Shown here one piece after another: positions 1-64,000 of a stretch of DNA of 64,000 bases (position 1 is its first letter; each line of letters begins with the position of its first letter). Made by a program: the position numbers and the translations under genes. The notes under the pieces are model-generated. The model was not told the origin of the DNA, made no database searches, and worked only from the letters and a program-made list of their open reading frames with translations. The stretch is from assembly GCF_003550015.1 (NCBI RefSeq), contig NZ_QXEV01000008.1:1-64000 (forward strand), read 5' to 3'. The stretch is from Anaeroplasma bactoclasticum. Its GTDB lineage: Bacteria > Bacillota_I > Bacilli_A > Acholeplasmatales > Anaeroplasmataceae.

Positions 1-282
1 AATCACACAGTATCAAATGTAAATCAGATTCATAGTGAACTATCAATTTTGATTTCAAAAAAGCATGGCATATCAACAAGACATCTTCAGGATTATTTAA
101 ACTGGCTTCTGTTCTTAAAGAAGATTAAATATAGAGTAAAGGCCGAGGCAAGAGTTTCATTTACTTATATGGAATCAATGAAACAAGTTCATACAATAGC
201 GGTAAGAAATATAACTAAGCTTCCTATGCCTATTGATTTATATCAGGCCTATGGAGCATATCATTATGGAATTTTTTCTTAA
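1..282 (+). pseudogene. C-terminal part of an IS1595/ISXO2-like transposase (cut by window edge)
   Basis: The reading frame is open from base 1, so the gene or remnant begins outside the window; about 93 residues are visible. The segment with HSELSILISKK, then STRHLQDYLNWL, resembles the C-terminal end of ISXO2-type DDE transposases (IS1595 family), which often read 'HS..K......GVSTKYLQNYLNW'. The catalytic DDE part is not in view, so activity cannot be judged. The last 40 or so residues, ending in YGAYHYGIFS, do not recall a typical transposase end and may be a family-specific tail. Whether this is an intact element or a decayed copy cannot be decided from the window. Family assignment is by pattern memory only. 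Confidence 0.5.
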
Positions 283-389
283 TTACCAACTTTTTGTTTG
301 AACTTAGCAAATAATTTTAATGAAAAATAATGGTAATATTAAAAAGAATAAAAAAGCTTCTTACATCTTCCCTTTCATAATAAAATCGT

Positions 390-395
390 TATAAT
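390..395 (+). promoter_or_regulatory. -10 box for the 49-aa acidic protein
   Basis: A perfect TATAAT lies 26 bases before the start codon of the small gene at 421. No convincing -35 is visible. Together with the downstream terminator it makes the small gene an independent transcription unit. Confidence 0.45.
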
Positions 396-420
396 GATTG
401 TGAAGATTGAGGTGAGCGTT

Positions 421-570
421 ATGAATGATGATGAAATTTACTTTGACATGGATGAAAATATGGGATCTTATTATGACTTTAACCTTTTAGATTTACTAGA
501 GGATAATGAATATAATAATTCTAACGCACAAGCTAGTGAAAAAGAAAAGCTTATTGTTAAGCTAGGATAA
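421..570 (+). CDS. Small acidic protein of unknown function (49 aa)
   Basis: An uninterrupted 49-codon frame starts at ATG 421 behind a good ribosome site (GAGGTGAG at about 410-417) and ends with TAA. The product is very acidic (many Asp and Glu, with MNDDEIYFDMDENMG at the N-terminus) and has no signal peptide or membrane segment. It has its own TATAAT box upstream and a rho-independent terminator right after the stop, which argues that it is a real monocistronic gene and not chance coding. I do not recognise the family. It sits between the transposase remnant and the sugar kinase gene. Confidence 0.55.
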   Translation: MNDDEIYFDMDENMGSYYDFNLLDLLEDNEYNNSNAQASEKEKLIVKLG

Positions 571-580
571 TAGATTTGAA

Positions 581-608
581 AAGTTCCCGTTTGGGAGCTT
601 TTTTCTTT
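581..608 (+). terminator. Rho-independent terminator
   Basis: An 8-bp stem (AAGTTCCC paired with GGGAGCTT, one G-U) with a 4-base loop is followed by a T-run. It ends the 49-aa gene. Confidence 0.8.
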
Positions 609-667
609 TGTTTTTAGATAAAAACATATATAATACATTTGAGGGGATTAAAGAAAGGCGTGATATT

Positions 668-1630
668 ATGAAAAAAATTTTAGCAATTGGAGAAGCTTTA
701 ATCGATTTTATCGCTAATGAATCTGGCTTTGAAGTAAAAGATGTTACATCTTTTAGCCCTAAGGTTGGTGGAGCACCTGCCAATGTATGTGGTGCTGCCG
801 CAAAGCTTGGTAACCCTGCAGGCATGATTACAATGCTAGGGTTGGATCAGTTTGGAGATAAAATTGTAGAATACCTAAAGGAGAATAATGTTTCAACAGA
901 GTATCTATATAGAACAAGTGAAGCATCAACCTCTTTAGCATTCGTATCTAAACTTTTAAATGGAGATTCCAATTATACCTTCTTTAGAAACCCTGGTGCG
1001 GATATGTTATTAGAACCAGATAAGATTAAAGCTTTATGGTTTAGAAATACTTATGCACTTCATTTTTGTAGTGTAGATTTAGGCAATTTCCCTATGCGCC
1101 AAGCACATCTAAAGGCTATAGAATATGCAAATATGCATGATTCTATAATTTCCTTTGACCCAAATATTAGAATTGCGCTTTGGCCTAGTGAAACCTCTCT
1201 TAGAAATGCAATTATTCAGTTTATACCATTATGTAATATTTTAAAAATTTCTTCTGATGAATTAGAATTCATCACAGGTAAGTCTAATATTAAAGATGCT
1301 TTAAGTGATTTATTTATTGGTAATGTAGAATTAATAATTTATACTAAGGGTAAAGATGGTGCAGAAGCATATACCAAAAAGGCAAGTGCTTTGGTAGATG
1401 GTATTAAGGTTTCTAATGTAGTAGATACTACTGGTGCAGGAGATGGCTTTATTGGTTCCTTCTTAGTACAGTTAAATAAAAGAAAAATTGAAAAGGCTAA
1501 CCTTAAGGATTTAGATAGTAAAACTTTAGAAGAGCTATTAGATTTTTCTAATCGCTTCTGTGCGAAAAGTATTACAAGACATGGCGCTATCGCATCTTAT
1601 CCAACGGAAGATGAAATGGGGAGTAACTAA
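668..1630 (+). CDS. PfkB-family carbohydrate kinase, probably fructokinase
   Basis: A 320-aa cytoplasmic ribokinase/PfkB-fold enzyme that phosphorylates a sugar with ATP. The N-terminal signature GGAPANVCGAAAKLG (about residues 35-50) and the C-terminal anion-hole motif DTTGAGDGF with the catalytic Asp are intact. These features and the length fit ScrK-like fructokinases (fructose to fructose 6-phosphate), but 2-keto-3-deoxygluconate or other sugar kinases share them, so the substrate is inferred. I chose ATG 668 (MKKILAIGEAL) because an AAAGGCG ribosome site precedes it; an in-frame upstream start would add a non-family extension. The stop overlaps the next start by one base, so the gene heads a small operon with two unknowns. 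A TATAAT lies at 629-634. Confidence 0.85.
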   Translation: MKKILAIGEALIDFIANESGFEVKDVTSFSPKVGGAPANVCGAAAKLGNPAGMITMLGLDQFGDKIVEYLKENNVSTEYLYRTSEASTSLAFVSKLLNGDSNYTFFRNPGADMLLEPDKIKALWFRNTYALHFCSVDLGNFPMRQAHLKAIEYANMHDSIISFDPNIRIALWPSETSLRNAIIQFIPLCNILKISSDELEFITGKSNIKDALSDLFIGNVELIIYTKGKDGAEAYTKKASALVDGIKVSNVVDTTGAGDGFIGSFLVQLNKRKIEKANLKDLDSKTLEELLDFSNRFCAKSITRHGAIASYPTEDEMGSN

Positions 1631-2079
1631 TGGATAAGGATTTAGTGTTTGGATATTATAATGGAGGACATTATTTAAGAGTAGGTGTTTATTTCTTATT
1701 TATGTTACTTACATTCTTAGTATTCATAACTCCTATGGGAGATATAAGATATAGCTTTTTATTCTTTTCTCTATTTTTACCACTTTTAATTTTTGAATTC
1801 ATTCATCACCATATGCAAATATCTGAAATAGAAAAGGATTTATATAAAACAGATATTATGCAAATAGCTAAAATGAGTGTAATTGAAATGAAAAAGAAGA
1901 AGGTTGGTATTAAATTTGAAGGTAAAATGAATAATAAAATTGTTGTTTTAAAGCTTTATAAAATGGATATAGGACATAAAGCTTTAATGAATAATTTAGC
2001 AAGGTATAAATATGTAGAAATGGAATATTATCCTAAAACTATGGTTGTTAGAGGATATCATTCGAAATTAGGGGATTAG
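1630..2079 (+). CDS. Small membrane protein of unknown function
   Basis: A 149-aa protein whose start codon shares one base with the stop of the kinase gene, so translation is probably coupled. Two adjacent hydrophobic segments (about residues 17-35 and 40-57) form a hairpin, followed by a roughly 90-residue polar, lysine-rich cytoplasmic region. That layout resembles small YcxB/PH-like membrane proteins, but no family motif can be named. The kinase context need not indicate function. Confidence 0.7.
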   Translation: MDKDLVFGYYNGGHYLRVGVYFLFMLLTFLVFITPMGDIRYSFLFFSLFLPLLIFEFIHHHMQISEIEKDLYKTDIMQIAKMSVIEMKKKKVGIKFEGKMNNKIVVLKLYKMDIGHKALMNNLARYKYVEMEYYPKTMVVRGYHSKLGD

Positions 2080-2080
2080 T

Positions 2081-2383
2081 ATGACAAAAAATGAAATTAA
2101 AGAAGTTGTAGATATGGCACTTAAGGATGCAGATATTAATTTATTATCTTATTTAGTATCGGATATTAAATCTACAATTGAATTTGTATTAGAATCTACA
2201 GATTTAGAATTTAATCAAATGGCAGATTATTTTGAAGATATTGCTTATATGAGTCAAAGTAAGGAATTTGTTGAGGCAATAAGAACTAGATTTATTAATA
2301 TGGAAGATCATTCCTTAGATTTAAAATATATCTGTGAACAAATAAATTATGCAGAAGAGGTATTTCCACAAGAGGAATATTAA
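2081..2383 (+). CDS. Hypothetical protein (100 aa)
   Basis: A 100-aa acidic, mostly helical soluble protein. It starts one base after the preceding stop, with GGGGATT just upstream as ribosome site. It carries no signal peptide, membrane segment or recognisable motif. It is the last gene of the kinase operon, as a strong terminator follows at once. Function unknown. Confidence 0.65.
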   Translation: MTKNEIKEVVDMALKDADINLLSYLVSDIKSTIEFVLESTDLEFNQMADYFEDIAYMSQSKEFVEAIRTRFINMEDHSLDLKYICEQINYAEEVFPQEEY

Positions 2384-2384
2384 G

Positions 2385-2410
2385 AGGAAGGTTTAATCCT
2401 TCCTTTTTCT
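2385..2410 (+). terminator. Rho-independent terminator
   Basis: GGAAGG and CCTTCC flank a 6-base loop and are followed by TTTTT. It closes the kinase operon. Confidence 0.8.
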
Positions 2411-2436
2411 ATGGTAAAATTTATATTGGTGGGAAT

Positions 2437-3312
2437 ATGATTTTATTTATTAGTGGAAGAACAGATATATGTGCTTTTTATAGCACTTGGCTTAAAAATA
2501 GAATAGATGCTGGTTATTTTGATGTTAGAAATCCTTTTAATCCAAGTTTAGTATCTAGAATATATGCATCGGATATAGACTTATATGTATTTTGTACTAA
2601 GAATCCTATTCCTGTTATTCCTTTATTAAAAGAAATAAAAAAGCCTATATATTTTATGGTTACATTAACTGGATATCATAAGGATATAGAAGTAAATGTA
2701 TTAAATAAAAAAGAGATATTAGAATCTATTAAAGAATTATCTCTTATTTTAGGTAAAAAGAATGTCTTATTAAGATATGATCCTATTTTTATTAATGATA
2801 CATATACAATAGATTATCATATAAAAGCTATAGAAGGATTAATGATAGAATTAAAGGATTCTATTGAAGAGATAACTTTTTCCTTCTTAGATATATATAA
2901 AAATGTAAGAAAGAATTATAAAGATATAAATCCTAAAGTATTAAAAGATGATGATTATATATTACTTTCCAAAAGGTTTAAGGAATTATCTAATAAATAT
3001 GGAATTAAGTTAAAGACTTGTTTTGAGGATGAAGTATTAAAATTTGGCTTTTTAAAGGGTGAATGTATATCTAAAGAATTAGCATTCAGGCTAACAGGGA
3101 AAAGCTTTAAAAAATGGAAAGAAAGAGATTGTGGCTGTAGGGAAATAGTAGATATAGGCCAATATAATACTTGTAATCATCGGTGTAAGTATTGTTATGC
3201 AAATTATGATGAGGAAAGTATTAAGAAAAATATCTCTATGCATGACCCAAATTCTTCCCTTTTAATTGGTCATTTAAAGGAAACGGATATTATAAAGGTT
3301 AGGAGGAAATAA
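2437..3312 (+). CDS. DUF1848 family protein with C-terminal cysteine cluster
   Basis: A 291-aa protein of the DUF1848 type. The C-terminal part carries DIGQYNTCNHRCKYCYANY (about residues 240-258), the cysteine motif typical of this family; CxxxCxYC spacing resembles the radical-SAM iron-sulfur binding loop, but here it lies near the C-terminus and further cysteines (CGC, about 232-234) precede it. The N-terminal two thirds look like a TIM-barrel-like alpha/beta domain. Members are presumed metal-cluster proteins of unknown reaction. ATG 2437 follows a GGTGGGA site. The next small gene starts two bases after the stop. Confidence 0.75.
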   Translation: MILFISGRTDICAFYSTWLKNRIDAGYFDVRNPFNPSLVSRIYASDIDLYVFCTKNPIPVIPLLKEIKKPIYFMVTLTGYHKDIEVNVLNKKEILESIKELSLILGKKNVLLRYDPIFINDTYTIDYHIKAIEGLMIELKDSIEEITFSFLDIYKNVRKNYKDINPKVLKDDDYILLSKRFKELSNKYGIKLKTCFEDEVLKFGFLKGECISKELAFRLTGKSFKKWKERDCGCREIVDIGQYNTCNHRCKYCYANYDEESIKKNISMHDPNSSLLIGHLKETDIIKVRRK

Positions 3313-3313
3313 T

Positions 3314-3529
3314 ATGTTTTTTAAAAAGAAGGAAAAGAAAGAATATTATGATAAAGAGAATTTAGTTCCTATCCTTATGGTATCTATATGTACAGGAGAA
3401 ACTGTTGCAGGGTTTGAGGATAAAAGAAATAAAAAGTTTAATGAGGTTATGCTAATAAGAAATGATAATGACTTAAAGGAATTTATGAAAAAATATGGAT
3501 TAGAAGAAATTCCTAATAAGGAATATTAG
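3314..3529 (+). CDS. Small conserved protein, unknown function (71 aa)
   Basis: A 71-aa protein with a lysine-rich start followed by SICTGETVAGF and EVMLIRNDNDL. I recall short Bacillota proteins with the same SICTGE...AGF...EVMLIR pattern, sometimes mislabelled aspartate dehydrogenase, so it is probably a conserved family, but no role is established. The gene begins two bases after the DUF1848 stop and its ribosome site (AGGAGG) lies in the end of that gene, so the two are co-expressed. Confidence 0.65.
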   Translation: MFFKKKEKKEYYDKENLVPILMVSICTGETVAGFEDKRNKKFNEVMLIRNDNDLKEFMKKYGLEEIPNKEY

Positions 3530-3586
3530 AAATAATGTATCATTTATGATACAATAGGTATTGTTTTGAAATGGAGTTGGTTTTTA

Positions 3587-5209
3587 ATGAAAAAAATTAA
3601 GCAAATCGCTTTATTATGTTTAATTGGTGCATCTGCAATGTCCTTATCCTCTTGTTTAATCAGGCTAGATGCGAATGATACAAGAGTTAAAAAGGATTTA
3701 ACTTATACATGGAGTGATGAGGATTATAATAAGCTTCATATTAATATGCAACGCTTTTCTCAAGCATTAAAGAATAATAATGATTTAGAGCTTGTAGGAT
3801 CATGGCAAGCCGTTCAAAGAACTGCATATGCTTGTGCTACATATAGAACGATTGAGAATATCAATTATGCAGCAGGAGACGATAGTGCTTATGAAAAATA
3901 TTTAAAGTTTCAAAATATTGTAGCGGAAGTTGCTAAATGGCAAGAAGCATTATATAGCGATATGTATGAATCTAGCTATAGAGATTCCTTCTTTAGTGGT
4001 TATACAAAAGAAGAAATTGAAGAATTAATAAATAGTGTAAAGCCAGATAAATATTATGAAATAGAAGAGGAACAAGAAGCTTTAATTAAAGAATATAATG
4101 ATTTAGCTAAAGATGAGATTCAATTGAAAACTTCGGATATCTATTTATCCTTAGTAAAGAATTATAAAGAAGAAGCAACTCTTTTAGGCTATGATAATTA
4201 TATGGATTATGCATATAAGAATATTTATGAAAGAGAATATACACCTTCAGAGGTATTAGACTTTACAACCTATGTAAAGAATCATATTGTACCTATGATG
4301 CTTGAAATTGCGCCAAAAGTAAAAGAGGCTGCATCAGGTTTAAATGAATCTGAAAAGCAAAAATATAATACCTTTAAAACAGCTAATTTTAACACTATGA
4401 AGGATACATTTAATTTATATGCAACCTTTATTGGAGATTCATTTAAAACAAATGCAAATTATGTTTTTAATAATGGTTATATAAGATATGGAAGTGAAAA
4501 TGCGAATATTGATGGCGCATTTACAGCATATTTATATATGTCTAGTCTAGATCAACCAATAATTTATTTTGGTCCATCCTATACAGATATCATGACATTT
4601 GTTCATGAATTTGGTCATTATAATAACTTTAAAGTAAATAAAGCAACTAACCTAAGCTATGATCTAGCAGAAACACATTCTCAGGGTAATGAATTATTAT
4701 TCTTAGCTTGGTTAGATAAAAATGATGAATCATACTCCGATAATTTAATGAGAGCCATTCATTTATCTGAAGTATATGAGGCCTTAACTACAATTGTTTT
4801 AGCTACAATGGTAAATGATTTTGAATATAGAGTATATACATCATCAAATGATTTAACTATAGCTGATTTTGATACATATTATAAAGAAGCAGGAGATGCA
4901 CTTGGTGGATATGATACTATAATGGAATGCTTATACCAAGAAAATAATGGTAAGCAAATTGATTATTGGAAGCTTGTTACAATTCAAAATCCTGCATATT
5001 ATATTAGCTATGCAATGAGTAAGATTCCATCACTAGAGATTTATTCTATAGCTAAAGAAGATTTAGCTAAGGCTAGAAACTCCTATAAGAAAACTTATAC
5101 ATTAGATAAGAATTTGGATTTAACTGATTTCTTAGGTGTATTAGATTCTGCAGGATTATATTCTCCATTTAAAGAAGAAGCATTTACATTAATTGAAAAA
5201 TTAAAGTAG
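3587..5209 (+). CDS. M3-family zinc metallopeptidase lipoprotein (oligoendopeptidase-like)
   Basis: A 540-aa extracytoplasmic peptidase. The N-terminus is a lipoprotein signal (MKKIKQIALLCLIGASAM, then LSSC as lipobox), so the mature protein is tethered by a lipidated Cys on the outer face of the membrane. The zinc motif HEFGH is at residues 340-344, and the following ETHSQGNEL segment matches the place where M3B peptidases (EMHSMGMEF type) supply the third zinc-binding Glu. M3 enzymes cut short peptides, so the likely role is digesting peptides for uptake; most bacterial relatives are cytoplasmic, so the lipoprotein form is notable. I start at ATG 3587 rather than the in-frame TTG 3566 because it gives a normal signal peptide. 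Confidence 0.85.
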   Translation: MKKIKQIALLCLIGASAMSLSSCLIRLDANDTRVKKDLTYTWSDEDYNKLHINMQRFSQALKNNNDLELVGSWQAVQRTAYACATYRTIENINYAAGDDSAYEKYLKFQNIVAEVAKWQEALYSDMYESSYRDSFFSGYTKEEIEELINSVKPDKYYEIEEEQEALIKEYNDLAKDEIQLKTSDIYLSLVKNYKEEATLLGYDNYMDYAYKNIYEREYTPSEVLDFTTYVKNHIVPMMLEIAPKVKEAASGLNESEKQKYNTFKTANFNTMKDTFNLYATFIGDSFKTNANYVFNNGYIRYGSENANIDGAFTAYLYMSSLDQPIIYFGPSYTDIMTFVHEFGHYNNFKVNKATNLSYDLAETHSQGNELLFLAWLDKNDESYSDNLMRAIHLSEVYEALTTIVLATMVNDFEYRVYTSSNDLTIADFDTYYKEAGDALGGYDTIMECLYQENNGKQIDYWKLVTIQNPAYYISYAMSKIPSLEIYSIAKEDLAKARNSYKKTYTLDKNLDLTDFLGVLDSAGLYSPFKEEAFTLIEKLK

Positions 5210-5248
5210 TACATTTTTTAAAAAAATGTCTCATATATTCTTTTTAAA

Positions 5249-5277
5249 TTGTATTTAAAACTAATATATTCTATAAT
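5249..5277 (+). promoter_or_regulatory. Promoter (-35 TTGTAT, -10 TATAAT)
   Basis: TTGTAT at 5249-5254 and TATAAT at 5272-5277 are 17 bases apart, 40 bases before the membrane protein start codon. Confidence 0.6.
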
Positions 5278-5316
5278 AATTATTAGTAGTATTACTATAT
5301 GAGAAAGGAGAATAAA

Positions 5317-5820
5317 ATGAAAAAATTATTAAAATACTCTGGATTTATTTCTTTAGTATTGGTAGTTGTAGCATTCATTTTAATGATGGCTACAAATGCA
5401 ATTGTTGTAGGTAGCGGTAGCTTACAACTTGTAACTAAGGGTACAGTTGCTATCTTTGGAGAAACCACTAGTACACTTTTAGGTGATGTTAAGACTAATC
5501 CTTCTGTATTAGCATTACTTGCTTGGATTTTCATTCTTGCAGGTTTAGTTATCGTATTATTAGGTATCATTCTACCTTTATTAAAGGTTCATGCACTAGA
5601 GAAGTTTGCAGGAGTATTAAACTTAGTTGCAGTATTATTATTCGTAGTTGCAGGTGTATTTATGTTCATCGTTGTACCTACATTCTATGCTGCAAATAAT
5701 GCTGATGTTCCAAACAATGCTGCAATTGGCGTTGGTTGGGTTATTGGCGGTATCTTAGCAATCGCTGGTGGCGTATTCGCTATTTTACCTGCAGCTGCAG
5801 ATTTCTTAGCAAAGAAGTAA
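5317..5820 (+). CDS. Four-helix membrane protein, unknown function
   Basis: A 167-aa protein with four hydrophobic segments (about residues 8-30, 66-90, 100-120, 138-160) and few charges. ATG 5317 has an ideal AAAGGAG site; the start 18 bases upstream overlaps that site and is less likely. The layout of four helices with a soluble loop after the first is common in small Bacillota membrane proteins of unknown role. It is flanked by its own promoter and terminator, so it is monocistronic. Confidence 0.7.
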   Translation: MKKLLKYSGFISLVLVVVAFILMMATNAIVVGSGSLQLVTKGTVAIFGETTSTLLGDVKTNPSVLALLAWIFILAGLVIVLLGIILPLLKVHALEKFAGVLNLVAVLLFVVAGVFMFIVVPTFYAANNADVPNNAAIGVGWVIGGILAIAGGVFAILPAAADFLAKK

Positions 5821-5825
5821 GATTG

Positions 5826-5855
5826 AAACAGGATTTATTCCTGTTTTTTTCTTTT
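5826..5855 (+). terminator. Rho-independent terminator
   Basis: AACAGGA and TCCTGTT with a 5-base loop and a long T-run follow the membrane protein gene. Confidence 0.85.
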
Positions 5856-5936
5856 TATAATATTAGATATTATATTGGTACATTTATCTCTTTAAAATCA
5901 ATAAAAATAATGTATAATACAATCGAGGTATTTTTT

Positions 5937-6497
5937 ATGATTAAGAAGCTTATTCCGGATTATTATTACAAATCTATATATGATATTCCTTTAAGTGAAT
6001 TATATGATAAGGGAATTAGACTTATCCTTACGGATTTAGATAATACTTTAATTTCATATGGACAAACTGATCCTAGTGATGAGCTTTTTGATTTTAAAAA
6101 GAAAGTATTAGATTTAGGATTTGAATTCATTTTAGTTTCAAATTCTAGAAAGAAAAGAGTAGATCATTTTGCAAATATGTATGATATACCTTATGTAAAG
6201 TTTTCTACTAAGCCTTTAAAAAGAGGAATTAAAAAAGCAATCAAAAAGATTGCAAAAGAAAAATATAATAATGATCAAATCTTACTTTTAGGTGATCAAT
6301 TAATGACCGATGTCTTAGGTGGTAAAAGATGTAAGATTAAGGTTTGCTTAATAGAGCCTATAGATAAGAGAACAGATATTTTATCTACAAGAATTAATAG
6401 AGGAATTGAATCTTTTTTCTTAAGAAGAATTAAGAAGAAGATGAGGAATGAATACGACTTAAAATTAAAAGAATTCGCAGGTGATGAAAATGATTGA
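5937..6497 (+). CDS. yqeG: YqeG-family HAD (IIIA) phosphatase
   Basis: A 186-aa HAD-superfamily phosphatase. HAD motif I is DLDNTL (about residues 36-41) and the C-terminal motif GDQLMTDVLGG supplies the late acidic residues. YqeG enzymes sit at the head of the ribosome-assembly cluster yqeG-yqeH in Bacillota, and that order is kept here: the next gene overlaps by 8 bases. The true substrate is not established by sequence. ATG 5937 has a GAGGT site 7 bases upstream and a TATAAT box at 5913-5918; longer in-frame starts run back into the preceding terminator. Confidence 0.88.
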   Translation: MIKKLIPDYYYKSIYDIPLSELYDKGIRLILTDLDNTLISYGQTDPSDELFDFKKKVLDLGFEFILVSNSRKKRVDHFANMYDIPYVKFSTKPLKRGIKKAIKKIAKEKYNNDQILLLGDQLMTDVLGGKRCKIKVCLIEPIDKRTDILSTRINRGIESFFLRRIKKKMRNEYDLKLKEFAGDEND

Positions 6498-7590
6498 AAG
6501 AAAGTGTAAGGGTTGTGGAGCAGTCTTACAGGATACGAATCCTGATTTAAAGGGCTTTATTCCATCTTTAACAAAGGAAAGTAAATATTGTAAAAGATGC
6601 TTCCGCATGATGCATTATAATGAGCTTCCAAAGATTGTTGCTTCGAATAAAGAATATGAGCATGTCATTGATGAAGTTATTAAGAAAAATGGATTAATCA
6701 TTTTTGTTGTTGATATTTTTGCCTTTAAAGCAACCTTCAATAAGAAGATGATTGATAAATTAAGAAATAAAAATGTCATTTTAGTTGCGAATAAATATGA
6801 TGTATTCCCTCATTCTACAAATGTAGAAAATATAGTTTCATGGTTAAGCCATGAATGTGAAAAGATCTTCTTTAAGGTAGATGCAATTCATATTGTATCT
6901 TCTAAGAAGGGCTATTATATGGAAGAATTAACCAGAACAATTGATTTAGCTAGAAAAGAAAGAGATGTTTATTTTGTTGGCTGTGCGAATGTAGGTAAAT
7001 CCTCTTTAATTAATGCATTATTAAAGAAAAATACATCGATTACAGATGATGTAGTATCTACATCTGTAATACCTGGTACAACATTAAATGAAATTAGAAT
7101 TCCATTCTTTAGTGATAATAAAGCATTTATTGATACACCAGGTTTGATTAATCCATCCGATGTATTAAATGTTTTATTACCTGAATCTTATAAAAAGATT
7201 ATTCCAGATACAGAAATGAAGCCTTTAACTTATCAAATTACAAATGGTAATTCGATTTGTTTAGCAGGACTTGCTTCCTTAAGTTTTCAAGCTCATGAAA
7301 AATTATCTGTAGTTGTTTATGCATCCAATAATTTATATATTCATAGATGTAAAACAGAAAGAGTAGATGAATTATTCAAAACACAGCTTGGTAAACTTTT
7401 AAATCCACCACTTTTAAGTGAAGCAGATAAGATGAAATATAAAGTATTATTTGCTCATTTTGATGGTAAAAAGAAAAGAGATATTTGGTTTTCTGGCTTT
7501 GGCTTTGTATCCATTAAGGGTGAATGTGATATTGATATTAAGGTAATAGATTCTACGGAGGTTTATTATACGGATGCTATTATCGGATAA
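6490..7590 (+). CDS. yqeH: Ribosome biogenesis GTPase YqeH (circularly permuted)
   Basis: A 366-aa GTPase needed in relatives for 30S subunit assembly. It opens with a zinc-binding treble clef (CKGC near the start, YCKRC at about residues 36-40). The G motifs come in permuted order: G4 (NKYD) and G5 (SSKKG) precede the P-loop GCANVGKSS and the G3 motif DTPG. That order is diagnostic for the YqeH/RsgA-type permuted GTPases. I place the start at ATG 6490, where AGGTGA sits 5 bases upstream and the start overlaps the yqeG stop by 8 bases; GTG 6481 is the alternative. Confidence 0.93.
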   Translation: MIERKCKGCGAVLQDTNPDLKGFIPSLTKESKYCKRCFRMMHYNELPKIVASNKEYEHVIDEVIKKNGLIIFVVDIFAFKATFNKKMIDKLRNKNVILVANKYDVFPHSTNVENIVSWLSHECEKIFFKVDAIHIVSSKKGYYMEELTRTIDLARKERDVYFVGCANVGKSSLINALLKKNTSITDDVVSTSVIPGTTLNEIRIPFFSDNKAFIDTPGLINPSDVLNVLLPESYKKIIPDTEMKPLTYQITNGNSICLAGLASLSFQAHEKLSVVVYASNNLYIHRCKTERVDELFKTQLGKLLNPPLLSEADKMKYKVLFAHFDGKKKRDIWFSGFGFVSIKGECDIDIKVIDSTEVYYTDAIIG

Positions 7591-8173
7591 GGCTAAGGCT
7601 TTAGTTATAGAAAAGTATAAGGATTCTCATAAGCATAGATTAGCTCATATTTTTGGTGTTGCTGAAATGGCAGAATATTTAGCTATAAAATATGGTGTAG
7701 ATAAAGAGAAAGCTTTAATCGCAGCTTATATGCATGACTATTCTAAGTATGATGATCCAAAGGAAGCTATAGGTATATTGAAAGATGAAGAAATTAAAGA
7801 ATGCGAGAGCTACCCATTCTTATATCATGCTTATTTATCTGCAGAAAATTATAAAAAGCTTTTAGGTAATGATTTAGATATTTATAATGCTATTAAATAT
7901 CATGTATTTGGTAGAGAAAATATGAGTATCCTAGAAGCAATCATTATGATTGCTGACTACACAGAAAAGAATAGGACATATCCATCTTGTATAGAGTGTA
8001 GAAAAATATTAGTAGAAGATAATGACTTGAATTTAGCAATTTATAAATCCTTAGAAGGAATGATAGAATTTGCTAAAAGGGAGGGATTAAAGCCTCATCC
8101 AAAACAGGTTTTAGTCATGGAAGAATATAAAAGAAAGGTTGAAGAGGATGTCGCTAGAAGAAATAATCGTTGA
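7574..8173 (+). CDS. yqeK: YqeK-type HD-domain hydrolase (diadenosine tetraphosphatase, symmetrical)
   Basis: A 199-aa HD-domain phosphohydrolase. The metal ligands are visible: HRLAHIFGVAEMA near residues 20-33 and the HD pair in AAYMHDYSKY. YqeK enzymes split Ap4A into two ADP, removing an alarmone. In many Bacillota nadD stands directly upstream of yqeK; here the gene follows yqeH with a 17-base overlap and no nadD, aroE or yhbY is found between them. It overlaps the rsfS start by 26 bases, so the four genes form one translationally coupled operon. Confidence 0.9.
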   Translation: MLLSDKAKALVIEKYKDSHKHRLAHIFGVAEMAEYLAIKYGVDKEKALIAAYMHDYSKYDDPKEAIGILKDEEIKECESYPFLYHAYLSAENYKKLLGNDLDIYNAIKYHVFGRENMSILEAIIMIADYTEKNRTYPSCIECRKILVEDNDLNLAIYKSLEGMIEFAKREGLKPHPKQVLVMEEYKRKVEEDVARRNNR

Positions 8174-8477
8174 TTGCCTTGAAAAGGTAAGTGCGAAGGA
8201 TATCTTAGTATATGATACTAAGGAAAGAAGCCCATTTTATGATGAAATGATTTTGGCTTCTGTAGATTCTAATCGTCAAGCAAGCTCTGTTATAGCATAT
8301 ATTGAAGATGAATGTGCTAAGAATGGCTTTGACGTAAGAAGCATTGAAGGCAGAGAGTCCGCATGGGTTTTAATAGATTGTCATAGTGTAATTGTTTCTA
8401 TCTTTACAAAAGAAGAGCGTGAGCATTTTGCAATTGAAAAAATCTATATGGATGTACCAGTTAAAAAGGTGAACTAA
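8148..8477 (+). CDS. rsfS: Ribosomal silencing factor RsfS
   Basis: A 109-aa protein that binds uL14 on the 50S subunit and blocks subunit joining when nutrients are scarce. The family pattern is clear: KDILVYDT, then the conserved region SSVIAYIEDECAKNGFDV, EGRESAWVLIDCHSVIVSIF and a C-terminal YMDVP. ATG 8148 (MSLEEI) is used; a TTG nine bases upstream is less likely. The start lies inside yqeK. A strong terminator follows. Confidence 0.92.
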   Translation: MSLEEIIVDCLEKVSAKDILVYDTKERSPFYDEMILASVDSNRQASSVIAYIEDECAKNGFDVRSIEGRESAWVLIDCHSVIVSIFTKEEREHFAIEKIYMDVPVKKVN

Positions 8478-8486
8478 AAAATAATA

Positions 8487-8530
8487 ATGCCCCGACACAT
8501 TTTGATATGCATCGGGGCATTTTATTTTAT
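8487..8530. terminator. Terminator between convergent genes
   Basis: ATGCCCCGA and TCGGGGCAT form a long GC-rich stem with a 16-base loop, followed by a T-rich stretch; AT-rich flanks on both sides would let it serve the plus-strand rsfS operon and the minus-strand gene that ends at 8537. Confidence 0.8.
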
Positions 8531-8536
8531 ATTTTT

Positions 8537-8860
8537 CTAATGAAAACCATTTTCTTTTAATAGTTTCAAAATTGGCTTCGCAGCACTATGCTCTGAACCA
8601 TAGGTATATCCGAATAATCCTTCAGCTCCACCGCTTGTAATAACTACTGCAGTAATATTATTAGGACTTCTTTCAATAATTGTTGTCAATGTTAGTGTAG
8701 AGTTTATTCTTAAAAAGTATTTATCAGCAATAAAGATTGTAACCTTACAACCATTTTTATCAAAGCTTTCGATATGATTGTGCATCTCATTAGAAAACCA
8801 ATCATTAAGAATACTTTCTATATCTACCATTCCATTAGTATATAATCTATATTTTTCCAT
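8537..8860 (-). CDS. Small conserved protein, possibly DUF6054-like
   Basis: A 107-aa soluble protein with alternating beta strands and an ITSGGAEGLFG turn before a C-terminal helix. This arrangement recalls DUF6054 proteins, but I cannot confirm it. I use the ATG at 8858-8860 because the complement of TCTCCTCC gives a perfect GGAGGAGA ribosome site; the longer frame adds 21 residues with no ribosome site. It is probably the last gene behind the 295-aa gene upstream on the same strand, 87 bases away. Function unknown. Confidence 0.6.
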   Translation of the reverse strand: MEKYRLYTNGMVDIESILNDWFSNEMHNHIESFDKNGCKVTIFIADKYFLRINSTLTLTTIIERSPNNITAVVITSGGAEGLFGYTYGSEHSAAKPILKLLKENGFH

Positions 8861-8947
8861 ACTATCTCCTCCAAATTTAAAATTTGCAAGAAAATATATA
8901 TCATAGTATTTATTTATTGTCAATAAAAATCATAGTAGGGGTATTTT

Positions 8948-9835
8948 TTATAATTTCTTTAATTTATCAATATGGAATTCTTCTCTAAATTCTTGTTCAC
9001 CCTTTGGGATGAATAAGTATTTATTTAAAGCTTCAATTCTTTTAATAGCTTTATCCTTTGCCATTTTAAGTAATTGATCTAAGGATTCATTTTTTTCTAT
9101 TCCGTTAACGATATAACTTTCCTTTTTTAGGTTTAATAAAGAAGAATCTTCATTCTTAGTATAGATTAAATATTCTTTCTTTTCTTTTTTTCTATTGAAT
9201 AATTTATCATAGAATTTATAATCCCATAATCTATTTGTTTTATTTGATCGTTTTGCAAATTTACTAAATCTTTTATAGGATTTTTTAAAATATGAATTTG
9301 TACCCATAAAGCGATAGCATTTAATCATGGGATTTCTTATTAATTGTTCTATAGAATCATAATAGGTATATGCTGTTGGGAATAGGTGATAAATAGATTC
9401 TTTTGTTAAATCTATTTTGTCTTTTTTCTTTGCATAATAATAATCTAATACGTTTAATGCATAATCTAAATTAAGTGAATCCTTTTTTATACCTTTTAAA
9501 TATGGGTATAGGTAATCCCTTAATGTATTGGTAGTTATTAAACCATATAAGAATAGTAAGCATTCTGTAAAATAAGAATCATTTTCCTCCATAGAAGATT
9601 TTAGTAAAATAGCTGATTCAACAATGAAATCTAAATAATTATTTCTTATAAGCTTATCCATTTCATATTTATCCTTTTTAAAAGGATTATAGATAAAAGA
9701 ATAGATGGAAACAGAAGAGAAGTTCGAAAGATTAAAATAAATAGAATTTTCCTTTGGAAATATGTCTTTAACAACATTAGGTATTTCCTTTATACAATCC
9801 TTCATAAAGTAGTAATTTAAGATAGAACCCTTCAT
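8948..9835 (-). CDS. Unknown protein, possibly a degenerate zinc-dependent phospholipase C relative
   Basis: A 295-aa cytoplasmic protein (no signal peptide) rich in Lys, Tyr and Leu. Two blocks echo Bacillota 'zinc dependent phospholipase C family' proteins: YFNLSNFSSVSIYSFIYNP sits where those have a GLQGPD...FFYNP block, and FLYGLITTNTLRDYLYPYL sits where they have a GF..HY.LD...HPY helix. The metal-binding His and Asp residues are replaced by Thr, Tyr and Ser here, so if the relation is real this member cannot bind zinc in the usual way. The relation is an inference from remembered patterns. AGGTGGC lies upstream of the start on the minus strand. Confidence 0.55.
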   Translation of the reverse strand: MKGSILNYYFMKDCIKEIPNVVKDIFPKENSIYFNLSNFSSVSIYSFIYNPFKKDKYEMDKLIRNNYLDFIVESAILLKSSMEENDSYFTECLLFLYGLITTNTLRDYLYPYLKGIKKDSLNLDYALNVLDYYYAKKKDKIDLTKESIYHLFPTAYTYYDSIEQLIRNPMIKCYRFMGTNSYFKKSYKRFSKFAKRSNKTNRLWDYKFYDKLFNRKKEKKEYLIYTKNEDSSLLNLKKESYIVNGIEKNESLDQLLKMAKDKAIKRIEALNKYLFIPKGEQEFREEFHIDKLKKL

Positions 9836-9949
9836 AATGCCACCTCCATTTTAAATAATTATAAAATAATTAATTAAAGTTTTGTAGAGTTATTTTAAAT
9901 TTTATTATTTTATAGTAAAATTATACTGTTTGAAAGGTGTGTAGTATTT

Positions 9950-10879
9950 ATGAAGTTATTAACAAAAGCGCAACAAGAAGATATGGCTTACCAGGTAAGC
10001 TTAAAATCTAGAGACATTGATATTTGTATGTTTAGTGCATTAGATGGCTCCTTACCTAAGGAGATGTTACTTGATGCATTAATGCTATATGTAAATTCGG
10101 ATGGTGGATTTGGTCATGGTTTATATATTGACAATTACAATGTGAATTCAAGTGTATATCAGGTATATGAAGCATTCCGTCTATTAGATATGCTTGGTTT
10201 TGATTCTAAATGTGATAATGAATTATATGATATGATTATCAATAAAGCATGTAATTATTTATATAATCGTGTACCTCCAGTTAAGGGTGTTTGGAATCCC
10301 AATACAAAGTCAAATAATGATTATGCTCATTCTAAGGAATTTGAATATAATGAAGAGAATAAGAAGCTATTTGGTCTTCATCCATCCGCAGCTTTATTAG
10401 GCTATACTTTATTATTTGTTAAGCCTACAAAGGCATATTATAAAAAGGCATTAAAGGAATTAGAAACAGTTTTAAAGGAATTCTATTCAAAAGAAGAATT
10501 TACAAAGTATGAATTAATTTCATTTAATTCATTATTAAATTCCTTAAGAAAAACAAATTTATTAGTTGAAGATCAAAAGAAAATTGAAGAAAAGCTTACA
10601 GAATATGTTAAGAAGGTTATTTCTTTAGATTTTGCTAATAAGGATGCTAATAGACCTTTAGATGTAGCCTTATATTTAAATGATAGTGCATTTGATGATT
10701 TAAAGAACAAGCAGCTTGACTATCTACTTGATACTATCGCAAGCCATGGTATGTGGGATTATAATGGCTCTTGGGGATATGATAAGTATGCAGAAGAGGA
10801 TTCTGCAAAGCTTAAGTGGATTGGCTGTGGAACCGTTAACAATTACTTTTTATTAAAAAAGTATGGAAGATTAGAGTGA
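9950..10879 (+). CDS. Alpha/alpha-toroid (prenyltransferase/terpene-cyclase-like) protein
   Basis: A 309-aa soluble protein. The segment LYVNSDGGFGHGLYIDN (residues about 46-62) and the C-terminal HGMWDYNGSWGYDKYAEE...WIGCGTVNNYFLLKK are the N- and C-terminal signatures of a bacterial family annotated as terpenoid cyclase/prenyltransferase-like alpha-alpha barrel proteins. The reaction is unknown, and the DxDD or zinc-binding residues of true cyclases and prenyltransferases are not evident. ATG 9950 is preceded by AAAGGTG. It lies just before gpmI (34 bases), possibly in the same transcript. Confidence 0.65.
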   Translation: MKLLTKAQQEDMAYQVSLKSRDIDICMFSALDGSLPKEMLLDALMLYVNSDGGFGHGLYIDNYNVNSSVYQVYEAFRLLDMLGFDSKCDNELYDMIINKACNYLYNRVPPVKGVWNPNTKSNNDYAHSKEFEYNEENKKLFGLHPSAALLGYTLLFVKPTKAYYKKALKELETVLKEFYSKEEFTKYELISFNSLLNSLRKTNLLVEDQKKIEEKLTEYVKKVISLDFANKDANRPLDVALYLNDSAFDDLKNKQLDYLLDTIASHGMWDYNGSWGYDKYAEEDSAKLKWIGCGTVNNYFLLKKYGRLE

Positions 10880-10913
10880 TTTAAGCTATAATTTAAAATC
10901 GAGGTGTAAAATT

Positions 10914-12440
10914 ATGAAAAAAAGACCAGTTATGTTAATTATTATGGATGGATATGGTATTGCCCCTGCATCAGATTCTAATGCAGTTAGCATGGCAAAA
11001 AAGCCAAATCTAGACCGTATTTTTAGTGAATTTGACACAAAGCAGCTTAATGCTTCTGGTGATGCAGTAGGCTTACCTGAGGGTCAGATGGGAAATTCTG
11101 AGGTTGGTCATATGAATATTGGTGCAGGTCGTGTTGTAAGACAGTCCTTATCCAGAATCAATTATGATATTAAAACCGGTGAATTCTTTAAGAATGAAGC
11201 TATTTTAGAAGCAGTAGCTAATGCAAAGAAGAACAATAAGAAGTTCCATATTTTAGGTTTATGTAGTGATGGTGGTATCCACTCTCATACTTCACATATT
11301 ATTGCAATCGCAAAGCTTGCACATGAAAATGGAATTGAAGATGTTTATTATCATGCATTTATGGATGGTAGAGATACATCCCCAACTTCTGGTAAGGGCT
11401 TCTTAGAGAAGATTATCAAAGAGGGTAATGTTAAGGTTGCTACTGTTGGTGGTAGATATTATGGTATGGATAGAGATAAGAATTTTGACCGTATCCAGCT
11501 TGCATATGATGCAATGACACAGGCAAAGGGTGAATTCTTTGAATGTCCACTTGAGGGAATTCAAACATCTTACGATAATGGTAAGACAGATGAGTTCATT
11601 ATTCCATTCGTTTCCGATAAGAATGGTATGATTGAAGAAGGAGATTCTGTTGTATTTGCTAATTTCCGTCCAGATAGAGCAATTCAGATTGCAACTGCAT
11701 TCTCTAATCCAGAAGGAATTGTTTATAATCCTGAAAAGCCTTATAAGCTTGATACAACTAAGGGTCCTAAGTCTACAGTATTCGTATCTATGATGAAGTA
11801 TGCAGATCAGGTTAAGGGTACTTTAGCATTTGGTCTTCAAACATTTGATAATTTATATGGCGATGTAATCGCTAAAGCTGGTTTAAAGCAGTTAAGAATT
11901 GCTGAAACTGAAAAGTATGCTCATGTAACATTCTTCTTTGATGGTGGAGCAGATAGAGATATCGAAGGTGCTGATCGTATCTTAGTTAACTCTCCAAAGG
12001 TTGCTACATATGATTTAAAGCCAGAGATGAGTGCATATGAGGTTAAGGATAAGGTAGTAGAAGCTATTTTAGCTAAAAAATATGATACAATTATCTTAAA
12101 CTTCGCTAACTGCGATATGGTTGGTCATACAGGTGTAATTCCTGCAGCAGTTAAGGCTGTTGAGGCTGTTGATGAATGTGTTGGTGCAGTTGTCGCTGCC
12201 CTTGATAAAGTTGGTGGTGTTGCACTTATTACTGCAGACCATGGTAATGCTGAAAAGCTATTAGATGAAGAAGGTAAGCCATATACAGCACATACAACTA
12301 ACCCAGTTCCAGTTGTTGTAACTGATAAGAATATTAAGCTTCGTGATGGTATTTTATCTGATATTGCTCCAACATTACTTGAGCTATTAGAATTACCTAT
12401 CCCTGCAGAAATGACTTCTAAGTCATTAATCGTTAAGTAA
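10914..12440 (+). CDS. gpmI: 2,3-bisphosphoglycerate-independent phosphoglycerate mutase
   Basis: A 508-aa cytoplasmic glycolytic enzyme that interconverts 3- and 2-phosphoglycerate. The alkaline-phosphatase-superfamily metal motifs are present: IMDGYGIA at the start, the phosphoserine site GQMGNSEVGHMNIGAGR around residue 62, MDGRDT, and the C-terminal NCDMVGHTG and TADHGNAE. Length matches the family. The next step of glycolysis, enolase, is encoded 1.9 kb downstream. Confidence 0.97.
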   Translation: MKKRPVMLIIMDGYGIAPASDSNAVSMAKKPNLDRIFSEFDTKQLNASGDAVGLPEGQMGNSEVGHMNIGAGRVVRQSLSRINYDIKTGEFFKNEAILEAVANAKKNNKKFHILGLCSDGGIHSHTSHIIAIAKLAHENGIEDVYYHAFMDGRDTSPTSGKGFLEKIIKEGNVKVATVGGRYYGMDRDKNFDRIQLAYDAMTQAKGEFFECPLEGIQTSYDNGKTDEFIIPFVSDKNGMIEEGDSVVFANFRPDRAIQIATAFSNPEGIVYNPEKPYKLDTTKGPKSTVFVSMMKYADQVKGTLAFGLQTFDNLYGDVIAKAGLKQLRIAETEKYAHVTFFFDGGADRDIEGADRILVNSPKVATYDLKPEMSAYEVKDKVVEAILAKKYDTIILNFANCDMVGHTGVIPAAVKAVEAVDECVGAVVAALDKVGGVALITADHGNAEKLLDEEGKPYTAHTTNPVPVVVTDKNIKLRDGILSDIAPTLLELLELPIPAEMTSKSLIVK

Positions 12441-12481
12441 TACCTGATTTTATCAGTTATTATAAAAAAAATTCATATTTA

Positions 12482-12595
12482 CTTCGGGGTTTGGTGAAAT
12501 TCCATACCGGCGGTATAGTCCGCGAGCAATAGCATGATCAGGTGTAATTCCTGAACCGACAGTAGAGTCTGGATGAGAGAAGAAAAAGAAATCTT
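12482..12595 (+). ncRNA. FMN riboswitch (RFN element)
   Basis: The conserved blocks of the RFN element occur in order: TTCGGGGT, TTGGTGAAATTCC, ACCGGCGGTATAGTCCGCGA, TGATCAGGTGTAATTCCTGA, ACCGACAGTAGAGTCTGGAT and GAGAGAAGA. It senses FMN and controls the downstream riboflavin transporter gene. A terminator hairpin follows at 12609, so it probably works by transcription attenuation, switching off when FMN is plentiful. Confidence 0.96.
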
Positions 12596-12608
12596 TTTGG
12601 ATTTTCCA

Positions 12609-12637
12609 ATATGCCCCGTTTGGGGCATATTTTTTTT
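12609..12637 (+). terminator. Expression-platform terminator of the FMN riboswitch
   Basis: ATATGCCCC pairs with GGGGCATAT around a GTTT loop, followed by seven T. It lies between the aptamer and the ribU ribosome site. Confidence 0.9.
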
Positions 12638-12676
12638 GAAGTAAATAAGTATATTTTATTTCAAGGAGGTCTTCAT

Positions 12677-13600
12677 ATGAATGAAGGAAAGTCTAAGCAG
12701 ACTTTAAATGCTTTAATTATTGGCTTAACAATGTTTATCTTAGGCCTTGCAGCAATTATTACAGGATTTGTATTAAATACAAATACAAAGAATGTAGAAT
12801 GGTACATTTATTTACTTGAAATAGGTGGAGCAGCATTATTTTTAGCATCTAGTGGTAACCTATATTACTATTTTGCAGAAAAGTTCCATTTTAGAAAAAT
12901 GAATGTTAAGCAAATGGGTGTAATTGCAGTTTTTGCTGCATTATCTGTAATTTTGTATTATTTTGCAAAATTTAAATTACCATTTTTCCCTAGCTGGTTA
13001 GATATTCAGTTTTCGGATGTTCCTGCAATCTTAGTTTCATTTATGTATGGTCCACTTAGTGGAGCTATTGCAATTATAGTAAGATTTTTCTGTAAACTAC
13101 CTGGTACATCAACTGTAGGTGTTGGTGAGCTTGCTGATTTATTAATTGGTTTAGCTATGGTAATATCTGCAGGATTATTTTATAAGAAGCATAGAACATT
13201 AAAGGGTGCATTTATCTCTATTGGTATTGGTATGGCATCTGGTACTATTGTTGCAGTAATTTCAAACTGGTTAATTTTAATTCCTGCATATGTAAACATT
13301 GCTCATTTCCCTTGGAGCGCTTTAGTTGATGGAATGAATAAGGCCTTAGGTAATAGTGGAGTTGTAACAGAAGAAAACTTTATGGCATATTATTTATTTG
13401 CAGGTGTATTACCATTTAATTTATTCCGTTATGTATTAGTATTCTCTATTACTATTTTGTTATATAAGAGATTATCTATGCTAATTGAGCATTTCACAGG
13501 TGATTTTGTTCGTGATAATGATTTAGAAAAAGATGATTTAGAATTATTAGAGAATAATGAAGTATCTAGTGAAGAAAATCTAAAAGAAGAAACAATATAA
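12677..13600 (+). CDS. ribU: Riboflavin ECF transporter substrate-binding protein RibU
   Basis: A 307-aa integral membrane protein. The FMN riboswitch upstream and the RibU signature LDIQFSDVPAIL (about residues 112-123), followed by a Gly-rich helix with FMYGPLSGA, identify the riboflavin S-component that works with a shared EcfAAT module encoded elsewhere. It is about 100 residues longer than usual RibU: an N-terminal pair of membrane helices (about residues 11-30 and 41-60) and an acidic C-terminal tail are added. ATG 12677 has AAGGAGG at a good distance. RibF (38929) would turn the imported riboflavin into FMN and FAD. Confidence 0.93.
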   Translation: MNEGKSKQTLNALIIGLTMFILGLAAIITGFVLNTNTKNVEWYIYLLEIGGAALFLASSGNLYYYFAEKFHFRKMNVKQMGVIAVFAALSVILYYFAKFKLPFFPSWLDIQFSDVPAILVSFMYGPLSGAIAIIVRFFCKLPGTSTVGVGELADLLIGLAMVISAGLFYKKHRTLKGAFISIGIGMASGTIVAVISNWLILIPAYVNIAHFPWSALVDGMNKALGNSGVVTEENFMAYYLFAGVLPFNLFRYVLVFSITILLYKRLSMLIEHFTGDFVRDNDLEKDDLELLENNEVSSEENLKEETI

Positions 13601-13604
13601 TCGG

Positions 13605-13636
13605 AAAATAGCGGGTTTGACCCGCTATTTTGTATT
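13605..13636 (+). terminator. Rho-independent terminator
   Basis: AAAATAGCGGG and CCCGCTATTTT form an 11-bp stem with a 5-base loop after ribU. Confidence 0.88.
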
Positions 13637-13689
13637 TATATACTTGAAAAGTATATGAATTTCGATTATTATGGGAAAGGTGATGCTTT

Positions 13690-14187
13690 ATGTTTAATAA
13701 AAATAAATGGAAGGAACCAATATATAAGCAGGATGTAATAGGCGTTATAGTAAATGGCTTACTTGCAGCTATTTTAGGTGGAATTTTAGGTGGTTCTTTG
13801 GATTATTTATTAGGAATTGTTTGGAATTTTCCAATATCCTTTTCTGTTTTAATTTTAGTATTCTTTATTATTTGGAGAGTAAGAAAAGGATTCTATAGCT
13901 TTCATATTTTATATCCTGTTTTAGCATTAGTATTTTTAGTTATTGGTATATTTGTTGTAGAGTATACAGTTGTTGCTATTGGATATATCCAAATGGGCTA
14001 TTATCAAATTCATTTGATATTAATTACCCCATTATTTTGGGAACAATTCTTAATGACACCAATTTATGAATTAAGGCTTGGAATAATGTATGGTTCAGCG
14101 AAAGACATCATTTTAGGAATACTTGATGTAATTTTCTATATATGGGCTTTCTGGTATACTTACCGTATGGTAAAAGGGAGAAACTAA
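13690..14187 (+). CDS. Four-helix membrane protein, unknown function
   Basis: A 165-aa protein with four hydrophobic helices (about residues 17-40, 50-64, 72-95, 137-158) and a positively charged start and end. The second loop contains PLFWEQFLMTPIYELRL. No family motif is recognised. The ribosome site AAAGGTG precedes ATG 13690. It is framed by terminators on both sides, so it appears monocistronic. Confidence 0.7.
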   Translation: MFNKNKWKEPIYKQDVIGVIVNGLLAAILGGILGGSLDYLLGIVWNFPISFSVLILVFFIIWRVRKGFYSFHILYPVLALVFLVIGIFVVEYTVVAIGYIQMGYYQIHLILITPLFWEQFLMTPIYELRLGIMYGSAKDIILGILDVIFYIWAFWYTYRMVKGRN

Positions 14188-14200
14188 GATGAAAGTGTTT

Positions 14201-14233
14201 TCCCCTCTAAAAAGTTAAAGAGGGGATTTTTTT
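14201..14233 (+). terminator. Rho-independent terminator
   Basis: TCCCCTCT and AGAGGGGA form an 8-bp stem followed by seven T. Confidence 0.88.
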
Positions 14234-14297
14234 ATTAACAAAACTATTGTATAATAGTTAATGGTTAAAAATAACTATATTAATTTTAAGGAGATAA

Positions 14298-15614
<1,317 letters not shown>

Positions 15615-15634
15615 TAAACCTTAAAATAGAAAAG

Positions 15635-15665
15635 AAGAGGTGCAATTTGCACCTCTTTGATTTTT
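15635..15665 (+). terminator. Rho-independent terminator of eno
   Basis: AAGAGGTGCA and TGCACCTCTT form a 10-bp stem with a 3-base loop and a T-rich tail. Confidence 0.88.
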
Positions 15666-15712
15666 ATTTATGTAATAAATAAACTTTACTTGAAAAAAGT
15701 GAAAAAAGGGGC

Positions 15713-15740
15713 TTTACAACTATTTTTTTTATGATATAAT
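15713..15740 (+). promoter_or_regulatory. tRNA promoter (TTTACA / TATAAT)
   Basis: TTTACA at 15713-15718 and TATAAT at 15735-15740 are 16 bases apart, about 35 bases before the mature tRNA. Confidence 0.7.
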
Positions 15741-15775
15741 AGGACTTGTCCGAAATATTGGACCTTTTTATCCAT

Positions 15776-15850
15776 AGCAGCTTAGCCAAGTGGTAAGGCA
15801 TTGGACTCTGACTCCAACATTCATAGGTTCGAACCCTATAGCTGCTGCCA
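15776..15850 (+). tRNA. tRNA-Gln (anticodon CUG)
   Basis: All arms fold: acceptor AGCAGCT pairs with AGCTGCT; D-arm GCC/GGC; anticodon stem TTGGA/TCCAA with loop CTCTGAC giving anticodon CUG at 15808-15810; a 5-base variable loop; T-arm ATAGG-TTCGAAC-CCTAT; discriminator G and an encoded CCA. It would read CAG codons. It is a single gene with its own promoter and terminator, not part of a tRNA cluster. Confidence 0.95.
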
Positions 15851-15861
15851 TAAAGATATTT

Positions 15862-15890
15862 AAGCACCATTGGTGCTTTTTATTTTATTT
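15862..15890 (+). terminator. Rho-independent terminator of the tRNA
   Basis: AAGCACC and GGTGCTT form a short stem with a 3-base loop and a T-rich tail. Confidence 0.8.
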
Positions 15891-15940
15891 TAAAATGTTT
15901 TATTGTATAATAAACCTAAATTGATTTAAAGGAGTCTATC

Positions 15941-16495
15941 ATGGTAGTACATAATGTATCGAATATAACTGGTGAAGAAGCATATAATTCCCTTCTTCAG
16001 GCAGCAAAAAGAAATTTAAATAAAAACTATATCTATTTAGGATTAGGACTTTGCTTGGGTGTTCCTGTAATGGTTGTGGGATTAGTCGAGAAGAATGCTC
16101 AAACAATTTCTATGGGTGCTATTGTTACAGCATTCTTACTTGCTATTGCAGTATTTATTGTTGTAATGCTAATAAGAATTCCTAAGGATATTAAAAAGAA
16201 GAATAAAGCAGTTGTTGAAAATGGTGTTTCTTATGATTACCAATTTAAAGAGAAGAGCTGTGATATTATTGTTTCTAATAATGGTAAGAAAAAGAAATTA
16301 TCTTATATCTATTTAGATTTTAAAAAGGTTTTTGAATATGAGGATTACTTTGAGATTCGTTTAGTATCAAAAGAAGTAATGCTTGTAAAAAAGGAAGGCT
16401 TTACTGAAGAAAAAGAAAAGATGATAGAATTCTTTAAGAAAAATCTATCATCAAATCAAAAACTAAAAATAGTGAATAAAATCAAGACAAAATAA
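15941..16495 (+). CDS. YcxB-like two-helix membrane protein
   Basis: A 184-aa protein. Two membrane helices (about residues 29-47 and 55-80) are followed by a soluble beta-rich domain containing DFKKVFEYEDYFEI and a C-terminal helix. Two helices plus a PH-like beta domain is the layout of the YcxB family of Bacillota, whose role is unknown. The start follows AAAGGAG; TATAAT is at 15906-15911. Monocistronic. Confidence 0.65.
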   Translation: MVVHNVSNITGEEAYNSLLQAAKRNLNKNYIYLGLGLCLGVPVMVVGLVEKNAQTISMGAIVTAFLLAIAVFIVVMLIRIPKDIKKKNKAVVENGVSYDYQFKEKSCDIIVSNNGKKKKLSYIYLDFKKVFEYEDYFEIRLVSKEVMLVKKEGFTEEKEKMIEFFKKNLSSNQKLKIVNKIKTK

Positions 16496-16496
16496 A

Positions 16497-16527
16497 TGGG
16501 GATTTGAAATATCCCCAATTTTTTTTA
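16497..16527. terminator. Terminator between convergent genes
   Basis: TGGGGAT and ATCCCCA with a 7-base loop and nine T on the plus strand. The plus gene ends at 16495 and the minus-strand TetR gene ends at 16525. Confidence 0.82.
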
Positions 16528-17079
16528 CTTAAGCTTATCTGCAACCTTAACGATGAAATCACGAATATCATATAAGGATGAATTGCTTCTACCATTGAAA
16601 TAGTTGGATAATGCTTCAATAATTAAAGAAGCATAGAAAGAAGATTCTGCCATTTTATCATTATTAAAGAATTCTACATTCTCAAATGCAAGCTTATCAT
16701 ATAACTCCTTAGATAAGGAATCCTTTAATGCACTAAAGAAATGATTTTCATTATATCCTGATGTGAATAAAAGCTTGTATTCTTTTTCTCTTTCAGCAAA
16801 GAAGTCCATTAATACAGTTAAAGATGTTTTTAAATCATTGCCTTTTTCTACATAGCGTTCCATAGCATCTTTAAATGCATCAGAAATTTCACTTTGAATT
16901 TCTTTTGCAACTGCATAAATGTCCTCATAGTGGCTATAGAAAGTAGAACGAACAATATTTGCTTTATCTGTAAGCTCAATTATAGTAATCTTATCAATTG
17001 CTTGCTTTTCAGATAATAATTCAATAAATGCTTGTCTTATTGCTTTTTTAGTTCTAATTACACTTCTATTTGTACTCAT
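16525..17079 (-). CDS. TetR/AcrR-family transcriptional regulator
   Basis: A 184-aa DNA-binding repressor. The N-terminal helix-turn-helix is clear: RTKKAIRQAFIELLSEK, then ITIIELTDKANIVRSTFYSHYED (residues about 32-55). The rest is a helical ligand-binding domain typical of TetR proteins; the Ser-Thr-Phe-Tyr recognition helix resembles the Bacillota group close to YP-type 'TetR C33' regulators. A minus-strand AAAAGGAG precedes the start. It is divergent from the MarR/ABC exporter operon 308 bases away; whether it controls that operon or only itself is open. Confidence 0.88.
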   Translation of the reverse strand: MSTNRSVIRTKKAIRQAFIELLSEKQAIDKITIIELTDKANIVRSTFYSHYEDIYAVAKEIQSEISDAFKDAMERYVEKGNDLKTSLTVLMDFFAEREKEYKLLFTSGYNENHFFSALKDSLSKELYDKLAFENVEFFNNDKMAESSFYASLIIEALSNYFNGRSNSSLYDIRDFIVKVADKLK

Positions 17080-17325
17080 ATTGTCTCCTTTTCATTCATT
17101 CATAACACAATTACGTTGATATTGTAACATTACACCTATATTATATTTCATACTTTTGTTAAAAACAATACCGTAACATCTAAAATGTTGGAAATGTATA
17201 CATTATTACAAATTCAAACATCGTTATTGAAAATGTATTTTTTTTATAAAGTTTTATTTGAAAAATATTTGCAGTTACAGAAAACACTTTTTTTGTTTAT
17301 TTTGGTGTTATTAATAAATAACACA

Positions 17326-17354
17326 TTGACTTTTGAATTTAATTCTTTTAAAAT
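17326..17354 (+). promoter_or_regulatory. Promoter of the MarR/ABC operon (TTGACT / TAAAAT)
   Basis: TTGACT at 17326-17331 and TAAAAT at 17349-17354 are spaced by 17 bases. The -10 box is overlapped by the palindrome starting at 17350. Confidence 0.7.
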
Positions 17355-17373
17355 GTTGAATGTCAAACATTTT
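17350..17373 (+). promoter_or_regulatory. Candidate MarR operator
   Basis: AAAATGTT and AACATTTT are 8-bp inverted repeats with an 8-base spacer that cover the -10 box and the expected transcription start of the marR operon. A bound dimer would block RNA polymerase, the usual MarR autorepression arrangement. Inference from position and symmetry. Confidence 0.55.
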
Positions 17374-17387
17374 TTAGGAGGTATATA

Positions 17388-17837
17388 ATGGAAGAACACT
17401 TTGGACATAAAATCAATTATATTTCTAATATAATTAAAAGAGAAATAGAAAACTTAAAATCTATCCAACGTATGGAAAAAATTAGTGGAACCAATAGCTT
17501 TATCCTTGTATACATTTCTGATAATGAAGAAAAGGTATACCAAAAAGATATTGAAAGAAAATTTGGTATAACTAGATCTACAGCATCTAAAGTAATTTCA
17601 TTGATGGAAGCAAAGGGAATGATTATAAGAAAAGGATGCGATAATGACTTAAGACTAAAGCAATTGGTATTAACGGATGAAGCTAAGAAAACTGTTTTAG
17701 CTGTTAAGGAAGATTTAAACAAATTTGAAAAGCGTCTTACCTATGGACTAACAGAAGAAGAAAAGGAATTATTATCTAGTATTTTAGGTAAGATGGAAAG
17801 GAATATTTTTGAAGGGGGAAAGAATAATGCTTCGTAA
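17388..17837 (+). CDS. MarR-family transcriptional regulator
   Basis: A 149-aa winged-helix regulator. The helix-turn-helix spans VYQKDIERKFGITRSTASKVISLMEAKGMI (starting about residue 45, given in parts: QKDIERKFGI, then RSTASKVISLMEAKG), followed by the wing RKGCDNDLRLKQLVLT. It is the first gene of an operon with two ABC exporter halves, so it most likely represses the exporter and itself and releases on binding a toxic ligand. AGGAGG precedes the start. Its end overlaps the ABC start by 11 bases. Confidence 0.9.
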   Translation: MEEHFGHKINYISNIIKREIENLKSIQRMEKISGTNSFILVYISDNEEKVYQKDIERKFGITRSTASKVISLMEAKGMIIRKGCDNDLRLKQLVLTDEAKKTVLAVKEDLNKFEKRLTYGLTEEEKELLSSILGKMERNIFEGGKNNAS

Positions 17838-19629
17838 ATTAATGAAATCTATTCGAGAATATAAAACACCAAGTATATTATCGATATTATTTGTCACATT
17901 AGAATGCGTTATGGAATGTGCATTACCATTTATGACAGCAAAGCTTGTTGACCAAATGACAGAACAAAATATGCAGCAATTAACAATGTATTCCATTATT
18001 ATTGTTGTTATGGCTATATTATCCTTAGCTTTTGGTGCAGCTGCTGGTTATTTTTGTAGTAAGGCATCTGCAGGCTTTGCAAAGAATTTAAGACATGATA
18101 TGTATGAGAATATTACAAAATTCTCATTCTCTAATATCGATAAATTCCAAGCATCTAGCTTAGTTACAAGAATGACTACAGATATTATGAATGTACAGAA
18201 TGCTTACATGATGATTATAAGAACTGCATTCCGTTCACCATTAATGATTATATTCTCAGTTACTATGTGCTTTACTATTTCACCAAGATTATCTTGGGTA
18301 TTCTTAATTGTATTCTTCGCACTTGCAGTTATATTTGCCTTAATTATGTATTGTGCAATGAAGGTATTTAGAAGAATATTTAAGAAATATGATGCATTAA
18401 ATGAATCTGTTAAAGAAAATATTGATGGTATAAGAGTTGTTAAATCCTTTGTAAGAGAAGATTATGAAATTGATAAATTCACAAATGCTTCTAAGGATTT
18501 AAAGAAAAGCTTCACATTCGCTGAAAGAATTATTGCCTTTAACTCACCTGCAATGCAGGCTGCAGTTAATATTAATATGATTGTAATTCTATTAATTGGT
18601 TCAAAGATTATTATTGATAATTCATATTCTCTAATTGAAGGATATGATGAGGCTGGTGCACCAATTTATAAATATTTCTATCAGGATTTAAGCTTAGGTC
18701 AATTCCAATCGATGACAACCTATGGATTCCAAATGCTAATGGCATTAATGATGCTATCTTTTGTAGTTGTTATGATTGTTATGGCAATTGAGTCCTCTAG
18801 AAGAATTGCTGAAGTATTAAGTGAAAAGAGTAATCTAACTAACCCAGAAAATCCTATTTATGAGGTTAAAGATGGTAGTGTATCTTTTAGTAATGTTTCA
18901 TTTAAGTATTCAGAGCATGCAAAGAAGAATTCCTTAGAGAACATTAATTTAGATATCAAGAGTGGTGAAACTATTGGTATTATAGGTTCTACAGGTTCAT
19001 CTAAAACTACTTTAGTTAATTTAGTTTCTAGATTATATGATACAACAGAAGGTAAAGTTACTGTTGGTGGCGTTGATGTTAAAGATTATGATCTTGAGAC
19101 ATTAAGAAACAATGTTGCAGTAGTATTACAAAAGAATTTATTATTCTCTGGTACCATTGCAGATAACCTAAGATGGGGTAATGAAAATGCTACATTAGAT
19201 GAAATTAAGCATGCTTGTAAGCTTGCTTGTGCATCAGAATTCATTGAATCCTTCCCTGATAAGTATGATACTTTCATTGAGCAAGGTGGTAGCAATGTAT
19301 CTGGTGGACAGAAGCAGAGATTATGTATTGCAAGAGCATTACTTAAAAATCCTAAGGTTTTAATCTTAGATGACTCTACAAGTGCTGTAGATACAAAAAC
19401 AGATGCGATTATTCGTAAAGGATTTAAAGAATATATTCCATCAACAACTAAGATTATCATTGCTCAAAGAATTTCATCTGTACAGGATGCGGATAAGATT
19501 GTTGTTATGGATAATGGTCATATTGATGCAGTTGGTACTCATGATGAGCTATTAGCTAATAATGAGATTTATAAAGAAGTATATTATTCTCAGAATAAGG
19601 CTGGAGCTTCTATGAAGGAGGTGGCATAA
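17827..19629 (+). CDS. ABC exporter half-transporter with degenerate ATPase site
   Basis: A 600-aa exporter half: six-helix membrane domain (about residues 1-320) followed by an ATP-binding domain. Walker A is GSTGSSKT (residues 387-394), with Ser in place of the last Gly; the signature is VSGGQKQR; Walker B is LILDD, so residue 516 is Asp where the catalytic Glu is expected. The partner encoded next has the Glu. This split of one degenerate and one competent site is the hallmark of heterodimeric exporters such as BmrCD and TM287/288. ATG 17827 follows AAGGGGGA and overlaps marR. Likely substrate: drugs, lipids or peptides; not resolvable. Confidence 0.92.
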   Translation: MLRKLMKSIREYKTPSILSILFVTLECVMECALPFMTAKLVDQMTEQNMQQLTMYSIIIVVMAILSLAFGAAAGYFCSKASAGFAKNLRHDMYENITKFSFSNIDKFQASSLVTRMTTDIMNVQNAYMMIIRTAFRSPLMIIFSVTMCFTISPRLSWVFLIVFFALAVIFALIMYCAMKVFRRIFKKYDALNESVKENIDGIRVVKSFVREDYEIDKFTNASKDLKKSFTFAERIIAFNSPAMQAAVNINMIVILLIGSKIIIDNSYSLIEGYDEAGAPIYKYFYQDLSLGQFQSMTTYGFQMLMALMMLSFVVVMIVMAIESSRRIAEVLSEKSNLTNPENPIYEVKDGSVSFSNVSFKYSEHAKKNSLENINLDIKSGETIGIIGSTGSSKTTLVNLVSRLYDTTEGKVTVGGVDVKDYDLETLRNNVAVVLQKNLLFSGTIADNLRWGNENATLDEIKHACKLACASEFIESFPDKYDTFIEQGGSNVSGGQKQRLCIARALLKNPKVLILDDSTSAVDTKTDAIIRKGFKEYIPSTTKIIIAQRISSVQDADKIVVMDNGHIDAVGTHDELLANNEIYKEVYYSQNKAGASMKEVA

Positions 19630-19630
19630 T

Positions 19631-21592
19631 ATGGCAAAAATGAATGTTAAACCAAATATGAACCCTAACTTCAATAAGAAGAAGACCTTCAGAAGATTAA
19701 TGAGCTATGTATTCCATACATATCCAGTACATGTTATTATTATTTTCATTTGTATTGTTTTAGCTGCAATTGGTTCTATTGCTGCAGCAATATTTATGCA
19801 GCAGTTTATTGATGAGGTTATTTTAAAGGGTGTAGAGGCAAAAAGAGCAATAGGAGATAATGGTCTTGCTGTTGTAGAAAATACATTAACAAGACTTATA
19901 TTAGAATTAGGTGGTATTTACTTAATTGCTTTAATTGCATCAACAGTATATCAGCAATTACTTTGCGTTGTTACTCAAGGCTTCTTACATAAGGTTAGAA
20001 CAGATATGTTCTCCAATATGGAAAAGCTTCCTATTTCTTATTTCGATAGAAATCAGCATGGTGATATTATGTCAACATATACGAATGACGTTGATGCCAT
20101 TCGTCAGGTAATAAGCCAAGCCTTACCTCAGTTTATTCAGGTAATGCTTACTGTAATTATTCTATTTGTAATTATGCTAATCTATTCTGTTTGGCTATCA
20201 TTAGTTGTAGTTTTTGCTGTAATTTTGATTTTCATTTCCACAACTAAGATTGGTGGAGGAAGTGCAAAATTCTTCATTAAGCAGCAAAAGAGCGTAGCTA
20301 AGGCTGAAGGCTTCATAGAAGAAATGATGAATGGTCAGAAGGTAGTTAAGGTATTCTGCCACGAAGAGAAGAGCAAGGCTGAATTTGATATTTTAAATGA
20401 AGAATTAAATCATAATTCCTTCGCTGCAAATGCATATGCAAATATGCTTGTTCCTATTATTCATAATATTGCAAATATCTTATATGTATTAGTTGCAATT
20501 GTAGGTGTAGTTATTGTTGTTAATAATATTCCAAACCTATCCTTAAGAGGATTTGGTAATGATGAAAATACTGCCCTAACTATTGGTATTGCAGTTACCT
20601 TCTTAGGTATGTCTAGACAGTTTGGTAACCAGTTCAATCAGATTTCACAGCAGCTAAATGCAGTTGTTATGGCACTTGCAGGTGCTCAAAGAATCTTTGA
20701 TTTAATGGATCAAGAAAGAGAAGCAGATGAGGGCTATGTTACGTTAGTTAATTGTAATATCAGTGAAGATGGTACAATTACTGAATGCGAAGAGCATACA
20801 GGACACTGGGCATGGAAGCATCCTCATCAAACCGATGGTACAATTACTTATACAGAGCTTAAGGGTGATATTCGTCTATTTGATGTTGATTTTGGATATT
20901 TCCCTGAAAAGATGGTTTTACATGATGTATCTATTTATGCAAAGCCAGGTCAAAAGATTGCCTTTGTAGGTGCAACAGGTGCAGGTAAGACTACCATTAC
21001 AAATCTAATCAATCGTTTCTATGATATTGCCGATGGTAAGATTCGTTATGATGGTATTAATATCAATAAGATTAAGAAGGATGATTTAAGAAAGTCTATT
21101 GGTATTGTTTTACAGGATACAAACCTATTTAGTGGTACAGTTGCAGATAATATTAGATATGGTAAGCTTGATGCAACAGAAGAAGAAATTGAAGCAGCAG
21201 CAAAGATTGCGAATGCTTATGATTTCATCACAAGATTACCAGATGGCTTTAATACTATGCTAACAGGTAATGGTTCGCAGTTATCTCAAGGACAGCGTCA
21301 GCTAATTTCTATTGCAAGAGCAGCCCTAGCTGATGCTCCTGTAATGATTTTGGATGAGGCAACATCCTCAATTGATACCCGTACTGAGCTATTAGTTTCT
21401 CGTGGTATGGATGGATTAATGGAAGGTAGAACAGTATTCGTTATTGCCCATAGATTATCTACTGTACAAAACTCTAATGCAATTATGGTATTAGACCATG
21501 GTCATATTATTGAACGTGGTACACATGAGGATTTAATTAAGCAAAAGGGTGTATATTATCAGTTATATACTGGTGCATTCGAATTAGAATAA
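19631..21592 (+). CDS. ABC exporter half-transporter, catalytically competent partner
   Basis: A 653-aa exporter half that starts one base after its partner's stop. It has an extended N-terminus, a six-helix membrane domain and an ATP-binding domain with Walker A GATGAGKT (residues 447-454), a signature LSQGQRQ and Walker B MILDE with catalytic Glu 576. Between the membrane and ATPase domains there is an insert of about 35 residues containing TGHWAWKHPHQ, known from this Bacillota subfamily. Together with the preceding half it should form a heterodimeric efflux pump under MarR control. Confidence 0.93.
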   Translation: MAKMNVKPNMNPNFNKKKTFRRLMSYVFHTYPVHVIIIFICIVLAAIGSIAAAIFMQQFIDEVILKGVEAKRAIGDNGLAVVENTLTRLILELGGIYLIALIASTVYQQLLCVVTQGFLHKVRTDMFSNMEKLPISYFDRNQHGDIMSTYTNDVDAIRQVISQALPQFIQVMLTVIILFVIMLIYSVWLSLVVVFAVILIFISTTKIGGGSAKFFIKQQKSVAKAEGFIEEMMNGQKVVKVFCHEEKSKAEFDILNEELNHNSFAANAYANMLVPIIHNIANILYVLVAIVGVVIVVNNIPNLSLRGFGNDENTALTIGIAVTFLGMSRQFGNQFNQISQQLNAVVMALAGAQRIFDLMDQEREADEGYVTLVNCNISEDGTITECEEHTGHWAWKHPHQTDGTITYTELKGDIRLFDVDFGYFPEKMVLHDVSIYAKPGQKIAFVGATGAGKTTITNLINRFYDIADGKIRYDGININKIKKDDLRKSIGIVLQDTNLFSGTVADNIRYGKLDATEEEIEAAAKIANAYDFITRLPDGFNTMLTGNGSQLSQGQRQLISIARAALADAPVMILDEATSSIDTRTELLVSRGMDGLMEGRTVFVIAHRLSTVQNSNAIMVLDHGHIIERGTHEDLIKQKGVYYQLYTGAFELE

Positions 21593-21599
21593 TTTTATG

Positions 21600-21630
21600 G
21601 AGGGTTTAGTTTTACTAAATCCTCTTTTAA
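21600..21630 (+). terminator. Rho-independent terminator of the exporter operon
   Basis: GAGGGTTTAGT and ACTAAATCCTC pair over 11 bases (one G-U) with a 3-base loop, followed by TTTT. Confidence 0.78.
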
Positions 21631-21657
21631 TTCATGTGTTTGAAGTAAAAAAGTAGT

Positions 21658-21685
21658 TTACTTTAGTGTTAAAAAATAGTATAAT
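21658..21685 (+). promoter_or_regulatory. Promoter of the T-box/ileS transcript
   Basis: TTTACT at 21658-21663 and TATAAT at 21680-21685, 16 bases apart, sit just upstream of the T-box leader. Confidence 0.6.
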
Positions 21686-21694
21686 GCTTTTGTA

Positions 21695-21923
21695 TAAAAA
21701 GTGTGGACCCCAAACGTAAGAGGCGTAAAGAAATTTATAAGAGAGCTACAACTGGTGAAAAGTAGTAATTTCTGCATCTTTGTATCATTGGGCGAGCTGG
21801 TATAGGGATAAGCTATACCCGTTGGCTGCGTTAAAGTAATGAAGTGTCATATATTTATATATATGGAACTAAGGTGGTACCGCGATGATTCGTCCTTAGA
21901 GCGTAAGCTTTAAGGATTTTTTT
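21695..21923 (+). ncRNA. T-box riboswitch (isoleucine)
   Basis: The diagnostic T-box AAGGTGGTACCGCG is at 21871-21884. Upstream lies a long stem I region with a GAGAGCTAC/GTAGT pairing and, on its 3' side, an ATC triplet (21776-21778) that could be the isoleucine specifier codon; another ATC occurs at 21784-21786. The terminator at 21893-21923 competes with the antiterminator formed by the T-box. Uncharged tRNA-Ile would allow read-through into ileS. Confidence 0.95.
21893..21923 (+). terminator. T-box-controlled terminator
   Basis: TCCTTAGAGC pairs with GCTTTAAGGA (10 bp, one G-U, GTAA loop) and is followed by seven T, 20 bases before the ileS start. Confidence 0.92.
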
Positions 21924-21942
21924 GTTATTTAAGGAGGAAAAT

Positions 21943-24639
21943 ATGAAGGATTACAAAGACACCCTATTTATGGGACAAACAAGTTTTGAAATGCGTGGTA
22001 ATCTAAATAATAAGGAACCATTAATCCAAGAAAAATGGGAGAAGATGGATCTATATAATAAGGTTATCCGTAAGAATGAAGGTAAAAGAGAATATACATT
22101 ACATGATGGACCTCCATATGCAAATGGAGATATTCATCTAGGCCATGCATTAAATAAGATTTTAAAGGACTTTATTGTTCGTTATAAGAATATGAATGGC
22201 TTTAAGAGTGTATACTATCCAGGATGGGATACTCATGGCCTTCCAATTGAAAATGCATTACAGAAGAGTGGTGTATCTAGAAGAGATAAGCCAATTACTG
22301 AATTCCGTAATTTATGTATGGAATATGCTTATAAGCAGGTTAACCGCCAGATGGTTGGTTTTAAAAGATTAGGTGTACTTGCTGATTATGAGCACCCATA
22401 TATCACTTTAACTCATGATTTTGAAGCAGATCAGATTCGTGTATTTGCTAAGATGGCTGCAAAAGGCTTAATCTATAAGGGATTAAAGCCAGTTTATTGG
22501 TCTCCATCTAGTGAATCTGCATTAGCTGAGGCTGAAATTGAGTATCATGATATTACTTCAAAGTCTATTTATTTTAAGTTCCCTATTGTAAATGGTGAGG
22601 GAATGTTTGAAAACGCAAGCTTCCTAGTTTGGACAACTACACCTTGGACAATTCCTGGTGACTTAGCCGTATGTGCTGGTCCTGATATCCAGTATGTTGT
22701 ATTTGATTCTAATAAGGGTAGAATGGTTTGTGCTGCAGATTTACTTGAGTCTTTAAAGAACAAGCTAAGTCTAGAAGATGTTAATGTTTTAGGTTATGAA
22801 TATGGTAAGAATCTACTTGACTTAAAGTATAGCTTACCTATTTATGATAGAATTCAGCCAGTTATCAATGCGGATTATGTAACTACTACAGATGGTACTG
22901 GTTTCGTTCATATTGCTCCAGGCTATGGTGAAGAGGATTACATTGCTGGTAAGGAATATGGGCTTGATATTCTAGTATGTGTTGATAACCATGGTTATCA
23001 GATGGAAAATGCAGGCAAGTATGCAGGTATGTTCTATGATGATTCTGAGGATGCTATTATTGAAGATTTAAAGGCATGTGGATCTTTACTTTTATTAGAT
23101 CCTATTACACATAGCTATCCTCATGACTGGAGAACAAAGAAGCCAGTAATCTTTAGAGCAACACCTCAGTGGTTTGCATCTATTGACCCTATTAAGGAAG
23201 ATATTCTAAAAGCAATTCATGATGTAGAATGGACTCCAGTATGGGGTGAGGTTCGTATTTCAAATATGATTCGTGATCGTCACGATTGGTGTATTTCAAG
23301 ACAGCGTGCTTGGGGTGTACCTATTCCTGTATTCTATGCAGAAGATGGAACAGAGATTTTAGATCAGGATGTATTAGCTCACGTTGCGGATTTATTTGAG
23401 GAATATGGATCTAACGTATGGTTTGAAAGAGAAGCTAAGGATTTATTACCAGCAGGTTATACAAATCCTCATTCTCCAAATGGTAAGTTTGAAAAGGAAA
23501 AGGATATTATGGACGTATGGTTTGACTCTGGTTCATCCTACTCCACATTAGCAAGAAGAGGCTTACCTTACCCATGCGACTTATACCTTGAGGGTAGTGA
23601 CCAGTATCGTGGATGGTTTAACTCCTCCATTATCACTGCAGTAGCAACTACTGGTACTGCACCATATAAGGCAGTATTGTCTCACGGCTTTACTCTTGAT
23701 GGCCAGGGAAGAAAAATGTCTAAATCCCTAGGTAATACCGTTGACCCTATTAAGGTATGTAATACAAATGGTGCGGATATTTTAAGATTATGGGTAGCAA
23801 GTGTTGACTATCAATCCGATATGCCATTATCTTTGGATATCTTAAAGCAGGTTTCTGAATCCTATAGAAAGATTCGTAACACTTTAAAATTCTTACTTTC
23901 TAATGTTAGTGATTTCAATCCTTCAGATTCACTTCCTTATGAAAAGCTTGAAAGCGTTGATAAGTATATGCTTATTAAGTTAAATAAGTTCATTAAGGAA
24001 GTTAAGGATGGATATGATACATTCCGTTTTGGTGATGTATATAAGACAGTATTAAATTATGTATCATCTACATTATCTGCATTCTATTTAGACTTCACAA
24101 AGGATATTTTATATATTGAAGATCCAAAGTCTAATAGAAGATTATCTGTACAAACAGTATTCTATAAGATTGTTGATGCATTAATTAAGCTATTATCTCC
24201 AATCCTACCTCATACAATGAGTGAAGCATATGATTGTATGCCATTTAAGGCAGCAGAGGATGTATATTTAACAGATATGCCTGAATATGAAGAAATCAAT
24301 GATGAATTAGAAGAAAAATATGATGAATTCATGAAGTATCGTGATTTAGTATTAAAGGCACTAGAAGATGCAAGAGCTGCTAAAGTTATTGGTAAATCCT
24401 TTGGTGCTAAGCTAATCTTAACATTAGATAAGAAAGCAGAAGAGGTTTTCGCTCCTGTTAAGGATAATGCAGCTACATTATTAATCGTTTCTCAGCTTGA
24501 ATTTAAGGCTGGAGATGAGTTTAAGGTTGAGGTTTTACCAGCAGAAGGATGCACATGTGCAAGATGCCGTATGATTGTACCATTTGTTAGCGTTGATGAG
24601 CTTTGTCCACGCTGCGAGAAGATTGTAAATAACAAGTAG
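21943..24639 (+). CDS. ileS: Isoleucyl-tRNA synthetase
   Basis: An 898-aa class I aminoacyl-tRNA synthetase. The HIGH motif appears as HLGHALNK (about residues 64-71), the KMSKS loop as GRKMSKSLGN, and the editing domain block WTTTPWTIPGDLA is present. A C-terminal zinc knuckle (CARC...CPRC) marks the bacterial IleS type. ATG 21943 follows an ideal AAGGAGG. The gene stands alone under T-box control. Confidence 0.98.
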   Translation: MKDYKDTLFMGQTSFEMRGNLNNKEPLIQEKWEKMDLYNKVIRKNEGKREYTLHDGPPYANGDIHLGHALNKILKDFIVRYKNMNGFKSVYYPGWDTHGLPIENALQKSGVSRRDKPITEFRNLCMEYAYKQVNRQMVGFKRLGVLADYEHPYITLTHDFEADQIRVFAKMAAKGLIYKGLKPVYWSPSSESALAEAEIEYHDITSKSIYFKFPIVNGEGMFENASFLVWTTTPWTIPGDLAVCAGPDIQYVVFDSNKGRMVCAADLLESLKNKLSLEDVNVLGYEYGKNLLDLKYSLPIYDRIQPVINADYVTTTDGTGFVHIAPGYGEEDYIAGKEYGLDILVCVDNHGYQMENAGKYAGMFYDDSEDAIIEDLKACGSLLLLDPITHSYPHDWRTKKPVIFRATPQWFASIDPIKEDILKAIHDVEWTPVWGEVRISNMIRDRHDWCISRQRAWGVPIPVFYAEDGTEILDQDVLAHVADLFEEYGSNVWFEREAKDLLPAGYTNPHSPNGKFEKEKDIMDVWFDSGSSYSTLARRGLPYPCDLYLEGSDQYRGWFNSSIITAVATTGTAPYKAVLSHGFTLDGQGRKMSKSLGNTVDPIKVCNTNGADILRLWVASVDYQSDMPLSLDILKQVSESYRKIRNTLKFLLSNVSDFNPSDSLPYEKLESVDKYMLIKLNKFIKEVKDGYDTFRFGDVYKTVLNYVSSTLSAFYLDFTKDILYIEDPKSNRRLSVQTVFYKIVDALIKLLSPILPHTMSEAYDCMPFKAAEDVYLTDMPEYEEINDELEEKYDEFMKYRDLVLKALEDARAAKVIGKSFGAKLILTLDKKAEEVFAPVKDNAATLLIVSQLEFKAGDEFKVEVLPAEGCTCARCRMIVPFVSVDELCPRCEKIVNNK

Positions 24640-24715
24640 TTCGTTTTGACATTGTTATAAAAAAATGATAAAATATATATAATGTATTACTATTTCGAAT
24701 TAAGGTGGTGATTGA

Positions 24716-25582
24716 ATGGAATTCCGTTTATTTTTCCTACAGGAAAAAAGTAGAACATATGATAAACCGGAGTTGATTACACTTTTAACATCAAACCCAA
24801 ATATTACTCCACCAGATTCAAGACAAATCTATGGTGATAAGGTTTATACTTATCATCATAGCGTATTGAATTTCGATGCAAACTTTATTATGGCATCAAA
24901 ATCCGTTGTCCCACATCTGGAATTATTACCACCGAAGTTTTTCGATGTTAATTTCTTTATTTCCTTTGATATCCTATTATCTAATTATGCAGTTGAAATG
25001 ATATTAGATATCATTGAAGAAATCGTAAGAAAGTTCCGTTTCTATGTATATTGTGAACCATTCGAAGGCGAAGTAAGATTATTCCGTCGTGCAGAAATTA
25101 TTCGTACATTTGATGCTTGGAAAAAGGCTTTTGCGGCTAAATTCCCAGATCAGGTTGCAGGCTATAATAGGCTTGATTCGCAGTCTATCTCTGCTGTATA
25201 TGGCTACTTACAAAAGAGAAAGAGATTAGAAATTACATATTCGGAAGAAAAAATACAGGTATCGGATTACATTTTCTTACATACAGCAAAATCCAGAAGT
25301 GCCTTTGTTGCTATCCAGTGGGATGGAGATAGTGCATTCTTGTTACCACCAGCAGTAGATATTTTGATTTATGATGATGGTAAGATTTCTAAGCACATCA
25401 ATATGGCTGAGGTTTTATCTAAAGCAGAAAAACTGTTCCGCCCTATTGATGGATATGGTGTAATTAAGATTTGTGATTCCAAAAATACAAAAAAATTAAA
25501 GAAGATTTTACTTAAGGAAAGATTTGCTCCATTAAACGTTGATGTAGAAATATTATCCTTAGATAAGATTTTAGATGTTTAG
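24716..25582 (+). CDS. Unknown conserved-looking soluble protein (288 aa)
   Basis: A 288-aa cytoplasmic protein with no signal peptide or membrane segment and mixed alpha/beta character. I do not recognise its family. Visible segments: FFLQEKSRTYDKPEL at the start, SFDILLSNYAVEMILDIIEEI (near residue 86), and a C-terminal half with DYIFLHTAKSRSAFVAIQW and FLLPPAVDILIYDDG. ATG 24716 follows AAGGTGGTG. The gene is 12 bases upstream of deoC and thus probably co-transcribed with the deoxynucleoside genes, but that does not define a function. Confidence 0.65.
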   Translation: MEFRLFFLQEKSRTYDKPELITLLTSNPNITPPDSRQIYGDKVYTYHHSVLNFDANFIMASKSVVPHLELLPPKFFDVNFFISFDILLSNYAVEMILDIIEEIVRKFRFYVYCEPFEGEVRLFRRAEIIRTFDAWKKAFAAKFPDQVAGYNRLDSQSISAVYGYLQKRKRLEITYSEEKIQVSDYIFLHTAKSRSAFVAIQWDGDSAFLLPPAVDILIYDDGKISKHINMAEVLSKAEKLFRPIDGYGVIKICDSKNTKKLKKILLKERFAPLNVDVEILSLDKILDV

Positions 25583-25594
25583 GAGGGTTTTCTC

Positions 25595-26254
25595 ATGAAT
25601 GTGGAGAAATATATTGATCATACTTTATTAAAGGCAACTGCTACACCTAAGGATATTGAGCAGTTATGTGCTGAGGCAAATGCTTGTCATTTTGCATCTG
25701 TTTGTGTTAACCCAGTAAATGTACAGTTAGCACATGAATTATTACTTGGAAGTGATGTTGCTGTATGTACAGTAATTGGCTTCCCTTTAGGTGCAAATGC
25801 ATCTAGTGTTAAGGCATTTGAGGTTACTCAAGCTATTGCGGATGGTGCAGATGAAGTAGATATGGTTATTAATATTGGTGCAGCAAAGGCTCATGACTGG
25901 GATACTGTATTAAAGGACATTGTAGCTGTAGTTAAAGCTGCAAATGGCGTTTTAGTTAAGGTTATTATTGAGACTTGCTATTTAACTGATGAGGAAAAAA
26001 CTAAGGTTTGCGAGCTTTGTGTTGAGGCTGGTGCTGATTTCGTTAAGACATCTACTGGCTTTGGTACAGCAGGCGCAACAAAAGAAGACGTTGCTTTAAT
26101 GAAGAAGGCTGTTGGTGATAAGCTTGAGGTTAAGGCTTCTGGTGGAATCCGAAACAAAGAGCAATTTGAAGCAATGGTTGAGGCTGGTGCTACAAGAATT
26201 GGCTGTAGTGCTGGTATGAAGATTATGGAAGAATTCGCTAAGGAGGAGAAGTAA
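25595..26254 (+). CDS. deoC: Deoxyribose-phosphate aldolase
   Basis: A 219-aa class I aldolase splitting 2-deoxyribose 5-phosphate into acetaldehyde and glyceraldehyde 3-phosphate. The start [12 protein letters not shown], the block [22 protein letters not shown], the Schiff-base Lys in [14 protein letters not shown] and the KASGGIR loop are all present. AGGAGG precedes the start. Its stop shares one base with the deoD start, making a coupled deoxynucleoside catabolism pair. Confidence 0.97.
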
Positions 26255-26973
26255 TGGCAATTCCTACACCACATATCGCATGTAGTGATCCTAGCTTAAT
26301 CGCTAAGACTGTATTAATGCCAGGAGACCCACTTCGTGCTAAATTTATTGCAGATACATATTTAACAGATGTAATCTGCTTCACTTCTACTAGAAATATT
26401 TTAGGCTTTACTGGAAAGTATAACGGAAAGAGAATCTCTGTTATGGGTTCTGGTATGGGTATGCCATCTATTGGTATTTATTCTTATGAGCTATATAATT
26501 TCTATGGAGTAGAAAATATTATAAGAATTGGTTCCGCTGGTTCTTATGATGAATCATTAAGAATTTTCGATACTGTACTTGTTTCATCTGCAGTATCTGA
26601 ATCAAATTATGCAAAGGTAGCATTTGGTTACCGTTCACATCAAATGAAGCCATCTAAGGCTTTAAACACAAAGCTTACTAAGGCTGCAGCTAAGCTTGGT
26701 ATTCCTCTAACTGAGGCTGCAATTCATTCTTCTGATGTATTCTATGGTGAAAACAAGGATCATTGGAAGGAAATGAGAACTAAGTATAACTGTATGGCTG
26801 TTGAGATGGAGTCTTTCGCATTATTTGCTAATGCTAAAGCATTAGGAAAGAAGGCTGCTTGCTTATTAACAATTTCTGATTCCTTCGTTGCACCAGAAAT
26901 TACAACAGCAGAGGAACGTCAGACATCCTTCCACAACATGATGAAGATTGCCCTAGAGCTTGCTTCAAACTAA
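26254..26973 (+). CDS. deoD: Purine nucleoside phosphorylase (DeoD type)
   Basis: A 239-aa phosphorylase that splits purine (deoxy)nucleosides with phosphate, giving base plus (deoxy)ribose 1-phosphate. The family blocks MPGDPLRAKFIA, GSGMGMPSIGIYSYEL, IRIGSAGS and the nucleoside-binding AVEMESFALF are intact; the catalytic Asp sits in TISDSF. Length is that of the hexameric bacterial enzyme. It overlaps deoC by one base. Confidence 0.97.
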   Translation: MAIPTPHIACSDPSLIAKTVLMPGDPLRAKFIADTYLTDVICFTSTRNILGFTGKYNGKRISVMGSGMGMPSIGIYSYELYNFYGVENIIRIGSAGSYDESLRIFDTVLVSSAVSESNYAKVAFGYRSHQMKPSKALNTKLTKAAAKLGIPLTEAAIHSSDVFYGENKDHWKEMRTKYNCMAVEMESFALFANAKALGKKAACLLTISDSFVAPEITTAEERQTSFHNMMKIALELASN

Positions 26974-26977
26974 AAAG

Positions 26978-27003
26978 AAAAGGACCCACGGGTCCTTTTT
27001 AAA
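26978..27003. terminator. Terminator between convergent genes
   Basis: AAAAGGACC and GGTCCTTTT with a CACG loop; A-rich and T-rich flanks let it act on both strands, ending deoD (plus) and the TetR gene at 27007 (minus). Confidence 0.85.
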
Positions 27004-27006
27004 TTC

Positions 27007-27582
27007 TTATTGATTTTGTCTTTTAATACCATCTCTAATGATGCCATCAGAGCCTAAGAATGTACAGCTATATAAAATCTGTTCAAGCTTTTCTTTAGGC
27101 TGCTTTTCATGGCTTCTAAACCATTTTCCATATACTGAGATGATACCTGAGGCAAAGAATGTAGAATAATATTCCAAATTTGGGGATGTTAATCCATAAG
27201 AGTTTCTACATACATCCGCAACAATCTTTTGGAATGCAATTTCAAGTGCGATGTGGAATTCATGATGAGATTCCGATGTTGCCATTTTAAAGTAAGTATC
27301 TAGATTATTAGAAATGATTTCATTAATATCCTTTAGTACATCTCTCATTCCATAATCAGATCCTTTAGACTTAAAACGATCTGACATTTGAGCATACATA
27401 TCTTTACCGATATCTGTGATAACATCATCTAAGGATGCATAATGCATATAGAATGTCTTTCTTGAAATGCCGGCATTTTTACATAACATCGAAATGGTGA
27501 TGTTTTCAAATTTTTCTTCACCCATAAGGTCGATTAAAGATTTCCTCACGGCAGCCATAGTATTTCTTACACGAATGTCCAT
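27007..27582 (-). CDS. TetR-family transcriptional regulator
   Basis: A 191-aa repressor. The N-terminal helix-turn-helix is visible as ITISMLCKNAGISRKTFYMHYAS (residues about 28-50; key part NAGISRKTFYMHY), the rest is a helical sensor domain. Similar N-termini are common in Bacillota TetR proteins with a C-terminal 'TetR_C_7'-like domain, whose ligands are mostly unknown. It is convergent with deoD and divergent from the M16 peptidase pair; two palindromes in the upstream gap are candidate operators. Confidence 0.87.
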   Translation of the reverse strand: MDIRVRNTMAAVRKSLIDLMGEEKFENITISMLCKNAGISRKTFYMHYASLDDVITDIGKDMYAQMSDRFKSKGSDYGMRDVLKDINEIISNNLDTYFKMATSESHHEFHIALEIAFQKIVADVCRNSYGLTSPNLEYYSTFFASGIISVYGKWFRSHEKQPKEKLEQILYSCTFLGSDGIIRDGIKRQNQ

Positions 27583-27633
27583 AAATAAATAATCTCCTGT
27601 TTATATATTGCGCTAAAATTAACATAATTATAC

Positions 27634-27648
27634 TATACAAGTTGTATA
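27634..27648 (-). promoter_or_regulatory. Candidate TetR operator palindrome 1
   Basis: TATACAA-G-TTGTATA is a perfect 15-base palindrome 52 bases upstream of the TetR start codon. Its TATACAA/TTGTATA arms and position in the divergent gap fit an autoregulatory TetR site. Confidence 0.5.
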
Positions 27649-27690
27649 ATTTCAATGATAAATGAAACATAAAAGCCTTTTTATGTTACA

Positions 27691-27702
27691 ATTTGTACAA
27701 AT
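27691..27702. promoter_or_regulatory. Candidate TetR operator palindrome 2
   Basis: ATTTGTACAAAT is a perfect 12-base palindrome that shares the TTGTA/TACAA core with the site at 27634. It lies between the TetR gene and the M16 gene. Confidence 0.4.
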
Positions 27703-27769
27703 GTAAGAAAATTATCTTTATATATTTATATAAAAAAATGATAAAATTTTACTAAAAAGGAGTAACCAT

Positions 27770-28966
27770 ATGGAAAATTATATTGAACTAAATAAATTTC
27801 ATACCTTCTCCATTAAAAGATATCATATCTCTAAAATTAACCCTAAGGATGTAACAAAAAGAATGTTACTTTTATCTTATTTACAAATATCTTCTTTAAA
27901 ATATAAAACAGAAGAGGATATCGTTAGAGTATGTGAAGACTTATATGATTTTAGATATAGTGTAAAAGGAGATTTGCATGGAAGCTATTGGATGATTACA
28001 TTCCAAGGTAATGCCATTGACCCTAAATATATATCTGATGAAGCCTATACAAAGGATAAGGTATTCGAGGTATTTAATGATTTATCTACTCCTTTAGTAA
28101 TAGATAATAAACTCGATAAAAAAACATTTCAAAGAGCGAAAAAATTACTTTCCGCATCTATTTTAAAATTAGAAAAATATCCAGCTGTTAAGGCAACAAA
28201 TTTTGCCCTTCATACCTTCTTTAAGGATACTTTAAGAGATTATCAGCCTAAAGGAGATATGGAAGAATTAAAAAAAATTACTATAGATGAGTTATATGAA
28301 TACTATTTAGAATTTCTTCAGGAAGAGGAAACTACAATATTCATTGGTGCTTTTGATAAGAAGTATCCTATAAAGGATACTATCACTCCTCATATGGATC
28401 ATAATTTCATAGAAAGAGCTAAGCTAGATAAGGATATATATTTATATCCACATAAATCAAAATTAATGAATTTAAGAATTATATATGATTTAAATATATT
28501 TACTGGTGATGATAGAATATATGCCTTAAGCATATTTAATTATTTTTTAGGTTCATCTAATTATTCTTATTTATTTAGAATAGTAAGAGAAAAATATGGT
28601 TTATGCTATAGCATTTCAAGTGATTTATATGGAGCATCTGGTATTGTAATTATCGGTGCTGAGGTTAAAAAGGATGATTTAAATTTAGTTATAGAAAAAA
28701 TAGATGAGGCTTTAAAGGAATCCTTAAACTCTTTTGATTTAGAAAAGATAAAAAGAGTATTTGTTTTAACTCATAAGGCAAGCTATGATCAACAGGATAG
28801 CTATGCTTCTGATTTAATTTGTAAAAAAGCATTCCCTATTGCTTATGATAGCAATACCTATATTGATAAGATTAATTCTGTTACTATGGATGATATAAAA
28901 GAGGTATTTAATACATTTATGAAATCTAGAAGAGTAATATTTGGCTATGGAGGTGACAAAAAATGA
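27770..28966 (+). CDS. M16-family peptidase-like protein, non-catalytic partner (YmfF-like)
   Basis: A 398-aa insulinase/M16-fold protein that lacks the zinc motif HxxEH. The order of an N-terminal half and a C-terminal half with KSKLMNLRIIYDL and FRIVREKYGLCYSIS matches the inactive subunit of M16B pairs such as YmfF/YmfH and AlbE/AlbF. The next gene, which overlaps by 4 bases, encodes the subunit with the zinc site. Together they probably form a heterodimeric peptidase. AAGGAG precedes the start. The AlbE/AlbF comparison raises the possibility of peptide maturation, but no RiPP gene is near. Confidence 0.82.
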   Translation: MENYIELNKFHTFSIKRYHISKINPKDVTKRMLLLSYLQISSLKYKTEEDIVRVCEDLYDFRYSVKGDLHGSYWMITFQGNAIDPKYISDEAYTKDKVFEVFNDLSTPLVIDNKLDKKTFQRAKKLLSASILKLEKYPAVKATNFALHTFFKDTLRDYQPKGDMEELKKITIDELYEYYLEFLQEEETTIFIGAFDKKYPIKDTITPHMDHNFIERAKLDKDIYLYPHKSKLMNLRIIYDLNIFTGDDRIYALSIFNYFLGSSNYSYLFRIVREKYGLCYSISSDLYGASGIVIIGAEVKKDDLNLVIEKIDEALKESLNSFDLEKIKRVFVLTHKASYDQQDSYASDLICKKAFPIAYDSNTYIDKINSVTMDDIKEVFNTFMKSRRVIFGYGGDKK

Positions 28967-30216
28967 GTGATACAACATATTTTGTTACCAAAAATGGCTT
29001 AAAATGTATCTTTGTATCTAGAAAAGGATTTATAGGTAAATATGCAGGAATTGGCTGTCACTTTGGTGGGGCACATAGAAAATATTATAAAAATGGTAAG
29101 CTATATGAATCTAAAACAGGTATAGCTCACTTTTTAGAGCATAAAGCATTCATGATTGATTCTCATGATGCACTTTTTGATTTTGATTTACTAAATGCTG
29201 ATGCGAATGCGTATACTACGCATGAACAAACCGTTTATTATTTCACTACAAATGATGAAATATATGAGCCATTAAAGCTTTTAATAAGAATGTATTTTAC
29301 AAAGGGCTATACTAAAGAGAATATAGAAACGGAAAAGCCAATAATTATATCTGAGCTAGAAGAAGCAATGGATGACTGTGATAAAAGAATTCATGATAAA
29401 TGTATGAAGCTTTTATATCCTAAAGATTCCTATTCTATAGAAATCTTAGGTGAAAAAGAGGATATTAAGAATATGTCCTATGATGATTTAGATATGGCAT
29501 TTGAATCCTTCTATAGTCCAAAAAATTCTTATTTAACTATAGTTGGTGATTTAGATTTTGATAAGGTAAAATTATTGATTGAAGAAGAAATGGCTAAATT
29601 TGAATTTATGGATAATGATATAAAGATGATTCCATTTATAGAATCTAAATCTGTAAATTCTCCAATAACTATTTATGAAGATATCCCATACCCAGAATTA
29701 CATATTATGGGTAGAATAGAATCCTTAAATTACTATACTCCTTTAATTCCAAATAAAATGATATCTCTACTTGATTGTATATTTTCTGTAGAAGCTCCAT
29801 TTTATAAAGAATTACAGGAAAAGAATTTACTTATTTTAGATGATATAGAATATTCTATAGGTAGTCATGAATTTGGTAGCTATTTTATTATAGATATCTA
29901 TACCAATAATCCTGAAGAATTAAAGGATTTAATTTTAGATAAGCTAAAAAATCTGAGTGAATCAGATTTTAATAAGGATATATCTATGGCAACAATTAAA
30001 TCCTATAAGAGTGATTGTATAAGAGCATTAGATTCCATTTCCTATATTGGAGATGAAACCTTATCCTTAGCTATTGAAGGACCAGGCTATGAAGAAGAAA
30101 AAAGAGTATTATTATCTACTAAGGAAGAAGATATTAAAGCTTTTATTTCCTATATAAGAAATTCTTTAATGACCTATTTAATTGCATTACCTAAAAATGT
30201 AAAAAAAGATAACTAA
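28963..30216 (+). CDS. M16-family zinc peptidase, catalytic partner (YmfH-like)
   Basis: A 417-aa M16 peptidase. The inverted zinc motif HFLEH (HxxEH) is at about residues 56-60 within GIAHFLEHKAF, and the distal Glu is probably in the SELEEAMDD block some 75 residues later, as in the family. It is translationally coupled to the inactive partner upstream (ATGA overlap). Function of the YmfFH pair in Bacillota is not settled; processing of small peptides is the general expectation. Confidence 0.87.
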   Translation: MSDTTYFVTKNGLKCIFVSRKGFIGKYAGIGCHFGGAHRKYYKNGKLYESKTGIAHFLEHKAFMIDSHDALFDFDLLNADANAYTTHEQTVYYFTTNDEIYEPLKLLIRMYFTKGYTKENIETEKPIIISELEEAMDDCDKRIHDKCMKLLYPKDSYSIEILGEKEDIKNMSYDDLDMAFESFYSPKNSYLTIVGDLDFDKVKLLIEEEMAKFEFMDNDIKMIPFIESKSVNSPITIYEDIPYPELHIMGRIESLNYYTPLIPNKMISLLDCIFSVEAPFYKELQEKNLLILDDIEYSIGSHEFGSYFIIDIYTNNPEELKDLILDKLKNLSESDFNKDISMATIKSYKSDCIRALDSISYIGDETLSLAIEGPGYEEEKRVLLSTKEEDIKAFISYIRNSLMTYLIALPKNVKKDN

Positions 30217-30229
30217 ATTTTAAAAATTT

Positions 30230-30265
30230 CTTGATTTCATATATTTGAAATCAGGATTTTTTTAT
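30230..30265 (+). terminator. Rho-independent terminator of the M16 pair
   Basis: TGATTTCA and TGAAATCA form an 8-bp stem extended by U-G and C-G pairs, followed by seven T. Confidence 0.82.
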
Positions 30266-30402
30266 TTTAGATAAAAAATATAATAATATTTTAGAAAAAA
30301 TACTTATTCTAAATCCTTTGTTTCTATTTATGAAATTTCTTATAAAAAATAAAAAATGATATAAAGAAATTGCTATTCGGAAAGGAGGATAACAAGGTCA
30401 GG

Positions 30403-30765
30403 TTGTATAATTATTTTATGCTGATAGGGTTTGTTGTAAACGACGTTGAACTGAAAGAGGTAGCTGACGGAAAAAAGGTGGCAAAATTAAGGTTAGCTGT
30501 CAAAAGGGAATTTCAGAATATGAACGGAGAATATGACACCGACTTCATCAATATTTCCGTATGGGAATTCTTAGCCGAGCATGCCGTAAACTACCTTAAG
30601 AAAGGGGCCCGAGTTGCGGTTAAGGGAAGAATTTGTCCTAAAAAAGGAGAGCATGGTGATGTAAGTGTCTTTACAAATGAACTCTATGCCGACAGACTTA
30701 TTTTCTTAGGAGAATCAGGTATTAAAGAATTTGATTCTCAGTCTTTAAAGGCTAAGGAGGAATAA
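30403..30765 (+). CDS. Single-stranded DNA-binding protein paralog (SSB/OB fold)
   Basis: A 120-aa OB-fold protein: NYFMLIGFVVNDVELKEV, then KLRLAVKREF, TDFINISVWEFLAEHAVNYLKKG and RVAVKGRICPKK follow the bacterial SSB order. The short C-terminus ends in KAKEE and lacks the acidic DDDIPF-type tip used to recruit partners, so it is probably an accessory SSB. No ATG lies at the expected place; TTG 30403 (giving MYNYFMLIG) behind AAAGGAGG (30381-30388, 14-base gap) is my choice, with TTG 30370 or ATG 30418 as alternatives. Codon use (GAC, GCC, CCG, GGG) is richer in GC than in all neighbours. Confidence 0.82.
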   Translation: MYNYFMLIGFVVNDVELKEVADGKKVAKLRLAVKREFQNMNGEYDTDFINISVWEFLAEHAVNYLKKGARVAVKGRICPKKGEHGDVSVFTNELYADRLIFLGESGIKEFDSQSLKAKEE

Positions 30766-30790
30766 ACAGGGATTTTTCCCTGTTTTTTTC
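30764..30790 (+). terminator. Rho-independent terminator
   Basis: AACAGGGA and TCCCTGTT with a 4-base loop and seven T after the SSB gene. Confidence 0.88.
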
Positions 30791-30834
30791 CTTTTAACAA
30801 AGTTAAAATTTAAGAAAAACAAGCACCTCTTTTC

Positions 30835-30863
30835 TTTCATTTTAGGAAAAAATAGTATATAAT
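30835..30863 (+). promoter_or_regulatory. Promoter of the thyA operon
   Basis: TTTCAT at 30835-30840 (weak -35) and TATAAT at 30858-30863 with 17-base spacing, 20 bases before the thyA start. Confidence 0.5.
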
Positions 30864-30882
30864 CTCAATTAGGTGATTAATA

Positions 30883-31764
30883 ATGAGACAATATTTAGAT
30901 TTATGCAAAAAAGTATTAGAAAATGGAACTTATAAGGATGATCGTACAGGTACAGGTACTTATTCCTTATTTGGTTATCAAACAAGGTATAATTTAGAAG
31001 AAGGATTTCCACTTGTTACAACTAAGAAAGTCTTTTTAAGAGGAATTATCCATGAACTTTTATGGTTTATTAGTGGAGATACAAATATTAAATATCTTGT
31101 AGACAATGATGTTCATATTTGGGATGACTGGGCTTATAAGGCTTATAAGGAGTCAAGCGAATTTGAAGGCGAAGATATGAAGGGTTTTGCCGCAAGAATT
31201 AAATCCTTAGATAAGGATGATCCATTTGTTAAAAAATGGGGAGAGTTAGGCCCTGTTTATGGTAGACAGTGGAGAAACTTTAATGAACAGGGTGTTGACC
31301 AGCTTGAAAATTTAATCAACCAGATTAAGACAAATCCTAATTCTAGAAGATTAATTATTTCCGCATGGAACCCTTGTGAGGTAGATAAGATGGCGCTACC
31401 TCCATGTCACTCCTTCATGCAATTTTATGTTGTAAATGGTAAGCTTTCTTGCCAGCTATATCAAAGAAGTGCAGATATCTTTTTAGGAGTACCTTTTAAT
31501 ATTGCATCCTATTCCTTATTTACAATGATGATTGCTCAAGTATGTGGCTTAAAGCCAGGTGAGTTTGTACATACGATGGGGGATGCTCATATTTATACAA
31601 ATCATGTAGATCAAATTAAGCTTCAGCTATCTAGAGAGCCTAAGCCTTTACCTGTCATGAAAATTAATCCAAATGTAAAATCCATTTATGATTTTAAGAT
31701 TGAGGATTTCACTTTAGAGGGCTATGAGCCTTGGCCAAGAATTAAAGGCGAGGTGGCCGTTTAA
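30883..31764 (+). CDS. thyA: Thymidylate synthase
   Basis: A 293-aa enzyme that methylates dUMP to dTMP using methylene-tetrahydrofolate. The folate/dUMP blocks [38 protein letters not shown], the catalytic Cys in [12 protein letters not shown], and [17 protein letters not shown] are intact. Length is between the short E. coli type and the long Lactobacillus type because of a moderate insert around residues 85-115. Its stop overlaps the folA start by one base, an arrangement that couples dTMP synthesis to folate recycling. Confidence 0.97.
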
Positions 31765-32246
31765 TGATTAATATGATTTGGGCTATGGATTTTAATAATC
31801 TTATCGGAGATAAGGATAGGATTCCATGGCATATTAAAGAAGACTTAATCTATTATAAGAATAAGACAAAGGGAAAAACTGTACTCATGGGGGATGCAAC
31901 CTATTTTTCCTTAAAAAGTTATTATAAAACAAAACCATTACCATATGGTAAGGTTTATATTGCAACCATCGATAAGAATTTAAAAATTGAAAATCCTTTA
32001 GAGGATATTGAAATTGTTTATGATTTAATCGAATTCATTAAAAACTTTAAGGATGAGATATGGGTTTGTGGTGGCGCAACCATTTATAAGCTTTGCTTAC
32101 CTTATGCAGATAGATTATATATTTCATTTATAAAGGGAGACTATAAGGGAGATAAATATTTCCCTAAGATAGATTATTCGTTGTATGATAAAACCTGGGA
32201 GGAGGATACCGAACAGGTTCGTTATACATTATTTGAGAGGCGTTAA
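31764..32246 (+). CDS. folA: Dihydrofolate reductase (divergent)
   Basis: A 160-aa reductase regenerating tetrahydrofolate after the ThyA step. The start MIWAMDFNNLIGDKDRIPWH contains the substrate loop with the W-H/IKED block carrying the acidic catalytic residue (KED), and VCGGATIYKL is the conserved Gly-Gly cofactor site. The NADPH motif normally written MGRxT reads MGDAT here, so the usual Arg is missing; the protein is divergent yet complete. It shares a base with thyA. Confidence 0.92.
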   Translation: MINMIWAMDFNNLIGDKDRIPWHIKEDLIYYKNKTKGKTVLMGDATYFSLKSYYKTKPLPYGKVYIATIDKNLKIENPLEDIEIVYDLIEFIKNFKDEIWVCGGATIYKLCLPYADRLYISFIKGDYKGDKYFPKIDYSLYDKTWEEDTEQVRYTLFERR

Positions 32247-32248
32247 GT

Positions 32249-33052
32249 ATGTTTTTTTTAGGTATGCTCTTTACCTTATGGATAGGAGTTTCATTAGGAT
32301 TAACCTTTTTAACTCATATGTATGAATATTGGATTATACTTTGGGTTTTCTTAGGTTTAATAGCAGGAATAATTTTTGATATATTATTCGCATTAATCTT
32401 CATTGAGATTGGTGCAAGAACAAATCCTAAATCCAAATTTAAGGTGTTTGTATTAAGAAATGCTTTAAAGCTAGCATTTATGTTTTACCATATTCATGTA
32501 ACAAGTGAGGGGTTAGAGAATGTTCCATATAATACTCCATTTGTTATGTATTGTAATCATAAATCTATGATGGATCCTGCAGCTATTTATATTGAAATTA
32601 ACCGCATTGTAAGTGCGATTGGTAAAAAGAGCCTTTGGGGATTCTGGCCAATGAATCATATCTGTAAATGCTTTGGTGCACTACCTATGGATAGAGATAA
32701 TGATAGACAGGCAGTAAAAGATATGCTAGTTGCGATTAAGGCAGTTAAAGAGGGTATGCCTATGATTATATTCCCAGAGGGTGGAATTAAATCTAGGGAT
32801 GTTGAAGAAATGGTATCCTTAAGAGCTGGTGCTTATAAGCTTGCGATGAAAGCAGAGGCTCCGATTATTCCTGTTGCGATTATGGGCTCAAGTGAAATAG
32901 CGAAAAAGAAAAGATATCAAAGAAAGGATATCCATATTATTTTCCATAAGATGATTACAAAAGAAGAATACCAAGATAAAAATACAACAGAGGTAGGTAC
33001 CTTTGTTGAATCTTTAATCAATGAGGATATTCGTAAATATGAAGATAAATAA
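32249..33052 (+). CDS. plsC: 1-acyl-sn-glycerol-3-phosphate acyltransferase
   Basis: A 267-aa membrane-bound acyltransferase that makes phosphatidic acid from lysophosphatidic acid. The catalytic NHKSMMDP (H-x4-D) lies near residues 103-110, the substrate motif FPEGG near 173, and the later PIIPVAIMGS block is present. Two N-terminal membrane helices (about residues 3-21 and 27-50) anchor it. It starts two bases after folA. AGAGG precedes the start. Confidence 0.92.
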   Translation: MFFLGMLFTLWIGVSLGLTFLTHMYEYWIILWVFLGLIAGIIFDILFALIFIEIGARTNPKSKFKVFVLRNALKLAFMFYHIHVTSEGLENVPYNTPFVMYCNHKSMMDPAAIYIEINRIVSAIGKKSLWGFWPMNHICKCFGALPMDRDNDRQAVKDMLVAIKAVKEGMPMIIFPEGGIKSRDVEEMVSLRAGAYKLAMKAEAPIIPVAIMGSSEIAKKKRYQRKDIHIIFHKMITKEEYQDKNTTEVGTFVESLINEDIRKYEDK

Positions 33053-33263
33053 AACCTTATTTTTGGTACTTGCTATATTAGGATTTCTATTTATAGCAAT
33101 TGCTGGAGTATTCTTAATTTTAGGTGTCTATATGGATAATAATATAGGCATATATGTAGGGTTAGGACTAATTCTTACATCGATTGTATTTTATGTTGTA
33201 TTAGCTATAATTGTATTATTTGCTTATATTAGAAGAAAGGGTGGTAATAATGATAAATCTTAA
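33039..33263 (+). CDS. Small two-helix membrane protein (74 aa)
   Basis: A 74-aa protein with two hydrophobic helices (about residues 5-28 and 34-60) and a charged tail (RRKGGNNDKS). It begins inside the end of plsC (14-base overlap) with GAGGAT about 11 bases before ATG 33039; an in-frame ATG at 33021 has no ribosome site. It ends inside the next gene. Unknown function. Confidence 0.6.
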   Translation: MKINKTLFLVLAILGFLFIAIAGVFLILGVYMDNNIGIYVGLGLILTSIVFYVVLAIIVLFAYIRRKGGNNDKS

Positions 33264-33822
33264 TATCTTAGCGATTTCAAGAGTAGAAAATATCATAATT
33301 TTTGTTAATGCTTACCTTATTCTAATTGCAGTAATAATTTTTATATCCTTAAGAAGCTATAAATCTCATAAAAAGAAAAAGATGTTTCTTGCGGTAGAAG
33401 AATTATTAAATGAATATGTTGCAGCTGACCCACTATATTCTAAGCTTGAAAAATCTAGTGTTAAGGAATATGATTATATCCTTACAACAAAAGAAATTAA
33501 GGTTTACATTATGATAATTCCAAACTTTCATCAAGGAGAAATATGTATAAACTCTCCAACCAAATGGCAGTTTAGAAAAACATATCAGGATTCAAGCTCT
33601 CGCTTTGTTCCAAGGGTAGATAGACTTATGCGTTTTGAACCACCTATGGAAGCGGGACTAAGGATTAAAAGATTATATATTGTATATCCATCAAGTAAAT
33701 CATTATTAAGATATATTAATGAATGTGAGATGGAATTTGTAAGGCCAGAAACAGATTTAAACGGATGTTCCGTTATAACCTATTCTTTCCTTTTAGAACA
33801 CAAAGATTCAATTGAATTATAA
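33250..33822 (+). CDS. Membrane-anchored protein of unknown function (190 aa)
   Basis: A 190-aa protein with a single N-terminal membrane helix (about residues 10-32) then a soluble alpha/beta domain with KLEKSSVKEYDYILTTKE and a later IYIVYPSSKSLLRYINE-type block (RLYIVYPSSKSLLRY). That domain is reminiscent of a restriction-endonuclease-like or 'membrane-bound nuclease-like' fold only in its secondary structure pattern; no catalytic motif is visible, so no function is claimed. AAGGGTGG precedes ATG 33250, which overlaps the upstream gene by 14 bases. Confidence 0.6.
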   Translation: MINLNILAISRVENIIIFVNAYLILIAVIIFISLRSYKSHKKKKMFLAVEELLNEYVAADPLYSKLEKSSVKEYDYILTTKEIKVYIMIIPNFHQGEICINSPTKWQFRKTYQDSSSRFVPRVDRLMRFEPPMEAGLRIKRLYIVYPSSKSLLRYINECEMEFVRPETDLNGCSVITYSFLLEHKDSIEL

Positions 33823-33850
33823 AATATAGGGTTCATCCTATATTTTTTTT
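33823..33850 (+). terminator. Rho-independent terminator
   Basis: AATATAGG and CCTATATT with a 6-base loop and a T-run close the thyA operon. Confidence 0.8.
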
Positions 33851-33865
33851 GGAATGGTGATTATT

Positions 33866-36184
33866 ATGTATGATTATAAAACTTTAGAATTTCCTAAGGT
33901 ATTAGAAATTCTATCAAAATTTACAAAAACAAATTATGCAAAGGAATTGATACAAAATACTTGTGATTCCTTTAGCTTTAATGATGCATTAAGATTAAAA
34001 AAAGAAACTGAGGAAGCTTATTTAGCATTAGTACGCTTAGGGGATATTCCTTTAGGTGGATTATATGAAATGAAGGATTCCTTAAAAAGATGTAAGGCTG
34101 GTTCAATTTTAAATGAAGCAGAATTATTAAATGTTGTTGGACTTTTAGATTGTGGTGTTAATGTATCAAAATATTTTAAAAATCTAGAAACAATTAAAGT
34201 AGAAGTAGAAAATATAAAGAAGTATAGTGATAATGTTATTACACCTCAAGCTTTAAAAACAAGTATTACCTTAGCTATTTCTCCAGAGGGTAGAATTAAT
34301 GATAATGCTTCAAGAGAATTATTTATGGTAAGAAGAAGCTTAGTTTCTTTAGAAAATAGACTTAGAAGTAAATTAAATGAATTATTATCTACTAAGGCAT
34401 CTATGCTAACAGAGGCTTTAATCGTTCAAAGAGATGGAAGAATGTGTCTTCCTGTTAAAATTGAATATAAAAATACATTTAAGGGTATTGTTCATGATAT
34501 TTCAAGCTCAAATACTACAGCCTATATTGAGCCTGAATCATGTCTTGAAACAGCAAATCAAATTGATTCTTATACTGCAGAAGAAAAAAAGCAATGCCAA
34601 ATAATATTAAAGAATTTATCCTTACTTGTTAGTGCTGAGGCAGATAATTTATTAAATAATTTAGAAAATTTAACAACTCTAGATGTTATTTATGCGAAAG
34701 CCTTAATGGGTAAGGAATATGGATATAATAGTCCTAAACTAGAAGATAAGCAGTATTTCAATTTAAAGAGGGCAAAGCATCCTCTTTTAAATAAGGAAAC
34801 TGCTGTACCTATTGATTGTGAGCTTGGCAATAAATTTAGTGTTATTATTATTACAGGACCAAATACCGGTGGTAAGACTGTTGCTTTAAAGACAGTAGGC
34901 TTACTACATTTAATGGTTTATAATGGAATGATGGTACCTGCATCAGAAGATTCTATTTTTGGTGCATTTGAAGATATTTTAGCAGATATTGGAGATGAAC
35001 AGTCCATTGAGCAATCCTTATCTACCTTCTCTAGTCATATGACTAAGATTGTAGATATATTAAAAAGAATTACTTTTAATTCTTTAGTATTATTAGATGA
35101 GCTCGGTAGTGGTACAGACCCTAAGGAAGGATCTTCTTTAGCAATTTCTATTATTGAATATTTAAAGAAGAGCGGAGCTAGAGTAATTTGTACTACACAC
35201 TATAGTGAGCTTAAAAATTATGCTTATAGAAATGAAGGGATTTCTAATGCGAGTGTAGAATTTAATACAGAAACATTACTTCCGACCTATAGGCTATTAA
35301 TGGGTGTTCCTGGTAAATCAAACGCAATTGAAATTGCTTCTCGCTTAGGCTTAAATCCAAGTATCGTAGAGGATGCAAAAAAGGAATTATCGAATACAAG
35401 TAGTGAATCTTCTGAGCTTATTGGTAACCTAGAAGAAGAAATGACTTCCTTAAGAAATCAAGAGCGTGAATTAGAATCTAAAATTAAATCCTATGAGGCT
35501 ATGGTCAATAACCTTAAACTAGAAAAGCTTGATTTAGTTAAAAAGACAGATAAGATTATTCATGATGCTAAGGAAGAGGCTAAAAGAATTATTGAAGAGG
35601 CTAAAGAGGAATCTTCTAAGCTTATTGAAGAAATTAAGAATATGAGTGATGAAAACTTCAAGGAGCATGAATTAATCGCTTTAAAGACGAAAGCGAAGAA
35701 TTTATCTGTAAAAGATGAGGTAGAAGAAATATTTGATGAGGACTTACATGTAGGAGATTATGTATATGTAAAGACTTATGAAAAATATGGTACAATTTCT
35801 TCTATTAAGAAGGATAAATATTATGTAAATTTAGGTCAATTCGCTATTGAATTTAAGAAAAATGAATTATCCTTAGCTGCAAAGCCTGTTGAAAAGAAGA
35901 AAAAGGAACAAAGATTATCTGGGTATAATCCTGCATCTCACGCTACACTTTCCTTAGATTTAAGAGGTAAAAGAGTAGAAGAGGTTAAAGAATTAATGGA
36001 TAGCTATTTAGATCAATGTGCCTTAGGTAATTTAAAGCAGGTATCGATTATTCATGGATTTGGTACAGGTGCTGTAAGAAAGGCAGTACAAGAATACTTA
36101 AAGACCTCCCCTTATGTAAAAAGCTATCGCTATGGCGGTGAGGGTGAAGGATTAAATGGTGTTACAGTTGTATATTTAAAGTAG
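33866..36184 (+). CDS. mutS2: MutS2 family endonuclease/ribosome-rescue ATPase
   Basis: A 772-aa MutS2 protein. The ATPase has Walker A GPNTGGKT, Walker B LVLLDELGSGTDP and the switch TTHYSELKNYA. A coiled-coil follows (about residues 510-620), then a KOW-like segment (VGDYVYVKTYEKYGTI) and a C-terminal SMR domain with LDLRGKR and HGFGTGAVR. MutS2 of Bacillota suppresses recombination in some species and splits collided ribosomes in others. ATG 33866 follows GGAATGGTG. It heads a run of six genes on one strand. Confidence 0.96.
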   Translation: MYDYKTLEFPKVLEILSKFTKTNYAKELIQNTCDSFSFNDALRLKKETEEAYLALVRLGDIPLGGLYEMKDSLKRCKAGSILNEAELLNVVGLLDCGVNVSKYFKNLETIKVEVENIKKYSDNVITPQALKTSITLAISPEGRINDNASRELFMVRRSLVSLENRLRSKLNELLSTKASMLTEALIVQRDGRMCLPVKIEYKNTFKGIVHDISSSNTTAYIEPESCLETANQIDSYTAEEKKQCQIILKNLSLLVSAEADNLLNNLENLTTLDVIYAKALMGKEYGYNSPKLEDKQYFNLKRAKHPLLNKETAVPIDCELGNKFSVIIITGPNTGGKTVALKTVGLLHLMVYNGMMVPASEDSIFGAFEDILADIGDEQSIEQSLSTFSSHMTKIVDILKRITFNSLVLLDELGSGTDPKEGSSLAISIIEYLKKSGARVICTTHYSELKNYAYRNEGISNASVEFNTETLLPTYRLLMGVPGKSNAIEIASRLGLNPSIVEDAKKELSNTSSESSELIGNLEEEMTSLRNQERELESKIKSYEAMVNNLKLEKLDLVKKTDKIIHDAKEEAKRIIEEAKEESSKLIEEIKNMSDENFKEHELIALKTKAKNLSVKDEVEEIFDEDLHVGDYVYVKTYEKYGTISSIKKDKYYVNLGQFAIEFKKNELSLAAKPVEKKKKEQRLSGYNPASHATLSLDLRGKRVEEVKELMDSYLDQCALGNLKQVSIIHGFGTGAVRKAVQEYLKTSPYVKSYRYGGEGEGLNGVTVVYLK

Positions 36185-36191
36185 GTATATT

Positions 36192-36806
36192 ATGAGAGCG
36201 GTATTAATTCTATTTGATATATTAAAACTGAATAAAGAGGATTTATGTGATTCTTTAATTATAGGTGTTGATCGAGGTGCTTATAATGCAATATCTTTTG
36301 GGATTAAGCCAGATATATCTATTGGTGACTTTGATAGTGTTAATGATGAAGAATTTAAAGAAATAGCTAAAAACTCAAAGAGCGTTATTAAGCTGAATCC
36401 AATTAAAGATAAAACGGATACAGAAGAAGCTATTAATCTAGTTAAAGGATATGATGAAATAGTAATACTTGGTGGTATTCAAGGAAAAAGAATAGAGCAT
36501 TTCTATGCCAATTTAATGCTATTATTAAAATATCCAAATGTAAAAATTAAAGATGATAGATCTTTAATTGAAGTAAAGGATAAATCCTTTATTCCAAATA
36601 AGGATTATAAATTCATATCTTTATTCTCTATAGATGAAGAGGCTATTATTTCTATATCTGGTATGAAATATAATCTAGAAAATTATCATTTAAAAAAGAT
36701 AGATGCAACCCTAGGTTGTTCAAATGAAATCATAAATAATCCTATAGTTAATATTCATTCTGGTAGACTTTTAGTCATATCCTCTAAAGACGATGAAAAG
36801 CTTTAG
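36192..36806 (+). CDS. thiN: Thiamine pyrophosphokinase
   Basis: A 204-aa enzyme transferring pyrophosphate from ATP to thiamine. The motifs DRGAYNA, ISIGDFDSV, KDKTDTEEAI and GGIQGKRIEH are those of the bacterial ThiN family. It complements the thiamine importer ThiT at 61289: together they allow TPP formation from imported thiamine. ATG 36192 lies 7 bases after mutS2. Its end overlaps the MATE gene by 14 bases. Confidence 0.93.
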   Translation: MRAVLILFDILKLNKEDLCDSLIIGVDRGAYNAISFGIKPDISIGDFDSVNDEEFKEIAKNSKSVIKLNPIKDKTDTEEAINLVKGYDEIVILGGIQGKRIEHFYANLMLLLKYPNVKIKDDRSLIEVKDKSFIPNKDYKFISLFSIDEEAIISISGMKYNLENYHLKKIDATLGCSNEIINNPIVNIHSGRLLVISSKDDEKL

Positions 36807-38094
36807 ACAGTATTTAATTCCATCGATTATCGCTCAGGTGTTTTTATCCTGTTATGCGATAGTTGATGGAATATTTATTGGCTATAGGATGAATGATTTA
36901 GGGCTTGCTGCTATAAATATAGCATGGCCAATTACAGCCTTCATTCAGGGTGTTGGGTTTGCTATAGGTATTTCAGCGGGTATTTATATTTCTAGATTAA
37001 AGGGATTAGGAGAAGAAGAAAAAATAAAAAAGCTAAAATCAGCTATTTTAGTTTATTTACTTGGAACCTCTATAGTATTAGGTATTCTTTTCTTTATATT
37101 AAAAACACCAATTCTTATTTTATTTAAGGCAGAAGGGGAAACCCTAGATGCTGCAAATCGTTATATTACCATTATTTTATATGGCTCTATTTTTCAGCTA
37201 ATGGGATGCGGTATGGCACCATTAATTAAAAATTCTGGTCATGTAAGAACAGCTATGGTTGCAAGCTTACTTGCAACATTAACAAATTTAATCTTAGATT
37301 ATTTATTAATATTCTTATTTGAATTTGGTCTTGAAGGAGCAGCTATCGCATCTGTAATTGCACAAGCGGTATCCTTTTTGATATGCTTTATTCCTTACGT
37401 AAGGGAAATGAAGGGCATTTTATTTGATAAGGAATCGATAAAAGAAATATTTTTAGGAATGCTTGCGCCATTCATATTAAATTATTCTTATTCGATTATT
37501 ATTATATTAACCAATGCCTTATGTGAAGCCTACAGTGGAGATAGAGCAGTTGCTGCATATACGGTATTATCTTATTTGTTATATGTAGTAAGTGCGATTG
37601 CACAAGGTACAAGTGATGCTATTCAGCCTTTGTTTTCTTATCATTCTTCTAAAGAAGAATATAAGATTATTCATAAGTATTTTTATAAATGCTTAATTAT
37701 AAGCTTTTCTTTAGTAATGTTATTTAGTGTTATTTTCTATTTTACAAAAAAGCCAATTGCAATTCTTTATGGCTTGAGTAATGATGGAATGAATATATAT
37801 AATGAGGCATTATTATTCTATTTATTTGGATTTATTTTTGTGTCATTCAACAAGGTTACATGTTCTTATTTATATTCCATAAATAAAAAATTATTAGCCA
37901 ATATATTAGTATTATCTGAACCACTTATCTTAACTCCAGCATTATATTTTATATTTGTTAGCCAAGTTGGCTTAATTGGGCTTTGGATATCATTTTTGGT
38001 AATACAGGCTATATTAGCATGCATATCCTTTGCATTTTACTTTATTTCAAGGAGGGGATTTAATGGACGGTCTATTGATAGTAGACAAGCCTAA
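36793..38094 (+). CDS. MATE-family multidrug/solute efflux transporter
   Basis: A 433-aa protein with about 12 membrane helices. The N-terminal YAIVDGIFIGYRMNDLGLAAINI and the repeated block after residue 220 fit the MATE/MepA fold, which uses Na+ or H+ to expel cationic compounds. The start lies 14 bases inside thiN and the end overlaps truB by 32 bases, so expression is coupled to housekeeping genes. Substrate unknown. Confidence 0.9.
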   Translation: MKSFRQYLIPSIIAQVFLSCYAIVDGIFIGYRMNDLGLAAINIAWPITAFIQGVGFAIGISAGIYISRLKGLGEEEKIKKLKSAILVYLLGTSIVLGILFFILKTPILILFKAEGETLDAANRYITIILYGSIFQLMGCGMAPLIKNSGHVRTAMVASLLATLTNLILDYLLIFLFEFGLEGAAIASVIAQAVSFLICFIPYVREMKGILFDKESIKEIFLGMLAPFILNYSYSIIIILTNALCEAYSGDRAVAAYTVLSYLLYVVSAIAQGTSDAIQPLFSYHSSKEEYKIIHKYFYKCLIISFSLVMLFSVIFYFTKKPIAILYGLSNDGMNIYNEALLFYLFGFIFVSFNKVTCSYLYSINKKLLANILVLSEPLILTPALYFIFVSQVGLIGLWISFLVIQAILACISFAFYFISRRGFNGRSIDSRQA

Positions 38095-38929
38095 GGGCAT
38101 AACAAGTCAAAGTGTTTGTCTTAAGCTTAAAAGAATATTAGGTGCCAAAAAATGTGGCCATAATGGTACATTAGATCCTAATGCGACTGGCGTTATGGTT
38201 GTTGCAGTTGATTCTGCAACAAAGCTTTTAAAGCTTATTCATGAGCATGATAAGGAATATATTGCAACAATAGTCTTTGGACTTGATTCTAATACCTTAG
38301 ATATGGATTCGGATATAACGAAAGATATTTCTATGAATCCATCTATTAAAAATATTCAATTAGCATTAGAGGAATTAAAATCTAGAAAAACTCAAATTCC
38401 ACCTTTAACTAGTGCAGTTAAAATAGATGGAATGAAGCTATATGAATATCAAAGAAAGGGAATTGATGTTAAAGTACCTAGCCGTAATGTGGAATTAAAG
38501 GAATATGAGATTTTATCGGATTTAAGATTCATTAATAATCACTATGAGATAGATATTAAAATATCTGTATCTAAAGGATATTTTGTTAGAAGCCTTGCAA
38601 GAGACTTAGGTGAATTATTAGGTGGTTGTGCCATATTAAAGGATTTAAGAAGAACAAAAAGTGGAGAATATAAAATAGAGGATGCTATACCTTTAGATAA
38701 TATTACTAAAGATAATATTATTCCTATATTTTCATTTTTTGATTTACCTAAGGTATATGTTAAGGATTATATGATTCCTTTAGTTAAAAATGGAATTACT
38801 ATGGATGAAAGACAAACAAGTATTCATGGTACATTCTATGTAGATTCAAGCATGGGTATTTTAGCTATTTATGAAGAAGTAGATAATTTAAAATATAAGC
38901 CTATTTTAATATTTAAGGAGGGAAAATAA
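38063..38929 (+). CDS. truB: tRNA pseudouridine synthase B (U55)
   Basis: A 288-aa enzyme that makes pseudouridine 55 in the tRNA T-arm. The start DGLLIVDKPKGITSQ, the catalytic Asp block GHNGTLDPNATGVM, and KGYFVRSLARDLGE are characteristic. ATG 38063 follows an ideal AAGGAGGGG, located inside the MATE gene. truB followed by ribF and rpsO is the widespread Bacillota order (often with rbfA upstream). Confidence 0.97.
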   Translation: MDGLLIVDKPKGITSQSVCLKLKRILGAKKCGHNGTLDPNATGVMVVAVDSATKLLKLIHEHDKEYIATIVFGLDSNTLDMDSDITKDISMNPSIKNIQLALEELKSRKTQIPPLTSAVKIDGMKLYEYQRKGIDVKVPSRNVELKEYEILSDLRFINNHYEIDIKISVSKGYFVRSLARDLGELLGGCAILKDLRRTKSGEYKIEDAIPLDNITKDNIIPIFSFFDLPKVYVKDYMIPLVKNGITMDERQTSIHGTFYVDSSMGILAIYEEVDNLKYKPILIFKEGK

Positions 38930-39834
38930 TGGAGATTATTTATGTTAAAAATAATGATATAAAGCCTATTAAGGATCCCTTATGCTGTGCAGTTGGTAAC
39001 TTTGATGGTGTTCATTTAGGTCATCAAATGCTAATTAATGAGGCTAAGAATCATTCTTTAAAGAGCGCTGTATTAACATTCTATCCTCATCCTTCGGTAT
39101 TTTTAAAAAAAATAAAGAATTATCCTCTTTTAACACCTATGAATATAAAGCAAGATATTATTGAATCCTTAGGAGTAGATTATTTAATCATTTTTGAATT
39201 TAATGATGAAATAGCGAAATACTCTAAGGATGAATTCATAGACATTATGAAAAGGCTAAATATTAAGTCTGTTGTTTGTGGATATGATTTTACTTTTGGC
39301 TATAAGGCATTAGGTAATGTTTCAGATTTAAAGAATAATTTTATGGTTTATGTTATTCCTAAATATGTACTTGATGATGTAAGGGTATCCTCAAGCTATA
39401 TAAGAGAATTATTATCTTACGGAAATATTTATGATGCTAAAAGGTTTTTAGGTAGAGATTATACCATTCGTGGTAGAGTAATTTATGGATCTATGCAGGG
39501 GAGATTAATAGGTTTTCCTACCGCAAATGTATTTCATGATGGGTATTTTTTACCTAGAAATGGCGTATATTTTGTATCTGTTTTATATAAGAATAAGAAG
39601 TATTATGGAATGTGTAATATAGGACATAATCCAACATTCAATTTTCAAACAGAATTAAGAGTTGAGGTTCATATTTTTGATATGGATTTAGATATTTATG
39701 ATGAAGTAATTGATGTATCTTTTTTAAAAGAAATAAGAGATGAGAAGAAGTTCCAATCTATTGATGAGCTTAAATGTCAATTACTTAAGGATAAAGAGAT
39801 GTGTATTTCCTTAAGTAAAGAAATAAAGGATTAA
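38929..39834 (+). CDS. ribF: Bifunctional riboflavin kinase/FAD synthetase
   Basis: A 301-aa two-domain enzyme. The N-terminal nucleotidyltransferase has GNFDGVHLGHQ and TFYPHP and the SSSYIRELL stretch; the C-terminal kinase has GRVIYGSMQGRLIGFPTAN and NIGHNPTF. It converts riboflavin to FMN, then FAD. It shares one base with truB. It works downstream of the riboflavin importer RibU, whose riboswitch reads the FMN made here. Confidence 0.97.
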   Translation: MEIIYVKNNDIKPIKDPLCCAVGNFDGVHLGHQMLINEAKNHSLKSAVLTFYPHPSVFLKKIKNYPLLTPMNIKQDIIESLGVDYLIIFEFNDEIAKYSKDEFIDIMKRLNIKSVVCGYDFTFGYKALGNVSDLKNNFMVYVIPKYVLDDVRVSSSYIRELLSYGNIYDAKRFLGRDYTIRGRVIYGSMQGRLIGFPTANVFHDGYFLPRNGVYFVSVLYKNKKYYGMCNIGHNPTFNFQTELRVEVHIFDMDLDIYDEVIDVSFLKEIRDEKKFQSIDELKCQLLKDKEMCISLSKEIKD

Positions 39835-39851
39835 TTTCTTGAAAATTTTTC

Positions 39852-39880
39852 TTGAATTTCACATCTGATTTAGGTATAAT
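39852..39880 (+). promoter_or_regulatory. rpsO promoter (TTGAAT / TATAAT)
   Basis: TTGAAT at 39852-39857 and TATAAT at 39875-39880 with 17-base spacing; the transcript would start near 39887. Confidence 0.75.
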
Positions 39881-39886
39881 TATTTC

Positions 39887-39962
39887 GTGCGTGTGCCAGG
39901 TGCGGGGATCTCCGTCCCACTCTTAGCATATCGTGAATATTTATAATAGGAGGAAAATTACA
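39887..39962 (+). promoter_or_regulatory. Structured 5' leader of rpsO, possible S15 autoregulatory element
   Basis: The leader opens with an unusually GC-rich stretch (39887-39920) in an otherwise AT-rich genome. GTG-C-GGG and TCCCAC can pair around 39900-39920 near the RNA 5' end. S15 binds and represses its own mRNA in several bacterial phyla through unrelated leader structures; this one is a candidate by position and composition only. The ribosome site AGGAGG follows. Confidence 0.45.
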
Positions 39963-40232
39963 ATGGCTTTAACAAAGGAAGTAAAGGCAAAGTTAGTTGC
40001 TGAATACGGAAAGAATGCAAATGACACTGGTTCTACAGAGGTTCAGATTGCTATTCTTACTTATGAAATTAATGAATTAAATGAGCATTTCCAGACTCAT
40101 ATTCATGATTTCTCTTCTAAGCGTGGTCTTATGAAGAAGATTGGTCAGAGAAAGGCTTTATTAGCTTATTTAAAGGCTAACGATCTTAAGGCTTACGAAG
40201 AATTAATCAAGAAGCTAGGATTACGTCGATAA
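39963..40232 (+). CDS. rpsO: 30S ribosomal protein S15
   Basis: An 89-aa ribosomal protein binding 16S rRNA early in small-subunit assembly. The start ALTKEVKAKLVAEYG, the segment NDTGSTEVQIAILT, HIHDFSSKRGLMKKIGQRK and LIKKLGLRR are the standard S15 blocks. ATG 39963 follows AGGAGG; ten extra in-frame codons upstream are not family-like and overlap the leader. Confidence 0.98.
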   Translation: MALTKEVKAKLVAEYGKNANDTGSTEVQIAILTYEINELNEHFQTHIHDFSSKRGLMKKIGQRKALLAYLKANDLKAYEELIKKLGLRR

Positions 40233-40236
40233 TCGG

Positions 40237-40263
40237 AAAAACACCCGTTTGGGTGTTTTTTTT
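40237..40263 (+). terminator. Rho-independent terminator of rpsO
   Basis: AAAAACACCC and GGGTGTTTTT pair around a GTTT loop, followed by further T. Confidence 0.9.
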
Positions 40264-40320
40264 ACTCCAAAACGTTATCGTTTTAGATAATTCTATCCAT
40301 CTTTTGTATTATTTGTTTTT

Positions 40321-40348
40321 AAAAGACGTAACATATGTCTTTTTTTTA
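40321..40348 (+). terminator. Second, weaker terminator-like hairpin
   Basis: AAAAGAC and GTCTTTT with a 9-base loop and a T-run lie in the 232-base gap before the hydrogenase operon. It could be a backup terminator or a leader attenuator, depending on where transcription starts; two overlapping TATAAT boxes occur downstream at 40402-40412. Confidence 0.4.
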
Positions 40349-40401
40349 TTAAAAAAAAGTCATTTTTCTCTTAATACTCTTTTAAAATAACAAAACTTTG
40401 A

Positions 40402-40412
40402 TATAATATAAT
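40402..40412 (+). promoter_or_regulatory. -10 region of the hydrogenase operon
   Basis: Two overlapping TATAAT hexamers (40402-40407 and 40407-40412) lie about 55 bases before the first hydrogenase gene. No good -35 is seen, so an activator may be needed. Confidence 0.5.
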
Positions 40413-40464
40413 AGAATACGAATGAGCAAAGAAAGTATTTATACAATAATATAGGGGGTATAAT

Positions 40465-40950
40465 ATGGGTCGTTTAAGTATGGTTGCCCAAAAGCAGATT
40501 AATGAGATCATTTCTCGCTACAAAGATGAAGAAACTCCATTAATGCTAATTTTGAGTGACATCCAGAAGGAATATGGATATATTCCTCTTGAAGTACAAG
40601 AGCTAGTTTCTGAAAAGACAGGTATTCCTGTTGCAGAAATTTATGGCGTTGTTACTTTCTATTCTTACTTCTCCTTAGAGCCAAAAGGAAAGTATGTTAT
40701 TGGTGTTTGTCTTGGTACAGCATGTTATGTTAAGGGTTCGCAGATGGTTATTGATAAGTTTTCTGAACTTTTAAATATCAAGCCAGGTCAGACTACTGAA
40801 GATGGGTTATTCACATTAGATGCACTACGTTGTATTGGTGCTTGTGGTATCGCCCCTGCAGTTTCAATTAATGGCAAGGTTTATTCTAAGGTTAGTGTAA
40901 ACCAGGTTGCAGGAATTATTGAATCTTATAGACAGGAGGCAAGCAAGTAA
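40465..40950 (+). CDS. hydC: Electron-bifurcating hydrogenase subunit HydC (NuoE-like)
   Basis: A 161-aa thioredoxin-like [2Fe-2S] protein. The four cysteines occur as C-x4-C (VCLGTACYVKG, about residues 82-92) and C-x3-C (RCIGACGIAP). It corresponds to the NuoE/HndA/HydC subunit of NAD-dependent [FeFe] hydrogenases. It precedes the NuoF-like and catalytic subunits without gaps, so the three make one complex. GGGGGT precedes the start. Confidence 0.92.
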   Translation: MGRLSMVAQKQINEIISRYKDEETPLMLILSDIQKEYGYIPLEVQELVSEKTGIPVAEIYGVVTFYSYFSLEPKGKYVIGVCLGTACYVKGSQMVIDKFSELLNIKPGQTTEDGLFTLDALRCIGACGIAPAVSINGKVYSKVSVNQVAGIIESYRQEASK

Positions 40951-42833
40951 TGATTAAGAGCTTTGAAGAATTCAATGAAACAAGTCTTAAGTGCGTTGAT
41001 TGTGTAACTAAGAAGTTTTCTGGTGCAGATGGGAAGCGTCATTTACTAGTTTGTGGTGGTACAGGATGCTTATCTTCTAATTCAAATGAAATTCTAGAAA
41101 CTTTACAGGCATTAATTAAAGAGAATCATCTAGAGGACAAGGTAGATGCAAACAAAGTAGGCTGCTTTGGTTTCTGTTCTCAGGGTCCTTTCGTTAAGGT
41201 TTTACCTGAAGATACTTTATACCGTATGGTTAAGGTAGAAGATGCTAAAGAGATTATTGAAAAGGATATTATCGGCGGAGAAATCGTTGAGAGATTACTT
41301 TATGTAGATCCTCAGACTAAAGAGAAGGTTAAGAAGCAGGATGATATCACATTCTATAAGAAGCAAGTACGTATCGCATTACATGGATGTGGTACTATCA
41401 ACCCAGAGAAGATCGAAGAGACTTTAGGTGTTGGCTCATTTAAGGGCTTAGAGCGTGCTCTACATATGAAGCAAGAGGACGTTATCAAAGAAGTATTAGA
41501 CTCTGGTTTAAGAGGTAGAGGTGGCGGAGGCTTCCCTACTGGTAGAAAATGGCAGTTCGCCTTTGCACAGCAGAACGATGAAAAGTATGTTGTATGTAAT
41601 GGTGATGAAGGAGATCCAGGTGCATTCATGGATAGATCTATTCTTGAAGGTAACCCAATTGCAGTTATCGAAGGTATGATGATTGCTGGTTACGCTATTG
41701 GTGCAAAGAATGGTTATTTCTATGTTCGTGCAGAATATCCTATTGCTGTTGAACGTTTAAAGATTGCTATTAAGCAGGCTGAAGAGCTTGGCTTATTAGG
41801 TGACAATATTATGGGTACAGACTTCTCATTTAGATGTCATTTAAGACTTGGTGCTGGTGCATTCGTTTGTGGTGAGGAAACAGCATTATTAAATTCTATT
41901 GAGGGTCAGCGTGGTATGCCACGTCCTCGTCCACCATTCCCTGCAGTTAAGGGTTTATGGGGCAAGCCAACAATTATTAACAACGTAGAAACTTTAGCTA
42001 CAGTTCCATATATTTTAAGAGAAGGTGCAGCTAAGTTTGCAGCTTATGGTACTGAAAAGTCTAAGGGTACTAAGGTATTCGCTTTAGGTGGTAAGGTTAA
42101 TAATGTAGGTCTAGTAGAGGTACCTATGGGAACTACTCTTCGTGAATTAATTTACGATATCGGTGGTGGTATCCCTAATGGAAAGAAGTTCAAGGCTATT
42201 CAGACAGGTGGTCCATCTGGTGGATGCTTAACTGTTGATGACCTTGATGCAGCTATCGATTATGATAACTTAATTGCTAGGGGCTCTATGATGGGTTCTG
42301 GTGGAGCTATCGTAATGGATGAAGACAACTGTATGGTAGACGTTGCAAAGTTCTATATGGAATTTATTTGTGATGAATCTTGTGGTAAGTGCTCTCCATG
42401 CCGTATCGGTACTAAGAGAATGCTTGAAATTCTTACAAGGATTACTGAAGGTAAGGGCACAATGCAGGATTTAGAGGATCTTGAGGAATTAGCACAGGCA
42501 GTTAAGGCCAACTCACTATGTGGATTAGGTCAGACTTCTGCTAACCCAATTGTATCTACAATGTCTAAGTTTAAGGATGAATACTTAGCTCATATCGTTG
42601 ATAAGAAGTGCCCTGCTCATGTATGTAAGAACCTTATGGAGTATGTTATCAATAAGGACAAGTGTGTTGGTTGTGGTATTTGTGCAAAGAACTGTCCAGT
42701 TAATGCAATTACAAGAACTGACTACATTGCTCCAAATCATAAATTAGCTTCAATGGTTATCGATGCTACAAAGTGTGTAAAGTGTGGATTATGCCAGTCT
42801 CAGTGTAGACCTGGTGCAATCACTAAGGAATAA
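40950..42833 (+). CDS. hydB: Electron-bifurcating hydrogenase subunit HydB (NuoF-like, FMN/NADH site)
   Basis: A 627-aa flavoprotein. Domains in order: an N-terminal thioredoxin-like [2Fe-2S] domain (cysteines near residues 35-72), the NuoF core with NADH/FMN loops GRGGGGFPTGRKW and NGDEGDPGAFMDR, an N3-type cluster motif SCGKCSPCRIGTKRM, and a C-terminal two-cluster ferredoxin (CVGCGICAKNCPVNAI and CVKCGLCQSQCRPGAI). It oxidises or reduces NAD(H) and splits electrons between ferredoxin and the hydrogenase subunit. It shares one base with hydC. Confidence 0.96.
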   Translation: MIKSFEEFNETSLKCVDCVTKKFSGADGKRHLLVCGGTGCLSSNSNEILETLQALIKENHLEDKVDANKVGCFGFCSQGPFVKVLPEDTLYRMVKVEDAKEIIEKDIIGGEIVERLLYVDPQTKEKVKKQDDITFYKKQVRIALHGCGTINPEKIEETLGVGSFKGLERALHMKQEDVIKEVLDSGLRGRGGGGFPTGRKWQFAFAQQNDEKYVVCNGDEGDPGAFMDRSILEGNPIAVIEGMMIAGYAIGAKNGYFYVRAEYPIAVERLKIAIKQAEELGLLGDNIMGTDFSFRCHLRLGAGAFVCGEETALLNSIEGQRGMPRPRPPFPAVKGLWGKPTIINNVETLATVPYILREGAAKFAAYGTEKSKGTKVFALGGKVNNVGLVEVPMGTTLRELIYDIGGGIPNGKKFKAIQTGGPSGGCLTVDDLDAAIDYDNLIARGSMMGSGGAIVMDEDNCMVDVAKFYMEFICDESCGKCSPCRIGTKRMLEILTRITEGKGTMQDLEDLEELAQAVKANSLCGLGQTSANPIVSTMSKFKDEYLAHIVDKKCPAHVCKNLMEYVINKDKCVGCGICAKNCPVNAITRTDYIAPNHKLASMVIDATKCVKCGLCQSQCRPGAITKE

Positions 42834-42848
42834 GGGGGGGCGGAAAAA

Positions 42849-44624
42849 ATGGCTTTAATTAATATTAAAATTGAAGGCAAGCCTTATCAGGTTGAGCAAG
42901 GCTTAACTATTTTAGAGGCTGCTAGAAAATGCGGATATGAAATTCCTACCCTATGTAATTTTAATAAGGACGAGTGCTCTTTAGCTTCTTGCCGTGTTTG
43001 TCTTGTTGAGGCTACAGGCGCTAGAGGCTTAGTTGCAGCTTGTGTATACCCAGTTTCTGAGGGTATGGAAATTAAGATTTCTTCTCCAAAGGCAACTAAG
43101 GCAAGAAGAATTTCTGTTGAATTAATTTTATCTAACCATTCCTTCCACTGTCAGCAGTGTGACAAGAATGGTCATTGTGAGTTATTACATGTAGCTCAGA
43201 TGGTTGGTGCAAGAGAAGGTAAGTTCTTTGGTGAAAAGAGCCAAACTTTTGTTGACGACTTAAGTTCATCTATCGTTCGTGATACATCTAAGTGTATCCT
43301 TTGTGGTAGATGTGTTAAGAGATGTGTTGAAGCACACGGTACTGGTATCTTAGGCTTTGAAAAGAGAGGCTTTAAGACATTTGTTGCTCCTGCTGGAAAC
43401 AGAAGCTTCAATGAATCTCCATGTTTACTATGCGGTCAGTGTGTAAACGTATGTCCTACTGGCGCATTAATGGAAAAGAGCGAAATCTCTAAGGTTGATG
43501 AGGCTATGCAGGCTGGTAAGTTTGTTGTTGTACAGACAGCTCCAGCTGTACGTGCTGCATTAGGCGAAGAGTTCGGCTTACCAGTTGGTACTCCTGTAAC
43601 AGGAAAGATGGTTGCAGCTTTACATCGTTTAGGCTTCGACCGTGTATATGATACAAACTTTGGTGCTGACTTAACAATTATGGAAGAAGCAACAGAGTTA
43701 TTAGGAAGAATCAAGAATGGTGGAGCTCTACCAATGATTACTTCTTGTTCTCCAGGTTGGGTTAACTATGCAGAATATTTCTATCCAGAAGTATTAGATA
43801 ATCTTTCCAGCTGTAAGTCTCCTCACCAGATGCAGGGTGCTATCATTAAGTCTTACTTTGCAAAGGAAAAGGGTATTGATCCAAAGGACATCTTCACAGT
43901 ATCTATCATGCCATGTACTGCAAAGAAGCATGAAAAGGATAGAGCTGAGATGGAAGTTAATGGATTACGTGATGTAGATTGCGTATTAACTACTAGAGAG
44001 CTTGCAAGATTAATTAAGAGAAGTGGTATTAACTTCACTAAGTTACCAGATGAAGAATATGATCAGGACATCATGGGCGATTATACTGGAGCAGGTGTAA
44101 TCTTCGGTGTTACTGGTGGTGTTATGGAAGCTGCACTTCGTACAGCTTACAAGGTATTATCTGGTAAGGAAAGAGAACCAATCGAATTCACTGAAGTTCG
44201 TGGTCTTGAGGGCATTAAGGAAGCTGAAATCGATCTTGGCGCAGCTAAGATTAAGGTTGCAGTTGCTTCTGGTATGAAGAATGCTAAGGTATTATTAGAC
44301 CAGATTAAGGCAGGAACAAGCCCATATACATTCATTGAAATTATGTGCTGTCCTGGCGGATGTATTAATGGTGGTGGTCAGCCATTCGTTAAGCCAATGC
44401 TAATGCCAAATGAGGATGATGATATCTACGAGACATATAGAGCTAAGAGAGCTCAAGCATTATATTCTGAGGACGAAAGACAGGTATTACGTCAGTCTCA
44501 TAATAATCCACAGATTAAGGAATTATATGAGAAGTTCTTAGGTGAGCCAAACTCTCATGTTGCTCATGAGTTATTACATACTCATTACAATAAGAATAGA
44601 GAAAGATATCCTGAAAAGAAGTAA
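42849..44624 (+). CDS. hydA: [FeFe] hydrogenase catalytic subunit HydA
   Basis: A 591-aa hydrogenase. N-terminal [2Fe-2S] ferredoxin domain (CNFNKDECSLASCRVC), a His-Cys cluster (HSFHCQQCDKNGHCEL), two [4Fe-4S] sites (CILCGRCVKRC, CLLCGQCVNVCP), then the H-cluster domain: L1 TSCSPGWV (Cys 300), L2 MPCTAKKHE (Cys 356), L3 CCPGGCINGGG (Cys 501 and 505). All ligands are intact. With HydB and HydC it should make H2 from NADH plus reduced ferredoxin. A 15-base gap carries the AGGGGGG ribosome site. Maturases HydE, HydF and HydG are not in the window. Confidence 0.97.
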   Translation: MALINIKIEGKPYQVEQGLTILEAARKCGYEIPTLCNFNKDECSLASCRVCLVEATGARGLVAACVYPVSEGMEIKISSPKATKARRISVELILSNHSFHCQQCDKNGHCELLHVAQMVGAREGKFFGEKSQTFVDDLSSSIVRDTSKCILCGRCVKRCVEAHGTGILGFEKRGFKTFVAPAGNRSFNESPCLLCGQCVNVCPTGALMEKSEISKVDEAMQAGKFVVVQTAPAVRAALGEEFGLPVGTPVTGKMVAALHRLGFDRVYDTNFGADLTIMEEATELLGRIKNGGALPMITSCSPGWVNYAEYFYPEVLDNLSSCKSPHQMQGAIIKSYFAKEKGIDPKDIFTVSIMPCTAKKHEKDRAEMEVNGLRDVDCVLTTRELARLIKRSGINFTKLPDEEYDQDIMGDYTGAGVIFGVTGGVMEAALRTAYKVLSGKEREPIEFTEVRGLEGIKEAEIDLGAAKIKVAVASGMKNAKVLLDQIKAGTSPYTFIEIMCCPGGCINGGGQPFVKPMLMPNEDDDIYETYRAKRAQALYSEDERQVLRQSHNNPQIKELYEKFLGEPNSHVAHELLHTHYNKNRERYPEKK

Positions 44625-44642
44625 TTTCTTTATAAAAAATTG

Positions 44643-44673
44643 GTGCTAACCTTTATTGGTTAGCACTTTTTTT
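44643..44673 (+). terminator. Rho-independent terminator of the hydrogenase operon
   Basis: GTGCTAACC and GGTTAGCAC form a perfect 9-bp stem with a 6-base loop and seven T. Confidence 0.92.
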
Positions 44674-44715
44674 AAACAATTATGATATAATTTATACAAG
44701 AAAGAAGGCGATTTT

Positions 44716-45108
44716 ATGGAAGAAGTATTAAAATTTTTAGAGGATTGTGGTACATATTTTTTAGCAACAATAGATAAGGATAAACCAAAGGTTAGACCTT
44801 TTGGTACTATTATGCTATATGAGAATCATTTATATATCCAAACTGGTAAAGTAAAAAATGTATCTAAACAAATTGCATCTAATCCAAATGTTGAAGTATC
44901 AGCATTTAAGGATGGTAAATGGATAAGAGTTGAAGGAAAACTAAAAAGAGATGAAAGAGTAGAAGTTAAAAAAGCAATGCTTGATAAATATCCTACTCTA
45001 AGAGGCATGTATGATGAAAATGATGATAATACAGAAGTATTATATTTTGAATCAGGTACTGCAACAATCTCTTCTTTTACAGCAAAACCTATAGTTATAA
45101 AGTTTTAA
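44716..45108 (+). CDS. Pyridoxamine 5'-phosphate oxidase-fold protein
   Basis: A 130-aa split-barrel flavin-binding protein. FLATIDKDKPKVRPFGTIMLYENHLYIQTGK shows (in parts) the ATIDKDKPKVRPFG and LYIQTGKVKNVSKQ blocks of a small PPOX family common in anaerobes. The usual ligand is FMN or F420-like flavin; the substrate is unknown and the protein is too short for true PdxH. Own ribosome site AAGAAGG and TATAAT nearby at about 44684. Monocistronic. Confidence 0.85.
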   Translation: MEEVLKFLEDCGTYFLATIDKDKPKVRPFGTIMLYENHLYIQTGKVKNVSKQIASNPNVEVSAFKDGKWIRVEGKLKRDERVEVKKAMLDKYPTLRGMYDENDDNTEVLYFESGTATISSFTAKPIVIKF

Positions 45109-45192
45109 GTAAAAACCACTCCTAACTTGTTGAAAACCAACATATTTTTTTAGATATGTAAATAGTTATTATGATTTTGGAGCGTGATAATT

Positions 45193-48100
45193 ATGACTCG
45201 ACGTGATATCGAATTACTATTTAAAAATGAATCTTATGATGAAGCTATGAAGCTTTTAAGAAAAGAATTACAGGATGATTCTGAAAATGCTGAATGGTTT
45301 TATTATCTTTTTTTAGCAGAAAATGGGGATTATGCAAATATTAATTTAAATGATATTGTATGTGAATTTGATTTAAATCGAGCACTTGATTTTGCGAATG
45401 CGAGATTAAGAGAATCCTTTAATTCAGAATATAATTTTTATAAAGCAGTTGACCCAATTATAAGAAAATATTTTGCATATGCCTCAAGAGGAAATATGGA
45501 TAAGTTTGAACAATTATTGGATTCAGATGGATATAAATCAACAAAACTTATCCATGATGAATCTAGTACTAAGAATTTTTTAAGTAATTTAGATTATTTA
45601 GTTACATCTAGAATAAAGCCTGAAATTATAGACTTAAACTTATTAGCTATCAATATACTATATCTTGCAACCAATAATAAACAGATTTTAGATGTCTATA
45701 ATGTATTAAAAGAAAGAGCTGAAGAGGTTAGTACACTATTATCAAAGTCAAAATTAGCCGACAGCTTATATGAAATAAAAGAGTATATGCAAGCTTTAAA
45801 AGACAATAAGAGAGTTTCAAATGATGCTATAGAAGATGCTAAAAATAAACCTATTGAGGAAACTGATAATAGTTTGATTGATTCCGATAAGAATAAAACG
45901 ATTAATACTAATTCAAATTCAAAGCCTTCATCTAAAGGAAAAAGTGCTTTAGCTGTTGCAAATTCATATTTTTCAAGTTTAGATTATGAGTCTGCACAAA
46001 AAGAATATGAAAAAGTATTAGATAAAGATCCCAATAATATAGTCGCATTAAAGGGGAAAATACTTTGTTTAAACAAAAAGAATTCTTTTAGTGAACTCTT
46101 TAGTGCTCAGTTTAACAATATTGTTGAATATGAATTGTTAACAAAATATATAGAATATGCAAATAAGAGTGATAAAGAGGAAATACTATCTTTAATTGCT
46201 TCATATTGTAAGAAAGAAATTAATAATGATAATAGTTCCATATTATGTGCTTATAAATTCATTTGTGAATATAATTCACCTTTAGTTTTTGAATTGCATA
46301 ATTTCTTAATAACAAATATCGATAGTTTAAAAGATGATGCTTCAATATCCATTATTGATATTGCAATAAAGTATTTATCTAATGATCCAATCACTTTAAA
46401 AAATAAATTAAATATCATCATAAAAAAAGCTCTTGAAGAGAGCTTATTTGATATTGCTAATAAATATTTTAAACAATATAAATTAATCTCCAATATTGAT
46501 TATGATTATTATATTTTTGACTTATGCATAAAATATAATAAAAGTACCTTTTATCAATTATTAAAGGAATTCGAAGATGAAAAGAGAATCAATAGAATCG
46601 ATGACATTATAAATGGAGTATCGTCGGATGTTTCTAATGGAGTTCTAAAAGATTGTTCTTTATATACTTTGGAAAATTTAAATAAGAAATCATATTCATC
46701 AGCATTATATTGGATAAGGTATTTATTGAAATACGATTATAGTTTTAAAAACGAATTTGTAAATCAATTATTTAAATATTGTTGTGATAATCCATGTTCT
46801 GAAATATTTACAATCTTTGATTACTTGATAGAGAATAATAAAGATGCATGTGCCATTTATAATAATTACATAAAACAAATGGCAATGGTATGCCATAAGA
46901 ATAAGTTATGGGGGTATTCAGATAGATATTATTCTATTATTTGTTCTAATAATCCAAATGACCACAAAGCTTATTGGGAATTATTACAATCCAAATTAAG
47001 ATGCTTAGATAATGAAGAGCTTATTCATCAAAATACTTTAATTGACACTTTAGAAGAGTATAATAATACAATAAATGCTGCAAGTAATAGTGGAGAAAAT
47101 ATAGATTATTATATTAACTGCTTAGCTGAACAAAAAAAGTGGATAAATCAGTCACTAAGGAAAAAGAAGTTTATAAAAATAGGAATAATTAGTAGTTCTA
47201 TAGCCACTATAGCTATTTTATTTTTTATTTTATTGTTGAATCTATGGATTATACCAAGTAATAAGTATAATAATGCGTTGAATTTGATTAATGAAGGCAA
47301 ATACAATGAAGCAAGAGAAATCTTGGAAAGTATGGATTATTCAGATTCAAAACAAAAAATTATTATGCTTGATGCGAATAATGCATTTGCTTCAGGAGAG
47401 TATGAAAAAGGAATTAAATGTATAGAAAGTATTTCAGGAGAGACGAATGTATCTTATTCGCTAGATTGTGTAACAACCATAAAACAAGGTTATGAAATTA
47501 AATGGGAATTAGTTGGTTATAGTATTGACTTTGAAAATCACTCTGCAAATATTCGATTGAAATCATTTTATACTTTGATAAATTATGATATTTTGTATGA
47601 TCTTAACGGAAGTGATAACAATTCTAATCCGACTACATATAATTTCGAATCAGATACTATAGTATTAAATGATATAGAAAAAACAGGCTATACATTCTTG
47701 GGTTGGACAACAAGCGATATTCAAGTTCCAACAAAAGGTTTAACAATCGAACACAATTCAATTGGGAATAAAAGTTTTACGGCACATTTTGAAATAAATT
47801 CATATAAAATTACAATTGATAATACAATAGAAGAGGTTTCTATTTCAGGTATTACAAGTGGACTTGAAGTTGATTATGGTAGAAAAATTCATTTAACTGC
47901 AGAAAACGTTCCATTAGGAAATATAATAATGTGGGAAAGAAATGATGGTGTAGTATATATTGGTAATAGATATGAATTTGATGTTCCTGCAAGAGATATA
48001 ACAATTAAAACTACTTTTGCGCCTTATTCGAGATATGAAAATAAAATTATATTTGGCACATATCCTCAGAAAAAAATAGAGGCAACAGAAGACAATGGAC

Positions 48101-48930
48101 TTATATCATTTACATTTGACGAATTAACATGGACAAGTTATAAATATTATGTTTCGTCATCACAAAGCGATTTTATGTATTATAAGGATATAGATATAGA
48201 TAATAATGGAACGTATGACTATAGGGGTGTATATATCAATCGGTATAGACCAAAACATTGTGATGATAAATTTGAAATTTATACAAAATATATAGACCAA
48301 TATCAAAATGGATATGAGGGTGCCAAAATCTATTGGTTCAGTTATGACCCGATTGAATGGACTATATTAAAAGAAGAAAATGGTAAAGCGTTAATAATAG
48401 CTAATCTAATACTAGATTCTCAAGAATATCATCCAAATGATAACGGTTTGCAATTTGAACATAATGGTGGGAATGGATATGCTAACAATTATGAATTATC
48501 ACAAATAAGAAAATTTTTAAATGAAACATTCTATAATACTGCATTTAATGATTTACAAAAATCATTGGTAGAAACAACTTTAGTAGATAATACTTTTAAA
48601 TCGGCTGGATACAAGTCAAGTAATTATTCATGTGATAATACAAATGATAAAATATTTTTGTTATCAAGTAGCGAAGCAATATCATATTATACATCAAATG
48701 ATGCACGGCAAGCTAATGGATCAGAGTATGCTAAATGTCAAGGTCTCTATGTAGCAAAATCAGATGATTATGTTGGATATAGTTATTGGTGGTTGCGTTC
48801 TTTTAGTGAGTATTATCGCTCATCTGCTCAATATGTTGATATAGATGGTGATTTGTCCCTTCGCATTGTCAATACAACTGAAATAGGTGTTCGTCCAGTT
48901 TGCTGGATTAACCTATCAAAAAGGGTTTAG
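45193..48930 (+). CDS. Large TPR / transmembrane / InlB-repeat / DUF6273 surface protein
   Basis: A 1245-aa membrane protein. The cytoplasmic N-terminal part (residues 1-656) holds TPR-like helical hairpins (for example SYFSSLDYESAQKEYEKVL near 260) and a Ser/Asn/Lys-rich linker (220-250). One membrane helix spans about 661-683. Outside are another TPR-like pair (about 690-745), a Listeria-Bacteroides (InlB B) repeat with YDLNG...GYTFLGWTT (798-867), a second beta unit, and a C-terminal DUF6273-like domain (951-1245: FGTYPQ, PIEWTILKEENGKALIIA, KIFLLSS, YWWLRS, GVRPVCWINL). ATG 45193 follows GGAG; GTG 45184 overlaps that site. Unknown role, perhaps sensing or adhesion. Confidence 0.75.
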   Translation: MTRRDIELLFKNESYDEAMKLLRKELQDDSENAEWFYYLFLAENGDYANINLNDIVCEFDLNRALDFANARLRESFNSEYNFYKAVDPIIRKYFAYASRGNMDKFEQLLDSDGYKSTKLIHDESSTKNFLSNLDYLVTSRIKPEIIDLNLLAINILYLATNNKQILDVYNVLKERAEEVSTLLSKSKLADSLYEIKEYMQALKDNKRVSNDAIEDAKNKPIEETDNSLIDSDKNKTINTNSNSKPSSKGKSALAVANSYFSSLDYESAQKEYEKVLDKDPNNIVALKGKILCLNKKNSFSELFSAQFNNIVEYELLTKYIEYANKSDKEEILSLIASYCKKEINNDNSSILCAYKFICEYNSPLVFELHNFLITNIDSLKDDASISIIDIAIKYLSNDPITLKNKLNIIIKKALEESLFDIANKYFKQYKLISNIDYDYYIFDLCIKYNKSTFYQLLKEFEDEKRINRIDDIINGVSSDVSNGVLKDCSLYTLENLNKKSYSSALYWIRYLLKYDYSFKNEFVNQLFKYCCDNPCSEIFTIFDYLIENNKDACAIYNNYIKQMAMVCHKNKLWGYSDRYYSIICSNNPNDHKAYWELLQSKLRCLDNEELIHQNTLIDTLEEYNNTINAASNSGENIDYYINCLAEQKKWINQSLRKKKFIKIGIISSSIATIAILFFILLLNLWIIPSNKYNNALNLINEGKYNEAREILESMDYSDSKQKIIMLDANNAFASGEYEKGIKCIESISGETNVSYSLDCVTTIKQGYEIKWELVGYSIDFENHSANIRLKSFYTLINYDILYDLNGSDNNSNPTTYNFESDTIVLNDIEKTGYTFLGWTTSDIQVPTKGLTIEHNSIGNKSFTAHFEINSYKITIDNTIEEVSISGITSGLEVDYGRKIHLTAENVPLGNIIMWERNDGVVYIGNRYEFDVPARDITIKTTFAPYSRYENKIIFGTYPQKKIEATEDNGLISFTFDELTWTSYKYYVSSSQSDFMYYKDIDIDNNGTYDYRGVYINRYRPKHCDDKFEIYTKYIDQYQNGYEGAKIYWFSYDPIEWTILKEENGKALIIANLILDSQEYHPNDNGLQFEHNGGNGYANNYELSQIRKFLNETFYNTAFNDLQKSLVETTLVDNTFKSAGYKSSNYSCDNTNDKIFLLSSSEAISYYTSNDARQANGSEYAKCQGLYVAKSDDYVGYSYWWLRSFSEYYRSSAQYVDIDGDLSLRIVNTTEIGVRPVCWINLSKRV

Positions 48931-49233
48931 AACTATCAAATTCGAGTTGTACCACCTTGTTCGTTATAATTAATTTGTAGTAAAAAAAACAACGAACATT
49001 TTCAATCTTAATATTATTTATTAAAGGATAGAATTATCCTATTCTATTACATATTATTATTTGATAATTTTATTATATAATTCAATAATTATAAATGATT
49101 GGCACTATAAAAAACTTGTGGGATAAAGCTATATAAAAAATATCCTTGAATTATGATGGCTAATAGTCATCCCCCTAAATATAGATATTACTGAAAAAAC
49201 AGCTTCAACGATATTTGGAGCTGTTTTTGTGTT
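48931..49233. other. AT-rich intergenic stretch
   Basis: No credible gene. It holds a short hairpin (AGGATA-GAAT-TATCCT at 49025-49040) without a T-run and, at its right end, the bidirectional terminator at 49194. Otherwise nothing recognisable. Confidence 0.5.
49194..49228. terminator. Terminator of the Crp/Fnr gene (usable from both sides)
   Basis: AAAAACAGCT and AGCTGTTTTT pair over 10 bases; a run of A on the left gives T on the minus strand, right after the minus-strand gene ending at 49234. Confidence 0.8.
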
Positions 49234-49836
49234 CTATAAAATATGAATTGTATTTTTCTCTTTTATTAGGTATTTTTCCTTTTCAAGCTTAGATAGAATT
49301 CTAGATACAGTTTCTCTTGGTAGATTAACCTCCTTAGCTAAGGAGGAAACAGAATCAATAATACATATATTATTTTTAGATATCAAATCTAAATAAAAGA
49401 TAACTCGATCTAGTGCATTCTTATGCGATAATAGCTTAACCTGTTGCTTAATATTGAAGGATTCGTTTGAAATTATAGAAATATACGCTTCTAGTAAATC
49501 CTTATCTTTACTAAGGTATTCTAAAAGAGAGGCTTTAGATATTTTAATAAGCTTTACAGGTCCTTTTGCTTGAACATCACCTAGATATTTACTATTAGGC
49601 TGAAAAAGGATATATTGGCCAAAAAACTCATTTTTACCTACTAGGCTTATAACCTCTTGGCTACCATTATAGGAAAGAGTAGATATTTCAACCTCTCCAT
49701 CTAGGATAAAGCAAACATATTTACAAGGACTACCTTCTTTAAAAATAATCTCTTTTGACTTATATTCTATTGGCTTTATTTCATTATTTAAAATCAATTG
49801 ATTTAAGTAGGTTCTAATAACATCGTTTGTTTTCAT
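49234..49836 (-). CDS. Crp/Fnr-family transcriptional regulator
   Basis: A 200-aa regulator. The N-terminal cyclic-nucleotide-binding-like barrel (KEGSPCKYVCFILDGEVEIS, about residues 36-56 in parts) lacks the Arg-Ser pair of the phosphate cassette, so it may not bind cAMP; there is no Fnr-type cysteine cluster. The C-terminal helix-turn-helix is LAKEVNLPRETVSRILSKLEKE (key part LPRETVSRIL). ATG at 49834-49836 is preceded by a perfect minus-strand AAGGAGG. It is divergent from the substrate-binding protein gene, with a Crp-type palindrome between them. Confidence 0.9.
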   Translation of the reverse strand: MKTNDVIRTYLNQLILNNEIKPIEYKSKEIIFKEGSPCKYVCFILDGEVEISTLSYNGSQEVISLVGKNEFFGQYILFQPNSKYLGDVQAKGPVKLIKISKASLLEYLSKDKDLLEAYISIISNESFNIKQQVKLLSHKNALDRVIFYLDLISKNNICIIDSVSSLAKEVNLPRETVSRILSKLEKEKYLIKEKNTIHIL

Positions 49837-49849
49837 AAATGCCTCCTTG

Positions 49850-49865
49850 CGTGACAAATATCACA
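49850..49865 (+). promoter_or_regulatory. Crp/Fnr-type operator
   Basis: CGTGA-CAAATA-TCACA matches the TGTGA-N6-TCACA consensus at 9 of 10 positions. Its centre (49857.5) is about 41.5 bases before the start predicted from the TATAAT at 49887-49892, the spacing of class II activation. On the minus strand it sits next to the regulator's own ribosome site, so it could also repress that gene. Confidence 0.7.
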
Positions 49866-49886
49866 CTATATTTATTATAAATTGTG

Positions 49887-49892
49887 TATAAT
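49887..49892 (+). promoter_or_regulatory. -10 box of the ABC transporter operon
   Basis: A perfect TATAAT 31 bases before the substrate-binding protein start. No -35 box is found at the right distance, which fits dependence on the activator at 49850. Confidence 0.65.
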
Positions 49893-49922
49893 AATAAGGC
49901 AATAGAAAAAGGAGATTTTAAC

Positions 49923-50933
49923 ATGAAAAGAATTGGAATATTATTTGGATTAGCCGCTATCGGCTTACTTGCTTCCTGTGGTAATGAAGCAAATACAACT
50001 ACAGAAAAGAAGGATGAAACTACAACAGTAGTACCTACAACTTCAGAAACAACAACAGTAGTACCTACAACTACAGTAGATGAAACACCTGTATCTATCA
50101 TTTGTCCATCTGGTACCCCTGCACTAGGCTTGGCAAATTATTATGATAGTGTAGATGGTGCATCCTTTGAAATCGTAAATGGTGCAGATCAGCTTGTTGC
50201 TGCATTTGGTACAAAGAGCCATGATGTTATTGTTGCACCAGTAAACCTAGGTGCAAAATTCTATAATACAAACGAGAATTATGTATTAGCTAAAACCTTC
50301 GTATGGGGTAATTTATTCTTAGCTTCTAAGGCTGAATTAACTTCATTTGAGGATATTAACAACAAAAAGCTTGTTGTATTTGGTAAGAATTCTACACCAG
50401 ATATTCTTACTAAAATATTAATTCAGGAAAAGAGTTTAAATGTTGAAATTGAATATGTAGATGATGTTGCATCTGCAAATTCAGTTCTTGTTGCAGGTAC
50501 TGCAGAATATGTAATTACTGCAGAACCAGCAATTTCTAAGATTAAGGATGCAAAGGGCATTAATGTAATTGATTTACAGGATGAATATAAGAAGGTAACA
50601 GGTAAGGATTCTTATCCTCAGGCTGGTATCTTTATTAAAAAAGAAGCAAAAGAGGATAGTAAGGTATTAAATGCAGTTGATGCGCTAGTAAATAGTGTTA
50701 AGGATGCAGTAGAAAAACCTGCGGATACTGCTAAGAAGGCAGTAGCTATGCACAAATCCTTTGAGACTTTAGGTGAGGCTGCATTAACAAAGGCAATTCC
50801 TAATTGTCATTTCATTATTATGGATCATGATAAAGAGGTTGCAGCTGTAAATGAGTACCTTCAGTATATGATTGATTTAGGATTTGGAAAACAGGCTGGA
50901 GACAAGCTTCCAAATGAAGAATTCTTCCTATAA
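49923..50933 (+). CDS. ABC transporter substrate-binding lipoprotein
   Basis: A 336-aa lipoprotein. Signal MKRIGILFGLAAIGLLASC ends in the lipobox LASC (Cys 19). A Thr-rich linker with two copies of a 10-residue unit (ETTTVVPTTS, ETTTVVPTTT) follows, then a periplasmic-binding-like domain (ICPSGTPALGLANYY, DVIVAPVNLGAKFY, WGNLFLASK, KKLVVFGKNSTPD) of the NMT1/SsuA type used for sulfonates, nitrate, taurine or pyrimidine precursors. The downstream permease overlaps by 20 bases. AAGGAG precedes ATG 49923. Substrate not resolvable. Confidence 0.85.
   Translation: MKRIGILFGLAAIGLLASCGNEANTTTEKKDETTTVVPTTSETTTVVPTTTVDETPVSIICPSGTPALGLANYYDSVDGASFEIVNGADQLVAAFGTKSHDVIVAPVNLGAKFYNTNENYVLAKTFVWGNLFLASKAELTSFEDINNKKLVVFGKNSTPDILTKILIQEKSLNVEIEYVDDVASANSVLVAGTAEYVITAEPAISKIKDAKGINVIDLQDEYKKVTGKDSYPQAGIFIKKEAKEDSKVLNAVDALVNSVKDAVEKPADTAKKAVAMHKSFETLGEAALTKAIPNCHFIIMDHDKEVAAVNEYLQYMIDLGFGKQAGDKLPNEEFFL
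50016..50075 (+). repeat. 30-bp tandem duplication in the lipoprotein linker
   Basis: Two adjacent 30-bp units (50016-50045 and 50046-50075) share 21 identical consecutive bases, 30 bases apart, and encode the Thr/Val/Pro linker unit. They are likely to change copy number by replication slippage without breaking the frame. Confidence 0.85.
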
Positions 50934-51666
50934 GCATATTGGAATATCTGTATCTGTCATTATTTTACTCATCATTATTTATCAAATATTTACTATCCTG
51001 AATCAAGATGATATCTTTTTCCCTGGAATTAATGATATTTTTATGAAATTGGGTGGAGTTTTAGGCTCAAGGGACGCTTTATTATTACTTTCTTTGCTCG
51101 GTAAAATTCTAATCGTTTTAGTTGTGTCCTTTCTAATTAGTCTACTCATTCATTTTATTAATTATGTATTTAAATACAATGTGGATATTGTGAATCCGAT
51201 TATGTTTATTATTAAAGCATGTCCATTCGCAATTGTATCAGTTTATTTATACATATTATTATTCAAAAATAAAGAAATTATACCCTATATTGTATGCTTT
51301 TTAGTCGTATTTCCTGTAGTATATGAAGGAGTGAAGCAAGCTTTATCTATAGATAAGGATATCGTAGCTGAATTATCCTTACTCCCTGGCCCAAGATACA
51401 TGAAATATACTAGAATCTATGTACCACTTGCAATATCTCCTATGCTTATTACCCTACTTCAGGGTATAAGCTTAGGTGTAAAGGTAATGGTTATGGCAGA
51501 ATACATTTGTAGCTTGAATAATTCTATAGGCTTAATCATTAATAATGCGAAGCTTGAGCTTGATTTTTCAACGATTCTAGCTTGGCTTATTCTACTTGTA
51601 GTTATCATTATTATCTTTGATGTAAGTATTAATTTATTGAAGAAGAAGATGGATTCTTTAAAATAG
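50914..51666 (+). CDS. ABC transporter permease (SsuC/TauC-like)
   Basis: A 250-aa permease with about six membrane helices. The cytoplasmic coupling loop appears as LPGPRYMKYTRIYVPLAISPM, in parts ELSLLPGPRYMKY then RIYVPLAIS, close to the EAA motif region of binding-protein-dependent permeases. It starts 20 bases inside the substrate-binding gene with GGAG about 12 bases upstream. No ATP-binding subunit follows; a terminator closes the operon, so the ATPase must come from elsewhere. Confidence 0.85.
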   Translation: MKNSSYKHIGISVSVIILLIIIYQIFTILNQDDIFFPGINDIFMKLGGVLGSRDALLLLSLLGKILIVLVVSFLISLLIHFINYVFKYNVDIVNPIMFIIKACPFAIVSVYLYILLFKNKEIIPYIVCFLVVFPVVYEGVKQALSIDKDIVAELSLLPGPRYMKYTRIYVPLAISPMLITLLQGISLGVKVMVMAEYICSLNNSIGLIINNAKLELDFSTILAWLILLVVIIIIFDVSINLLKKKMDSLK

Positions 51667-51688
51667 TAATATTTAAATATGAAGTATG

Positions 51689-51716
51689 GCATCAGCATTT
51701 TGCTGGTGCTTTTTCT
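51689..51716 (+). terminator. Rho-independent terminator
   Basis: GCATCAGCA and TGCTGGTGC form a 9-bp stem (one G-U) with a 3-base loop and TTTTT after the permease gene. Confidence 0.85.
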
Positions 51717-51894
51717 ATATAAATACTATTTATAAAAATGATACATATTATAAAATTTGGTTATATAAAATCTTTGGTAAAACTTATATAAGTTTAATTT
51801 TTGATTTTTGCTTTCAATTTATCTTAAGTGTGGTATAATTAATATGTTTGAGATTAAAAAAGATAGAAGAGTAAATTAAGGAGAAAAATTTAAC

Positions 51895-54063
51895 ATGAGT
51901 GAAGTTAAACGTTTCGAATACAATTGGGCTGGTCGTCCACTTGTTATTGAAATCGGAGAAGTGGCAAAACAGGCAAATGGTGCATGCTTAGTTAAGTATG
52001 GTGATTCAACAGTTTTATCCTGTGCTGTATCTAACAATGTTGCATCCACTGCTGACTTCTTCCCATTAATGGTTTTATACCAGGAAAAATTATATGCTGC
52101 AGGAAAGATTCCTGGAGGCTTTTTAAGAAGAGAAGGTCGTGCAACTGAGCATGAAACATTAGTTTCTAGATTAATTGACCGTCCTATTCGTCCATTATTC
52201 GCAGAAGGATTTAATAATGAGGTTCAAGTAATTAATACAGTATTATCTAGTGATCCTGATTGCACAACTGCAATGGCAGCAATGCTAGGTTCATCTATTG
52301 CATTAATGATTTCTGATATCCCATTCGAAGGACCTATCGCTGGTGTAGTTGTTGGTAAGGTTAATGGTGAATTAATCATCAACCCAACTCCAGAGCAGCT
52401 AGAGGTTTCTGATATTAATTTAACTGTTGCAGGTACACATACTGCAATTAACATGGTTGAGGCTGGTGCTAGATTCGTATCTGAGGATGATATGTGGGAG
52501 GCACTTAAGTTTGGTCATGCTGAAATTCAAAGATTATGTGAATTCGAGCAGGAGATTGTTAAGGAATGTGGTAAGGAAAAGTATGTTCCTACATTATTCC
52601 AAGTAAATCCTGAAATCGAAGCAGCAGTTAAGGCTTATGCTGAGGAGAATATGATTAAGGCTATCCGTGTTGAGGATAAGCTTGAAAGATATGCTGCCAT
52701 CGACAAGGTTAATCAAGATACATTAGAGGAATTTGGCAAGAAGGTATTCGTTAAGGACTTAGGTGATATTAAGGTTGAGGATACTGAGGCTAAGGCATTA
52801 TATTTAAAGAATGTACAATATACACTTGATGAAATCTTACATGGCGAAGTAAGAAGAATGATCGCTGTTGATAAGATTAGACCTGATGGAAGAGCTGTTG
52901 ATGAGATTCGTCCATTATCCTCAAGAGTAGATGTATTACCTAGAGTTCATGGTAGTGCATTATTCACAAGAGGTCAGACACAGTCCTTAGGTACTGTAAC
53001 CTTAGGTTCATTAAATGATAATCAAATTATTGATGGCTTATCTGATGAATCCTATAAGAGATTTATGCTACACTACAATTTCCCTCAGTTCTCTGTAGGT
53101 GAAACTGGTAGATATGGTGCTCCAGGTAGAAGAGAAATCGGTCATGGTGCACTTGGTGAGCGTGCATTATCCTATGTAATTCCATCTGAGGATGAATTCC
53201 CATATACCATTCGTGTTGTATCTGAGATTTTAGAATCTAATGGTTCATCTAGCCAGGCTACAATTTGTTCTGGTACATTAGCTTTAATGGCTGCAGGTGT
53301 ACCTATTAAGGCTCCAGTTGCAGGTATTGCAATGGGATTAATCATGACAGATGATGAGCATTATACTGTATTAACAGATATCCAGGGTATGGAGGATCAC
53401 TTAGGTGATATGGACTTCAAGGTAGCTGGTACTCGTGATGGTATTACTGCTTTACAGATGGATATTAAGATTAAGGGTATTACATACCAGATTTTAAAAG
53501 AAGCATTAGCACAGGCTAAGAAGGGTAGACTTCAGATTCTAGACCATATGGCAACAACTATTGCTGAGGTTAGACCTGAGTTATCTCCATATGCTCCAAA
53601 GGTTGTTATGGCAAGAATTAACCCAGATAAGATTAAGGATGTTATCGGTTCTGGTGGAAAGACAATCAATGCTACAATTGAGAAGTTTGATAATGTTAAG
53701 ATTGACCTTGAGCAGGATGGACGCTTATTCGTAATGCATCAGGATATGGCAACAGCTAAGGCTTGCTTAGAGTACATTAAGAATTCTATTCGTGAGGCTG
53801 AGGTTGGCGCAATTTACACAGCTAAGGTTACACGTATTGAAAAGTATGGTATTTTCTGCTCCTTATGGGAAGGTGCTGAAGGCTTATGTCATATTTCTAA
53901 GCTTGCACTTGAAAGAGTTGAAAAGCCAGAGGATGTTGTATCTATCGGTGATGAAATCATCGTTAAGTGCATCGGTGTAAATGAGAAGGGTCAGATTGAC
54001 TTATCTCGTAAGGATGCATTAAAGGATGCGCAAAAGAGATTCTCTAAAAAAGAAGAAGAATAA
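51895..54063 (+). CDS. pnp: Polyribonucleotide nucleotidyltransferase (PNPase)
   Basis: A 722-aa 3'-to-5' phosphorolytic exoribonuclease of the RNA degradosome. Two RNase PH domains (start [16 protein letters not shown]; second core [16 protein letters not shown], here [11 protein letters not shown], and [19 protein letters not shown]), then KH ([19 protein letters not shown]) and S1 ([17 protein letters not shown]) domains at the C-terminus. TATAAT at 51834-51839 and AAGGAG before ATG 51895. Often linked to rpsO; here they are 11.7 kb apart. Confidence 0.98.
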
Positions 54064-54070
54064 GATTTAG

Positions 54071-54099
54071 CGATGTGGCAAATGTCACATCGTTTTTTC
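54071..54099 (+). terminator. Rho-independent terminator of pnp
   Basis: CGATGTG and CACATCG pair, followed by six T. Confidence 0.85.
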
Positions 54100-54149
54100 T
54101 TTACAATTCTATAAAGAATTGTAGAATATTATTAAGAGGAGGTTTTAAT

Positions 54150-55235
54150 GTGTCAAAGAAGAAGATAATATTTAATGTAATATTCTTTTTAGTCGTAACA
54201 GGATTAACTATATTCTATTTAATCTCCTCAAATGTCCTATCTAGTGTAAAGGAAATTGGTAGGGTTAAATGGTGGGGATTTTTAACCATTGTTTTAGTGT
54301 TATTTTCTTATGTTAGCATGGACTGCTTTATTATTTATAGAAATATGAAGCTAATCAAACCAGATTCAAAATATGGACAAGCCTATGGCTTATATTTTAT
54401 GGGTAATTTAGGTTCTAATGTTACACCATGGAAGAGTGCCCATTTCCCAATGATTGGATATTATTTAAAGAAAAAAGGATTTAATACAGAAGAAAACATT
54501 TCTGTCATGGCAACAAATCAAATAATATACTCTACAACATTACCTGTTTTATATACTATATTCTTTATATATTCTTTAGTTACAAATTCAACATTAAAAA
54601 TTGGAGATTATAATGTTCCATTATTTATCTTTTGTTTAATTGGTATTGGAACAAATGTAGGCTATTTTACCGCTTTAATGTTAATGATGTATAATTTAAG
54701 ATTTCAAGCATTTATACTTAAAATAGAAGTTAAAATATTGAAGAAATTTAAAAAGGAATTTGATAGTGAAGAATTTGTTTTAGAAAAACAAAAAAAGATG
54801 GAAATTTATAAAATAAGTGCCAATAGGATGTGGGCAAATATTAAATATAATATTCCATCCTATCTAGCCTATGTATGCTTTATGCTATTATCCTTTGGAT
54901 TACCTTATATAATATATTTATTGATAACTCAAAATGGATTTAAGATAGAAGAATATATGTATTCTTTCTTACTTTGTCAAGCATCAAGCTATGTTACAAA
55001 TATTATTCCATCCCCAGGTGGAATTGGTACAGCAGAATTTTCATTTATAACTGTATATTCTACATTTATGGGAGATGCTGTCAACCTTGCAGTTATCTTA
55101 TTTCGATGTGTAACTTTCTTATTATTAGTAATAATTGATTTTATTTTCTTTACAATATTTTTAATTCGGGGTATGTTGGAAAGAAAAAAACAAAAAATGA
55201 AAGAAAATTCAAATAATTGTTTTGAAAATGAATGA
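54150..55235 (+). CDS. Flippase-like integral membrane protein (UPF0104/LPG synthase TM domain)
   Basis: A 361-aa protein with about eight membrane helices and the motif PSPGGIGTAEFSF, typical of the lysylphosphatidylglycerol synthase/flippase-like TM domain. It has no synthase (aminoacyl-transfer) domain, so a lipid flippase-type role is more likely than lipid lysylation. The only suitable start in frame is GTG 54150, seven bases after AGGAGG; an out-of-frame ATG at 54148 overlaps it and opens a six-codon frame. Confidence 0.85.
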   Translation: MSKKKIIFNVIFFLVVTGLTIFYLISSNVLSSVKEIGRVKWWGFLTIVLVLFSYVSMDCFIIYRNMKLIKPDSKYGQAYGLYFMGNLGSNVTPWKSAHFPMIGYYLKKKGFNTEENISVMATNQIIYSTTLPVLYTIFFIYSLVTNSTLKIGDYNVPLFIFCLIGIGTNVGYFTALMLMMYNLRFQAFILKIEVKILKKFKKEFDSEEFVLEKQKKMEIYKISANRMWANIKYNIPSYLAYVCFMLLSFGLPYIIYLLITQNGFKIEEYMYSFLLCQASSYVTNIIPSPGGIGTAEFSFITVYSTFMGDAVNLAVILFRCVTFLLLVIIDFIFFTIFLIRGMLERKKQKMKENSNNCFENE

Positions 55236-55272
55236 TTTTATGATATAAAATAATACTTGGAGGATTATGAAA

Positions 55273-56562
55273 ATGAGTGATTTTAAAATTAATACAAAAT
55301 GCGTACAGGCTGGATATCGTCCAGGAAATGGTGAACCAAGACAGGTTCCTATTATTCAGTCTACTACATTTAAATATAATTCAAGCGAGGATATGGGTAA
55401 GCTATTCGATTTAGAGGCTACTGGATACTTCTATACAAGACTTCAAAACCCAACAAATGATTTTGTTGCAGCTAAAATTGCTGATATGGAAGGTGGTTGT
55501 GCAGCAATGCTTACATCATCTGGTCAGGCTGCAAACTTCTTCGCATTATTTAATATTTGTGAATGCGGAAGCCATATTGTTTCATCATCATCTATTTATG
55601 GTGGTACATTTAATTTAATTGCGGTTACAATGAAGAAGATGGGTATTGATGTTACATTTGTTTCTCCAGATGCAACTGAAGAAGAAATTGAGGCTGCATT
55701 TAAAGAAAATACAAGAGCTTGCTTCGGTGAGACCATCGCAAACCCTGCACTTACTGTATTTGATATTGAAAAGTGGGCAAAAATTGCACATAAGCATGGA
55801 GTACCACTAATTGTGGATAACACATTCCCAACTCCAGTAAACTGTAGACCTATTGAGTGGGGTGCAGATATCGTAACTCATTCTACAACAAAATATATGG
55901 ATGGTCATGGTGCAGCTGTAGGTGGATGTATTGTTGATTCTGGTAAATTTGATTGGATGGCACATAAGGATAAATTCCCTGGCCTATGTGAACCAGATGA
56001 TTCTTATCATGGTATTACATATGCAGAGAAGTTTGGTAAGGAAGGTGCATTTATTACAAAATGTACTGCTCAGTTAATGAGAGATTTTGGTTCTATTCAA
56101 TCTCCTCAGAATGCATATTTATTAAATTTAGGATTAGAATCCTTACATGTACGTATGGCTCGTCATGTTGAAAATGCTCAGGCTATGGCTGAATTCTTAG
56201 AGGCTGATCCAAGAGTTAAATCTGTTTCATATTCTGGTTTAAAATCTAGTAAGTATTATGAACTAGCGCAAAAGTATCTACCTAAGGGTGGCTGTGGTGT
56301 TGTATCCTTCGAACTTAAGGGTGGTAGAAAGGCTGCAAGCCAGTTTATGGCAGCATTAAAACTAATTGCAATTGAAACTCATGTTGCAGACGCAAGAAGC
56401 TGCTGCTTAAACCCTGCAACATCTACACATCGTCAGCTAACTGATGATCAATTAGTAGCTGCAGGTATCCCTGCAGGATTAATCCGCTTATCTTGTGGTA
56501 TTGAAGATAAAGAAGATTTAATCGCTGATGTTAAACAGGCATTAGATTCTATTAAAGAATAA
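55273..56562 (+). CDS. metY: O-acetylhomoserine aminocarboxypropyltransferase (sulfhydrylase)
   Basis: A 429-aa PLP enzyme that combines O-acetylhomoserine with sulfide to give homocysteine. The blocks GDG-type start KINTKCVQAGYRPGNGEPR, IIQSTTFKY, ATGYFYTRLQNPTNDF, the PLP-Lys in HSTTKYMDGHG, and the C-terminal THRQLTDDQL and RLSCGIEDKEDL define the Cys/Met metabolism family; the long central region fits MetY rather than MetB. I choose ATG 55273 because the GGAGGA site is 8 bases away; ATG 55267 is too close. MetA, which makes its substrate, is encoded at 57095. Confidence 0.95.
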   Translation: MSDFKINTKCVQAGYRPGNGEPRQVPIIQSTTFKYNSSEDMGKLFDLEATGYFYTRLQNPTNDFVAAKIADMEGGCAAMLTSSGQAANFFALFNICECGSHIVSSSSIYGGTFNLIAVTMKKMGIDVTFVSPDATEEEIEAAFKENTRACFGETIANPALTVFDIEKWAKIAHKHGVPLIVDNTFPTPVNCRPIEWGADIVTHSTTKYMDGHGAAVGGCIVDSGKFDWMAHKDKFPGLCEPDDSYHGITYAEKFGKEGAFITKCTAQLMRDFGSIQSPQNAYLLNLGLESLHVRMARHVENAQAMAEFLEADPRVKSVSYSGLKSSKYYELAQKYLPKGGCGVVSFELKGGRKAASQFMAALKLIAIETHVADARSCCLNPATSTHRQLTDDQLVAAGIPAGLIRLSCGIEDKEDLIADVKQALDSIKE

Positions 56563-56567
56563 TTTAT

Positions 56568-56593
56568 GAGCACTCGTTTGAGTGCTCTTTTAT
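56568..56593 (+). terminator. Rho-independent terminator of metY
   Basis: GAGCACTC and GAGTGCTC with a GTTT loop and a T-rich tail. Confidence 0.85.
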
Positions 56594-56665
56594 GTATAGG
56601 AACGTGATTTTTATTTGAAGAATTAAGCATTTTAAAATCCAAATTAAGAAAGGTGTAAAATAATT

Positions 56666-57028
56666 ATGAGAATTCATATCCCACTAAATGAAAAAGGCAT
56701 ATATGAATTAGAAAATTGGCAAGAGCTTGAAGCTAATAATTTAAAAATAATTGAGTTTTCTAGTGATGATTATAGATATTTAGAGAATAAGAAATATTTC
56801 GATTTTTTAAATGTTGAATGCAATTGCTTAATCGATTTATATGAGAACGAAGATATAAGTAATGAAAAATTACCTAAAGGATTAGAAATAACAAGATTAT
56901 TAATTGATAACACCGATGATGAAAGATTTATTACATTATTAAGAAAATTTGTTGATATTTTTGAACTTGCTATTAAATGTAATACATATGTTAATATTTA
57001 TTGCTATGGTGATGTGAATGCGAAATAA
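56666..57028 (+). CDS. Unknown small protein (120 aa)
   Basis: A 120-aa acidic cytoplasmic protein preceded by AAAGGTG. It has no signal peptide, membrane segment or motif I recognise; the C-terminal LRKFVDIFELAIKCNTYVNIYCYGD is predicted beta/alpha. Size and acidity would fit an immunity-type protein, but no toxin gene lies next to it, so no role is claimed. It sits between metY and the convergent metA. Confidence 0.55.
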   Translation: MRIHIPLNEKGIYELENWQELEANNLKIIEFSSDDYRYLENKKYFDFLNVECNCLIDLYENEDISNEKLPKGLEITRLLIDNTDDERFITLLRKFVDIFELAIKCNTYVNIYCYGDVNAK

Positions 57029-57073
57029 AAAAATATTCTCAAGTATTTCTTACGGATGAAGTTTATAAAGCAA

Positions 57074-57096
57074 TAAAAAAAGCCACAATGTGGCTT
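57074..57096 (-). terminator. Rho-independent terminator of metA
   Basis: AAGCCAC and GTGGCTT with an AAT loop; the run of A on the left is a T-run on the minus strand. It overlaps the metA stop codon. Confidence 0.8.
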
Positions 57097-58024
57097 ATTC
57101 TTCAGAATATTTGATTTTAGGATTTTTAAAATCAAATGGTGTAATCTGGTATACATAATAGTTTAACCAGTTATAATATAAGATATTTGCTGTTGATCTC
57201 CATAATACATCAACATCAGTTTTATCTTCATTAAAATAATTTAATGGCTCATGAATTGGAAGATTTTTAACTAAATCTCTTTCATATTCACTCTTTAAAG
57301 TGTATTTGTCATATTCTAGGTGTCCTAGGACAAATACTCTTTTTTTATCCTTAGATCTTAAAATAGTAGTTCCACATTCCTTAGATGTACATAAAGGAAT
57401 TAGTTCTTTACAAGATAATAAGTCTTCTTCCTTATTGTAGGTGTGACGAGACTGTGGTACATAGAAGATATCATCAATACCATTTAATAATACTTCATGA
57501 ATTACTGCCTTTTTATGCTTATAAACACCAAATAGCTTTTCAGATAAAGGATACTTCTTAATACCATAGAAGTAGTTTAGTGCTGCTTGAGCTCCCCAAC
57601 AGATAAACATTGTAGATGTTACATGCGTTTTAGTAAATTCAAAGATTTCTTTTAATTCATCATAATAATCTACATCTTCAAATTCTAAATGTTCAACAGG
57701 TGCTCCTGTAATAATCATACCATCGAAATTTTTATCCTTGATTTTATCAAATGTTGTATAAAACTTCTCCAAATGAGAAGCACTCGTATTTTTAGACTCA
57801 TGAGATTTAGGTGAAATCAATGTTAAATTTACCTGTAAGGATGAGTTTGCAAGGAGCCTACAAAGCTGTGTTTCTGTTTGAATCTTTGTTGGCATTAAAT
57901 TTAGTATTAATATATCAATGGGACGAATGTCCTGGGTGTCTGCACGATTTTTGGACATGACGAAAATATTCTCATCTCTTAAAACATCATAAGCCGGAAT
58001 ATCCTTTGGAATAATAATTGGCAT
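57095..58024 (-). CDS. metAA: Homoserine O-acetyltransferase (MetA type)
   Basis: A 309-aa enzyme of the MetA fold (class I glutamine amidotransferase-like). The catalytic Cys is in FICWGAQAAL (about residue 140), the His in PQSRHTYNK (about 235) and the acidic partner in LGHLEYD. N-terminal MPIIIPKDIPA and NLMPTKIQTETQ are family blocks. Despite the old label homoserine succinyltransferase, most Bacillota members use acetyl-CoA; the neighbouring metY uses the acetyl product. AAATGGGGTGG precedes the start on the minus strand. No SAM riboswitch or T-box is seen upstream. Confidence 0.95.
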   Translation of the reverse strand: MPIIIPKDIPAYDVLRDENIFVMSKNRADTQDIRPIDILILNLMPTKIQTETQLCRLLANSSLQVNLTLISPKSHESKNTSASHLEKFYTTFDKIKDKNFDGMIITGAPVEHLEFEDVDYYDELKEIFEFTKTHVTSTMFICWGAQAALNYFYGIKKYPLSEKLFGVYKHKKAVIHEVLLNGIDDIFYVPQSRHTYNKEEDLLSCKELIPLCTSKECGTTILRSKDKKRVFVLGHLEYDKYTLKSEYERDLVKNLPIHEPLNYFNEDKTDVDVLWRSTANILYYNWLNYYVYQITPFDFKNPKIKYSEE

Positions 58025-58137
58025 AAATCCACCCCATTTCTTAAAAATTTAAGACAATTATAGCATATTTTTTAAATTTGTGTACCCTTAATAATAATAT
58101 AAGAGTGTTATATAAAAATTGTATAAGAATTTTATAG

Positions 58138-58165
58138 TTGATAATTTTTTAAATATTGGTATAAT
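58138..58165 (+). promoter_or_regulatory. rnpB promoter (TTGATA / TATAAT)
   Basis: TTGATA at 58138-58143 and TATAAT at 58160-58165, 16 bases apart, put the start near 58172. Confidence 0.8.
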
Positions 58166-58171
58166 ACTTTT

Positions 58172-58506
58172 GGTAGTTGGGTAATCGAGCAGAAATGTTA
58201 GGAAAGTCCATGCTAGCACAGGCTGCGATGCCTGTAGTGTTTGCGCTGGCTTAATAAATAAGGCCAGGCACCGCAAGGTGACGGCGAATCTAGCCTAAGT
58301 CTTTGATATGGTGATGATTCATAAAGTGCCACAGAAACGATACTTTTGGAAACAAAAGGGTGAAACGTTGGTAAACCCCACAAGCTAGAAACCCAAATTT
58401 TGGTAGGGGAGTCTCCAAGACCGAACTGAAGGTATGAGGAGGAAGGGAAACCTTAGATAAATGATTACCGCCTTTATGGTACGGAACATGGCTTATAGAC
58501 TACTAC
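58172..58506 (+). ncRNA. rnpB: RNase P RNA
   Basis: The catalytic RNA of RNase P, which cuts tRNA 5' leaders. Conserved landmarks in order: GGTAATCG near the 5' end, GGAAAGTCCATGCT, ACAGAAACGATAC, GGTGAAACGTTGGTAAACCCCAC, and AGATAAATGATTACCGCC with GGTACGGAACATGGCTTATAGA near the 3' end. GTAGT (58173) can pair with ACTAC (58499) as helix P1. The general layout fits the B-type (Bacillus) RNA. Ends are placed to within a few bases. Confidence 0.96.
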
Positions 58507-58514
58507 TTTATTTT

Positions 58515-58537
58515 AAAGGCTCTTGGAGCCTTTTTTA
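58515..58537 (+). terminator. Rho-independent terminator of rnpB
   Basis: AAAGGCTC and GAGCCTTT with a TTG loop and a T-run. Confidence 0.9.
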
Positions 58538-58538
58538 A

Positions 58539-58567
58539 TTGAAAATTAAAAGTAATTTTGGTACAAT
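58539..58567 (+). promoter_or_regulatory. lepA promoter (TTGAAA / TACAAT)
   Basis: TTGAAA at 58539-58544 and TACAAT at 58562-58567 with 17-base spacing, 25 bases before the lepA start. Confidence 0.72.
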
Positions 58568-58591
58568 ACTTTTGAATGTGAGGTGAAATAT

Positions 58592-60424
58592 ATGGAATTT
58601 GATATTAAGAAGCTAAAAGAACGTCAAACAAAGATTCGTAATTTCTGTATTATTGCCCATATTGACCATGGTAAAACTACTCTATCCGATAGAATTTTAG
58701 AGATTTGTGATTCTGTTGAAGAAAGAGAAATGCAAGATCAGCTATTAGATTCTATGGAACTCGAAAGAGAAAGAGGAATCACAATTAAATTAAATGCTGT
58801 ATCTTTAAAATATAAAGCAAATAATGGAATTGAATATGAATTCCATTTAATTGATACTCCAGGTCATGTAGATTTCACTTATGAAGTATCTAGATCTTTA
58901 GCTGCATGTGAGGGTGCAATTTTAGTAGTAGATGCAACTCAAGGAGTTGAAGCACAAACACTAGCAAATGTATATTTAGCATTAGATAATAATCTAGAGA
59001 TTTTACCATTAATTAATAAAATTGATTTACCAAGTGCTGACCCAGAGCGTGCAAAGCATGAAATAGAAGATGTTATAGGACTTCCTGCATATGAAGCAGT
59101 ACTTGCCTCAGCGAAAACTGGTGTTGGTGTAAGAGATGTATTAGAACAGGTTGTAAGCTATGTAGCTGCACCTACAGGAGATATAGAGGCTCCTGCAAAG
59201 GCACTAATCTTTGATAGTGCATTTGATTCTTACCGTGGTGTTGTGGTACTTGTTTGTGTTAAAGAGGGTATCATTAAAAGAGGAGATAAAATCCGCTTTA
59301 TGGCTACAGGTGCAGAGTATACTGTAGTAGAGCTTGGTGTTAGAACTCCAAAAGAAGTTGAAAGAGATTATTTAATGGCAGGTGATGTAGGATATATTAC
59401 AGCCTCCATTAAGGATATCAATTTAGTTCATGTAGGTGATACAGTTACTGTATGCGATAATCCAGCCTTAGAGCCTCTTCCAGGCTATAAAAAGATGAAT
59501 CCAATGGTATTCTGTGGATTATATCCCATTGATTCTAAACAATATCAGGACTTACATGATGCCTTAGATAAAATGAAATTATCGGATGCATCCTTAGTTT
59601 ATGAACCAGAAACCTCCCAAGCCTTAGGCTTTGGATTCCGTACAGGATTCTTAGGCTTATTACATATGGATATTGTAAAAGAAAGAATCTCTAGAGAATT
59701 TGGTATAGATTTAATCGCAACAGCTCCATCTGTAAACTATCATGTATATTTAACTGATGGCTCTATGATATCTATAGATAACCCATCTGAATTACCAGAA
59801 GCATCCAAACTAGATCATATTGAAGAGCCTTTTGTAAAGGCTACAATTATGACTCCAACAGAATATATTGGTGCTGTAATGGACTTATGTCAAAAGAAGC
59901 GTGGATTATTTATCAATATGCAGTATGTAGAAGAAACTAGAGCTGTAATCCATTATAATATGCCACTACTTGAAATTGTTTATGATTTCTTTGATAAGCT
60001 AAAAAGCTATACAAAGGGTTATGCATCCTTCGATTATGAAATTGGTGATTATGAAGCATCTAAGCTTGTAAAAATGGATGTAATGCTAAATGGTGATGTC
60101 ATCGATGCCTTATCCATTATTGTTCATAAGGATTTTGCATATGATAGAGGTAGAATCTTAGTTGAAAAACTAAAAGAAATTATCCCTAGACAACAATTTG
60201 AGGTTCCCGTTCAGGCTGTAATCAACCATAAGGTTATCGCAAGAAGCGATATTAAAGCACTTCGTAAAGATGTTTTAGCTAAGTGCTATGGTGGAGATAT
60301 TTCAAGAAAGAAGAAGCTTCTAGAAAAGCAAAAGGAAGGAAAGAAGAAAATGAAGGCAATTGGTACAGTAGAAGTACCACAGGAGGCTTTCTTAGCAATT
60401 CTTTCTACAGACGAAGATAAATAA
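58592..60424 (+). CDS. lepA: Elongation factor 4 (LepA)
   Basis: A 610-aa ribosome-binding GTPase. The G domain has AHIDHGKTT, the switch I block [20 protein letters not shown] and [11 protein letters not shown]; the LepA-specific C-terminal domain ends with [20 protein letters not shown], here split as [12 protein letters not shown] and [15 protein letters not shown], then [11 protein letters not shown]. These mark LepA, not TypA. The enzyme back-translocates or helps assemble ribosomes under stress in studied species. ATG 58592 follows GTGAGGTG. Confidence 0.97.
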
Positions 60425-60428
60425 TAAC

Positions 60429-60467
60429 AAAACAGGCAATTTGTTATAAAAAGGCCTGTTTTCTTTT
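60429..60467 (+). terminator. Rho-independent terminator of lepA
   Basis: AAAACAGGC and GCCTGTTTT pair around a 16-base loop and are followed by a T-rich tail. Confidence 0.78.
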
Positions 60468-60476
60468 AAAAACAAT

Positions 60477-60490
60477 TGAAAACGCTTGCA
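60477..60490 (+). promoter_or_regulatory. Catabolite-responsive element (cre)
   Basis: TGAAAACGCTTGCA fits the cre consensus TGWAARCGYTWNCW at every position and overlaps the -35 box of the acetyltransferase promoter. CcpA-HPr(Ser-P) bound here would repress the gene when sugars are plentiful. Confidence 0.85.
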
Positions 60491-60514
60491 AAATAACACT
60501 GATAGTGATACAAT
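60486..60514 (+). promoter_or_regulatory. Promoter of the GNAT gene (TTGCAA / TACAAT)
   Basis: TTGCAA at 60486-60491 and TACAAT at 60509-60514 with 17-base spacing; the -35 lies inside the cre box. Confidence 0.75.
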
Positions 60515-60548
60515 AACAGTCGGGATGTAAATATCGAAGGAGAAATTT

Positions 60549-60992
60549 ATGGAATTTAAGAACACAAAATATTTAAAAAATGCAGAAGTAGAATTAAGAC
60601 TTCGTGAGGCAGTTGAAGCTGTAGAAAAGTTTGGTGGAGCACCTGTTTATTATTTTGACATTTTAAATTGTGATGGAGATAAAGTGGGTACATGCGAGCT
60701 TAGAGTAGGACATAATGATGAATTATATTATTATGGTAATATCTTATGTGAAATTGAGCCTAGATATCAGGGTAGACATTTCGCATATAAGGCTACTAGA
60801 CTTTTATTATTATTAGCTAAGGATCATAATATGGGATATATTTCTGTAACCTGCGCTAAGGACAATGTAAAAATTAAGTCAACCTGCGATATGCTTGGTA
60901 TGAAATTATTAGAAGAATGTGACTTACCAAGTGATCATCCTATTCGTAAAATGGGTGGAAAAGACGCTGCAATTTACGTACTAGATATTTAA
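60549..60992 (+). CDS. GNAT-family N-acetyltransferase
   Basis: A 147-aa acetyltransferase. Motif A, which holds acetyl-CoA, is seen as IEPRYQGRHFAYKATRLLL (key R-x-x-Gly region YQGRHFA, about residues 77-83), preceded by the beta strand LYYYGNILCEI and followed by ISVTCAKDNVKIKSTC, a typical motif B. The acceptor is unknown. AAGGAG precedes ATG 60549. The gene is alone between two terminators and carries a cre site at its promoter, so its acceptor probably relates to carbon-source-dependent metabolism. Confidence 0.88.
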   Translation: MEFKNTKYLKNAEVELRLREAVEAVEKFGGAPVYYFDILNCDGDKVGTCELRVGHNDELYYYGNILCEIEPRYQGRHFAYKATRLLLLLAKDHNMGYISVTCAKDNVKIKSTCDMLGMKLLEECDLPSDHPIRKMGGKDAAIYVLDI

Positions 60993-61002
60993 AAAAATGA
61001 CT

Positions 61003-61038
61003 AAACGACATCAAATTTACCATTTGGTGTCGTTTTTT
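61003..61038 (+). terminator. Rho-independent terminator
   Basis: AAACGACATCAAAT and ATTTGGTGTCGTTT pair over 14 bases (one wobble) with a 5-base loop and a T-run. Confidence 0.9.
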
Positions 61039-61079
61039 TCTGGTTATTTTAAAATAAATAAATTCATTTTCATCTTTTG

Positions 61080-61108
61080 TTGAATTTATAACGATTTAGG
61101 AATATAAT
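61080..61108 (+). promoter_or_regulatory. Promoter of the TPP riboswitch/thiT transcript
   Basis: TTGAAT at 61080-61085 and TATAAT at 61103-61108 with 17-base spacing, just before the aptamer. Confidence 0.72.
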
Positions 61109-61121
61109 ATCAACTGTCATA

Positions 61122-61202
61122 TTAAGGGGAGCCTTAAAGGCTGAGAGTATATTAAGTTATAGACCCTTGACCTGATCTAGGTAATGCTAGCGTAGGGAAT
61201 AA
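61122..61202 (+). ncRNA. TPP riboswitch (THI element)
   Basis: The THI-box blocks are clear: GGGGAGCC, GGCTGAGAGT, GACCCTTGACCTGATCT, then GGTAATGC and GCGTAGGGAA. It senses thiamine pyrophosphate. With the terminator at 61246 before the thiT ribosome site it should stop transcription when TPP is high. Confidence 0.95.
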
Positions 61203-61245
61203 TGTGAAGGTATTTTATATATACTTATTATTATCCTTTTTTAGC

Positions 61246-61267
61246 AATGTCCTAGCGGACATTTTTT
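61246..61267 (+). terminator. Expression-platform terminator of the TPP riboswitch
   Basis: AATGTCC and GGACATT with a TAGC loop and a T-run. Confidence 0.88.
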
Positions 61268-61288
61268 GTTTTTTTAAGGAGGGAAAAA

Positions 61289-61966
61289 ATGAAAACAAAA
61301 AAGTTTTCGATAAGAGTGCTTGCTGAAATTGCTATATTTGCAGCAATCGCTTATGTACTTGATTTATTTCAAGGAATTTGGTTTAAAGGCGTATGGCCTA
61401 ATGGGGGATCTATTGGTATTGCGATGGTTCCAATTTTTGTAATTGCTTATAGAAGAGGACTATTACCAGGATTATTATGTGGTTTAATTGTTGGTACAGT
61501 TCAAATGTCTGGTGGCGTTTATGCTGTAACAGGAAAGAACTTCACAAATGAATTTATGCAGGTAATGGCACCATTCATTCAGGTATCCTTAGATTATGTT
61601 TTAGCATATTTCTTAGTAGGCTTTGCAGGTGCATTTGCTGCATTATATGCTAAAGGTAAAGATTTTAAAACTAAGCTTATTTGGATAATTGTTGGTACAG
61701 TAATTGGTGGTACATTAAAATTCTTAGCACATTTTGCTGCAGGCTATTTCTGGTTAAATACTTCAAAGCCATTTGCTGGAATTGATAGTGGTTCTATGCT
61801 ATTCTCTTTCGTTTATAATGGAACATATTGTATCCCTAATATCATTTTATGTACAACTATTATGATCATTATTGCAAAAATTGCTCCATTCCTACTTGAT
61901 GTAGACTATAAAAAAGAGGCAGAATCTATAGAGGAGGATAATGACAATGAAGTACAACAAGCGTAG
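61289..61966 (+). CDS. thiT: Thiamine ECF transporter substrate-binding protein ThiT
   Basis: A 225-aa membrane protein with about six helices. The start RVLAEIAIFAAIAYVLDLF, the GIWFKGVWPNGGSIGIAMVPIF segment (in parts GVWPNGGSIG, AMVPIFVIAYRRG) and the C-terminal helices match the ThiT S-component; the TPP riboswitch in front confirms thiamine as the substrate. It needs an EcfAAT module from elsewhere. AAGGAGGG precedes ATG 61289. ThiN (36192) can phosphorylate the imported vitamin. Confidence 0.95.
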   Translation: MKTKKFSIRVLAEIAIFAAIAYVLDLFQGIWFKGVWPNGGSIGIAMVPIFVIAYRRGLLPGLLCGLIVGTVQMSGGVYAVTGKNFTNEFMQVMAPFIQVSLDYVLAYFLVGFAGAFAALYAKGKDFKTKLIWIIVGTVIGGTLKFLAHFAAGYFWLNTSKPFAGIDSGSMLFSFVYNGTYCIPNIILCTTIMIIIAKIAPFLLDVDYKKEAESIEEDNDNEVQQA

Positions 61967-62441
61967 TTTAATCATTTCCATTATCGCTTTAGCACTTGGA
62001 CTTACTGCATTTACAGTATTCTTAGTTTTATTTATTAAAAGTTCATCCTTATCCGGAGAATATGGTTATGAAAAGAATGATGGCACAACAATTTATGAAT
62101 CGGATATAACATTTAATCAAAATTATGCAATGGGATTTATTTTGGGTATAGTTTTAATTTCTTATGGTGCTTATGCATTATATAAAGTATTAAAAGAAAA
62201 CAAATCAACAGATTTAGCATTATTCGTATCCTTATCTGTTGGATCTGGCCTTGTTGGTGTATATTCATTCCAGGTATTCTTTAAAGAATTAGTTAGATGC
62301 CAAGTTAAGGGTAAAGAATTTATATATTTAGATTTCCAAATGTATTTATATATGGCAATTATATTCTTAACAATCCTTATTGTTTCATTAGTATTCGCTA
62401 TAAAATATGTTAAGAAGCACAAAATATCTATAATAAAATAA
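61947..62441 (+). CDS. Membrane protein of unknown function downstream of thiT
   Basis: A 164-aa protein with four hydrophobic segments (about residues 9-30, 58-80, 90-105, 135-155); the loop after the first holds GEYGYEKNDGTTIYESD. ATG 61947, 9 bases from GAGGAGG, is preferred over ATG 61941, 3 bases away. It overlaps thiT by 20 bases and is under the same riboswitch, so it may assist thiamine uptake, but no known family is recognised. Confidence 0.65.
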   Translation: MKYNKRSLIISIIALALGLTAFTVFLVLFIKSSSLSGEYGYEKNDGTTIYESDITFNQNYAMGFILGIVLISYGAYALYKVLKENKSTDLALFVSLSVGSGLVGVYSFQVFFKELVRCQVKGKEFIYLDFQMYLYMAIIFLTILIVSLVFAIKYVKKHKISIIK

Positions 62442-62456
62442 TAAACAATTATATAG

Positions 62457-62491
62457 AAATAGGAATCAGCGGCATGATTCCTATTTTTTTA
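62457..62491 (+). terminator. Rho-independent terminator
   Basis: AAATAGGAATCA and TGATTCCTATTT form a 12-bp stem with a 6-base loop and a T-run. Confidence 0.9.
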
Positions 62492-62584
62492 TGCTATAAT
62501 TATATTATGTTAACCAAAATCTATTTTATTTTTAAAAAATTTATATTATAATATAACCCTGACTTTAAGAGAGGAGAATTATAT

Positions 62585-63676
62585 ATGCGAGGATTATATA
62601 TACATATGCCATTTTGTAAACAAATCTGTAGCTATTGTGATTTTCCTAAAATGGTTTCTAGTATAGAAAACTATAGAATATATTTAGATGCAATAAAAAA
62701 AGAAATCAATTCCAAAAGGAATGATTTAGAAGGTATTACATCCATATATATTGGTGGTGGTACACCAAATGTATATCCAGATAATCTATTAGAAGAATTA
62801 TTAGATTATATTTATCCATATTTAAAAAATAGTAAAGAGAATACAATCGAATGTAATCCAGAGCTTATAACAGATAGTCAAGCTAAGCTATTTTATAAAT
62901 ATGGAATAAATAGAGTATCCTTAGGTGTACAGTCTATTTCTCCTAGTGCGTTATCTCTTTTAGGCAGGCATCATAAAATGGAGGATGTAACACAAGCAAT
63001 TAACATTTTAAGAGCTAATCATATTCAAAACATATCAATGGATTTCATTTTTGGATTTCCAAATGAAGATATAGATACTCTTTTAGCTGATCTTGACTAT
63101 GTTTATTCTATGAATGTACCTCATGTATCCTTTTATAGCTTAATTTTAGAGGATAAAACTATTTTTTCTTATTTATTATCTAAAGGTAAACTTAAGCTTT
63201 TAGATGATGATATTATTGCAGATATGTATGATATCATCAATAAAAGAATGAAAGAACATGGCTATAAGCATTATGAGGTTTCCAATTATGCAAAAGAAGG
63301 ATTTGAATCTATTCATAATGAATTATATTGGAAGGAAGAAGAATATGTAGGAATCGGTATGGGAGCTTCTGGTTTTATTAAGCCTTATAGGTATTCCAAT
63401 TATAAATCCTTAAAGAAATATTTAGAATTAGTAGAAGAAGAGAAAATAGAAATTGATTCTTCTGAAGAAAAGAAAGAATTTATGATGCTAGGACTTAGAA
63501 TGTTAGATGGAATATCCCTATCCTATTACGAAATGAAGTACCATTCTTCACCAATTTTAGATTTCGATTTGTCTAAGCACATAGATAGTGGAATCTTAAA
63601 AATAGAAGATGATAGACTTTTTATACCAGAAGACAAGCTTTTTATAGCTAATATAGTATATGAAGAGTTCGTCTAA
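62585..63676 (+). CDS. hemW: HemW-type radical SAM heme chaperone
   Basis: A 363-aa radical SAM protein. The cluster motif is CKQICSYC (C-x3-C-x-x-C, residues 11-18), followed by YIGGGTPN and ISMDFIFGFPNED, GVQSIS and SNYAKEG blocks. This layout fits HemW, often misannotated as oxygen-independent coproporphyrinogen oxidase (HemN); the fourth HemN cysteine (CxxxCxxCxC) is replaced by Asp-Phe, as in HemW. In anaerobes lacking heme its role is unclear. GAGAGGAG precedes ATG 62585. Confidence 0.93.
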   Translation: MRGLYIHMPFCKQICSYCDFPKMVSSIENYRIYLDAIKKEINSKRNDLEGITSIYIGGGTPNVYPDNLLEELLDYIYPYLKNSKENTIECNPELITDSQAKLFYKYGINRVSLGVQSISPSALSLLGRHHKMEDVTQAINILRANHIQNISMDFIFGFPNEDIDTLLADLDYVYSMNVPHVSFYSLILEDKTIFSYLLSKGKLKLLDDDIIADMYDIINKRMKEHGYKHYEVSNYAKEGFESIHNELYWKEEEYVGIGMGASGFIKPYRYSNYKSLKKYLELVEEEKIEIDSSEEKKEFMMLGLRMLDGISLSYYEMKYHSSPILDFDLSKHIDSGILKIEDDRLFIPEDKLFIANIVYEEFV

Positions 63677-63927
63677 AATTATTTCAAAAGGTATCTAGTG
63701 TATAAAACTAGATAATTAAATATTGAATATTTTATGTAATTATATTATATAATATATGAAATGATATTTGATAACATTAACATTTTGAAATAAATTATTT
63801 TCAAATGCTATCTAGTTATTGATATTACATAATGTAATTATTTATTATATTTAAAGAATTTTGGAATAACGCTTTATAAAATATTTGAAACTACATTCGT
63901 AATGAAAAATACAAAGGATAAAAAAAT
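63677..63927. other. Very AT-rich right-edge intergenic region with repeats
   Basis: No credible gene. It holds a near-direct repeat (63682 and 63799, see repeat entry), a perfect palindrome ATTACAT-A-ATGTAAT (63824-63838) and several TATAAT-like runs. Confidence 0.55.
63682..63816 (+). repeat. Pair of 18-bp direct repeats
   Basis: TTTCAAAAGGTATCTAGT at 63682-63699 and TTTCAAATGCTATCTAGT at 63799-63816 agree at 16 of 18 positions. A CATTTTGAAA just before the second copy makes an inverted partner of its start. They could be regulator sites or mobile-element scars. Confidence 0.6.
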
Positions 63928-64000
63928 ATGAAGAAAAAAGAAGAAAAAGAAGTCATTTTCTATGAAATCTCTGACTTTGAGTACTATTTACGCAATATGC
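63928..64000 (+). CDS. Start of an unknown gene, cut by the window edge
   Basis: ATG 63928 with AAAGGA upstream opens a frame that runs to the last base. The 24 visible residues start MKKKEEKEVIFYEISDF and are not enough to name a family. Confidence 0.45.
   Translation, partial: MKKKEEKEVIFYEISDFEYYLRNM

Follow-up and report, generated by a model that had tools for sequence, protein, structure and literature searches.

The gene at positions 45193–48930 of the 64,000-nucleotide stretch of Anaeroplasma bactoclasticum DNA analysed here (the window) encodes a protein of 1245 aa that is probably a surface-displayed binding protein, whether adhesin or ligand-capture receptor, in which the lipid anchor has been replaced by a transmembrane helix and a cytoplasmic TPR scaffold. 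The parts are known, ordinary and recurrent; the combination is new and was found in one genome. Four steps of the argument are given directly by the data: the order of the domains, a single predicted helix, an orientation read from charge and homology, and a head homologous to the heads of lipoproteins.

Domain architecture and predicted topology

The reading frame is intact, from the ATG at 45193 to the stop at 48930 on the forward strand, and the features detected in and around it are as follows (all on the + strand).

45193–48930, +: whole gene, 1245 aa, frame read from the sequence
45179–45182, +: GGAG, likely ribosome-binding site, 10 nt 5′ of the ATG (sequence)
45193–45807, +: N-terminal cytoplasmic TPR-like module, residues 1–205 (blastp, profile searches, AlphaFold2 pLDDT mostly 71–94); precedes several other C-termini in the genus
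45808–45945, +: low-complexity disordered linker, residues 206–251 (sequence; pLDDT 24–43 over 211–250)
45946–47172, +: alpha-solenoid, residues 252–660 (Pfam, AlphaFold2, fold search), with TPR_19 at 264–298 (E 1e-7, 32.6 bits, cut-off 25)
47191–47253, +: single membrane helix, residues 667–687, positive-inside (hydropathy, charge)
47266–47430, +: extracellular TPR-like hairpin repeat (ANAPC3/TPR-type), residues 692–746 (Pfam 28.5 bits, cut-off 27.2; 17.1 bits alone)
47584–47799, +: InlB B-repeat/Listeria-Bacteroides repeat, residues 798–869 (Pfam Flg_new at 798–841, E 4e-7, 30.4 bits, cut-off 27; NCBIfam TIGR02543 at 830–867, E 1.4e-8, 34.9 bits, cut-off 20.95)
47800–48024, +: probable second, divergent InlB-type unit, residues 870–944 (weak Flg_new_2 in homologues, no hit in the window copy)
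48043–48378, +: conserved extension before the Pfam domain, residues 951–1062, first motif FGTYPQ (31-homologue alignment)
48193–48219, +: acidic loop DIDNNGTYD, residues 1001–1009, in a form kept in most of the 31 homologues
48379–48912, +: DUF6273 domain (PF19789), residues 1063–1240 (Pfam E 2.8e-22, 79.8 bits, cut-off 23.5, model positions 1–171 of 172); C-type-lectin fold by literature (PMC10743442)
49195–49228, +: terminator-like hairpin, separating this gene from a crp-like gene on the opposite strand

Pfam/NCBIfam, AlphaFold2 and hydropathy agree with the preliminary description in placing cytoplasmic helical repeats, a membrane helix, an InlB repeat and DUF6273 in the one 1245-aa chain. 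That description had put the repeats inside only, and a solenoid does occupy residues 1–660, but the TPR-like hairpin at 692–746, outside the membrane, had been missed. Similarly, the one membrane helix that it expected at 661–683 is present, although its position is nearer 667–687. In the 31-homologue alignment the conserved C-terminal unit begins at about residue 951, some 110 residues ahead of the Pfam boundary of DUF6273, and within this extension the DIDNNGTYD loop resembles a calcium-binding loop and may bind calcium.

The best hydrophobic 19-mer averages 2.59 and nowhere else in the protein does the value exceed 1.28; 27 of 2000 shuffles of the protein reached 2.5. There is no visible N-terminal signal peptide, the first 60 aa peaking at 0.38. 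Five K/R and no D/E occur in the 15 residues before the membrane helix and, because relatives carry the outer half on lipobox lipoproteins, that half is placed outside the cell. Charge and, independently, the lipobox homologues support the arrangement proposed earlier, of a scaffold inside, one helix and a head outside. Two other identities were considered and rejected: the protein is not an internalin, having neither an LRR match nor an N-terminal signal peptide, nor is it itself a bacterial surface lipoprotein, since unlike the homologues of its head it has no hydrophobic N-terminus.

Structure prediction of the N-terminal part, one of the checks proposed at the outset, gave for residues 1–692 an all-helical, TPR-like AlphaFold2 model (pLDDT mostly 71–94 over 1–205 and about 44–84 over 252–660), in which a single unbroken helix, 638–686, leads from the solenoid into the membrane segment. 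In Foldseek and VIA comparisons this model resembled TPR and other helical-repeat chains with Z up to 9.9, a level common for helical repeats, and we take from these searches only that the region is a predicted ‘TPR-like solenoid’, reading no specific function from them. For the head (945–1245) AlphaFold2, working from two sequences, returned a pLDDT of 31.7; because this model failed, the lectin fold is assigned here by family, from membership of DUF6273 and the published models. A reading of the protein as a single-pass receptor or scaffold, in which a head of C-type-lectin type is mechanically coupled through the one helix to the 650-residue TPR scaffold somewhat in the manner of an adhesion receptor, with a grip on a surface ligand outside and clustering or signalling inside, is rather unlikely in our judgement.

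Locus and genome context

The gene is single, as had been stated: it is monocistronic, with a PNPOx-like gene upstream (84 nt gap) preceded by a hydrogenase operon, and with the terminator-like hairpin and the opposite-strand crp-like gene downstream. The gaps on either side are AT-rich, as described, yet ordinary. Codon use was said to be less biased than in the neighbours and is so to a small extent (Nc 39.3, against a typical 33–38), but the difference is weak, two neighbours being less biased still (45.0 and 49.5). Elsewhere in the window, at 49884–51666, substrate-binding-like and permease-like proteins are encoded in overlapping frames, with no Pfam match at 0.001.

The genome is an Anaeroplasma-like draft of 2.2 Mb in 58 contigs, 99% complete. 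No match to the transpeptidase PF00905 or the sortase PF04203 was found in it, while positive-control genomes did match; together with the taxonomy, this absence is consistent with a wall-less Mollicute. With penicillin-binding transpeptidase and sortase both lacking, the available route for displaying the head is membrane anchoring.

The draft state of the assembly, and the absence of the gene at this site in close relatives, might be taken as signs of an assembly or binning artefact. This is highly improbable: the gene is interior to an 81-kb contig and directly follows hydrogenase operon genes that share about 87–94% identity with their counterparts in three close relatives; homologues of each half of the protein also occur in the genus. 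The gene was absent 3′ of the hydrogenase operon in the eight relatives whose sequence extends at least about 0.65 kb downstream. This, and the appearance of the gene as a chimera of two modules, accord with the acquisition proposed earlier; its composition, however, is native rather than foreign-looking.

The outer half is shared with lipoproteins

The outer half (about residues 785–1241) recurs across the genus and order, mostly at 40–60% identity and in many genomes in a search of 60 relatives. The N-termini of nearly all of its homologues (about 30) carry a lipobox or signal peptide, followed by further InlB repeats. Five such lipoproteins (L035, L036, L037, L038 and L040) share with the window protein the order of repeat followed by DUF6273, at about 47–55% identity over much of 785–1241, but their N-termini are lipobox signal peptides and they lack a cytoplasmic part. 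In a tree built from the last 300 residues the window copy falls within a lipoprotein group of nine (local support 0.98), where it pairs with a lipoprotein (local support 0.83). A further DUF6273/InlB protein (L055, 1331–4894) begins with three or four membrane segments, another anchor for the same head.

DUF6273 as a probable ligand-binding family

The preliminary description held that DUF6273 has no known function, a view now outdated (PMC10743442, PMC11792537, PMC12402451). Gut phages carry it as a variable domain presumed to bind receptors (PMC10743442, PMC11792537): in AlphaFold/DALI models the phage DUF6273 domains adopt a C-type-lectin fold with a hypermutated surface hairpin (PMC10743442), and the variable regions of diversity-generating retroelements (DGRs) are located at the C-terminus of DUF6273 (PMC11792537). 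The head of the window protein belongs to the same Pfam family as these phage tentaclins and Faecalibacterium DGR targets, in whose published models the variable hairpin lies at the surface of a C-type-lectin fold. Residues of about 1190–1235, the counterpart of that hairpin, are among the least conserved in the 31-homologue alignment. However, whereas the phage proteins are hypermutated by DGRs, no template repeat was found in this genome, in which matches beyond the sequence itself were ≤27 bases (best 25 bases), and the head was rejected as a DGR variable target. The reverse transcriptase read in the genome (L088, 1237–2525) resembles a group II intron maturase broken across two frames; two others are partial and unclassified.

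In scans of viral contigs, further head homologues came from a single locus (L087, one of the two sequences behind the head model). Among PHROGs the head weakly matches phrog_9958 (unknown) and the Hoc-like phrog_10993, which fits the phage literature and is not specific.

Two bacterial proteins offer further comparison. Filifactor alocis ADW16149.1 joins Listeria-Bacteroides and InlB repeats to DUF6273 (PMC9145396), as does the window protein, but has a copper amine oxidase N-terminal domain where the latter has TPRs and a membrane helix. The IgA protease ThomasA has an N-terminal DUF6273 domain with no significant effect on catalysis (PMC12402451). A broad DUF6273 profile (A8) matches the solved chain of an IgA protease, 9qa6_A (E 4.6e-14), presumably ThomasA; a narrower profile of close head homologues (A2) had no match among PDB sequences. 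The match to a DUF6273 profile is common to both, but ThomasA is a secreted metallopeptidase with a sortase motif and bears the domain N-terminally, unlike the C-terminal DUF6273 of the window protein.

Relatives of the N-terminal module

The module formed by residues 1–205, which keeps its conserved residues in the window protein, is rarer than the outer half, with matches in 5/55 genomes of the family, all of one genus; of its two named relatives, one is from an Acholeplasmatales MAG and the other from an uncultured Anaeroplasma. For residues of about 300–660 no homologues were found in the relatives searched. Relatives of the module continue into two or more membrane segments in L049, L050 and L057, and in a paralogue in the same genome (L034, 8784–10328) the module leads into three membrane segments and then a C-terminal tail without a Pfam match. 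That the module precedes membrane segments in several relatives, this paralogue included, supports the reading of a membrane-anchored surface protein. It also precedes BspA-type LRRs, with no signal peptide, in one gene of L049 and in four tandem genes of L051 (944–8916, G015 contig 16), which apparently encode cytoplasmic LRR proteins. Because these L051 relatives have neither a membrane helix nor a signal peptide, anchoring is not a dedicated role of the module.

A class sample of 395 genomes added two weak matches, the TPR proteins L081 and L082; each contains a stretch recognised by the profile of the module, with E 5.8e-6 and 7e-4. L082 carries TIR_2 (8.5e-12) and L081 a membrane segment and LRR_5; unlike the window protein, neither has DUF6273 and both have zinc-ribbon-like CxxC pairs at the N-terminus. 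These distant relatives, and the continuous helix predicted to join solenoid and membrane segment, are what would recommend a transmembrane sensor, in which ligand binding by DUF6273 is relayed via the helix and the solenoid recruits or releases a cytoplasmic effector. We regard such a sensor as unlikely: the link to TIR proteins is weak, Pfam, NCBIfam and PADLOC scans of the protein revealed no output domain, whether kinase, cyclase, TIR or another, and the gene is monocistronic, its neighbours being the hydrogenase operon and the PNPOx-like and crp-like genes. Of the ‘signal transfer or surface assembly’ suggested by the preliminary description, surface assembly is compatible with the results, while signal transfer finds neither a signalling domain nor an operon partner.

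The fusion of module relatives to TIR and LRR domains, taken with the use that gut phages make of DUF6273 for variable receptor binding, would also suit a role in phage defence or as a decoy. The lectin-like head would then encounter the receptor-binding proteins of phages, and the TPR half would act as an intracellular sensor. The protein has no PADLOC match at E 0.01, however, the gene is present in single copy, and no defence gene was seen among the neighbours scanned, making such a role very improbable.

The join was found in one genome only

From 392 genomes sampled across the phylum, 20 DUF6273 proteins were read. In 19 of them the N-terminus is a signal peptide, a lipobox or a membrane segment; the remaining one opens with a zinc ribbon and has five membrane segments. 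As to the co-occurrence of DUF6273 with TPRs, another check proposed beforehand, a long cytoplasmic TPR region is absent from all of the approximately 50 other DUF6273 proteins read (these 20 and about 30 of the genus and order). Stand-alone DUF6273 proteins of about 200 residues, with no signal peptide, occur at L104 (1492–2094) and L108 (1492–2163), indicating that the domain is not only extracellular.

The head is common; the join of TPRs, membrane helix and head appears unique to this genome among the proteins read, and the joined protein is present in 1/27 genomes of the genus. Such rarity is what would be expected of a chance fusion in which the TPR half, with little cytoplasmic function, is carried along as a passenger and the lipoprotein-like outer half alone counts. 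Against this, no break interrupts the 3.7-kb frame, the N-terminal module retains its conserved residues, and we consider a chance fusion improbable.

Discussion

As a surface-displayed binding protein, the product of this gene would present its DUF6273 head on a short InlB-type stalk, where it could bind a ligand of host, mucus, microbial or phage-related origin. In the membrane, the usual lipid anchor would have been exchanged for one helix, and inside the cell the TPR solenoid may tie the protein, or a cluster of copies, to cytoplasmic partners, so that the TPR part might contribute lateral organisation or mechanical grip.

The family evidence corrects the view of DUF6273 as uninformative, and points to a ligand-binding, lectin-fold domain. 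The protein itself suggests how, in this genus of apparently wall-less gut bacteria, a common surface binding head is moved from one kind of anchor to another, lipid in most cases and a transmembrane TPR anchor here. If the solenoid organises or senses the head, the protein would represent a compact coupling of outside to inside in a cell without a wall.
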